This document shows, piece after piece, positions 1-34,939 of a stretch of DNA of 34,939 nt; position 1 is the first letter of the stretch, and each line of letters opens with the position of its first letter. The translations under genes and the position numbers were made by a program. The notes beneath the pieces are model-generated. The model was not told the origin of the DNA. It ran no database searches and was given only the letters and a program-made list of their open reading frames with translations. Source of the stretch: Alphaproteobacteria bacterium (lineage in GTDB: Bacteria > Pseudomonadota > Alphaproteobacteria > Rhodobacterales > Rhodobacteraceae); the NCBI GenBank assembly GCA_030431935.1, contig JAUIIC010000012.1, forward strand, positions 1-34,939. The letters run 5' to 3'.

Positions 1-2705
1 TGCCGTTCTTCCACGACCGCCTGGAAACCCTGTTCGACTACCTGCCGGGGGCGACCGTCTGCCTTGACGACCAGGTGACGCCGGCGCGCCTGTCGCGCTG
101 GGACATGATCGAGGACCAGTACGAGACACGCCAGCACGCGATGGCGCAGAAGGGGCGCGTGGACAGCGTCTACAAGCCCTGTCCGCCGGGGCTTCTCTAC
201 CTCGACGATGCCGGGTGGGAGGCCGCAGTGGCCGAGTGCCGCGTCGTCCAGTTCCATCCTCTGCCCCAGGCCACGGGGCCGGGCGTGATCGACGCGGGCG
301 GGCGGATCGGGCGGAACTTCGCGCCCGAGCGTCAGCAGGAAAGCATCAGCCTCTTCGGCGCGCTCGCCGATCACATCCGGTCCGAACAGGACACCCGACA
401 GGTGGTGCTGGCCAGCTACTCCGAAGGCGCGCGCGAACGCCTTCAGGGCCTTCTGGAGGATCAGGGCCTGCGCGGCGCCCGCCCGATCGCCGATGCGCGC
501 GACATCCCCGAGGGGCGCGGCGGGCTTTTCCTTGCGGTCTGGGCGCTGGAACACGGCTTCACCGGCAAGGGCGTGACGGTGATTGCGGAACAGGACGTGC
601 TGGGTGACCGGTTGATCCGTGCGCCGAAGAAACGCCGCCGGGCCGAGAACTTCCTGACCGAGGCGCAGTCGCTGTCGCCCGGTGACCTGATCGTGCACGT
701 CGACCACGGGGTCGGGCGCTACACCGGGCTGGAAGTCATCACCGCCATGGGCGCCGCGCATGAATGCCTTGCGCTGGAATACGCGGGCGGCGACAGGCTT
801 TACCTGCCGGTCGAGAACATCGAGCTTCTCAGCCGCTACGGCCACGAGGAAGGGCTGCTGGACAGGCTGGGCGGCGGCGCCTGGCAGGCCAAGAAGGCCA
901 AGCTGAAGGAACGCATCCGCCAGATCGCCGACCGGCTGATCCGCATCGCGGCGGAGCGGATGCTGCGCAGCGCCCCGATCCTGGAGCCGCCCGCGGGCAT
1001 GTGGGACGCCTTCAGCGCGCGCTTTCCCTACCAGGAGACCGACGACCAGCTGAAGGCCATCGAGGACGTGCTGACTGACCTTGCCGCCGGGGTGCCGATG
1101 GACCGGCTGATCTGCGGCGACGTGGGCTTTGGCAAGACCGAGGTGGCGATGCGCGCGGCCTTTGTCGCCGCGCTGTCGGGTCAGCAGGTTGCGGTCATCG
1201 CGCCCACGACGCTGTTGGCGCGGCAGCACCTGAAAAGCTTTCGCGACCGGTTTCGCGGCTTTCCGGTCGAGGTGCGCGGGCTGTCCCGCTTCATCGGCCA
1301 GAAAGAAGCCGCCGACACGAAGAAGCGCATGGCCGACGGGACTGTGGATATCGTTGTGGGCACCCATGCGCTGCTGGCCAAGGGCGTGCGGTTCAAGTCG
1401 CTGGGGCTTCTCATCATCGACGAAGAGCAGCATTTCGGCGTCGCCCACAAGGAGCGGCTGAAGGAGATGCGCACCGACGTGCATGTCCTGACGCTGACCG
1501 CCACGCCGATCCCGCGCACGCTACAGCTTTCGCTGACGGGCGTGCGCGACCTGTCGATCATCGGAACGCCGCCGGTGGACCGGCTGTCGATCCGCACCTA
1601 CGTGTCCGAGTTCGACGCGATCACCATCCGCGAGGCGCTGCTGCGTGAGCACTATCGCGGCGGGCAGTCGTTCTTCGTCGTCCCGCGCATCGCCGACCTG
1701 CCCGAGATCGAGACCTTCCTAAAGGACCAGGTGCCCGAGGTCACCCATGTGACCGCGCACGGGCAGATGGCGGCCGGAGAGCTCGACGACCGGATGAACG
1801 CCTTTTACGACGGCAAGTTCGACGTGCTTCTGGCGACGACCATCGTGGAATCGGGGCTGGACATCCCGACCGCGAACACGATGGTGGTGCACCGCGCCGA
1901 CATGTTCGGGCTGGCGCAGCTCTACCAGATCCGGGGGCGGGTGGGCCGTTCCAAGACGCGGGCCTATGCCTACCTGACGACGAAACCGCGCGGCAAGCTG
2001 ACCCCCACGGCGCAGAAGCGGCTGCGGGTCCTGGGCTCGCTCGACACGCTGGGCGCGGGGTTCACGCTGGCCAGCCAGGATCTCGACATTCGCGGCGCCG
2101 GGAACCTCGTGGGCGAGGAACAGTCGGGCCATGTGCGCGAGGTGGGATACGAGCTTTATCAATCCATGCTGGAAGAGGCGATCGCCAAGATCAAGTCGGG
2201 CGAGCTCGAGGGCGTGACCGACAGCGACGGGCAATGGGCCCCGCAGATCAACCTTGGCGTTCCTGTTCTGATTCCAGAGACTTACGTGCCCGATCTTGAT
2301 GTGCGCCTGGGCCTTTACCGGCGCCTGTCGGAGCTGCACACCAAGGTGGAACTGGAAGGCTTCGCGGCCGAGCTGATCGACCGCTTCGGCAAGCTGCCGC
2401 GAGAGGTGAACACCCTTCTGCTGGTGGTACGCATCAAGGAGATGTGCAAGCGCGCGGGCATCGCCAAGCTGGATGGCGGGCCGCGCGGCGCGACGATACA
2501 GTTCCACAACGACAAGTATGCCAATCCCCAGGGTCTGGTCGAGTTCATCCAGGCGCAGGACGGACTAGCAAAGGTGCGTGACAACAAGATCGTGGTGCGG
2601 CGCGACTGGACGAAGGAGTCCGACAAGATCAAGGGCGCCTTCGCCATCGCCCGCGATCTGGCCGAGAAGGCGCGCGCGGGCGGCCCCGGGGCGGCGAAAC
2701 GCTAG
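1..2705 (+). CDS. mfd: Transcription-repair coupling factor Mfd, 5'-truncated by the window edge
   Basis: Mfd is a DNA translocase that removes RNA polymerase stalled at lesions and recruits UvrA for transcription-coupled repair. The reading frame is open from base 3, with no start in the window, so about 900 C-terminal residues of a protein usually near 1150 are present. Seen in order: the remainder of the N-terminal region; the CarD-like RNA polymerase interaction domain (GDLIVHVDHGVGRY, near base 690); the RecG-like helicase core with P-loop GDVGFGKTE (near 1120), Walker B DEEQ (near 1420) and motif III TATPIPRTL (near 1500); then helicase domain 2 with QIRGRVGRS (near 1930) and the TRCF C-terminal domain. 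Its TAG stop at 2703 overlaps the stop of the convergent MFS gene, leaving no room for a terminator between them. Identification is secure. Confidence 0.97.
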   Translation, partial: PFFHDRLETLFDYLPGATVCLDDQVTPARLSRWDMIEDQYETRQHAMAQKGRVDSVYKPCPPGLLYLDDAGWEAAVAECRVVQFHPLPQATGPGVIDAGGRIGRNFAPERQQESISLFGALADHIRSEQDTRQVVLASYSEGARERLQGLLEDQGLRGARPIADARDIPEGRGGLFLAVWALEHGFTGKGVTVIAEQDVLGDRLIRAPKKRRRAENFLTEAQSLSPGDLIVHVDHGVGRYTGLEVITAMGAAHECLALEYAGGDRLYLPVENIELLSRYGHEEGLLDRLGGGAWQAKKAKLKERIRQIADRLIRIAAERMLRSAPILEPPAGMWDAFSARFPYQETDDQLKAIEDVLTDLAAGVPMDRLICGDVGFGKTEVAMRAAFVAALSGQQVAVIAPTTLLARQHLKSFRDRFRGFPVEVRGLSRFIGQKEAADTKKRMADGTVDIVVGTHALLAKGVRFKSLGLLIIDEEQHFGVAHKERLKEMRTDVHVLTLTATPIPRTLQLSLTGVRDLSIIGTPPVDRLSIRTYVSEFDAITIREALLREHYRGGQSFFVVPRIADLPEIETFLKDQVPEVTHVTAHGQMAAGELDDRMNAFYDGKFDVLLATTIVESGLDIPTANTMVVHRADMFGLAQLYQIRGRVGRSKTRAYAYLTTKPRGKLTPTAQKRLRVLGSLDTLGAGFTLASQDLDIRGAGNLVGEEQSGHVREVGYELYQSMLEEAIAKIKSGELEGVTDSDGQWAPQINLGVPVLIPETYVPDLDVRLGLYRRLSELHTKVELEGFAAELIDRFGKLPREVNTLLLVVRIKEMCKRAGIAKLDGGPRGATIQFHNDKYANPQGLVEFIQAQDGLAKVRDNKIVVRRDWTKESDKIKGAFAIARDLAEKARAGGPGAAKR

Positions 2706-3931
2706 GCCCTGGCAGGCGCGTCCTTCAGCCGGGTCATAAGCGCGATGGACAGGATCGAGCACAGGCCGACCCCCAGCATGATCGGAACGGGCGTGCCGTC
2801 GTAGAGCAGGCCAATCGGCACCGCGATGACCACGGCCAGCACCGTCGAGATCGCGCCAACGATGGAGGCCGCCATGCCCGCGATATGACCCATCGGCTCC
2901 ATCGCCAGGGCGTTCAGGTTGCCCATCGTCAGCCCTGCCAGGTAGAAAACCGAGAGATTCCAAAGCATGTAGGCGGCGAAGCTGAGATCGGGCGACAACT
3001 GCCCCCAGATCATCGTGGCACACAGAACCGCCGAAACGCCAAGCTGAACCGACAGCGACGTGGTGATTACATGGCGCATCCCCAGACGCTCGACGATCTG
3101 GCTATTAAGAAAGCTCGCCGTGGCCGAGATCAGCGCGATGAGCGCGAACCAGATCGGAAAGCTGTCGGCCCGTCCATAGGTCTGGTCGAACACCTGCTGG
3201 TTCGAGGCGAGGTTCGCGAAGAGAAGACCCAGGACAAGCGCCTGGACTGCGATCGTCAGGGCCACGCGGCGGTTCGACAGCACCTCGACCACGCCGGCCC
3301 AGAGCGCCCCGGCCCGGAACGGGCGCCGCCGTTCGGGGGGGTGGGTTTCGCGCTGGCGCAGCGTGACCCAGCCCACCGAGATGACCGAGAAGACCAGGAA
3401 GGCGACGAAGATGCTGCGCCATCCCGAAACCGCGATGATGGCCGCCCCCATCAGGGGCGCAACAGCGGGGAAGACCGTGAACACCATCATGACGAAAGAG
3501 GTGATCTTGGCCATCTCCCGCCCCGAATACTGGTCGCGGATAAGGGCGATGGTCACCACGCGCGGACCGGCCGCACCGATTCCCTGCAGGATGCGCGCGG
3601 CGACAACGAGTTCCAGCGACGGCGCCACCAGCGCCAGCGCCGCGCCGGCGCAATAAAGCACAGCGCCCCCGAGAATCGTGACCTTGCGCCCCACGGCATC
3701 CGAGATCGGTCCCACGAACAGCGTCCCGAGGCCCATGCCCATCACGAAGCTGGTGATGATAAGCTGCGCTCGGTTCGGGGCCTCGGGCGTCAGCTCTTGC
3801 GCGATCTCGGGGAAGGCGGGCAACATTGCGTCCATCGAAAAGGCGATGGTCGCGAAAAGCATCGCGCACATGGCGATGAATTCGGGCTGAGACAGGCGTT
3901 CAGGCGCGCCGGAACGCCCACCGGCGTTCAT
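2702..3931 (-). CDS. MFS multidrug efflux transporter, Bcr/CflA type
   Basis: A 409-residue inner-membrane secondary transporter with about twelve hydrophobic segments, beginning near residue 20 with FIAMCAMLFATIAFSMDAMLPA. The loop after helix 2 carries the MFS motif GPISDAVGRK. Length and the early acidic residue in helix 1 (SMDAMLPAFP) fit the drug:proton antiporter-1 family containing Bcr and CflA; substrates are likely small amphiphilic compounds, which cannot be named from sequence. The start chosen (3931) overlaps the stop of the upstream DsbA-like gene as ATGA, implying translational coupling; an in-frame upstream ATG at 3979 lies inside that gene. It is the third gene of a ligase-DsbA-exporter operon, so a product or detoxification substrate of that pathway is a plausible cargo (inference). 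Confidence 0.9.
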   Translation of the reverse strand: MNAGGRSGAPERLSQPEFIAMCAMLFATIAFSMDAMLPAFPEIAQELTPEAPNRAQLIITSFVMGMGLGTLFVGPISDAVGRKVTILGGAVLYCAGAALALVAPSLELVVAARILQGIGAAGPRVVTIALIRDQYSGREMAKITSFVMMVFTVFPAVAPLMGAAIIAVSGWRSIFVAFLVFSVISVGWVTLRQRETHPPERRRPFRAGALWAGVVEVLSNRRVALTIAVQALVLGLLFANLASNQQVFDQTYGRADSFPIWFALIALISATASFLNSQIVERLGMRHVITTSLSVQLGVSAVLCATMIWGQLSPDLSFAAYMLWNLSVFYLAGLTMGNLNALAMEPMGHIAGMAASIVGAISTVLAVVIAVPIGLLYDGTPVPIMLGVGLCSILSIALMTRLKDAPARA

Positions 3932-4572
3932 TCGGATCGGCCTCCGGACTGGGCGATCTCGGCGATCACCTTCGCCCAAAGCTCTGGTGGCTGGGCGCCC
4001 GGAACGGCGTGGCGCTGCGCGACCACGAAGGTGGGCACGCCGGTGACGCCGTGTTCGCGCGCCCAGGCGTCGCGGGCGCGGATGTCGTCCAGGTCGGCGT
4101 CGCTGGCCAGCAGGCGGTGGATCAGCGCGGCGTCAAGGCCCGTACCATCGGCGATGTCGGCCAGCACCTCGGGGTCGCCGATATCGCGGCCCTCCTTGAA
4201 ATAGGCGCGGAAGAGGGCCGAGACCACGGGCGTCTGCCGCCCTTCGACCCCGGCCCAGTGGATCAGCCGGTGCGCGTCCAGCGTGTTGGGCGTGCGCTCG
4301 ATGGCGCCCAGGTCAATGTCGAGACCGGCGGCCTCTGCTGCCTCGGCGATGCGGGCATAGACGCTGACGGCCTGTTCGCGACCGCCGAACTTGGTTTCAA
4401 GGTAGGTGCGCCGGTCCATGCCCTCTCGCGGCATGTCGGGGTTCAGCTGGAACGGGTGCCATTCCACCTGGAAGGGATGATCGGGGTGCGCCTCCAGCGC
4501 GCGGTCAAGCTGGGTCTTGCCGATATAGCACCAGGGGCAGATCGGGTCGGAGATGATGTCAAGCTTGACCAT
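3928..4572 (-). CDS. DsbA family oxidoreductase, FrnE-like
   Basis: A 214-residue thioredoxin-fold protein starting MVKLDIISDPICPWCYIGK. The CPWC pair (Cys12, Cys15) in the first strand-helix unit is the active site of FrnE/DsbA-like proteins; the same fold includes 2-hydroxychromene-2-carboxylate isomerases, which generally lack the CxxC. A cis-proline loop GVTGVPTFVV near residue 180 supports the thioredoxin fold. No signal peptide is visible, so it is predicted cytoplasmic. Its start overlaps the end of the CoA-ligase gene by 14 bases and its stop overlaps the MFS start by 4, so the three genes should be one transcript. The role could be thiol-disulfide exchange or glutathione-dependent isomerisation in the same pathway; sequence alone does not decide. 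Confidence 0.9.
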   Translation of the reverse strand: MVKLDIISDPICPWCYIGKTQLDRALEAHPDHPFQVEWHPFQLNPDMPREGMDRRTYLETKFGGREQAVSVYARIAEAAEAAGLDIDLGAIERTPNTLDAHRLIHWAGVEGRQTPVVSALFRAYFKEGRDIGDPEVLADIADGTGLDAALIHRLLASDADLDDIRARDAWAREHGVTGVPTFVVAQRHAVPGAQPPELWAKVIAEIAQSGGRSE

Positions 4573-6085
4573 GTTCGGTCTCCCATGTCTGGCGCAGGGC
4601 GCGGCGCAGGATCTTGCCGTTGCCACCCTTCGGCAGGGCCTCGACGCGGCGGAAGAGACGTGGGCACTTGTAGCGCGCCAGACGGTCGGCGGCAAATGCC
4701 GAAAGCTCTTCCGGATCAAGGTCTTGGTCTGCCACATAGAAGCAGCTGATGACGGATGTGTCGGCCTTCAGGCGCAGTTCGGCGGCGGCGCTTTCCTGGA
4801 TGGCGGGATGGGCGTTCATGGCGTTCTCGACCTCGATGGGCGACACGCGAACGCCGCCGGCGTTCATCATGTCGTCCGTGCGGCCAAGGTAGCGCAGCGC
4901 GCCGTCATCGTCCATCACGACGCTGTCACCGGTGAGGAACCATTCGCCCGAAAGCCGGGCGGCGGTGGCTTCGGGGGCGCCGAGGTAGCGCAGCATCAGG
5001 CCGGGGTCGCGGGTGCTGACTGCCAGGGTGCCGGGGGAGTTGCGCGGGACGATGCGATCGCCGTCGAGGACCGCGACACGGCGGCCGGGCTGGGGGTATC
5101 CCAAGGCGCCCGCAGGCGCCGGGCGCGCGGGCGAGCCGGACACGAAGGTCGAGCATTCCGACATGCCAAACGCCTCGTAAACACTTGTTCCCGTGGTGCT
5201 TTCCCATTTCTCGCGGGTCGTGTCCGGCAGCTTCTCGCCCGCCGACAGCCCGTGACGCAGGCGCGGCAGCGCGGGCATGTCGGCGCGCAGCATCTGGCGG
5301 TATACTCCAGGCGCCGCCGCAAAGATCGTCGCGTCATGGCGCTTCATCAGCAGGGGAATTTGCGTCGGCATCACGTCGGCATCGCGTATGAGGGCCGTTG
5401 CGCCAACGGTCCATGGATCGAGCAGGCCCGTGCCCAGCGTATAGGTCCAGTTGAACGCCCCGGCATGCAAGAGACGGTCGGTCTCGCGCAGGCCGTACCA
5501 GCCCTCCCACATCATCCGGCGCGCCCAGATGGCGCGGTGGGCGTGGAGCACGGCACGCGGCACCCCCGAGGTGCCGGAGGTGTAGATGACATATCCGGGC
5601 CGGTCGGGGTCGCCCATCGCGTAATCCGCGGGCGGCAGGTCACGCATTCCGGCCAGTGCGGCAGTATCGAGCACGGGGCAGGGGGCGGGCATGGGCAGCG
5701 CTACGCCAGGTTGCGTCAGGATCAGGCGCGGGGCGAGGTCGCGGGCGATGGCGGTGATCTCGGGCACCGTCAGAAGCGCCGAGGTCGGGACCGGCACAAG
5801 GTCGGCTGCGAGCGCCCCGAGAAAGGCGATCGGGAAATCGACCGTGTTGCCGATGCGCATGAGGACACGGTCGCCCGGTTCGAGCCCGAGCCGCTGAAGC
5901 CCCGTCGCGGTGCCGCGCACGGCGGCCTCCAGCCGACCGAAGCTCCACCTGTCGGCGCCCGTCATCCCGATGACGGCCAGCGCCACCTTGTCGGGCGTCT
6001 GTGCCGCGCGGGCGAGCACATGCGCCGCGAGGTTGAAGGGCGCGGGGCAGGGCGGCGCGGGGCCATCGTCGAAAAGCGCATCCAT
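4559..6085 (-). CDS. AMP-dependent acyl/aryl-CoA ligase (ANL superfamily)
   Basis: A 508-residue adenylate-forming enzyme that would activate a carboxylic acid with ATP and join it to coenzyme A. Visible motifs in order: phosphate-binding YTSGTSGVPRAV (about 168-179), YEAFGMSEC near 303-311, TGD at 385-387, hinge GRTDDMMNAGGVRVSPIEVE (about 401-420), and the catalytic lysine in PKGGNGK (Lys491). The hinge and following residues resemble benzoate-CoA ligase-type enzymes more than long-chain fatty acyl-CoA synthetases, but the acid cannot be assigned. The start at 6085 (MDALFDDG) was chosen over an in-frame codon at 6121, which would sit too close to the divergent gene. It heads the ligase-DsbA-MFS operon and faces the XRE-cupin regulator across 65 bases, which must hold both promoters. 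Confidence 0.9.
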   Translation of the reverse strand: MDALFDDGPAPPCPAPFNLAAHVLARAAQTPDKVALAVIGMTGADRWSFGRLEAAVRGTATGLQRLGLEPGDRVLMRIGNTVDFPIAFLGALAADLVPVPTSALLTVPEITAIARDLAPRLILTQPGVALPMPAPCPVLDTAALAGMRDLPPADYAMGDPDRPGYVIYTSGTSGVPRAVLHAHRAIWARRMMWEGWYGLRETDRLLHAGAFNWTYTLGTGLLDPWTVGATALIRDADVMPTQIPLLMKRHDATIFAAAPGVYRQMLRADMPALPRLRHGLSAGEKLPDTTREKWESTTGTSVYEAFGMSECSTFVSGSPARPAPAGALGYPQPGRRVAVLDGDRIVPRNSPGTLAVSTRDPGLMLRYLGAPEATAARLSGEWFLTGDSVVMDDDGALRYLGRTDDMMNAGGVRVSPIEVENAMNAHPAIQESAAAELRLKADTSVISCFYVADQDLDPEELSAFAADRLARYKCPRLFRRVEALPKGGNGKILRRALRQTWETEHGQA

Positions 6086-6150
6086 GCCCCCGCTGCTACG
6101 CGGCGCGCGGGACAGTTGCAAGCGGGCCCGGTTTGCCCCTATCTCGGGTC

Positions 6151-6780
6151 ATGGCACAGGATACCGAACCCAGTCTGATCCGGCTTGCACGCGCGTCGTC
6201 CTCGGCGCCCGAGGAGGCACCCGTGGCGCTCGATCTCGGCGCGCGGGTGCGCGAGTTGCGCAAGGAGCGGAACTGGACGCTGGAACAGGCGGCCACCCAT
6301 GCCGGACTGGCACGCTCGACCCTGTCCAAGATCGAGAACGGGCAGATGTCGCCAACCTACGAGGCGCTGAAGAAGCTGGCCGTGGGGCTGGGTATTCCTG
6401 TGCCGCAGTTGTTCACGCCGCCCCGCGCCGCACAGGTCAGCGGGCGTCTGGCCGTGACGCGCTCGGGCGAGGGCGCGGCGCATCCCACCACGACCTATGA
6501 GCACGAACTGCTGGCGGGCGCGCTGACAAACAAGGCCATGCTGCCCTATCGCGCCCGCGTGCGGGCCCGCAGCTTCGAGGAATTCGACGGCTGGGTTCGC
6601 CACGATGGCGAAGAGTTCCTGTATGTCCTGACCGGCGCGATACGGCTTATCACCGAGTTCTATGCTCCGATCGAGATGCGCAGGGGCGACAGCGCCTATT
6701 ACGACGCCACCATGGGCCACAACGTCATCTCGGTCAGCGACGAGGATGCGACGATCCTCTGGGTGACGGCGCTGGGGTAG
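6151..6780 (+). CDS. XRE-family transcriptional regulator with C-terminal cupin domain
   Basis: A 209-residue regulator. Residues ~30-88 form the XRE/Cro helix-turn-helix (LGARVRELRKERNWTLEQAA, then LARSTLSKIENGQMSPTYEAL). Residues ~130-205 form a cupin_2 barrel (EEFLYVLTGAIRL, MRRGDSAYYDATMGHNV), which in this family binds a small effector. The start is the ATG at 6151 (MAQDTEPS); an in-frame TTG at 6133 would add six residues and cannot be excluded. Members of this family often control divergent metabolic or transport genes, so the ligase-DsbA-MFS operon starting 65 bases away is the obvious target (inference). The His residues of metal cupins are only partly evident. A perfect inverted repeat follows the stop at once. 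Confidence 0.9.
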   Translation: MAQDTEPSLIRLARASSSAPEEAPVALDLGARVRELRKERNWTLEQAATHAGLARSTLSKIENGQMSPTYEALKKLAVGLGIPVPQLFTPPRAAQVSGRLAVTRSGEGAAHPTTTYEHELLAGALTNKAMLPYRARVRARSFEEFDGWVRHDGEEFLYVLTGAIRLITEFYAPIEMRRGDSAYYDATMGHNVISVSDEDATILWVTALG

Positions 6781-6782
6781 GG

Positions 6783-6806
6783 GACCCGGCCCAAGGGGGC
6801 CGGGTC
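6783..6806. terminator. Bidirectional hairpin terminator between convergent genes
   Basis: A perfect 10-bp stem, GACCCGGCCC pairing with GGGCCGGGTC, closes a 4-base loop (AAGG) in the 40 bases between the XRE-cupin stop and the stop of the convergent solute-binding protein. There is no T-run on either side, so it may act with Rho or only stabilise 3' ends. Confidence 0.6.
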
Positions 6807-6820
6807 AGGATCGCGGGACC

Positions 6821-8638
6821 TCAGTCCTCTTCGTACCACCAGACATCGGGCTGCCAGCCGATCCAGTCGCCGTAGATCGGGATCACCTCGGGGAACTTCA
6901 GTTCCTTGGCGTGGGCGATGCGCGAGATGTTCCACTGGTAGATCGGGATCACGTAGCGCCCGGTGGTCAGCACCCGGTCGAGCGCGCGCGTGGCGGCCAG
7001 GAACTCGTCGCGCGATCCGGCGTTCAGGATCTTGTCGATCATCGCCTCGGCCGCCGGAGAGTTCATGCCCATCCAGTTGCGGGTTCCCGGCTCGGTCACC
7101 CCGGCGGACCCCCAGTAGAGCATCTGCTCATTGCCGGGCGACAGGCTGAGGCCGCGGCGGTAGTAGGTCATGTCGAAGTCGTACCCGGTGGTGCGTTCCT
7201 TGTACTGGGCGCTGTCGATGGTGCTGATGGTCGCCGTGACGCCAAGGCGCTGCAGCGCCTCGACATAGATGTCCATGATGGCGCTGTTCTCGGCAGAGCC
7301 CTGCGACAGCAGGATCTCGAAGGTAAAGGGCTTGCCCTCGGCGTTCTTCATCACGCCGTCCTGCACGGTCCAGCCGGCCTCTGCCATCAGGTCGATGGCC
7401 TTCGCGATATTGGCGCGGTTGCGCACGCTGCCGTCCGAGACGGGCAGCGCATAGCCGTCCAGCGCACCCGGCAGAAGCTCGTCCGCGAAGGGTTCGAGGA
7501 ACTCGCGCACCAGCCCCTCGGCCGGGCCGTCGCGCATCCCCAGCACCGAGTTCGAGAAATAGCTGGTGATGCGCGGCTGCACGCCGCCGGTCTGGGTCTG
7601 GTTGATGAACTCGAAGTTGAAGGCGTGGATCATCGCATCCCGCACCCGCCAGTCGGCAAAGACGTCGCGGCGGGTGTTCATCACGAAGCCGGTGATGCCG
7701 GATGGCCGCTGGTGCGGGATCACGGATTTCACGACGTCGCCACTGTCGATGGCGGGGAAATCGTACTGCTCGTCCCACTTGGCGGCGTTGAACTCGCGGT
7801 TCGAGGTCAGTTCGCCGGCCTTGAACGCCTCGAACTGGGCGGTGCCGTCGGCGTAGAACTCCATCCGCACTTCGTCGAGGTTGTAGGTGCCACGCCGGAA
7901 GGGAAGGTCGGCGCCCCAGTACTCCGGGTTGCGCTTGAGCGAGACGAAGCGCCCGGCCTCGTAATCGTCGATCACGTAGGGGCCGGTGGTTATGGGGATG
8001 TTGTCGAGCCCGGATTCGGCGAAGTCGATGCCGTCCCACTGGGCCTTCTGCAGGATGGGCCGCATCCCGAGGATCAGCGGAAGCTCGCGGTCGACGGTGT
8101 TGAAGGTGAAGCGCACGGTGCGCGGGCCGACCTGTTCGGCGCTCTCCACCTTGTCCCAGGCGCCGTGATAGCGGGGATGGCCGACGGTGCCGAGGGTCTC
8201 GTAGGACCACAGCACGTCCTCGACCGTCACCGGGGCGCCGTCCGAGAATCGGGCTTCCTCGCGCAGGGTGAATTCCACCCAGCTGCGGTCGTCCGGGGTT
8301 TCGACCGATTCGGCGAGCAGGCCGTAGAGCGAGAAGGGTTCGTCCCAGGAGCGTCCCATCAGCGACTCGGCCGTGAGGTAGCTGAGCTGCCAGGGCACCG
8401 AACCCTTCAGGATGTAGGAATTGAGGCTGTCGAAGCTGCCGACCTCGCCGGTGACGATTCGCCCGCCCTTGGGCGCATCGGGGTTCACATAGGGGAGCGC
8501 CACAAAATCCGGTGGCAGTTGTGGGTCCCCATACATAGCTATGCCGTGTTGCGGTTCTGCCGCAGCGAACGAACCGGCGGTTGCGATCGCCGCCGCCGCG
8601 ATGGCCGCGGCGATGCGGGTACTGAGATTCCGTTTCAT
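6821..8638 (-). CDS. Periplasmic oligopeptide-binding protein, SBP_bac_5 family (YejA-like)
   Basis: A 605-residue extracellular solute-binding protein of the ABC peptide importer class. It begins with a Sec signal peptide (basic MKRNLSTR, then an Ala-rich core, probable cleavage near SFAAA/EPQ). The mature N-terminus HGIAMYGDPQLPPDF and the NPDAPKGGRI segment resemble YejA, the binding component for microcin C-like and other oligopeptides; EARFSDGAPVTVEDVLWSYE near residue 130 is the usual family-5 signature. Length matches YejA. No yejB/E/F-type permease or ATPase gene lies on either side: downstream is a terminator hairpin and a convergent regulator, upstream a non-coding stretch. It is therefore an orphan binding protein, presumably serving a transporter elsewhere. 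The peptide specificity is unknown. Confidence 0.93.
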   Translation of the reverse strand: MKRNLSTRIAAAIAAAAIATAGSFAAAEPQHGIAMYGDPQLPPDFVALPYVNPDAPKGGRIVTGEVGSFDSLNSYILKGSVPWQLSYLTAESLMGRSWDEPFSLYGLLAESVETPDDRSWVEFTLREEARFSDGAPVTVEDVLWSYETLGTVGHPRYHGAWDKVESAEQVGPRTVRFTFNTVDRELPLILGMRPILQKAQWDGIDFAESGLDNIPITTGPYVIDDYEAGRFVSLKRNPEYWGADLPFRRGTYNLDEVRMEFYADGTAQFEAFKAGELTSNREFNAAKWDEQYDFPAIDSGDVVKSVIPHQRPSGITGFVMNTRRDVFADWRVRDAMIHAFNFEFINQTQTGGVQPRITSYFSNSVLGMRDGPAEGLVREFLEPFADELLPGALDGYALPVSDGSVRNRANIAKAIDLMAEAGWTVQDGVMKNAEGKPFTFEILLSQGSAENSAIMDIYVEALQRLGVTATISTIDSAQYKERTTGYDFDMTYYRRGLSLSPGNEQMLYWGSAGVTEPGTRNWMGMNSPAAEAMIDKILNAGSRDEFLAATRALDRVLTTGRYVIPIYQWNISRIAHAKELKFPEVIPIYGDWIGWQPDVWWYEED

Positions 8639-8689
8639 ATTGGCAACAATCCCTGACGCTCTGCCCTCAATGCCGCCAGCCTAGGCCCG

Positions 8690-8708
8690 GTTTGCAAGCA
8701 TTTCAAAC
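8690..8708. promoter_or_regulatory. 19-bp imperfect palindrome, candidate operator
   Basis: GTTTGCAAGCATTTCAAAC is symmetrical at seven of nine base pairs (GTTTGnAAnnnTTnCAAAC). It lies 52-70 bases upstream of the binding-protein start on the minus strand and ends 7 bases before the -35 of the plus-strand small-RNA promoter, so a bound regulator could affect either. No protein is assigned. Confidence 0.4.
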
Positions 8709-8715
8709 TTTTAGC

Positions 8716-8744
8716 TTGGACGGCGGATCAAGACTGCGTATAAA
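8716..8744 (+). promoter_or_regulatory. Sigma-70-type promoter for a predicted small RNA
   Basis: TTGGAC (8716-8721), a 17-base spacer and TATAAA (8739-8744). The -10 is near consensus and the spacing ideal; the -35 keeps only the TTG core. The expected start is about 8750-8752, and no open reading frame follows before the terminator at 8797. Confidence 0.55.
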
Positions 8745-8750
8745 CAAGGC

Positions 8751-8825
8751 CTGCTCGATAGGTTTCTTGCCTGTATGAAACCTGCCTCAATAACTGAACG
8801 CCGGCCTTGTGCCGGCGTTTTTTTT
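8751..8825 (+). ncRNA. Predicted two-hairpin trans-acting small RNA, about 75 nt
   Basis: A promoter (8716-8744) and a strong intrinsic terminator (8797-8825) enclose about 75 bases with no reading frame, in the 266-base gap between the divergent yejA-like and bdhA genes. The transcript would fold into a first hairpin, AGGTTTC (8760-8766) with GAAACCT (8777-8783), closing a 10-base loop with a UUGCCU core that could serve as seed. A short unpaired linker (CUCAAUAACUG) follows, then the terminator hairpin with a U-tail of the type bound by Hfq. The alternative is a 5' leader with an attenuator for bdhA, whose start codon lies 80 bases beyond the terminator. I do not recognise a named family. 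Confidence 0.55.
8797..8825 (+). terminator. Strong Rho-independent terminator
   Basis: Stem AACGCCGGC (8797-8805), 5-base loop CTTGT, and stem GCCGGCGTT (8811-8819), running into eight consecutive T (8818-8825). Orientation is plus, yet the only protein gene to the left is on the minus strand and starts here. That is the main evidence for a short plus-strand transcript ending at this point. Confidence 0.9.
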
Positions 8826-8904
8826 GGTGCCCGCAACAGGGCCTTGCAGGCCACCGCGCATCCGCAGCATGGTGCCTTCGCGATTGCAGCGAAAGGAATG
8901 CGCC

Positions 8905-9678
8905 ATGACACTTGCGGGCAAGACGGCCGTCATCACCGGGTCGACATCGGGTATCGGGCTGGGGGTGGCCGAGGCGCTGGCGGCGGCGGGCGCGTCGGTG
9001 GTTCTGAACTCTTTCACCGACACCGAGGACGATCATGCGCTGGCCGCCCGAATCGCTGCGGACCACGGGGTGGAGGCGCGCTATGTCCGGGCCGACATGT
9101 CGAAGGGCGCGGACGCGCGTGCGTTGATCGAGGCGGCAGGCGCCTGCGATATCCTGGTGAACAACGCCGGCATCCAGCATGTCGCGCCGGTCGAGACCTT
9201 CCCGATGGACAAGTGGGACGCGATCATCGCGATCAACCTGTCGTCCGCTTTCCACACCACCGCCGCTGCCGTTCCGATGATGCGTGCCGCCGGCTGGGGG
9301 CGGATCGTCAACATCGCCTCGGCGCATGGCCTGCGCGCCTCACCCTACAAGTCGGCCTATATCTCGGCGAAACATGGCGTGATCGGGCTGACCAAGTCGG
9401 TCGCGCTTGAAACCGCGCGGGACCCGATCACGGTCAACGCGGTCTGTCCCGGCTACGTGTTGACGCCGCTGGTCGAGGCGCAGATCCCCGACCAGATGAA
9501 GACCCACGGCATGGACCGCGACACCGTGGTGCGCGAGGTGATGCTGGCCAAGCAGCCGTCCAAGGAATTCGCCACGGTCGAGCAGATCGGGGGCACCGTG
9601 GCCTTCCTGTGTTCCGACGCGGCGGCGCAGATCACCGGCACCACGATAAGCGTGGACGGCGGCTGGACCGCCCAATAG
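8905..9678 (+). CDS. bdhA: D-3-hydroxybutyrate dehydrogenase (SDR family)
   Basis: This 257-residue short-chain dehydrogenase oxidises (R)-3-hydroxybutyrate to acetoacetate with NAD+, a step in polyhydroxybutyrate turnover. Visible: Rossmann motif TGSTSGIGLG (11-20), NNAG (86-89), and the catalytic triad Ser139, Tyr152, Lys156 in NIASAHGLRASPYKSAY. The SAHGL segment, NNAGIQHVAPVE and KQPSKEFATVEQIG near the C-terminus are typical of bacterial 3-hydroxybutyrate dehydrogenases rather than general SDRs. The start at 8905 has the ribosome site AAAGGA eight bases upstream; an upstream in-frame TTG at 8809 overlaps the terminator and is rejected. The patatin gene begins 37 bases downstream, so the two probably share a transcript. 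Confidence 0.93.
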   Translation: MTLAGKTAVITGSTSGIGLGVAEALAAAGASVVLNSFTDTEDDHALAARIAADHGVEARYVRADMSKGADARALIEAAGACDILVNNAGIQHVAPVETFPMDKWDAIIAINLSSAFHTTAAAVPMMRAAGWGRIVNIASAHGLRASPYKSAYISAKHGVIGLTKSVALETARDPITVNAVCPGYVLTPLVEAQIPDQMKTHGMDRDTVVREVMLAKQPSKEFATVEQIGGTVAFLCSDAAAQITGTTISVDGGWTAQ

Positions 9679-9715
9679 GCCCCTCGGGGCCCCGCATCGG
9701 CCTGCACGGGGGACC

Positions 9716-10750
9716 ATGGTCAAGCGCATCAACATCGCGTTGCAGGGCGGGGGCGCGCATGGCGCGTTCACCTGGGGCGTGCTCGACCGGCTGTTGCAGG
9801 ACGAACGGATCGAGATCGCCGCGATTTCGGGCACATCGGCGGGGGCGCTGAACGGCGCCGCGCTGAAATCGGGGCTGCTGCGGGGCGGGCGCGAAGGTGC
9901 GCGGGCGAACCTCGACTGGCTCTGGTCGCAGGTGGGCGCGGTGGGCGACATGCGGCTGTCGGGCTGGATGACGGCGCTGGCACCCGCGCCGGGGCTGGTG
10001 TCGGACGTGTTGGCGAACTCTGTTCCCTTCGCGATGGCCGACACCGCGTCGCGGGTCTTCAGTCCCTATGCCTATGGTCCGTTCTACGTGAACCCGCTGG
10101 AACGGATCGCGCGCCAGTTCCATTATGACGCGGTCTGCGCCGACGAGGGCCCGCGCTTTTACGTCGGCGCGACGAACGTGCGCAGCGGCAAGATCCGGGT
10201 CTTCACCGGCGACGAGATCACCACGGATGCGATCCTGGCCTCGGCCTGCCTGCCGACGCTGTTCAAGGCGGTCGAGATCGAGGATCCGGAGACGGGCACG
10301 ATCGAGGCCTATTGGGATGGCGGCTATTCGGGCAACCCGGCGCTGTTCCCGCTGTTCGATCCCGCACTTCCCGATGACATCCTGGTGGTCAACATCAACC
10401 CGCTGCACCGGGCCGAGGTGCCGATATCCGCCCCGGACATCCAGAACCGCATCAACGAGATCAGCTTCAACGCCTCGCTTCTGCGGGAATTGCGCGCCAT
10501 CGCCTTCGTGCGGCGGCTGATCGCGCAGGGCGTGATCGAGACCGGGGCGATGAAGAACGTGCTGGTGCACATGATCGCCGATGACGCGCTGATGACGATG
10601 CTTTCGGTCGCGACCAAGCTGGTGCCCACGCCCGGCGTCCTCGGCCAGCTGAAGGCGGCGGGTCAGGCGGCGGCGGACCGGTTCATCGACATGCATTTCG
10701 ACAGCCTGAACAAGGTGTCGACCGTCGACCTGGAAGCGATGTTCGGCTGA
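9716..10750 (+). CDS. Patatin-like phospholipase family protein
   Basis: A 344-residue serine hydrolase of the patatin/RssA-like class, using a Ser-Asp dyad. Seen: oxyanion glycine loop LQGGGAHGAF (9-18), nucleophile elbow GTSAG (Ser41), and DGGY with the dyad Asp201. There is no signal peptide. It follows bdhA closely, with ribosome site GGGGGA before the ATG. A role in releasing 3-hydroxybutyrate or fatty acids from storage granules or membranes would suit the neighbour, but this is inference; the natural lipid is unknown. Its stop is only 3 bases from the stop of the convergent DUF502 gene, with no terminator visible between them. Confidence 0.9.
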   Translation: MVKRINIALQGGGAHGAFTWGVLDRLLQDERIEIAAISGTSAGALNGAALKSGLLRGGREGARANLDWLWSQVGAVGDMRLSGWMTALAPAPGLVSDVLANSVPFAMADTASRVFSPYAYGPFYVNPLERIARQFHYDAVCADEGPRFYVGATNVRSGKIRVFTGDEITTDAILASACLPTLFKAVEIEDPETGTIEAYWDGGYSGNPALFPLFDPALPDDILVVNINPLHRAEVPISAPDIQNRINEISFNASLLRELRAIAFVRRLIAQGVIETGAMKNVLVHMIADDALMTMLSVATKLVPTPGVLGQLKAAGQAAADRFIDMHFDSLNKVSTVDLEAMFG

Positions 10751-10753
10751 GGC

Positions 10754-11503
10754 CTATTCGGCCGCGTCCGGAAGCTTCTCGGGCGGCTCTGCCGGGTTCT
10801 TCGAGTTCGGGTAGACGAGGCCCGCCGAGATGACCAGCTTGGCGGCATCCTCGACCCCCATGTCCAGTTCGATCACGTCGCTGCGCGGCACGAACAGAAG
10901 GAAACCGGACGTCGGGTTCGGCGTGGTCGGCAGGAAGACCGAGACCATGTCCGTGTGATCGGCGCCCTCGCGGATACGCTTCTTGATCTCGCCCTTGGCA
11001 CTGGTCGAGATGAAGGCGATGGCCCAGATCCCCCGGCGCGGATATTCCACGAGGCAGGCCTTGTCGAAATTGGTTTCCGACTGGGCAAAGACGGTCTCGG
11101 CGATCTGCTTGAGCCCGTTGTAGACGGATCGCACGACCGGCATCCGGTCGACGATGCCCTCGCCCCAGCGGATCAGCGAACGCCCGATCAGGCCCTTGGC
11201 CATCCAGCCCACAATGATGGTGAAGAGCAGGAACACCACGACGCCCACGCCGCGGATGTTGATCGGCGTATTCTCCCAGCCGAGCAGCGTTTCCAGCAGG
11301 CGGTCGGGACGATAGGGGCCCGGGACGAGCGGCAGCACCACGCCGTCGATCCAGCCGATCACGGTCCAGATCAGCCAGATCGTCAGCCCGATGGGCGCGA
11401 TCACCACGAGACCCGTCAGAAAGCTGTTCCGCAATCCGCTGAGCATGGCACCGCGACGGTGGTGCGGCTCTGGTGTATGAGGGTCGGTCCGGTGTCGTGT
11501 CAT
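10754..11503 (-). CDS. DUF502 family membrane protein
   Basis: A 249-residue protein of the DUF502/COG2928 family. Two transmembrane helices are clear: about residues 28-60 (FLTGLVVIAPIGLTIWLIW and on) and ~88-108 (VVVFLLFTIIVGWMAKG). They are followed by a soluble domain with family-typical RMPVVRSVYNGLKQ and PTTPNPTSGFLLFVP. No biochemical function is established for bacterial members that I can name. The start at 11503 was taken as the longest plausible; Met20 (11446, MLSGLRNSF) is an alternative, since the first 19 residues are polar and His/Arg-rich. It lies 83 bases after psuG on the same strand and may be its third operon gene or have its own promoter in that gap. Confidence 0.88.
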   Translation of the reverse strand: MTRHRTDPHTPEPHHRRGAMLSGLRNSFLTGLVVIAPIGLTIWLIWTVIGWIDGVVLPLVPGPYRPDRLLETLLGWENTPINIRGVGVVVFLLFTIIVGWMAKGLIGRSLIRWGEGIVDRMPVVRSVYNGLKQIAETVFAQSETNFDKACLVEYPRRGIWAIAFISTSAKGEIKKRIREGADHTDMVSVFLPTTPNPTSGFLLFVPRSDVIELDMGVEDAAKLVISAGLVYPNSKNPAEPPEKLPDAAE

Positions 11504-11586
11504 CGCAATGTGTCTGGAAGGGGCACTGGGTGAAGATAGGCGCTTTCAGCGGCGGTCACAATGTCACCTGCATCCCGTGCTGGGCA

Positions 11587-12501
11587 TCAGCGCTGCGGAG
11601 TGCCGATATGTTGCGCGATCTGTGCGCCAAGGCGCGCATTGTTGAGCACCAGTTCGATATTCGCCTCGAGCGAGCGCCCGCCGGTCAGGTCGTAGACACG
11701 CGACAGCAGGAAGGGCGTGACCTCCTTTCCGGTGAGGCCGCGGTCGGCCGCATCCTCCAGCGCCGAGGTGACGGCCATCTCGATCTCGTCGCGCGGGATC
11801 TCGTGCGCGGCCGGGATCGGGTTGGCCACCAGCTGGCCGCCCGGCAGGCCCATGGCGCGACGCGTGCGGTGCGCGGCGGCGATCTGCTGGGGGCTGTCCA
11901 TGCGCAGGGGCGCCTTGAGCCCGGAATCGCGGGACCAGAAGGCGGGAAAGGCGTCCTGCCCGAAGGCGATCACCGGCACGCCCAGCGTTTCCAGGACCTC
12001 GAGCGTCTTGGGCAGGTCGAGGATGGCCTTGGCGCCGGCGGCCACGACCGTCACCGGGGTTTCGGACAGCTCTCGCAGGTCGGCGGAGATGTCGAAGGTG
12101 GTTTCCGCGCCGCGATGCACGCCGCCGATGCCGCCGGTGGCGTGAACCTCGATGCCCGCAAGTCGTGCGGCGATCATCGTGGCCGCGACGGTCAGCGAGC
12201 CGCTGCCCTTCTGGGCGATCACCGCGGCCATGTCGGCGCGTGACAGCTTGGCCACGTTGCGCGCCTTGGCGAGCCGTTCCAGATGCGCCTCTGTCAGGCC
12301 GATGTGCAGAAAGCCGCGCAGGACCGCGCAGGTGGCGGGCACCGCGCCGGCCTTGCGCACCGCGGCCTCGACGGCCTGTGCCGTCTCCAGGTTCTGCGGA
12401 TAGGGCATCCCGTGGGTGATGATCGTGGATTCCAGCGCGACAAGAGGTTGCCCGGCGCGCTGCGCCTCGGCCACTTCCGGGGCATAGATGAGCGGGATCA
12501 T
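11587..12501 (-). CDS. psuG: Pseudouridine-5'-phosphate glycosidase
   Basis: This 304-residue enzyme splits the C-glycosidic bond of pseudouridine 5'-phosphate to give uracil and ribose 5-phosphate, the second step in salvage of pseudouridine from degraded RNA. The family is recognised from LVALESTIITHGMPYPQN near the N-terminus, VGLTEAHLERLA-like spacing, ATGGIGGVHRGAETTFDISADL in the middle (with the active-site Lys in a nearby AAGAKAILDLPKTLE), and NPIPAAHEI near the C-terminus. The start (12501) overlaps the psuK stop as ATGA, giving tight translational coupling. Length matches E. coli PsuG. No pseudouridine transporter gene is adjacent. Confidence 0.95.
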   Translation of the reverse strand: MIPLIYAPEVAEAQRAGQPLVALESTIITHGMPYPQNLETAQAVEAAVRKAGAVPATCAVLRGFLHIGLTEAHLERLAKARNVAKLSRADMAAVIAQKGSGSLTVAATMIAARLAGIEVHATGGIGGVHRGAETTFDISADLRELSETPVTVVAAGAKAILDLPKTLEVLETLGVPVIAFGQDAFPAFWSRDSGLKAPLRMDSPQQIAAAHRTRRAMGLPGGQLVANPIPAAHEIPRDEIEMAVTSALEDAADRGLTGKEVTPFLLSRVYDLTGGRSLEANIELVLNNARLGAQIAQHIGTPQR

Positions 12502-13394
12502 GGGATGACGGTGCCTCCTGAGACATGATGGGCCGCCGCGCGCAGGGCCTGGGACAAGGCCGCCTCGGGCGTCATGCCGTTGCGTTCGGCGACGATATGG
12601 GCGGCCATGAAGCAATCGCCCGCGCCGGTGATCCGGGCGACGGTGACCTTTTGCGGCTGGGCGCTGCACAGCTCTCCATTGGCGGCATGGGTGGCGGCAC
12701 TGGCGCCGTCCGTGACACAGACGGCCGCCGCGCCCGACGAGATCAGCGCGGCGGCGGCCTGCGCCGATCCGGCAAAGTCGCGTCCCGCCAGCAGGCTGGC
12801 CTCGGTCAGGTTGAGGTAGAGCGTTGCGCGGGGGTGCGACAGGAACGGGCCAAGCCGTTCGGCCTTGCCGGGGCTGGCGGGCACCACCCGCAGGTCCGCC
12901 GCCGCGAAGGCCGGGTGGCCCGCGATCTCGGCCAGCAGATCCGCCGTCAGGTTGCCGTCGAGCACGATGGTGCCGGGGTAGGGTGCGTCGGCGCTGCCGA
13001 GCCGCCCGTCGAACAGGGGCGCGAGGATCGCGTCGCCCGCCGCCTCCAGCGAATGGGCATCGGCGATGGCGCCGATCAGCGTGCCCCGATCCTCGACCGC
13101 CATGTAACGGTCGGTGCGCAGCGCGGCGTCCTGGTGGATGAAGGCCGTATTCAGCCCGAGCGTCTCACAGGCCTCGATCAGTGCCGTGGCCTCGGGGTCC
13201 CGGCCAAGCGCTGTCAGCAGCGCCGGCGTCAGGCCGAGCCGGCGCAGCGCCACGGCGACGTTCATCGCCACGCCGCCCGGCTCCTGCCGGATGTGGCCCG
13301 GCACGTCAGAGCCCAGTTGCATCGGGCGGTCCGCGCGGCCGATAACGTCCCAGAGGACCGAGCCGATGCACAGGATGTCGGGCGCGCGCGTCAT
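12498..13394 (-). CDS. psuK: Pseudouridine kinase (PfkB family)
   Basis: A 298-residue sugar/nucleoside kinase of the ribokinase-PfkB fold that would phosphorylate pseudouridine at the 5' position. Signatures: N-terminal ILCIGSVLWDVIGR, substrate-side GGVAMNVAVALRRLG (40-54), and the C-terminal PfkB motif ITGAGDCFMAA with catalytic base Asp260. The PfkB family alone does not fix the substrate; the assignment rests on fusion-like coupling to psuG (4-base ATGA overlap), the arrangement known for psuK-psuG. The start at 13394 has no good ribosome site, so a slightly different start is possible. It is divergent from rpsB, with 219 bases between them. Confidence 0.88.
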   Translation of the reverse strand: MTRAPDILCIGSVLWDVIGRADRPMQLGSDVPGHIRQEPGGVAMNVAVALRRLGLTPALLTALGRDPEATALIEACETLGLNTAFIHQDAALRTDRYMAVEDRGTLIGAIADAHSLEAAGDAILAPLFDGRLGSADAPYPGTIVLDGNLTADLLAEIAGHPAFAAADLRVVPASPGKAERLGPFLSHPRATLYLNLTEASLLAGRDFAGSAQAAAALISSGAAAVCVTDGASAATHAANGELCSAQPQKVTVARITGAGDCFMAAHIVAERNGMTPEAALSQALRAAAHHVSGGTVIP

Positions 13395-13470
13395 ATCGGG
13401 CTTTTGGCAACCAAGTCCCCATCAGGCAAGCGCAATCGCGACGCCATACGCGGGGCAGGCACGGCAGGGC

Positions 13471-13499
13471 TTGCCAAGCGACAGCGGATCGTCTAACCG
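13471..13499 (+). promoter_or_regulatory. Possible rpsB promoter
   Basis: TTGCCA (13471-13476) followed after 17 bases by TAACCG (13494-13499). Position suits a ribosomal-protein promoter with a ~105-nt leader, but the -10 is poor, so this is only a candidate. Confidence 0.3.
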
Positions 13500-13523
13500 A
13501 CCGGCACTTCACAGGCGGGGCTT

Positions 13524-13555
13524 GGGCCCTCGGGGGAGACATCCCCGCTGGGTCC
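13524..13555 (+). promoter_or_regulatory. Leader hairpin upstream of rpsB
   Basis: In the rpsB 5' leader, GGGCCC (13524-13529) can pair with GGGTCC (13550-13555) allowing one G-U. Inside, CGGGG (13531-13535) pairs with CCCCG (13543-13547) around a 7-base loop GAGACAT; the two stems are separated by a small U/CU internal loop. Without a T-run it is not a terminator. S2 is known to repress rpsB-tsf through the leader in E. coli, so a similar S2-binding element is a reasonable guess. Confidence 0.4.
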
Positions 13556-13613
13556 GCCGGTTGAGCAGTTGCTTGAATGGCCCCGCCAAGGCGCAAACCG
13601 GAAAGGACCTTTA

Positions 13614-14417
13614 ATGGCGCTCCCAGAGTTCACTCTGCGTCAGCTTCTTGAAGCTGGCGTTCACTTCGGTCACCAGACCCAGCGGTGGAACCCCCGCATG
13701 GGCGAGTTCATCTATGGCGACCGCAACGGCATTCACATCATCGACCTGACGCAGACCGTCCCGATGCTGGACCAGGCGCTGAAGGTCGTGCGCGACACGG
13801 TGGCCCGTGGCGGGCGCATCCTGTTCGTCGGCACCAAGCGTCAGGCCCAGGGCTCGATCGCCGAAGCCGCCGAGAAATGCGCGCAGTACTACATGAACCA
13901 TCGCTGGCTTGGCGGCACGCTGACCAACTGGAAGACGGTCAGCCAGTCGATCAACCGGCTCAAGGCCATCGACGAGCAGATGGAGCATGGCGCCGAGGGC
14001 CTGACCAAGCGCGAACGTCTGTCGATCGAGCGTGACCGCGAGAAGCTGAACGCCTCGCTGGGCGGTATCCGCGAGATGGGCGGCCTGCCGGACCTGCTGT
14101 TCGTCATCGACGTGAACAAGGAAGACCTGGCCATCGCAGAAGCCAAGAAGCTTGGCATCCCGGTCGTGGCGGTTGTCGATACCAACTGCTCGCCCGATGG
14201 CGTGGACTACATCATTCCCGGCAACGACGACGCGGCCCGGGCCATCTCGCTTTACTGCGACCTGGTGAGCCGCGCGGCGCTGGACGGCATGTCGGCGCAG
14301 CTTGACGCTGCCGGTGTCGACATGGGCGCGCTGGAAGAGGGCCTGGTCGAAGAGGCCGTGGCCGATGAGGGCGAGGCTGCCGAGCCCGCTACCGAAGAGG
14401 CGACGGCCAGCGCCTGA
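13614..14417 (+). CDS. rpsB: 30S ribosomal protein S2
   Basis: A 267-residue component of the small subunit, placed at the head-body junction and assembled late through S1. The N-terminus [20 protein letters not shown], then [23 protein letters not shown]-like sequence, GGTLTNWKT and [11 protein letters not shown], are S2 hallmarks. An alphaproteobacterial acidic tail ([15 protein letters not shown] and on) follows the core. The start at 13614 has GAAAGGAC as ribosome site; the in-frame ATG-like codon at 13569 is too far upstream. tsf follows 86 bases on, the nearly universal rpsB-tsf arrangement. Confidence 0.98.
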
Positions 14418-14442
14418 TCGCCTGGCCCAGTGACACGAAAAC

Positions 14443-14482
14443 GATACCCGGCGCGGATAGTCCGCGCCGGACAAAGGGTATC
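14443..14482 (+). promoter_or_regulatory. Long rpsB-tsf intercistronic stem-loop
   Basis: An outer stem GATACCC (14443-14449) with GGGTATC (14476-14482) encloses an inner stem GGCGCGGA (14450-14457) with TCCGCGCC (14461-14468) and a 3-base loop; a 7-base bulge GGACAAA lies on the 3' side. Fifteen pairs without mismatch, ending just before the tsf ribosome site GAGGAG. No T-run follows, so processing, partial attenuation or translational control is more likely than simple termination. Confidence 0.6.
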
Positions 14483-14503
14483 CGAAATCGAGGAGAGCCG
14501 AGA

Positions 14504-15376
14504 ATGGCAATCACCGCTGCACTTGTGAAGGAGCTGCGCGACGCGACCGGCGCGGGCATGATGGACGCCAAGAAGGCGCTGACCGAGACCGATGGCGACA
14601 TGGAAGCCGCCGTGGACTGGCTGCGCACCAAGGGTCTTGCGAAGGCCGCCAAGAAATCGGGCCGCACCGCAGCCGAGGGCCTGGTGGCCGTGGCCATCGA
14701 CGGCGGCACCGGCGTCGCGGTCGAGGTCAACTCGGAAACCGACTTCGTCGCCAAGAACGCAGAGTTCCAGGGCATGGTCGCCGATATCGCCAAGGCCGCA
14801 CTGGGCGCCTCCGACATCGAGGCGCTGGCTGCGGCCGACATCGGCGGCAAGACGGTCGCCGACACGCTGACCGCCAAGATCGCCACCATCGGCGAGAACA
14901 TGTCGCTGCGCCGCATGGCGAAGATCTCGGGTGAGGGGATCGTCAGCTACATCCACAACTCGGCCGGCGACAACATGGGCAAGATCGGCGTTCTCGTCGC
15001 CTACACCGGCGATGCCGGTTTTGCGCGCCAGGTGGCCATGCATATCGCGGCGGCCAATCCTGCATCGCTGTCCGAGGCCGACCTTGATCCCTCCGTCGTG
15101 GAGAAGGAGCGCCAGGTCCAGATCGACATCGCGCGGGAATCGGGCAAGCCCGAGCATGTGATCGAGAAGATGATCGAAGGCCGCATGAAGAAGTTCCTCG
15201 CCGAGGTGACGCTTCTGGGCCAGCAGTTCGTCATCAACCCGGACCTGACCGTATCGGACGCGGCCAAAGAGGCTGGCACCGAGATCAGCGGGTTCGTCCG
15301 GCTCGAAGTGGGCGAGGGCATCGAGAAGGTCGAGGAAGACTTCGCCGCCGAGGTCGCCAAGGCCGCGCAGGGCTGA
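14504..15376 (+). CDS. tsf: Translation elongation factor Ts
   Basis: This 290-residue factor regenerates EF-Tu-GTP by displacing GDP. The N-terminal UBA-like module is complete ([40 protein letters not shown]), followed by the EF-Tu-contacting TDFVAKN (79-85). The two core subdomains and the C-terminal region are present, and the length is normal. The ribosome site GAGGAG lies 8 bases before the ATG. It is transcribed with rpsB, and translation starts just beyond the large intercistronic hairpin. A hairpin terminator separates it from the convergent LuxR-type gene. Confidence 0.98.
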
Positions 15377-15407
15377 CGCCCCGACGCACGCCCCATGCGA
15401 AAGACAG

Positions 15408-15435
15408 GTCACGGGCCATGCAAACGGCCCGTGAC
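15408..15435. terminator. Bidirectional terminator between tsf and the LuxR-type gene
   Basis: A perfect 10-bp stem, GTCACGGGCC with GGCCCGTGAC, closes an 8-base loop (ATGCAAAC) in the 76 bases between convergent stops. No long T-run is present on either strand. Confidence 0.65.
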
Positions 15436-15452
15436 ACATCTGCCGCCAGCAT

Positions 15453-16187
15453 CTAGGCGGAGAGCTGGAAGATCTGGTTCTGCAAGGACGCCTTGAGCAC
15501 GGCCTGCGCCGTCGTGTCCACCCCGAGCGCCTCTCGTGCGAGACGCAGATGCTTTTCCACCGTCGTGGCCGTCAGCCCCATGATCTGGGCGATGTCCTGC
15601 GTCGTCTTCCCGGCGCCGACCCATTCCAGGACCTCGCGCTGGCGGGCCGTCAGCGGGCGGCGGACGGGGTAGGGCAATTGCAGCACGGTCAGGTGCAGCA
15701 CCTGGCACATGGCGGAAATGGTGCGTCCGTCACGCTCCCACAACTCGTCAAGCTCTGCCTGTGAAAGACCCTCGCGCGCGGCCATCGAGATCAGGGCGCG
15801 GGTCATCGGGGAATAGACCGGAAAGCTGATCGTGTAGCCGGCCACGATGCCGAAATCGTGGTTGAACTCCACCGCGGCCCGGGCGCCTTCGGTCATCTCC
15901 TCGGGGGCAATGCTGCCCCAACTGCGCGCGCCGGTGTTCTGCAGAGCCCATTTGTAGAATGGCGCGTGAAGGTAAAGCCGTCGGCCGATATAGCCTTCGA
16001 GATAACCGGCGGGATGGTTGCTGAGGAGCAGGTAATCGTCGGGAGACCCGCGAAGTCCCTGGTCGCCGAAACGGTTGCATGCATATAGCAGTCGGTCGAA
16101 CCCGAAACGAGCCATGGCTTCGCAGTGGATCTTCCATGCGAGGTGTATGTCGTTCGTGCGCGTCAGGCGTTCGACATAGTCAAGCAT
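15453..16187 (-). CDS. LuxR-type regulator with autoinducer-binding domain (LuxR solo)
   Basis: A 244-residue protein with an N-terminal autoinducer-binding-type domain (about 10-165) and a C-terminal LuxR helix-turn-helix (about 175-235: PLTARQREVLEWVGAGKTTQDIAQIMGLT in pieces, then TVEKHLRLAREALGV). No luxI-like synthase occurs in the window. Aligning residues 62-76 (start YLEGYIGRR) by eye to TraR, the Asp that hydrogen-bonds the acyl-homoserine-lactone amide (D70) is Ala, and Trp57 is Tyr, while the following Pro is kept (HAPF). The ligand may therefore be a non-classical signal, or absent. Ribosome site AAGGA precedes the ATG. It is convergent with tsf and has a 307-base non-coding upstream region. 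Confidence 0.88.
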   Translation of the reverse strand: MLDYVERLTRTNDIHLAWKIHCEAMARFGFDRLLYACNRFGDQGLRGSPDDYLLLSNHPAGYLEGYIGRRLYLHAPFYKWALQNTGARSWGSIAPEEMTEGARAAVEFNHDFGIVAGYTISFPVYSPMTRALISMAAREGLSQAELDELWERDGRTISAMCQVLHLTVLQLPYPVRRPLTARQREVLEWVGAGKTTQDIAQIMGLTATTVEKHLRLAREALGVDTTAQAVLKASLQNQIFQLSA

Positions 16188-16494
16188 GTGTGTCCTTCAG
16201 GCAGTCGGATCGAGCGGCTCGCAAGACGTTACACACATTGCCTGGCGCGGGTCGAGATCGCAATCGAGTCAACCTTGCGGGGCATCGCGCCATGCGCATG
16301 GGAAAAGATCCTTCATCCGTTTTTCAGCATTGCCGCGCAGGCACCTGATACGACGAGGGAATTAATGGCAGATTTGCCTTTGGTCTGCGGTCGCGGAGTT
16401 TCTCGTGGGGAAATCATAGTGACTGTGTCTCTGCCGCTGCATATTTAACATAATACTGATTATGCGATTATTGGATCCGCTGTCCGGTGTCCGC
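16188..16494. other. 307-base non-coding stretch upstream of the LuxR-type gene
   Basis: No convincing gene; overlapping small frames here lack ribosome sites and conserved sequence. It is noticeably more AT-rich than its surroundings at 16340-16475. On the minus strand TTGCGA, a 17-base spacer and CAATGT upstream of the LuxR-type ATG form a weak promoter candidate. It also contains the palindrome described separately. Confidence 0.5.
16449..16464. repeat. CATAAT-ACTG-ATTATG palindrome
   Basis: A perfect 6-bp inverted repeat with a 4-base spacer in an AT-rich patch, 31 bases beyond the phoR stop and ~260 bases upstream of the LuxR-type start. It could be an operator or a weak 3'-end hairpin for the phoR transcript. 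Confidence 0.4.
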
Positions 16495-17529
16495 TCAGGC
16501 GCGTGGCAGGATCACCGAGAACCGGCTGCCCTGGCCTCGCTCGCTCTCGACGCGAAGCCGTCCGCGGTGCCGGTTGACGATATGCTTGACGATCGCCAGC
16601 CCAAGCCCGGTGCCGCCCATCTCGCGCGAGCGATGGCTGTCGACGCGGTAGAACCTTTCCGTGAGCCGCGGCAGGTGGATGTCGTCGATCCCTTCCCCGT
16701 TGTCGGCGACGGTGACACGAACCGCCGGGCCTCTCAGCGATGGTTCGTAGTCGCTGGGCGTGATGGACACGCGAACGGTGTCGCCGCCATACTTGATGGC
16801 GTTCTCGACGAGGTTGGTGAACACCTGCAGCAGTTGGTCGGAATCTCCCGGCACCCGCACCGCAACCTGTCCGACGTCCACGTGAAGCGAATTGCCGGCC
16901 TCGGCCGCGACGGGCGCAAGGCTTGCCTCCAGCGATCGCAGCAGCGCCACGAGGTCCACCCGGTCGGTCGGGCGCATCCGCTCTTCCGCCTCGACACGGC
17001 TGAGCGACAGCAGGTCCTGCACCAGCCGGTTCATGCGCTGTGCCTCGCGCTCCATGATGCCGAGGAACCGCTCTTGCGCCGCCGCGTCGTTCCGCGCCGC
17101 GCCGCGCAGGGTTTCGATGAAGCCCAGAAGCGCGGTCAGCGGCGTCTTCAGTTCATGGCTGACATTCGCCACGAAATCGCGGCGCATCTGCATCACGTCG
17201 CGAAAGGCGCTGATGTCCTCGAACGACAGCAGGACACCAGAGACCTCTCTGCCGTGAACCGGCGCGGCGGTCACACGATACGTTGTCTCGCGTGAGGCTT
17301 CGGAGGTCAGGTATTGTCCCGTCACTACCCGGTCCTGAGTCAGCGCACCCTCCACGCAATCCAGAAGATTGGGCTGCCGAAGAACGGTGATGTAGTGCCG
17401 GCCCAACATGGTCGGTCCGAAAAGCCGCTGGGCAGGAGCGTTGGCGGCAGCGATGCGTTCGGACCTGTCCACAAAAAGCGATGGCGCGGGCAGCGCCTCG
17501 ATCATGGACTGGAGAAGGGCCTGGCTCAT
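16495..17529 (-). CDS. phoR: PhoR-like sensor histidine kinase without membrane anchor
   Basis: A 344-residue two-component kinase: a PAS domain (about 1-110), a HisKA dimerisation domain with the phospho-acceptor His125 in FVANVSHELKTPLTALLGF, and an HATPase_c domain with N-box ENAIKYG, G1 DNGEGID and G2 GGTGLGLAIVKHI. The architecture and the close match in the H-box region suggest PhoR, which senses phosphate status with PstSCAB-PhoU. No transmembrane helix is visible, so it would be cytoplasmic or peripheral. Its ATG overlaps the stop of the upstream PLP-enzyme gene as ATGA. Unlike the common phoR-pst-phoU-phoB order, no pst genes or response regulator follow; 307 non-coding bases and a LuxR-type gene do. 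It may therefore serve another regulator. Confidence 0.8.
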   Translation of the reverse strand: MSQALLQSMIEALPAPSLFVDRSERIAAANAPAQRLFGPTMLGRHYITVLRQPNLLDCVEGALTQDRVVTGQYLTSEASRETTYRVTAAPVHGREVSGVLLSFEDISAFRDVMQMRRDFVANVSHELKTPLTALLGFIETLRGAARNDAAAQERFLGIMEREAQRMNRLVQDLLSLSRVEAEERMRPTDRVDLVALLRSLEASLAPVAAEAGNSLHVDVGQVAVRVPGDSDQLLQVFTNLVENAIKYGGDTVRVSITPSDYEPSLRGPAVRVTVADNGEGIDDIHLPRLTERFYRVDSHRSREMGGTGLGLAIVKHIVNRHRGRLRVESERGQGSRFSVILPRA

Positions 17530-18716
17530 CCCTGCCCCGAAACGGCTGCGTCGATTGCGGCCGTCAGTTCGCCGATCAGAAGCGCGGCCGGTTCGACGCC
17601 GACCGAGACGCGGAAGAAGCCCTCGCTCATGCCCTTTTCCGCGCGCGCCTCGGGCGTCAGGGCGCGATGGGACGAGGTCGCGGGATGGGACAGCGTGGTG
17701 CCGATGTCGCCCAGCGTGGGCGCAAAGGCGATATCGGGGGCCGCGCGCACCAGCCGGTTGGCGGCATCGCGGCCTCCCTCGATCTCGAAGCTGACCATGT
17801 TGCCGCCCCTGCCCCCGAGGAGCCCGACCGCGCGGTTGTGATCGGGATGATCGGGCCGCAGCGGATAGAGCACGCGCCGGACACCGGGATGCGCGCCCAG
17901 GGCATCGGCAAGCGCCGCGGCGTTCTCCTCGGCCCGGTCATAGCGCAGCTCGAACGAATAGAGCCCGCGTTCGGCCAGCCAGCAGTCGAAGGGGCTTGCC
18001 GTCAGGCCCATGGTCACGGCCACGTCGAGGATCCGCTTGCGCAGGGCCGCGTCGCGCGCGGCGACATAACCCAGCGTGGCGTCGGAGTGTCCGGCGAGAA
18101 GTTTTGTGACCGAGTGAATCACGATGTCGGCGCCATGTTCGAAGGGCCGGATCGCCCGCGGCGTGGTGAAGGTGTTGTCCACCGCCAGAAGGATGCCCCT
18201 GTCCCGCACCATCGCCGCGATCCCAGCCAGGTCGGCCACCCGCAGCGTCGGGTTCGAGACCGTCTCGATCAGGATCAGCCGGGTTTCGGGGCGCAGCGCG
18301 GCGGCCATGGCGCCCACGTCCGTGGGGTCGGCAAGGCTGGTGGCGATGCCCATGCGCGGCAATTCCTCGTGCATCAGGCGCAGCGAGCGGCCGTAAAGCT
18401 GGTCCCCGCCCAGAACGTGATCGCCCGCCTTCAGCGCGCCCAGCATCGCCGCCATCACCGCCGCCATGCCGCTGCCGGTCACCAGGCCATCGGTGGCGCC
18501 CTCCATCCCGTCGATCTTGGCGGCCAGCACATCGGCGTTCGGATGACCCTCGCGGGCGTAGGTGTAGCCCGGCATCTGCCCGCCGTATTGCGCGTCCAGC
18601 ATGTCCGGGCTTTCGGAGGCGTAGACGACCGAGGGCTGGATCGGCGTGCCCACGGGGCGGCTTGCGCTGTCTGGCCAGGGTGTACGGCGGACCAGCGTTT
18701 TGGGGGTGTCTGTCAC
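17526..18716 (-). CDS. Cys/Met metabolism PLP-dependent enzyme (cystathionine beta-lyase / gamma-synthase type)
   Basis: A 396-residue fold-type I PLP enzyme of the Cys/Met metabolism family. Seen: the N-terminal substrate loop with YTYAREGHPNADVL, phosphate-cradle GSGMAAVMAA (81-90), ETVSNPTLRV (151-160), PLP-stacking VDNTFTTP, and the Schiff-base lysine Lys205 in HSVTKLLAGHSD. The family includes cystathionine beta-lyase, gamma-synthase, gamma-lyase and O-acetylhomoserine sulfhydrylase; residues seen do not separate them with certainty. It lies 28 bases after the gamma-carbonic anhydrase gene and overlaps phoR by 4 bases, so it is an internal gene of a five-gene run. Confidence 0.87.
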   Translation of the reverse strand: MTDTPKTLVRRTPWPDSASRPVGTPIQPSVVYASESPDMLDAQYGGQMPGYTYAREGHPNADVLAAKIDGMEGATDGLVTGSGMAAVMAAMLGALKAGDHVLGGDQLYGRSLRLMHEELPRMGIATSLADPTDVGAMAAALRPETRLILIETVSNPTLRVADLAGIAAMVRDRGILLAVDNTFTTPRAIRPFEHGADIVIHSVTKLLAGHSDATLGYVAARDAALRKRILDVAVTMGLTASPFDCWLAERGLYSFELRYDRAEENAAALADALGAHPGVRRVLYPLRPDHPDHNRAVGLLGGRGGNMVSFEIEGGRDAANRLVRAAPDIAFAPTLGDIGTTLSHPATSSHRALTPEARAEKGMSEGFFRVSVGVEPAALLIGELTAAIDAAVSGQG

Positions 18717-18744
18717 CTGTCGTCCCTTTCGAGATGCGGTCGCC

Positions 18745-19278
18745 CTACCCCGTCACGGGCACCAGGCCCGCGCGAAAGCGGCGCATGTTGTCACGGTAAT
18801 GCGCGGCCGACCGGCGCAGGCCCTCGATGGCCGTGTCATCGAGCGTGCGGATCACGCGGGCGGGCGTCCCTACCACCAGCGAGCCGTCCGGGATCTCCTT
18901 GCCCTCGGGCACCAGCGCGCCGGCGCCCACCAGGCAGTTGCGCCCGATCCGGGCGCCGTTGAGGATGGTGGCCCCCATGCCGATCAGGGTCTCGTCGCCG
19001 ATGGTGCAGCCATGCAGCATCGCCTTGTGGCCTATGGTGCAATCCCGCCCGATGGTCAGCGGAAAGCCCATGTCGGTGTGCATGACCGTGTTTTCCTGCA
19101 CGTTCGAGCCCTGTCCGATGGTGATCGCATCGTTGTCGCCGCGCAGCGTTGCGCCGAACCAGATGGACACGGCGGACTGCACGATCACCCGTCCGATCAC
19201 GTTGGCATCCGGCGCGATCCAGTAGTCGCCATCGCCGGGAAGCTCCGGCGACAGGCCGTCGAGCGCATAGATCGTCAT
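18745..19278 (-). CDS. Gamma-carbonic anhydrase family protein (left-handed beta-helix)
   Basis: A 177-residue trimeric hexapeptide-repeat protein of the YrdA/CaiE/PaaY group. Repeats of the [LIV]-G-x4 type run from about residue 20 to 135 ([36 protein letters not shown]). The three metal ligands expected in gamma-type carbonic anhydrases are present: His67 (TVMHTD), His84 and His89 (IGHKAMLHG). Family members may or may not have CO2 hydration activity. The start (19278) overlaps the gmk stop as ATGA; longer in-frame starts fall inside gmk and are rejected. Confidence 0.92.
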
Positions 19279-19916
19279 GGTGTTTCCTCGAATTCCGATT
19301 GCAGGGCGCGCACATGCGCCACAAGGCCCGGCTGCTGGACGCGGCGCATCCGTTCGGCGGACACGATGGTCTTCAGCCGGCCCTCGGTGGCGTCCAGGTC
19401 GTCGTTGACCAGCACATAGTCGTAGCCGTCCCAATGGCTGATCTCGTCCCAGCTTTTCTGCATGCGCCGGGCGATGGTCTCTGGCGCGTCCTGCCCGCGG
19501 CTGATGAGCCTGCGGCGCAACTCGGCGATCGAGGGCGGCAGGACGAAGACCGACAGCACATGGCGCGAGAGCGCCGAGTTCTTGATCTGCTGCGCGCCCT
19601 GCCAGTCGATGTCGAACAGCACGTCGCGCCCGTCCTCGATGGCCTCCTGCACCGGGCCCATGGGCGAGCCGTAGAAGTTGCCGAAGACATGGGCGTGTTC
19701 CAGCATCTCGCCGCGCGCGACCATGGACTTGAACGCGGCCTCGTCGAGAAAGTGGTAATCGGCGCCGTCCACCTCTCCGGGGCGCGGGGCGCGCGTGGTG
19801 GCCGAGACCGAGAAGCTGATCGAGGGATCCCAGTCGCGCAGGCGGCGGGCCAGCGTCGATTTCCCGGCGCCCGAGGGCGAGGACAGGATGATGAGAAGCC
19901 CCCGGCGCGCGGTCAT
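19275..19916 (-). CDS. gmk: Guanylate kinase
   Basis: A 213-residue enzyme converting GMP to GDP with ATP, essential for GTP supply. The P-loop [15 protein letters not shown] (12-26) replaces the usual G before PSGAGKST by S. The GMP-binding region [21 protein letters not shown] and GNFYGSP, and the lid with RRLISRGQD, are all present. Length is normal. It begins 3 bases after the yicC stop and ends overlapping the gamma-carbonic anhydrase start, so it is inside an operon. Confidence 0.96.
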
Positions 19917-19919
19917 CGC

Positions 19920-20810
19920 CTACTCCACGTTCTGGATCTGCTCGCGCATCTGATCGATCACCGACTTCAGGTCAAGCCCGACCGCCGTCAGGTCCGCGGC
20001 CCCGGCCTTGGAGCAGAGCGTGTTGGCCTCGCGGTTGAATTCCTGGGTCAGGAAATCGAACTTGCGGCCGATGGGGCCCTTGTTCGACAAGAGCGCCCGC
20101 GCCGCCTCGGCATGCGCGGCCAGGCGGTCGATTTCCTCGGTGACATCGGCCTTTACGGCCAGAAGTGCAAGTTCCTGCGCAACCCGCTGCGGGTCCGCGC
20201 CCTCGGCATTGTCGAGAATGCGCGCGAGGTTGGCGCGCAGGGTTTCGGCCACGGCGTCCTTGCGCGCCTCGGCCAGGTCCGCGGCCTGCGCGGTCAGCGC
20301 CGCGATGCGGTCGAGCTGGGTGCCGATGACGCCGGCAAGCGCCGCGCCCTCGGCGGCGCGCGTGGCGTCGAAGGCATCGAGCAAGGGTCCGATCTCGGCG
20401 TTGAGGGCACGGGCCAGGGCCGAGGTGTCGTCGTCGCCCGCGCCCGCCTGCAGCACGCCCGGCAGGCCCATGACATCGGCCGCAGTCACCGCCGCCAGCG
20501 GCACGCCCGCGGCGGCGGCGGCGGCCGAGATCTCGGACAGGTGGCCAAGCGCATTGGCCAGCCCCGCCGCGTCGATGCGGGTGGCGTCGCCCTCGGTGCT
20601 GCGCGACACGCGCAGGTTCAACGTGACCGATCCGCGTGAGAGCCGTGCGGTCAGCGCCTTGCGTACCGCCTGTTCCAGGCCCTCGATCCAGTCGGGCATC
20701 CGCAGGCGCAAGTCCAGCCCCCGCCCGTTCACGGAGCGCAGTTCCCACTGCCAGCTCCACCCCTCGATTGCGCCGCTGCGGCTGGCGAACCCCGTCATCG
20801 AGCGTGTCAT
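19920..20810 (-). CDS. yicC: YicC family endoribonuclease
   Basis: A 296-residue protein with the YicC N-terminal domain ([13 protein letters not shown], then [19 protein letters not shown]) and the C-terminal DUF1732 domain ([39 protein letters not shown] in pieces, [13 protein letters not shown]). E. coli YicC is an endoribonuclease acting on small RNAs such as RyhB. The acidic and His positions of the C-terminal domain appear kept. It is first in the minus-strand run with gmk 3 bases behind, a frequent bacterial pair. The 146-base divergent region to the PAS gene carries its promoter. Confidence 0.93.
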
Positions 20811-20874
20811 GCGCGTTTACCCATTAACATAATTCCTGTCCGTTGCGCGAATAACCTGTGGCATGAAGGGCGCA

Positions 20875-20890
20875 TTAACCCGTGGGTAAC
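20875..20890 (+). promoter_or_regulatory. CtrA-like binding site between yicC and the PAS_5 gene
   Basis: TTAA, seven bases (CCCGTGG), then GTAAC: one mismatch from the alphaproteobacterial CtrA consensus TTAA-N7-TTAAC. A further TTAAC half-site lies at 20907. It sits ~70 bases upstream of the PAS_5 start, and an additional ATTAACATAATT patch lies at 20823-20834. Confidence 0.35.
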
Positions 20891-20956
20891 AATCCCGCAC
20901 ATAGCGTTAACAGAGCACCCGCCCGGTCACAACTCGGCGGGACGGGAGACACCGAG

Positions 20957-21622
20957 ATGTTCCGCAATGTGATTCACTTTCCCTCGCGTCCCGGCGGCGG
21001 CAGGCATCTGCAGCCCCTGGCCGAGATCGAAAGCTACTGGCACGTTCGCGCCGCCGGGCGCCCGATGCCCGAGCGTGCCGAGATCGGGCCGCACGGGATG
21101 GAAGCCGCCCTGCCCCACGCCCTGCTTCTGGAACGCATCGCCCCAGGCATCGGCCGTCTGCGCCTTGCCGGCCAGCACCTGCGCGACCTTATGGGGATGG
21201 AGCTGCGGGGCATGCCGATGAGCGCCCTGTTCGAGCCCGAGGCGCGCGCCGAACTTGCCGAGGCGATCGACCGCGCCCTGGATCTTCCCGCGCTGGTGCA
21301 TGTGGACCTGAGCGCCGCCCCGGGTCTCGGACGGCCTGCGCTGGCGGGACGGCTGTTCCTTGCGCCGCTGGCCAGCTCTGCCGGGCGTCCGAAGATGCTG
21401 CTTGGCGGGCTGGTGGTGACCGGTGCCGCCGGGCGGACGCCCCGGCGGCTGGGCGTGGACGCGGTTTCGGTGCGCCCGCTCGAGGAGGCCCCGGGACCGT
21501 CCCGTTGCGACACCCCGCCTCCGGCCGTTGAACCCGCCAACGCGGGCGATGCGGGCGTCCCGGAACGGCAAAGGCCGGACGCGGCGCGCCCGGCCCTTCG
21601 GCTCGTGTCGTCCGGCGCCTGA
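20957..21622 (+). CDS. PAS domain-containing protein (PAS_5 type)
   Basis: A 221-residue protein. The region from about 25 to 135 (LAEIESYWHVRAAGRPMPERAEIGP in pieces, LLLERIAPGIGRLRLAGQHLRDLMGMELRGMPMSALFE in pieces) matches the PAS_5 family that is common in Rhodobacterales and Rhizobiales and is usually not fused to an output domain. After ~150 the chain becomes Pro/Arg/Ala-rich and probably disordered. Function is unknown. The start was set at 20957, with GGGAG 9 bases upstream. Its stop is 2 bases from the stop of the convergent DAHP synthase gene. The upstream CtrA-like site would suit a cell-cycle or motility link, but that is inference. Confidence 0.8.
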   Translation: MFRNVIHFPSRPGGGRHLQPLAEIESYWHVRAAGRPMPERAEIGPHGMEAALPHALLLERIAPGIGRLRLAGQHLRDLMGMELRGMPMSALFEPEARAELAEAIDRALDLPALVHVDLSAAPGLGRPALAGRLFLAPLASSAGRPKMLLGGLVVTGAAGRTPRRLGVDAVSVRPLEEAPGPSRCDTPPPAVEPANAGDAGVPERQRPDAARPALRLVSSGA

Positions 21623-21624
21623 GA

Positions 21625-22992
21625 TCAGACGGCGGCGGCCTGCCTGTCGCTGCGCCGCGCGCGCAGTTCCTCGGCCACCAGGAAGGCAAGTTCCAGCGCC
21701 TGGCTGGCGTTGAGACGCGGATCGCAGGCGGTGTGATACCGGTCCTGCAGGCCCTCTTCGGTGACGGCGCGCACGCCGCCGGTGCATTCCGTCACGTCCT
21801 TGCCCGTCATCTCGAAATGCACGCCGCCGGGGATCGAGCCTTCGGCATTGTGCACCCCGAAGAATTCGCGCACCTCGCGCAGCACCAGCTCGAACGGCCG
21901 CGTCTTGTAGCCCGTGGACGACTTGATCGTGTTGCCGTGCATCGGGTCGCAGACCCAGTTGACCAAGGCACCTTCCTCGCGCACGGCGCGGATCAGCCGC
22001 GGCAGGTGCTCGCCCGCCTTGCCGGCGCCGAAGCGCGCGATCAGCGTCAGGCGGCCCGGCTCGTTCGCGGGGTTCAGCTTGGAGATCAGCACCTTGAGGT
22101 CTTCGGCGGTCAGCGACGGGCCGCATTTCAGCCCGATGGGGTTCAGTACGCCGCGGCAGAATTCCACGTGCGCGCCATCGGGCTGGCGCGTGCGGTCGCC
22201 GATCCAGACCATGTGTCCCGACCCGGCCACATGCTTGCCCGAGGTTGAATCGACACGGCACAGCGCCTCTTCGTATTCCAGCAAAAGCGCCTCGTGGCTG
22301 GTGTAGAAATCCACCGTGGCGATCTCGTTGTTCGTCTCGGCGGTGATGCCCGCCGCCGTCATGAAGTCGAGCGTGTCCTGGATGTGGTTGGCCATGTCCC
22401 GGTAGCGCTCGGCCTCGTCCCCGTCGGTAAAGCCCAGCGTCCAGGAATGTACGCGGTGCAGGTCCGCGAAACCGCCTGTCGAGAAGGCCCGCAGCAGGTT
22501 CAGTGTCGCGGCGGCCTGGGTGTAGGCCTGTAGCATGCGCGCGGGATCGGGCACGCGGGCCTCCGGCGTGAAGTCGAAGCCGTTGATGATGTCGCCGCGG
22601 TAGCTGGGCAGTTCCACGCCGCCGAGGGTTTCGGTGGGCGCCGAGCGGGGCTTGGCGAACTGGCCGGCCATGCGGCCCACCTTCACCACCGGCACCTTGG
22701 CGCCGTAGGTCAGCACCATCGCCATCTGAAGGAGCACCTTGAAGGTGTCACGGATGTTGTCGGCCGAGAATTCGGAGAAGCTTTCGGCGCAGTCACCGCC
22801 CTGAAGAAGGAAGGCGTCGCCGCGTGCGCAGGCCCCGAGCGCGGACTTCAGCTTGCGCGCCTCGCCCGCGAAGACCAGCGGCGGATACTTGGCGAGGCTG
22901 GCCTCGACGGCATTCAACGCGGCCTCGTCGGTATACTCGGGCATCTGGACACGCGGCTTGGCGCGCCACCCGGATGTCTGCCAGTCTTTCAT
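21625..22992 (-). CDS. Class II 3-deoxy-7-phosphoheptulonate synthase (DAHP synthase)
   Basis: A 455-residue plant-type (class II) enzyme condensing phosphoenolpyruvate and erythrose 4-phosphate, the first step of the shikimate pathway. Visible: N-terminal [12 protein letters not shown], metal-ligand Cys68 in [11 protein letters not shown], phosphate-binding [14 protein letters not shown] (104-117), [11 protein letters not shown]-like helix, [16 protein letters not shown], and CDPMHGNT. Length and motifs match bacterial class II AroA/AroG proteins. A ribosome site GGAG lies 8 bases before the ATG, and a good promoter lies 36-64 bases upstream. It is transcribed alone, convergent with the PAS_5 gene. 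Confidence 0.97.
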
Positions 22993-23027
22993 TCCATCGC
23001 TCCGGCATGGGTCATGTTCGGACGCTG

Positions 23028-23056
23028 CTTATAGGGGGTGTCACACCCGCGCGCAA
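23028..23056 (-). promoter_or_regulatory. DAHP synthase promoter with a palindrome in its spacer
   Basis: Read on the minus strand: TTGCGC (-35), 17 bases, TATAAG (-10), with a predicted start about 28 bases before the ATG. The spacer contains the perfect palindrome GGGTGT-C-ACACCC (23036-23048), placed where a bound repressor or a MerR-like twisting activator would act. Confidence 0.6.
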
Positions 23057-23188
23057 ACGCCGATCTGCGGGATTCCGCGTGCCAATGGTCCAGTTGCGAC
23101 GATTTTGGTCGCTTGCCCTGCATGGGTCTCTTGATCGTGCTGACCAAAAATGTATCGGTTTTTCGACAGGGCCTTGGGATGGGTGTTC

Positions 23189-24193
23189 ATGGAAGCGGGT
23201 TGGCAGACGATCGAGGTGGCGGCAAGCGGCCGCAAGCCGCGCCGCTTCGTGTTCGTCCTGCTCGACAATTTCACGATGCTCTGCTTCGCCTGCGCGATCG
23301 AGGCGCTGCGGATCGCCAACCGGATGGCGGGCAAGGAGCTTTATTGCTGGCAACTGGTCGGAGAGGGCGGTGATACGGTCAGCTGCTCGGCCGGAACCGC
23401 CTTCAAGCTCGACTCGGACCTGGTGGATCTCGACCGGGATGACACCGTGCTGGTCTGTGGCGGCATCGACGTGCAGCTCGCGACCACGCGGCGCATTCTC
23501 GGTTGGCTGCGCAAGGAGGCGCGGCGCGGCCCGGTGATCGGAGGGCTGTGCACGGCGGGGTATACGTTGGCCAAGGCCGGCCTGCTGGATGGCAAGCGCG
23601 CCACGATCCATTGGGAAAACCAGGACAGCTTTGCCGAGGAATTCGAAGAGGTGACGCTGACCAAGTCGGTCTTCGTGGTCGATGGCAACCGTTACACCAC
23701 GGCGGGGGGCACAAGTTCGATCGACCTGATGCTCAAGATCATTGCCGACGACCACGGCGAGGATCTGGCCAACGCGGTCGCAGACCAGCTGATCTATTCC
23801 TCGATCCGCACCGACCAGGACACGCAAAGGCTGAGCGTGCCGACCCGGATCGGCGTGCGGCATCCCAAGCTGAGCCAGGTCATCCAGATGATGGAGGCCA
23901 ACATCGAGGAACCTGTCAGCCCGTCGCTGCTGGCGCGCGAGGTGGGTATGTCGACCCGGCAGCTGGAACGGCTTTTCCGGCGCTACCTGAACCGGTCGCC
24001 CAAGCGCTATTACATGGAGTTGCGCCTGCAGAAGGCGCGCAACCTGCTTATGCAGACCGACATGAGCGTCATCAACGTCGCGCTGGCTTGCGGCTTTGCC
24101 TCGCCGTCGCATTTCTCGAAATGCTACCGTGCCCATTACGAAACGACGCCCTACCGCGAACGCGGCAGCCATGCGGCTCGCCTTTCGGTCTGA
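23189..24193 (+). CDS. GlxA family AraC-type transcriptional regulator
   Basis: A 334-residue regulator with an N-terminal DJ-1/PfpI-like domain (about 18-185: RRFVFVLLDNFTMLCFACAIEALRIANR in pieces, GGLCTAGYTLAKAGLLDG with the elbow Cys) and a C-terminal double helix-turn-helix of the AraC type (about 230-325: LAREVGMSTRQLERLFRRYL, VINVALACGFASPSHFSKCY). Relatives (GbdR, ArgR-type, CdhR) sense quaternary amines or amino acids. The start at 23189 is preceded by GGGATGGG; an in-frame ATG at 23150 without a ribosome site would add 13 residues. The liv-type importer genes begin 134 bases downstream on the same strand, so it probably controls them (inference). Confidence 0.9.
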   Translation: MEAGWQTIEVAASGRKPRRFVFVLLDNFTMLCFACAIEALRIANRMAGKELYCWQLVGEGGDTVSCSAGTAFKLDSDLVDLDRDDTVLVCGGIDVQLATTRRILGWLRKEARRGPVIGGLCTAGYTLAKAGLLDGKRATIHWENQDSFAEEFEEVTLTKSVFVVDGNRYTTAGGTSSIDLMLKIIADDHGEDLANAVADQLIYSSIRTDQDTQRLSVPTRIGVRHPKLSQVIQMMEANIEEPVSPSLLAREVGMSTRQLERLFRRYLNRSPKRYYMELRLQKARNLLMQTDMSVINVALACGFASPSHFSKCYRAHYETTPYRERGSHAARLSV

Positions 24194-24214
24194 TGCACCG
24201 GACAGCGGCATGCA

Positions 24215-24227
24215 TGACGTTGCGTCA
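24215..24227 (+). promoter_or_regulatory. TGACG-TTG-CGTCA palindrome upstream of the transporter
   Basis: A perfect 5-bp inverted repeat with a 3-base spacer, ~100 bases before the binding-protein ATG. A second one, GGCTA-ACG-TAGCC, lies at 24283-24295. Both are in the 134-base gap after the GlxA-type regulator and are candidate operators. Confidence 0.35.
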
Positions 24228-24327
24228 ACAAGCGAGACGAGCACGTCCGCATGCTGAATCTCTTTCCTTTCACACGGCCTGTGGCTAACGTAGCCGGCGG
24301 GATTTCTTACCACTCAGGGAGTAACAA

Positions 24328-25521
24328 ATGAAAAAACTTCTGCTTGCCAGCGCGGCGACCGCCGCGATGACCGCCTCTGCGTTTGCCGGCAGCCATTCCG
24401 AGGAAGTCAAGATCGGCATCATCCTTGGCTTCACGGGGCCCATCGAATCGCTGACGCCGTCGATGGCCGATGGCGCCGAGCTCGCCATCAAGGAGGTCTC
24501 GGACTCGGGCCTTCTTCTGGGCGGCCGGACCGTGACGTCGGTGCGCGCTGACTCCACCTGCATCGACGCCGGCGCCGCGACCGCCGCCGCAGAGCGTCTG
24601 ATTACCTCGGACGGTGTCAAGGGCATCATGGGGGCCGACTGCTCCGGCGTGACCGGCGCGATCCTGGCCAACGTGGCGGTGCCGAACGGCGTTGTGATGA
24701 TCTCGCCCTCGGCGACCTCGCCCGCGCTCTCGACCGCCGAGGACAACGGCCTGTTCTTCCGCACCGCGCCGTCTGATGCCCGCCAGGGCGTCGTGATGGC
24801 CGAGATCCTGCTGGAAGCCGGCATCCAGGAAGTCGCGGTCACCTACACGAACAACGACTACGGCAAGGGCCTCGCCGACAGCTTCGAGGCCGCCTATGTC
24901 GAGCGCGGCGGCACCGTGACGCTGAACGCGGCGCACGAGGACGGCAAGGCCGACTATTCGGCCGAAGTGGGGGCTCTGGCTTCGGCCGGCGGTGACCGTC
25001 TGGTCGTCGCGGGCTACGTCGACCAGGGCGGCTCTGGCGTGGTGCGTGCCGCGCTCGATTCGGGCGCCTTCGACACCTTCCACTTCCCCGACGGCATGAT
25101 CTCGGCCGCTCTCGAAGCGAACTTCGGTTCGGAGATCGACGGCTCGACCGGCCAGCACCCGGGCACCGACAGCGAGGGCGCCTCGGTCTTCGTCGACCTC
25201 GTCGCCGGCGCGTTCGACGCCACCTCGCCCTTCACGCCGGAATCCTATGACGCGGCGGCGCTGATCCTTCTGGCCATGCAGGCCGCTGGCAGCGACGATC
25301 CGGCGGTCTACAAGGATCACGTGTTCCACGTGGCCAACGCTCCGGGCGAGCCGATCCTGCCGGGCGAACTGGCGAAGGCGCTTCAGATCATCGCCGATGG
25401 CGGGGACATCGACTATGTCGGCGCCACCGCGGTCGAGCTGATCGGGCCCGGCGAATCCGCCGGCAACTATCGTCAGATCGAAGTGAAGGACGGCGTGATC
25501 TCGACCGTTCAGTTCCGCTGA
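24328..25521 (+). CDS. Branched-chain amino acid-type ABC transporter substrate-binding protein
   Basis: A 397-residue periplasmic binding protein (Peripla_BP_6, LivJ-like). It has a clear signal peptide, MKKLLLASAATAAMTASAFA before GSHSEE. Family features: IGIILGFTGPIESL near the mature N-terminus, GADCSGVTGAILANVAVPNGVVMISPSATSP (about 110-140, in pieces) and FYFRTAPSDARQG-like FFRTAPSD. The ligand may be a branched-chain amino acid, another amino acid, an amide or urea; it cannot be fixed from sequence. It is the first gene of a complete importer operon and is followed by a strong hairpin that should give it more mRNA than the membrane components. Confidence 0.94.
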   Translation: MKKLLLASAATAAMTASAFAGSHSEEVKIGIILGFTGPIESLTPSMADGAELAIKEVSDSGLLLGGRTVTSVRADSTCIDAGAATAAAERLITSDGVKGIMGADCSGVTGAILANVAVPNGVVMISPSATSPALSTAEDNGLFFRTAPSDARQGVVMAEILLEAGIQEVAVTYTNNDYGKGLADSFEAAYVERGGTVTLNAAHEDGKADYSAEVGALASAGGDRLVVAGYVDQGGSGVVRAALDSGAFDTFHFPDGMISAALEANFGSEIDGSTGQHPGTDSEGASVFVDLVAGAFDATSPFTPESYDAAALILLAMQAAGSDDPAVYKDHVFHVANAPGEPILPGELAKALQIIADGGDIDYVGATAVELIGPGESAGNYRQIEVKDGVISTVQFR

Positions 25522-25545
25522 TCCGTCGCGACATATGACAGGAAT

Positions 25546-25578
25546 GTGCCCGAAATCCCTGATTTCGGGCACGTTTTT
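25546..25578 (+). terminator. Intra-operon Rho-independent terminator after the binding-protein gene
   Basis: A perfect 12-bp stem, GTGCCCGAAATC with GATTTCGGGCAC, closes a 3-base loop and is followed by GTTTTT. It lies between the binding-protein and first ATPase genes. The second ATPase-gene ribosome site AGGAGG follows it. Partial readthrough is the usual way to keep binding protein in excess. Confidence 0.9.
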
Positions 25579-25596
25579 CATGACAGGAGGCAGCGC

Positions 25597-26385
25597 ATGA
25601 TCGTTGTCGAGAAGCTGCGCAAGCATTTCGGCGGCTTCCATGCCGTCGACGGCGCGACACTGTCCATCGCGCCGGGGTCGATCACCGGGCTGATCGGGCC
25701 GAACGGCGCCGGCAAGACGACGCTGTTCAACGTCATTGCCGGGGTGCTCAAGCCGACCTCGGGCAAGGTGACGATGGATGGCGAGGACATCACCGGCCTG
25801 CCGCCGCACGACCTGTTTCACAAGGGGCTTCTGCGCACCTTCCAGATCGCGCACGAGTTCTCGTCGATGACGGTGCGCGAGAACCTGATGATGGTGCCGG
25901 GCGGGCAATCGGGGGAAACGCTCTGGAACACCTGGTTCGGGCGCGGTCGCATCGCCGAGGAAGAGCGTGCCCTTTTGAAGAAAGCCGATGAAGTCCTTGA
26001 ATTTCTGACCATAGACCATCTCAAGGATGAAAAGGCGGGGAACCTGTCGGGGGGCCAGAAGAAGCTTCTGGAACTGGGCCGCACGATGATGGTGGACGCG
26101 CGCATCGTCTTTCTGGACGAGGTCGGCGCGGGCGTGAACCGCACGCTTCTGAACACCATCGCCGATGCCATCCTGCGCCTGAACAAGGAACGCGGCTATA
26201 CCTTCGTGGTGATCGAGCACGACATGGATTTCATCGGGCGCCTCTGCGACCCGGTCATCTGCATGGCCGAGGGCAAGGTGCTGGCCGAGGGCACGCTGGA
26301 CGAGATCAAGGCAAACGAGCAGGTGATCGAGGCCTATCTCGGCACCGGATTGAAGAACAAGGACATGATCGGAGCGGGCGCATGA
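25597..26385 (+). CDS. livG: ABC transporter ATP-binding protein, LivG type
   Basis: A 262-residue cytoplasmic ATPase of the branched-chain amino acid importer family. Seen: Walker A GPNGAGKTT (about 37-45), signature LSGGQKK (about 150), Walker B RIVFLDEVGAG (here Asp-Glu followed by VGAGV rather than the usual PxAGL), and the switch His in EHDMDF. The C-terminal extension typical of LivG (AEGTLDEIKANEQVIEAYLG) is present. The start at 25597 has AGGAGG as ribosome site; an in-frame start at 25546 would lie inside the terminator and is rejected. Its stop overlaps the next ATPase gene as ATGA. Confidence 0.93.
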   Translation: MIVVEKLRKHFGGFHAVDGATLSIAPGSITGLIGPNGAGKTTLFNVIAGVLKPTSGKVTMDGEDITGLPPHDLFHKGLLRTFQIAHEFSSMTVRENLMMVPGGQSGETLWNTWFGRGRIAEEERALLKKADEVLEFLTIDHLKDEKAGNLSGGQKKLLELGRTMMVDARIVFLDEVGAGVNRTLLNTIADAILRLNKERGYTFVVIEHDMDFIGRLCDPVICMAEGKVLAEGTLDEIKANEQVIEAYLGTGLKNKDMIGAGA

Positions 26386-27212
26386 GCGGGAACGCCTGGC
26401 AGGACGATCGCGGCAACAAGGACCGCTCGATCACGCGCACCGACGGCATGGGAACGTCCCAGCCGGTCAAGGGCACCGGGCCCGCCCGCAAGGTTGCGGG
26501 GGACAGCGCCTTCCTGATCGGTGAGGGCATGACCGGCGGTTACGGGCGGGGCGCCGACATCCTGCATGACTGCACCATCGCCGTCGATCCGGGCGAGATT
26601 GCCGTGATCGTGGGGCCGAACGGCGCGGGCAAGTCGACCGCGATGAAGGCGGTCTTCGGGATGCTGAACATCCACACCGGCAGTGTGCGCCTCGACGGAG
26701 AGGACATCACCGGCCTGTCGCCGCAGGACCGGGTGCGCAAGGGCATGGGCTTTGTCCCGCAGACCTCGAACATCTTCACCTCGATGACCGTCGAGGAGAA
26801 CCTGGAGATGGGCGCCTTCATCCGGCACGACGATTTCCGCGACACGATGGAGCAGGTCTACGACCTGTTCCCGATCCTGCGCGAGAAGCGCCGGCAATAC
26901 GCGGGCGAGCTGTCAGGCGGACAGCGCCAGCAGGTCGCGGTGGGCCGCGCGCTGATGACGAAGCCCAAGGTGCTGATGCTGGACGAGCCCACCGCGGGCG
27001 TCAGCCCCATCGTGATGGACGAGCTCTTCGACCGGATCATCGAGGTGGCGCGCACCGGCATCCCGATCCTGATGGTGGAACAGAACGCCCGGCAGGCGCT
27101 GGCCATCGCGGACAAGGGCTATGTGCTGGTGCAGGGGCGCAATGCTTATACCGGCACCGGCAAGGACCTTCTGGCCGATCCTGAGGTCCGCAAGAGCTTC
27201 CTGGGGGGATGA
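26382..27212 (+). CDS. livF: ABC transporter ATP-binding protein, LivF type, with long N-terminal extension
   Basis: A 276-residue ATPase, partner of LivG. Walker A GPNGAGKST (about 79-87), LSGGQRQQ, Walker B VLMLDEPTAGVSP and the switch His equivalent (VEQNARQAL, typical Gln/Asn in LivF) are present. About 40 residues of polar sequence (MSGNAWQDDRGNKDRS and on) precede the first strand; LivF proteins are usually ~235-240 residues, so this extension is unusual. An internal Met at residue 50 would give a more standard length, but the ATGA overlap with livG supports the long form. Its TGA is overlapped by the mini-ORF before livH. Confidence 0.9.
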   Translation: MSGNAWQDDRGNKDRSITRTDGMGTSQPVKGTGPARKVAGDSAFLIGEGMTGGYGRGADILHDCTIAVDPGEIAVIVGPNGAGKSTAMKAVFGMLNIHTGSVRLDGEDITGLSPQDRVRKGMGFVPQTSNIFTSMTVEENLEMGAFIRHDDFRDTMEQVYDLFPILREKRRQYAGELSGGQRQQVAVGRALMTKPKVLMLDEPTAGVSPIVMDELFDRIIEVARTGIPILMVEQNARQALAIADKGYVLVQGRNAYTGTGKDLLADPEVRKSFLGG

Positions 27213-27262
27213 TGATGAAACATGACACCCCGACCGCCCTGCCCCTGCATAGGATTCAGTGA
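27209..27262 (+). CDS. 17-codon mini-ORF bridging livF and livH
   Basis: Three consecutive ATG codons open a frame, ATGATGATGAAACATG and on, encoding MMMKHDTPTALPLHRIQ. Its first ATG overlaps the livF stop (ATGA), and its TGA overlaps the livH ATG (TGATG). CTGGGGGG in the livF tail provides a ribosome site. This arrangement would let ribosomes leaving livF pass directly to livH, whose own start has no obvious ribosome site (AGGATTCAGTG). The peptide itself need not have a function. It is too short for homology. Confidence 0.4.
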   Translation: MMMKHDTPTALPLHRIQ

Positions 27263-28272
27263 TGGATCTCCTTAACGCGCTGGTCGCGCTTGCCAATTTC
27301 GTCATGATCCCCGCCACCTCCTACGGCGCGCAACTGGCGCTGGGGGCGCTGGGGGTGACGCTGATCTACGGGATCCTGCGGTTCTCGAACTTCGCGCACG
27401 GCGACACCATGGCCTTCGGCGCCATGGTGACGATCCTTGTCACCTGGGCCCTGCAGGGCGCGGGCATCACTTTGGGTCCGCTGCCCACTGCGCTTCTGGC
27501 GCTGCCCGTGGGCATCGCGGGGACTGCGCTTCTGGTGCTGGGGACCGACCGTGTCGTCTATCGCTTCTATCGCGAGCAGCGGGCGAAACCCGTGGTTCTC
27601 GTGATCGTGTCGATGGGCGTTATGTTCATCATGAACGGGCTTGTGCGCTTCATCATCGGCCCCGACGACCAGCGGTTCGCCGATGGCGAGCGCTTCATCA
27701 TCAGCGCCCGCACTTTCCGCGAGATGACCGGGCTGGACGAGGGGCTGGCCTTCCGCACCAGCCAGGGGATCACGATCGTGACCGCCGTGATCGTCGTGGC
27801 CGCGCTTTTCTGGTTCCTCAACCGCACCCGCACCGGCAAGTCCATGCGCGCCTATTCCGACAACGAGGACCTGGCGCTTCTGTCGGGCATCAACCCCGAG
27901 CGCGTGGTCGCGATCACCTGGATCCTGGTGGCCGCGCTGGCGACGGTGGCGGGCGTGCTCTACGGGCTGGACAAGTCGTTCAAGCCCTTCACCTATTTCC
28001 AGCTGCTCCTGCCCGTCTTCGCCGCGGCCATCGTCGGCGGTCTGGGCAATCCGCTGGGCGCGATCCTGGGCGGCTTCGTCATCGCCTATTCCGAGGTGAC
28101 GGTGACCTATGCCTTCAAGAAGGTGCTGGGTTACCTGCTCCCGGAATCGCTGGAGCCTGACGGGCTCGTGCAGCTTCTGTCCACCGAGTACAAGTTCGCG
28201 GTTTCCTTCGCGATCCTCGTGGTCGTCCTTCTGTTCCGTCCCACCGGCCTGTTGAGGGGGAAAGCGGTATGA
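27262..28272 (+). CDS. livH: Branched-chain amino acid-type ABC permease, LivH type
   Basis: A 336-residue polytopic inner-membrane protein with about eight to nine hydrophobic helices. The LivH signature is seen in YGAQLALGALGVTLIYGILRFSNFAHGD (about 20-47, in pieces) and in the ATPase-contacting AYSDNEDLALLSGINPERV (about 195-213). It pairs with LivM to form the channel. ATG at 27262 was chosen; a GTG directly before it (27259) is also possible. The stop overlaps the next gene as ATGA. Confidence 0.93.
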   Translation: MDLLNALVALANFVMIPATSYGAQLALGALGVTLIYGILRFSNFAHGDTMAFGAMVTILVTWALQGAGITLGPLPTALLALPVGIAGTALLVLGTDRVVYRFYREQRAKPVVLVIVSMGVMFIMNGLVRFIIGPDDQRFADGERFIISARTFREMTGLDEGLAFRTSQGITIVTAVIVVAALFWFLNRTRTGKSMRAYSDNEDLALLSGINPERVVAITWILVAALATVAGVLYGLDKSFKPFTYFQLLLPVFAAAIVGGLGNPLGAILGGFVIAYSEVTVTYAFKKVLGYLLPESLEPDGLVQLLSTEYKFAVSFAILVVVLLFRPTGLLRGKAV

Positions 28273-29573
28273 GTCTGACATCACGCGATATCCTGCTCTT
28301 TGCCCTTGTCGGGGTGCTCATCATCGTCACCGGCATGGTCCAGAGCTGGAACGTGGCCCTTGGCGTCCTGAACATGGGGCTGATCTCGGCCATCATGGCG
28401 CTGGGTGTGAACATGCAATGGGGCTACGCGGGCCTCTTCAACGTCGGCATCATGGGCTTCGTGGCCCTTGGCGGGCTGGCGGCGGTGATCGTGTCGATGC
28501 CGCCCGTGAACGACGCCTGGGCGGCGGGCGGCGCACAGGTGCTCTTCGCGCTTCTGCTGGGGGCGGCGGCGATCTTCGGCGCCATCTTCGCCTGGGGCAG
28601 GATGCCGAAAGGCAGGACACGGGGGCTGACCGTGACCGCGATCCTCGTTGTGGGCTTTTTCGTCTTCCGCGCGGTGTTCGACCCTGCCGTGCAGGCGATC
28701 GAGGCGATCAATCCCGCCAGCACGGGCTACCTGGGGGGGCTGGGGCTTCCGGTGATCGTGGCCTGGCCGATCGGCGGCGCGCTGGCCGCCGGGGCCGCAT
28801 GGCTGATCGGCAAGACCGCGCTGGGGCTACGCTCTGACTACCTGGCGATCGCGACACTGGGGATCGCCGAGATTGTCATCGCCGTCCTGAAGAACGAGGA
28901 CTGGCTGTCGCGCGGCGTCAAGAACGTGATCGGCCTGCCGCGCCCCGTGCCCTACGAGATCGACCTGCAGAACGACCCCGGTTTCGTCGAGCGGGTGACG
29001 TCGTGGGGGGCCGATCCCGCGACCGCCTCGTCGATCACGGTCAAGCTGGCCTATGCCGGGCTGTTCCTCGTTGTGTTGCTGATCCTGCTCTGGATGGCGG
29101 AAAAGGCCCTGCGTTCGCCCTGGGGCCGCATGATGCGCGCCATTCGCGACAACGAGGTCGCCGCCGAAGCCATGGGCAAAGATGTCACGCGCCGCCACCT
29201 GCAGGTGTTCATCCTTGGCTCTGCCATTTGCGGACTGGCCGGCGCAATGATGACCACGCTGGATGGCCAGCTGACACCCGGCAGCTACCAGCCGCTGCGC
29301 TTTACCTTCCTTGTCTGGGTGATGGTGATTGTCGGCGGGTCGGGGAACAACTTCGGCGCCGTTCTCGGCGGGTTCCTGATCTGGTTCCTCTGGGTGCAGG
29401 TCGAGCCGCTGGGACGGCTTCTTATGGACCTCATCACCGCCGGGATGGACGAGGGCAGCGCCCTGCGGGAACACCTGCTGGCCAGCGCCGCGCACATGCG
29501 TCTGCTCACCATGGGCCTCTTGATGCTGCTGGTGCTGCGTTTCAGCCCCCGGGGGCTGATCCCGGAGCGCTAG
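28269..29573 (+). CDS. livM: Branched-chain amino acid-type ABC permease, LivM type
   Basis: A 434-residue permease, somewhat long for LivM. Hydrophobic helices begin at residue ~8 (ILLFALVGVLIIVTGMV). The family loop RAIRDNEVAAEAMGKDVTRRHLQVF (coupling helix, about 293-317, in pieces) and GGSGNNFGAVLGG near 355 are present. An inserted region with extra helices around 75-150 may account for the extra length. It begins by a 4-base overlap with livH and ends 4 bases before the GTG of the nucleotidyltransferase gene. Confidence 0.93.
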   Translation: MSLTSRDILLFALVGVLIIVTGMVQSWNVALGVLNMGLISAIMALGVNMQWGYAGLFNVGIMGFVALGGLAAVIVSMPPVNDAWAAGGAQVLFALLLGAAAIFGAIFAWGRMPKGRTRGLTVTAILVVGFFVFRAVFDPAVQAIEAINPASTGYLGGLGLPVIVAWPIGGALAAGAAWLIGKTALGLRSDYLAIATLGIAEIVIAVLKNEDWLSRGVKNVIGLPRPVPYEIDLQNDPGFVERVTSWGADPATASSITVKLAYAGLFLVVLLILLWMAEKALRSPWGRMMRAIRDNEVAAEAMGKDVTRRHLQVFILGSAICGLAGAMMTTLDGQLTPGSYQPLRFTFLVWVMVIVGGSGNNFGAVLGGFLIWFLWVQVEPLGRLLMDLITAGMDEGSALREHLLASAAHMRLLTMGLLMLLVLRFSPRGLIPER

Positions 29574-29577
29574 GCGG

Positions 29578-30171
29578 GTGCCCCCCGTCGCGGTCCTGCT
29601 TCTTGCCGCGGGGGGTTCGAGCCGCATGCGCGGGGCCGACAAGCTGCTGGAACCTGTCGGGGGGCAACCCCTGCTGGCACGGCTGGCGCAGGCCGCGCTG
29701 GCCTCGGGCGGTCCGGTCGTCGTCACCCTTCCCGCCGAGGCAGGCGCGCGCCGGGACGCGCTGGCGGGGCTCGGCGTGGCGCAAGTGCCCGTCCCCGACG
29801 CCTCTGAAGGCATGGCCGCTTCCATCCGGGCGGGTGTGGCGGCCCTGCCCCGCGGAACCCCGGCGGTGATGATCCTGCCCACCGACATGCCGGAGCTGAC
29901 GGCCGATGACCTGGCCACGGTCCTTGCCGCCTGGCACGCGGGGGACGGCGCGCGCCCCTTGCGCGCCAGCGCGGCGGATGGAACGCCCGGGCACCCTGTC
30001 GTCTTTCCGGCGGCGCTGTTCGACGCGTTGCGCGGCCTGTCGGGTGACGCCGGGGCCCGCGATCTCTTGCGCCGGACCGGCTGGGACGGCGTGCCGCTGC
30101 CAGCCCGGCACGCCGTGACCGACCTCGACACGCCAGAGGACTGGGAGGCCTGGCGCCGCGGCGGTGGCTAG
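29578..30171 (+). CDS. MobA-like nucleotidyltransferase (MocA/NTP_transf_3 type)
   Basis: A 197-residue protein with the N-terminal nucleotide-binding motif LLLAAGGSSRMRGADKLLEP and a metal-binding TDMPEL (about 101-106). Relatives include MocA (CTP:molybdopterin cytidylyltransferase) and other NTP transferases of the MobA fold. It has a GTG start 4 bases after livM and so is probably translated from the same transcript. A functional tie to the importer is not obvious; in other bacteria MocA accompanies molybdenum hydroxylases such as xanthine dehydrogenase. Its TAG overlaps the TAG of the convergent membrane-protein gene. Confidence 0.85.
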   Translation: MPPVAVLLLAAGGSSRMRGADKLLEPVGGQPLLARLAQAALASGGPVVVTLPAEAGARRDALAGLGVAQVPVPDASEGMAASIRAGVAALPRGTPAVMILPTDMPELTADDLATVLAAWHAGDGARPLRASAADGTPGHPVVFPAALFDALRGLSGDAGARDLLRRTGWDGVPLPARHAVTDLDTPEDWEAWRRGGG

Positions 30172-30596
30172 GCCAGCACGCCCATCACCCGCATGGCGCG
30201 GGCGTAGATGTAGATCACCAGCGACGCGGCCGCCACGCCAACCATGATCCAGACCCCGAGCATGCCCGTCACCTCGGCCATCGGCGGATCTGACAGCACC
30301 AGCAACCAGACCGTGGCCGCCACCATCGCGGCACAGGAGGCCGCCAGCGGAAGGACGGCTATCCCCATCCGCATCACCAGCAGCACGGCCCCGACAAGCC
30401 CGACCCAGACGCCCACGGCCCAAGCCGCATCGACCCATGTGGGCATCGACTGGAAATAGGCGACCTGATCGGGCGAGAACTGCGACAGATAGGCGGGGAC
30501 GCGCAACCTGGTCAGCGCGTAATCCGCCGCGCCGGCGACGTACCACAAGAGGGCGGCCAGCGCGATCGGCCAATGAAACCAGGGTGCACGACTCAT
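30168..30596 (-). CDS. Small four-helix membrane protein of unknown function
   Basis: A 142-residue protein with four predicted transmembrane helices: about 8-28 (WPIALAALLWYVAGAADYAL), 55-77 (WVDAAWAVGVWVGLVGAVLLV), 80-101 and 110-132 (MLGVWIMVGVAAASLVIYIYA). The helix-1/loop pattern resembles the uncharacterised 'sugar transporter' small membrane proteins of alphaproteobacteria, but I cannot name a function. It lies 71 bases downstream of the Hint-domain gene on the same strand and may be co-transcribed. Confidence 0.75.
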   Translation of the reverse strand: MSRAPWFHWPIALAALLWYVAGAADYALTRLRVPAYLSQFSPDQVAYFQSMPTWVDAAWAVGVWVGLVGAVLLVMRMGIAVLPLAASCAAMVAATVWLLVLSDPPMAEVTGMLGVWIMVGVAAASLVIYIYARAMRVMGVLA

Positions 30597-30667
30597 GAGC
30601 GCCTCTGCCTGACGACAACGCCCACCCTGCCCGGACCGGCCACGGCTGTCCAGAACGGTGGGGGCGG

Positions 30668-31330
30668 TCAGGCCGGACGACGGCTCAGGGGAAAGATCGA
30701 CAGGGCCTCGTCCCGGTCGATGACGCGACGCGCAGGGGCGAAGGCCTCGGCCCCCTCCTCCGTCACCAGCTCGGGGAAAAGCGCCAGGATCTCGGCGCGG
30801 CGCGCCGCGCCGATCCCGTCGAGCGACGGCTTGCTTGGCTCGAAGCTCTCTGTCCAGCTGCCGTCGGACAGGACGACCTCGTGGGCATCGAGCAGGAAGT
30901 GGACATAGGTGACCGTCTCGGCCCGCGACTGGCGAATGCCACGTCCGTCGACGAGGTGCCGGACCGACACGAGCGTTTCCGTCACGTCGTCGGAGTCCGG
31001 TGCGCCATCCTCGGCGATCAGGACCCGGTGATTGGGGCTGAGCGTCATGTCGCGGAACGGCAGTCCATGGCCGAGCGCGCCCGCCTTGATGGTGACGGGG
31101 CGAAGCTCTGGCGCCTCTTTCAAGTCGGCCACGGCGAGCGTCCGCTTGCCGATCCAGGCGATCCGCTGCGCGCCGTTGTCCCGGGTCAAGACCTTGTCGC
31201 CGACTGAAAGACGCTCGACCGGGCTTTGGCCGAAGGGCGTGGCGATCTGGGTTCCAGGGGTGAAACAGGGCGTGCAGATGCTGGCCGCATCCGGTGTCCC
31301 GGCAGGTCCCGTGGCAAAGCGTGGTGCCAT
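30668..31330 (-). CDS. Hint-domain protein (Hint_2 family)
   Basis: A 220-residue protein dominated by a Hedgehog/intein (Hint_2) domain. It opens with Cys22 in PCFTPGTQIATPFG, the position of the autocatalytic nucleophile. Then come VERLSVGDKVLTRDNGAQRIAWIG and the His101 block TLSPNHRVL, followed by the family tail HFLLDAHEVVLSDGSWTESFEP in pieces. Only 21 residues precede Cys22 and no C-terminal His-Asn splice junction is seen, so self-cleavage rather than splicing is expected. Such proteins are numerous in Rhodobacterales, often attached to secreted or RTX-like domains; here no such domain is present. The start at 31330 has GGGGAGA 7 bases upstream; upstream in-frame codons lack ribosome sites. 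Confidence 0.85.
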   Translation of the reverse strand: MAPRFATGPAGTPDAASICTPCFTPGTQIATPFGQSPVERLSVGDKVLTRDNGAQRIAWIGKRTLAVADLKEAPELRPVTIKAGALGHGLPFRDMTLSPNHRVLIAEDGAPDSDDVTETLVSVRHLVDGRGIRQSRAETVTYVHFLLDAHEVVLSDGSWTESFEPSKPSLDGIGAARRAEILALFPELVTEEGAEAFAPARRVIDRDEALSIFPLSRRPA

Positions 31331-31670
31331 CTGTACGTCTCCCCGCACTTTCTTTCCTGCGGCTGCCCCGTTTCCGCCAATCATGATGGTCCAAGATAAC
31401 CACCAGAACCTCTCGCGCATAGCCGATGGCCCGGGAGAGTGCGCCGCGAGCGTGGCTTGATCGCACTGTAATGGACTGTTTTGTTGCCGGTCCCGAAACA
31501 CGCGGCAAGGTTTCAGCCAAACGTCAGGCGTGACCGGCCCTATTGTTGAAGGGAGTGGAAACAGTGGGCCGCAGGACTGGAATTTGCCGTGGGACAAGGC
31601 GCGCTGTTTCCCAATGGCCGGAAAACCACCGGGATGGCGTCGATCGTCCGGGGGACGTGAACACCGGACC
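31331..31670. other. 340-base stretch without a recognised gene
   Basis: It separates the Hint-domain gene from the end of the P-type ATPase gene, both on the minus strand, and must hold the Hint gene's promoter. No hairpin with a T-run, no convincing promoter and no conserved small frame was found; overlapping short frames are unsupported by ribosome sites. Confidence 0.5.
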
Positions 31671-34289
31671 TTATCGGCCGACCCGCCGCAACACCAGCGC
31701 CGCCTGCCAGACGAGCGTCGGCAGCAGGCTGCCTCCCAGGGCCACAAACAGGGCCGGCAGGCCTGGATAGGGTAGCTGCAGCACATCGGCGAGTGGCGGC
31801 ACGAACAGGGCGGCCCCGATCAGCAGGATGCACAGGGCTACCGCCGCCCAGACCCACGGGTTCCCAGTCACGTCGTTGCGCAGCACCCCCGCCTCGGGGT
31901 CGCGCAGGTTCAGCACGTTCCAAAGCTGCGCCAGCGCCAGCGTCACGAAGGCCACCGTCACCGCCTGCCCCGGCGGCAGCCCCGCCAGAAGAAGCGACCA
32001 GAGAAACGTACCCAACGTCGCCAGCGTGATGAGCCCGCCCAGCCCCGCGATCATTGCCCAATGGGCCCGGGTAACGATCGGTTCCGCGGGATCGCGCGGG
32101 GGCCGCGCCATCACGTCCGGCCCACCCCGCCCGAACCCGAGCGCGAAGGCGGGAAAGACATCGGTGACGAGGTTCAGAAACAGGATCTGCAAGGGCAACA
32201 GAGGCGATGGCAGTCCAACGCCCACCGCGATCACCACGATCAGCACCTCGCTCAGGTTGCAGGACATCAGGTAGATGACGAACTTGCGCAGGTTGTCGAA
32301 GATCACCCGTCCCTCGCGCATCGCCGCGACGATGGTGGGAAAGGCATCGTCCCTCAGCACCATGACGGCGGCCTCGCGCGCGACATCGGTGCCCCTCGCG
32401 CCCATCGCGATGCCGATATCGGCCTGGCGCAGCGCCGGGGCGTCGTTGACGCCGTCGCCCGTCATCGCCACCACCTCGCCCGCGGCCTGGTAGGCGGTGA
32501 CAAGGCGCATCTTGGTTTCGGGAGAGACCCGCGCGAACACGTCGGTTTCAAGCAGGGCCGTGCCACCGTCGGTCGTGTCGTCCACGGAGATCGCGCCGCT
32601 TCTGACCCTGGGGGGGTCCTGCCCAAGGCCCGCTTGCGCCGCGATGGCGGTCGCCGTGGCCGCATGGTCGCCCGTCAGCATGACCACGCGCACTCCGGCG
32701 GCGCGGGCCGCGGCGATGGCGGGCGGGACATCGGCGCGCAGCGGATCGCGCAGGCAGGCCACCCCGTAAAGTGTCAGGTCGCGATAGGGGTCTTCGGGAT
32801 CGGGCGCGGTCTTGCCCGCCAGGGCGAGGACGCGGAACCCCTGCCCCGCCATCTCTGCCTCGCGCGCGGCCCAGGCCTTGCGGTCGTGCTCGGACAGGGG
32901 GCGGGGGCCGTCCGCGGTCATGACATGGGTGCAGGCTGCCATCACCTGGGCCGGGGCGCCCTTGACGGCAAAGCGCGCAGCCCCGGGCGCGCCATGCGCC
33001 GTGGCCATCATCAGCCGGTCGGGATCGAAGGCGTACTCCCGCCGCTCCGGGTGGACGCGAAGCAGTTCCGCACGGTCCATCCCGGCCCGGTCGGCGGCGG
33101 CAAGAAGCGCGACCTCCATCGGGTCGCCCACCCCCTCGGCCGTGTTCGTGGAAGCGTCGAGGCCCGCGTTGTTGCACAGGACGCCCGTCTCCAGGGCGCA
33201 GGTCATCGCGGGCGCCGGGTCTCCGGGTTCGGCGCGCCCCCCGTCCAGAAGCACGCAGGCCACGGCCATGCGGTTCTCTGTCAGGGTGCCCGTCTTGTCG
33301 GTCAGAACGACGGTCGTGGCGCCCAGCGTCTCGACTGCCGAAAGCTCTGACACCAGGGCGTTTCTTTCGGCCATGCGCCACATCCCGCGCGCCAGGCACA
33401 GGGTCGCGACCACCGGCAGACCTTCCGGCACCGCCGCCACGGCAAGCGCGATCCCGGTTTCGATCATCTCGGCCAGGTCGCGGCCCCGCAGCACCCCCGC
33501 GGCAATGGTCAGGGCCGCCAGGGCAACGGTCAACGCTACGAGCCTGTGACCCAGCCGCACCAGCCGCTGCTCTACCGGCGAGGCGGCGGGCGCGGCGGCC
33601 TCGACCAGAGCACTGATCCGGCCCAGCTGCGTGTCCATGCCGGTTCCGGTCACGACACCCAGCCCGGTGCCGCGGGTCACGGCGGTGCCGGTAAAGGCCA
33701 TGTTGCTGCGCTCGGGTAGCGTCGTATCCGGCGGAAGCGGGGCCGTCGTCTTCAGCACCGGGACCGATTCGCCGGTCAGGACCGATTCGTCGATTTCCAG
33801 CGCCGCGGCCTCGACCAGGCGGATATCGGCAGAGACCACGTCGCCGGCCTCCAGCAGCACGACGTCGCCGGGCACCAGAAGGCGGGCATCGATCGCGATC
33901 ATCTGCGCCCCGCGGCGGACACGGGTGCTGACGACCGTCAGCCGTTGCAGCGCCTCCATCGACCGCACCGCGCGCAATTCGGTCACAAAGCCGATGGTCC
34001 CGTTCAGGATCAGAACGACCAGGATCGCCAGCGCCTCGACATGATCGCCGACGAGCAAGGAAACCGCCATCGCCGCTGCCAGCAGCCAGACGATCACGCT
34101 TTTGAATTGGGTCAGAAGCAGGTCAAGCGCGCTTTTCGGCGGAGCCTGCCTCAACCGGTTCTCACCATGTCGGGCCAGGCGGCGGGCAGCTTCGGCTTCG
34201 GACAGGCCGTCTGCGACCGCCACGTCCAGATCGGCTGCGACCGCATCCACGCTACGGCTGAACGGATGGGATGCGGAGGTGTCTGTCAT
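31671..34289 (-). CDS. Cation-translocating P-type ATPase (P2, PMR1/PacL-like)
   Basis: An 872-residue cation pump. In order: cation ATPase N-terminal domain (about 10-75), actuator domain with LTGESV (171-176), helix-4 ion site PEGLP (289-293), phosphorylation site Asp331 in DKTGTLTEN, nucleotide domain with KGAP, hinge MLTGDH and MTGDGVNDAPAL, and about ten transmembrane helices. Helix 6 carries NLVTDVFPA, whose Asn and Asp contribute the single Ca2+ site in SPCA/PMR1-type pumps; Ca2+ or Mn2+ is the likely ion. Its ATG lies only 28 bases beyond the 3' end of a truncated tRNA-Leu, so its native upstream sequence has probably been replaced by an inserted element. Confidence 0.9.
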   Translation of the reverse strand: MTDTSASHPFSRSVDAVAADLDVAVADGLSEAEAARRLARHGENRLRQAPPKSALDLLLTQFKSVIVWLLAAAMAVSLLVGDHVEALAILVVLILNGTIGFVTELRAVRSMEALQRLTVVSTRVRRGAQMIAIDARLLVPGDVVLLEAGDVVSADIRLVEAAALEIDESVLTGESVPVLKTTAPLPPDTTLPERSNMAFTGTAVTRGTGLGVVTGTGMDTQLGRISALVEAAAPAASPVEQRLVRLGHRLVALTVALAALTIAAGVLRGRDLAEMIETGIALAVAAVPEGLPVVATLCLARGMWRMAERNALVSELSAVETLGATTVVLTDKTGTLTENRMAVACVLLDGGRAEPGDPAPAMTCALETGVLCNNAGLDASTNTAEGVGDPMEVALLAAADRAGMDRAELLRVHPERREYAFDPDRLMMATAHGAPGAARFAVKGAPAQVMAACTHVMTADGPRPLSEHDRKAWAAREAEMAGQGFRVLALAGKTAPDPEDPYRDLTLYGVACLRDPLRADVPPAIAAARAAGVRVVMLTGDHAATATAIAAQAGLGQDPPRVRSGAISVDDTTDGGTALLETDVFARVSPETKMRLVTAYQAAGEVVAMTGDGVNDAPALRQADIGIAMGARGTDVAREAAVMVLRDDAFPTIVAAMREGRVIFDNLRKFVIYLMSCNLSEVLIVVIAVGVGLPSPLLPLQILFLNLVTDVFPAFALGFGRGGPDVMARPPRDPAEPIVTRAHWAMIAGLGGLITLATLGTFLWSLLLAGLPPGQAVTVAFVTLALAQLWNVLNLRDPEAGVLRNDVTGNPWVWAAVALCILLIGAALFVPPLADVLQLPYPGLPALFVALGGSLLPTLVWQAALVLRRVGR

Positions 34290-34317
34290 GCGCGAGACGC
34301 CTTCCGAACAACTGCGC

Positions 34318-34374
34318 TGGTGCCCGAGGTCGGACTCGAACCGACACGCCTTGCGGCGGGGGATTTTGAATCCC
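34318..34374 (-). pseudogene. 3' fragment of tRNA-Leu(CAA); probable integration site (att)
   Basis: Read on the minus strand, the segment has the anticodon loop TTCAAAA (anticodon CAA), a long class II variable arm, the T-arm GGTTCGAGTCC, the acceptor strand CTCGGGC and an encoded ACCA end. The acceptor 5' strand, D-arm and most of the 5' anticodon stem are missing: beyond 34374 the sequence becomes unrelated AT-rich DNA. Truncation at the anticodon stem is what a tyrosine integrase leaves at the distal end of an element inserted into a tRNA gene, the intact copy being at the other end. The fragment itself cannot make a working tRNA. Confidence 0.85.
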
Positions 34375-34429
34375 AGCTCATGACTTATAAACCCTTGTTA
34401 GCAATATAAAAATATCTCTTTCATAAAAT

Positions 34430-34447
34430 CTGTAGCTTGACTGTAGC
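34430..34447. repeat. CTGTAGC direct repeats spaced 11 bp
   Basis: CTGTAGC occurs at 34430-34436 and again at 34441-34447, one helical turn apart, about 56 bases inside the tRNA fragment. The position and spacing suit arm-type sites bound by a tyrosine integrase. Confidence 0.5.
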
Positions 34448-34451
34448 ATAT

Positions 34452-34473
34452 TTTGTTGTATTTTTGCAACAAA
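34452..34473. repeat. TTTGTTG/CAACAAA inverted repeat
   Basis: A perfect 7-bp inverted repeat with an 8-base T-rich loop (TATTTTTG), close to the arm-type repeats. It could be a weak terminator or part of the attachment region. Confidence 0.4.
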
Positions 34474-34688
34474 CTGATTGGACTTCGTTGCGAAAATATA
34501 CCACCCACCACATCACGGACCAAGGCTCACGGCCGAGTGGGAAAGGATATATATTTTTCAGACGGTTAGGCCAAACCAACTTGCACTATCCGAAGGCTGA
34601 ACGGACAAACAGAGCAGCGCCACTTCAGGATAAATACCCATGAGGCCCACGCGCCCGTGTGGCGGTGGCAGATGATGGGGAGAACACG

Positions 34689-34874
34689 ATGATACACAAC
34701 CGGCCTAAACAGATCGGCGCTCTTGGGGAGAATCCGGGAGCGCACAGAGAGGAACACACCCGGCGTGTGGCCAGACGCAGCAACCAGAAGCCCAAGCCGA
34801 TATTGATGGTAATGACGGACTATGCCCCCACCGTGGGCTGCTGTGTGCTGATAATGGTGCTGCTGTTCCGCTGA
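34689..34874 (+). CDS. Small hypothetical protein of the integrated element
   Basis: A 61-residue frame starting MIHNRPKQIGALGENPG with an excellent ribosome site (GGGGAGA, 5 bases before the ATG). The first 37 residues are polar and basic (HREEHTRRVARRSNQKPK); the last ~20 are hydrophobic (YAPTVGCCVLIMVLLFR) and might anchor in a membrane. I recognise no family. A GTG-started longer form from 34659 is possible. Confidence 0.45.
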   Translation: MIHNRPKQIGALGENPGAHREEHTRRVARRSNQKPKPILMVMTDYAPTVGCCVLIMVLLFR

Positions 34875-34939
34875 ACGCCACCGTTTTGCGCGCCCGTTTT
34901 GCCTAAATATCTGGTGCAGCACACGGCCTGCCTGGCTAT

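Follow-up and report, generated by a model that had tools for sequence, protein, structure and literature searches.

Does the intergenic region between an oligopeptide-binding protein gene and bdhA in a member of the Rhodobacteraceae encode a small RNA, and if so, what does this RNA control? The region is part of a stretch of 34,939 nucleotides of contig JAUIIC010000012.1, here called the window. An initial annotation of the window, made from the sequence alone, placed a small RNA (sRNA) of about 75 nt in this region and suggested a role in metabolic control, based on the neighbouring genes. The features to which we refer are the following.

6821–8638, minus strand: divergent neighbour, an extracellular solute-binding protein (SBP) of family 5, yejA/oppA-like
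8704–8714, plus strand: A/T-rich upstream element CAAACTTTTAG, directly upstream of the -35 element and conserved in most genera
8715–8720, plus strand: -35 element CTTGGA (TTG at 8716–8718, TTGGAC at 8716–8721)
8739–8744, plus strand: -10 element TATAAA, 17 bp after TTGGAC
8750–8825, plus strand: intergenic sRNA gene, about 75 nt, StsR-like, with a predicted start at 8750/8751
8751–8789, plus strand: almost invariant 39-nt core CTGCTCGATAGGTTTCTTGCCTGTATGAAACCTGCCTCA
8759–8784, plus strand: hairpin 1 as obtained by folding, an 8-bp stem UAGGUUUC/GAAACCUG with the 10-nt loop UUGCCUGUAU
8768–8785, plus strand: pairing segment UGCCUGUAUGAAACCUGC, complement of the mraZ (dcw) leader/UpsM in other genera
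8796–8825, plus strand: intrinsic terminator, a stem-loop with a 10-bp stem (8796–8820) and a run of eight T (8818–8825)
8905–9678, plus strand: downstream neighbour, 3-hydroxybutyrate dehydrogenase (bdhA; TIGR01963, 370.6 bits, over the cut-off)

Structure of the sRNA gene

The sRNA region folds with a z-score of -4.6 and beats all 200 shuffled sequences. A generic promoter scan returned no promoter, and a generic terminator scan returned one terminator where 0.8 were expected, which is at the level of chance. Since these scans perform no better than chance, the case for an sRNA gene rests on the fold and, above all, on conservation. Both bear out the predicted RNA of about 75 nt between the yejA-like gene and bdhA, on the strand opposite to the former. 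The length of the RNA is predicted to be 72–76 nt, depending on which end is picked within the T-run. Its +1 position (8750) is a C in the window copy and an A in 120 of 121 copies.

The hairpin with a 10-base loop that had been pointed out from the sequence is present. An alternative hairpin, CGAUAGGU/GCCUGUAUG, is the energy minimum only if upstream bases are included in the fold; from the true start, the hairpin UAGGUUUC/GAAACCUG wins, and the alternative was rejected. A small peptide starting from an ATG at 8775 was likewise dismissed, as indels in the linker disrupt its frame from one genus to the next, and no conserved reading frame runs through the sRNA, in agreement with the initial annotation.

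The 17-bp spacing upstream of the predicted -10 element was also confirmed, and the promoter is conserved across genera. The upstream element, CTTGG of the -35 element and TATAA of the -10 element are all kept at fixed spacing: positions -36 to -32 read C/T/T/G/G (1.2–1.8 bits), T/A/T/A/A is conserved at -12 to -8, and up to 1.7 bits are reached between -47 and -38 (60 genera). The upstream element may be an UP element, the site of a regulator or a site common with the divergent SBP promoter. Promoters recognised by RpoHI and RpoHII have been described as having TTG at -35 and TAT at about -12 (PMC10673084; PMC3441632). The spacing of TTG and TAT in the sRNA promoter is compatible with these sigma factors, but also with sigma-70. 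From this pattern, transcription of the sRNA by the stress sigma factors RpoHI/RpoHII appears plausible. The evidence is strong for a free-standing sRNA gene that has a promoter and a terminator of its own.

Conservation across the Rhodobacterales

A search that tolerated up to three mismatches, covering 390 genomes of the order Rhodobacterales, found the 39-nt core as a single copy in 389 genomes and in all 140 genera, with at least 150 copies being exact. The reversed pattern, used as a control, gave no matches. When 101 relatives were searched, the sRNA reached the threshold in 60 of 61 genomes of the same family, each representing one genus. A covariance model, whose training set included the window copy, gave this copy 101.9 bits (E 1.6e-26) as the sole match within the window. 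Within a single genus, that of genome G023, the sRNA is present in 124 of 125 genomes, and a 48-mer of the Paracoccus type exactly matches 56 named Paracoccus contigs. A homologue search across the class found nothing comparable outside the family, where the best score was 31.7 bits versus more than 100 inside; we regard these weaker matches as fortuitous or as due to the terminator.

Among 62 distinct copies, there is hardly any variation in the first 39 nt. No covariation test is possible for hairpin 1, because its stem is almost invariant. The stem of the terminator, which had been predicted together with its eight T, carries compensatory changes at five pairs (62 sequences). The near-fixed sequence of the core probably reflects overlapping constraints imposed by the hairpin, the duplex with UpsM described below and other targets such as the rpoE mRNA.

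Rfam holds no family for this sRNA, all families being below their thresholds. The 73-nt SorX (RF02784), from the same bacterial family, also consists of a hairpin, a C-rich linker and a terminator, but it is processed from the 3' UTR of an mRNA, its loop and linker differ in sequence, and it was rejected at 24.1 bits against a gathering score of 46.6. Also rejected were mmgR/suhB (RF00519; 17.3 against 41 bits) as well as BjrC1505 (RF02356) and Hrs13 (RF02631), both well below their gathering scores. These three share the generic layout of alphaproteobacterial sRNAs, and their matches rest mainly on the terminator. A phage or mobile origin was rejected, as there was no phage or viral match and plasmid matches were confined to large Paracoccus replicons.

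The main texts of the sRNA surveys in P. denitrificans, R. pomeroyi and R. sphaeroides make no mention of the locus. No link was established to 'Intergenic 134' or 'Intergenic 60' of Paracoccus denitrificans (PMC5107571). By its number, 'Intergenic 134' is located on chromosome 2, as are the sRNA copies of close relatives, but its reported matches in Streptomyces (PMC5107571) do not fit the sRNA. No P. denitrificans copy was named among the contigs matching the 48-mer.

Neighbouring genes

In about 55 of 60 genera, the SBP gene lies divergently next to the sRNA, and most genera have bdhA downstream, inside the fetched flank. Just past the 3' end of the SBP gene, at 6133–6780, the window encodes a regulator of the XRE-cupin type (HTH and cupin). 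The conserved neighbourhood is in favour of a metabolic regulator acting on the adjacent SBP and bdhA genes in trans or in cis, and in the window alone there is an 11-bp complementarity to codons 4–8 of bdhA. This latter site was rejected, as it tracks the Gly-Lys codons and shows no conservation at synonymous positions. Furthermore, the complementarity of the core to the start region of bdhA is at the level of shuffled cores (21.0 versus 20.3). The excess for the SBP gene is small (23.7 versus 19.8), and it is inflated because some of the scored stretches extend into the sRNA gene (maximum 104). The metabolic control proposed earlier is hence very unlikely, and the conserved place beside the SBP gene and bdhA looks like a shared position, not a target relation.

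Predicted pairing with the mraZ leader

When the core was searched against 62 relatives, a match of 15–20 nt to core positions 19–38 recurred at a second locus besides the sRNA gene. This locus is the leader of mraZ, which is the first gene of the dcw cluster and is followed by rsmH; the matching stretch runs antisense to the sRNA. With mraZ used as an anchor in 29 further genomes, 28 usable leaders were obtained, one per genus. A complement of 13–23 nt was present in 25 of them, mostly to core positions 18–38 and 170–250 nt upstream of mraZ. Three leaders had no clear site although the core is kept in these genomes: G008 (L058/L180), G014 (L051/L175) and G059 (L059/L171). On average, the complementarity of the core to the mraZ/dcw leader was 39.2, compared with 20.1 for shuffled cores, and across 36 leaders the hybrid energy of sRNA and leader was -38.5 versus -23.4 for shuffled leaders. 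Neither mraZ nor the UpsM leader was found in the assembly of the window itself, which is 84% complete and consists of 301 contigs.

The most diverged sRNA copy is that of G029 (L056:1983-2056), in which the usual UpsM site is lost. In this one case, the mraZ leader (L169) is complementary to sRNA nt 2–17, changed bases included. This is suggestive of a pairing site that has possibly moved to the 5' end of the sRNA.

A coincidental match between the mraZ leader and some unrelated conserved DNA or RNA element, or a leader or attenuator in place of a free sRNA, might be considered, given that the core is fixed well past the pairing segment and that a conserved partner was not found for its first 17 nt. 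We find this scarcely credible: in 25 of 28 genera, one and the same segment of the core is matched, and at the same place, and the RNA lies between a promoter of its own and a terminator that covaries, with bdhA located beyond the latter.

Geometry of the site in UpsM

The position of the site was analysed in genome G051, which we take to be R. sphaeroides 2.4.1. Here the UpsM sequence is found at 694636–694841, and the sRNA site corresponds to UpsM nt 54–71 (18 nt, one mismatch). UpsM (RSs0682) is itself an sRNA, derived from the dcw leader (PMC5089854); with a site in 25 of 28 genera, it is the pairing partner or target and not the sRNA studied here. It is 206 nt long, starts 268 nt before mraZ and gives rise to an RNase E fragment of 130 nt, in a process requiring Hfq and RpoHI or RpoHII (PMC5089854). 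These lengths, 206 and 130 nt, put the cut near UpsM nt 76, and thus presumably about 5 nt past the sRNA site.

The UpsM segment 3' of the site, in which this putative cut falls, forms base pairs with the 5' end of the leader, and the sRNA site lies in the loop thus enclosed. The enclosing stem covaries among 36 genera: the mean energy with each strand's own partner was -15.9 versus -12.7 ± 0.4 for permuted partners, and none of 5000 permutations was as good. Cofolding predicts that the binding of the sRNA breaks this stem.

Identity of the sRNA

StsR (formerly RSs0827) is an sRNA of Rhodobacter sphaeroides that targets UpsM and the rpoE mRNA; it is 72 nt long and dependent on RpoHI/RpoHII (PMC8307010). 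Binding of StsR to UpsM changes the structure of the latter and makes a previously double-stranded RNase E site accessible (PMC8307010; PMC8625941). The sRNA described here resembles StsR in its length of about 72 nt, its free-standing gene with an RpoH-compatible promoter and a terminator of its own, and its pairing, beside the RNase E site, with the UpsM/dcw leader. Judged by these features, the locus is very probably the orthologue of StsR.

The published pairing of StsR with the rpoE mRNA begins 10 nt after the start codon. An ungapped search for such pairing in rpoE of the congener G801 gave no strong site. The ChrR family was not found in G051. R. sphaeroides is known to have ChrR, so either the corresponding stretch is missing from the sequence covered, or the identification of G051 as this species is wrong.

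The old RSs number points to another place on the map. For other R. sphaeroides sRNAs, higher RSs numbers go with higher map coordinates: RSs0682 is found at 695 kb, RSs1543 at 1633 kb, RSs1624 at 1725 kb and RSs2461 at 2598 kb. RSs0827 is thus expected near 0.85 Mb, whereas the sRNA in G051 occupies positions 1443996–1444071 of chromosome 1 (L039:1997-2072), at 1.444 Mb. This counts mildly against the identity with StsR. Interpolation puts the locus near RSs1370, and a separately named second sRNA (about RSs1366–1370) could also pair with UpsM/dcw mRNA, StsR then being a different gene. An RSs1368 was reportedly listed in the first R. sphaeroides sRNA survey. Against this, the sRNA fits StsR in its length, in the type of its promoter and in its pairing with UpsM. 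Moreover, elsewhere in the G051 genome nothing but the sRNA locus matches UpsM nt 54–71, and a crude scan of 820–920 kb in G051 showed no rival sRNA. We therefore consider a second sRNA of this kind unlikely. It is about equally improbable that the locus represents a hyperconserved sRNA that defines the family, is distinct from StsR and likewise sets the cleavage of dcw/UpsM, in which case at least two sRNAs would converge on the control of cell division in the Rhodobacteraceae and the 39-nt core would be fixed by further partners.

Proposed role in the control of cell division

With StsR as the preferred identity, the sRNA of about 72–75 nt would be made from its own promoter, presumably by RpoHI/RpoHII, and would end at the intrinsic terminator, whose run of eight T at the 3' end would suit Hfq. 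Core nt 18–38 would then pair with the mraZ-dcw mRNA over 13–23 nt of its 5' leader, which is also the source of UpsM. This pairing may open the covarying stem, which carries the putative RNase E cut in its 3' strand. Cleavage by RNase E would follow, and the levels of dcw mRNA and UpsM would fall. As a consequence, division would slow under stress and in stationary phase, as others have shown in R. sphaeroides. The sRNA would thereby exert stress control of cell division through UpsM/dcw, in place of metabolic control, and its effect in the species of the window is expected to be the same.

What started as a guess from a single genome has thus grown to an RNA of the whole family, carried by essentially all sampled Rhodobacteraceae and absent from Rfam. 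In the dcw leader, its target site and the stem around this site coevolve. Its near-fixed core raises the question of what keeps nt 1–17 constant when only nt 18–38 meet UpsM. If the sRNA is StsR, the stress-to-cell-division switch of R. sphaeroides would be an ancestral device of the family.

Follow-up and report, generated by a model that had tools for sequence, protein, structure and literature searches.

The window, which is the whole stretch of DNA analyzed here, is an entire contig (G000:C267) of 34,939 bases, and its right edge is the contig end. Its left flank is ordinary chromosome with a G+C content of 62 to 72% per kilobase, and its genes include those for a TRCF-domain (Mfd-like) helicase, a class-II DAHP synthase, a transporter, a Hint-domain protein, and a P-type ATPase. 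The right-hand part of this flank comprises a branched-chain amino-acid type ABC transporter cluster (24328..29573, plus strand), a 196-aa ORF related to MobA-like NTP transferases (29578..30171, plus strand), a gene with a Hint_2 domain identified by Pfam (30668..31786, minus strand), and the gene for an 872-aa P-type cation-transporting ATPase, likewise identified by Pfam (31671..34289, minus strand). The MobA-like naming was taken from the Pfam assignment of the neighboring gene in another genome of the family, G143 (L098:14551-15126). The true start of the Hint_2 gene is probably internal, because the ORF overlaps the end of the ATPase gene.

A 57-nt 3' fragment of a tRNA-Leu(CAA) gene lies at 34318..34374 on the minus strand, and the ATPase gene starts 28 bases past its CCA in the same reading direction. 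Read from 34374 to 34318 (GGGATTCAAAATCCC...CACCA), the fragment contains most of the anticodon stem, the loop with CAA, the variable arm, the T arm, and CCA; the 3' part of the tRNA thereby begins at the anticodon stem/loop and continues uninterrupted to CCA, and the 5' half is missing. Comparison with the intact gene of locus L031 shows that base 34375, just before the fragment, no longer allows the anticodon stem to form its first pair. The 57-mer is identical at 57/57 positions to intact tRNA-Leu(CAA) genes in loci L031, L108, L110, and L111, and at 56/57 positions in L109 and L112; L031 and L111 (Roseitranquillus sediminis) are probably from the same genome. As the second-best place for the 57-mer within the window matches at only 30/57 positions, chance is excluded for the fragment, and its full identity to the intact tRNA-Leu(CAA) of other genera indicates that it has not decayed. 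Neither ARAGORN nor Rfam found a complete tRNA in the window. An earlier, sequence-only reading of this DNA had stated that only the 3' part of tRNA-Leu(CAA) is present, which both the identity to intact genes and the ARAGORN result confirm.

Intact and broken copies of tRNA-Leu(CAA) in relatives

The ABC transporter genes, the 196-aa ORF, and the Hint-domain gene form a flank common to tRNA-Leu(CAA) loci of relatives, where they adjoin the intact tRNA gene on its 3' side. An exact 51-mer of the fragment was found in five named genomes, all five with an intact tRNA-Leu(CAA). In four of them (Rhodovulum marinum, Maritimibacter sp. 55A14, Roseitranquillus sediminis, and the MAG HKST-UBA101), genes of the window are located 3' of this tRNA, and no window genes were found beside the tRNA-Leu(CAA) of the fifth, Phycocomes zhengii. 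Short loci from the family contain an intact gene in 29 of 29 cases, with neighbors from the window within about 1.5 kb in five (L031, L039, L048, L052, and L053). Because its gene order matches that of relatives with the intact gene, the window site is the native tRNA-Leu(CAA) locus.

The ATPase gene was found in none of these tRNA-Leu(CAA) loci of relatives, and none of 29 ATPase loci of relatives contains a tRNA-Leu; the gene therefore probably arrived here within this lineage. That the ATPase gene was carried in by an older element in the same tRNA was rejected, as the window contains no second fragment. An insertion in the tRNA gene would have replaced whatever promoter preceded the tRNA, upstream of the ATPase gene. 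No sigma-70-like site was found on the minus strand of 34200-34939.

A strict tRNA pattern was matched in 31 of 295 genomes of the family, the window's own genome included, with two copies each in G143 and G149, and loci were retrieved for 30 of the 33 places. The tRNA-Leu(CAA) is complete in 28 of these, the exceptions being the window and one of the two G149 copies. In G149, 42 kb separate the two copies, which share one orientation, and the intact one is adjoined by an integrase gene. The G143 copies enclose a 10-kb stretch that contains integrase, primase-like, capsid, and prohead protease genes. The broken G143 copy is also called as a tRNA by ARAGORN; false calls of this kind are described in an excerpt of PMC9897764. 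In a third genome, G046, an intact and a broken copy are found on two separate contigs. Within each of the three pairs, the copies agree at every base from TTCAAAATCC in the anticodon loop through CCA, and they part at TTCAAAATCC or within a base or so ahead of it. The window fragment has the same form as the broken copies of these three genomes.

Two side observations concern these loci. The element in the tRNA-Leu(CAA) of G143 (L098, 4136-14303) is prophage-like and, at ~10 kb, short for a prophage. On the contig with the broken copy of G046 (L102, contig C22, 4277-4330), a P-type ATPase is encoded ~5 kb away, perhaps by chance.

The sequence-only reading had proposed a comparison with relatives that lack the insertion, and in these the left flank of the window does adjoin the 3' side of an intact tRNA-Leu(CAA). 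It had also named, as an observation that would speak against it, close relatives in which the fragment occurs without an insertion; this is countered by the 28 intact loci among the 30 and by the sole other broken one among them, that of G149, which is accompanied by its intact copy at 42 kb and by an integrase beside that copy.

DNA right of the break and content of the bin

The G+C content drops at the break, from 0.61 to 0.70 (about 65%) to 0.29 directly right of 34374. It stays at 29 to 42% across about 125 bases (34375..34500), which, judged by composition, would be the AT-rich end of an element adjoining the core and possibly the region of an attP arm. From there to the contig end (34501..34939), at 52 to 61% G+C and without any known family, follows what is probably more DNA of the same unseen element. 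The earlier description of the fragment as joined to AT-rich DNA thus stands at the junction itself, with its G+C of 0.29, but only over the short stretch 34375-34500, beyond which values of 0.52 to 0.61 are reached. The direct repeats in helical phase described there did not hold up. The sole nontrivial case is CTGTAGC, which occurs at 34430 and again 11 bp further on, at 34441, and is at chance level: the count of repeated 7-mer pairs in 34375-34520 was equaled in 229 of 1,000 dinucleotide shuffles, and that of repeated 6-mers in 62 of 1,000. As neither count is significant against the shuffles, the repeat argument should be dropped. Elsewhere in the element end, at 34876-34901, two adjoining 13-base near-copies both end in CCGTTTTG.

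The contig stops 565 bases past the break, and no integrase was found in these bases; three ORF queries had no match in PHROGs. A possible ORF of 61 aa (34689..34874, plus strand), which may not be a gene, had no match in Pfam, PHROGs, viral contigs, or plasmids; a phage match with an E value of 0.6 was dropped, and so was a match with an E value of 7e-5 that has three internal stops and occurs in 1 of 294 other genomes. Convincing relatives of the DNA right of the break were not found in 394 genomes of the family and 390 of the order (overlapping sets). Besides the window itself, only two short borderline matches came up (E values of 5e-4 and 9e-4); these are expected by chance given the number of genomes, and a comparison of the same two loci with the 61-aa ORF gave no relative there. 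Among the phage and plasmid matches listed, nothing extends past the tRNA part except for 17 extra bases in Aeromonas phage phiO18P beside the core. Exact patterns searched in viral contigs gave no matches for a 47-mer of the tRNA and none for a 22-mer of the junction; CTGTAGCTTGACTGTAGC gave two matches, neither of them near the tRNA fragment, which is about the chance level by a rough estimate.

The assembly consists of 301 contigs with an estimated completeness of 84%. We found tRNA-Leu genes with the anticodons TAA, TAG, and GAG in the bin, and no intact tRNA-Leu(CAA) was found in this 84%-complete bin. Five hits to the integrase family PF00589 are unlinked to the site, and the loci around all five contain no tRNA. 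Neither a tRNA nor a copy of the fragment was found on the integrase contigs C26, C114, and C129, examined over their first 12,000 of 24,073, 14,000 of 14,182, and 10,000 of 12,225 bases, respectively. A 192-aa gene, which we take to be DedA-like, stands on the 5' side of tRNA-Leu(CAA) in five relatives and was not found in the bin. It is followed in L110 by a presumably HNH-type gene, a relative of which is present among other genes on contig C104; this contig was rejected as the other end of the site, as it has no tRNA. The absence of an intact tRNA, a linked integrase, and the 192-aa gene is expected because the bin is incomplete, and these absences do not decide the matter.

Probable integration at the anticodon loop and its alternatives

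Taken together, the window site is very probably the attR-like distal end of a genomic island or prophage that was inserted in the native tRNA-Leu(CAA) by a tyrosine integrase. The crossover would have taken place in the anticodon loop, between the chromosomal gene and the attP of the element, which carries its own version of the tRNA 3' part. With this version, a functional tRNA would be rebuilt at the opposite end, outside the assembly, while the original 3' part would be left stranded at 34318-34374 beside the ATPase gene, presumably as a dead copy marking the distal attachment site. Since the fragment lacks its 5' half, we infer that the element has to continue rightward, with the rebuilt tRNA at its far end; an integrase should also belong to it. 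The sequence-only reading had likewise seen here the distal site of a tyrosine integrase, for which the native locus, the G+C step, the break at the anticodon, and the G149, G143, and G046 pairs now argue.

Known systems offer close parallels. According to an excerpt of PMC4383910 (Islander), attP carries a fragment of the tRNA gene, and recombination restores the gene at one end of the island, with the displaced fragment ending up at the opposite end; the excerpt gives 2,083 islands with an anticodon-centered site, under a length filter of 2 to 200 kb. As far as they are described in that excerpt, Islander class A islands resemble the window in their displaced tRNA 3' fragment and in the break at the anticodon stem/loop, whereas the window's assembly is without the element, the integrase, and the restored tRNA. 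A precedent from the roseobacter group is found in an excerpt of PMC7305329, in which prophages A and D of Sulfitobacter sit in tRNA-Leu, although with a core of 15 bp at the 3' end, compared with the anticodon-centered 57-bp core of the window.

Like the window, the G143 prophage and the G149 island break tRNA-Leu(CAA) at the anticodon loop, and in each case the intact copy has the broken one on its 3' side. Their ends showed no sequence similarity to the right side of the window in the searches made, and they differ in that the integrase adjoins the broken copy in G143 and the intact copy in G149. Segments of tRNA-Leu 3' sequence are also present in phiO18P and in Acidovorax phage AP1, identical to the window fragment at 50/56 and 52/57 positions, respectively (calculated from percentages). 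In both phages, the integrase gene is found on the anticodon side of the segment, no more than about 100 bases away, whereas no integrase is encoded in the 565 bases on that side in the window. Once integrated, an element with the phage layout would have its integrase next to the broken copy, which is the arrangement in G143. From the lack of an integrase in the 565 bases, it follows that the window's element is arranged as in G149, that its integrase lies further in, or that the gene was lost. The ends of the phage BLAST alignments were rejected as evidence for the crossover point, as they stop where the similarity to the window stops, even against complete phage tRNA genes.

The site would look the same if the tRNA gene were really intact and the assembly had misjoined the chromosome, across the 57-nt core, to an unintegrated phage or plasmid whose attP contains that core. 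The core would then be an exact repeat of 57 bp, and the assembly is fragmented, with 301 contigs and 84% completeness; we nevertheless consider a misassembly unlikely, as the contig crosses the core and continues for 565 bases, and an element with such an attP would still be required, which leaves the biology nearly the same. It is quite unlikely that the fragment is the scar of an old, decayed element or of a deletion of the tRNA 5' half together with its neighbor. The bin would fit such a history, as neither an integrase linked to the site nor an intact tRNA-Leu(CAA) was found in it, and the tRNA-Leu(TAA) that it does contain might read TTG codons. However, the fragment is undecayed (57/57), it breaks off at the anticodon stem, the place at which integrases of this kind recombine, and DNA of a different composition lies beyond it.

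We regard as very unlikely that the element represents an undescribed family without counterpart in the searched phage, plasmid, and Rhodobacteraceae genomes, and that its insertion exchanges the DNA preceding the ATPase gene, so that insertion and excision would place this gene alternately behind a promoter linked to the tRNA and behind the element's own end. If the tRNA gene were genuinely split, with the 5' half located at another place in the genome, a 3' half standing alone here would be explained, but the ordinary complete gene in 28 of the 30 family loci fetched makes this exceedingly improbable.

The window site is an ordinary integration scar, a fresh case of a well-known kind, and general understanding is unchanged by it. 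It illustrates how, in fragmented assemblies, an island may be represented by only one of its ends. The scar flags one unseen mobile element and identifies tRNA-Leu(CAA) as a site that is used for integration in Rhodobacteraceae.
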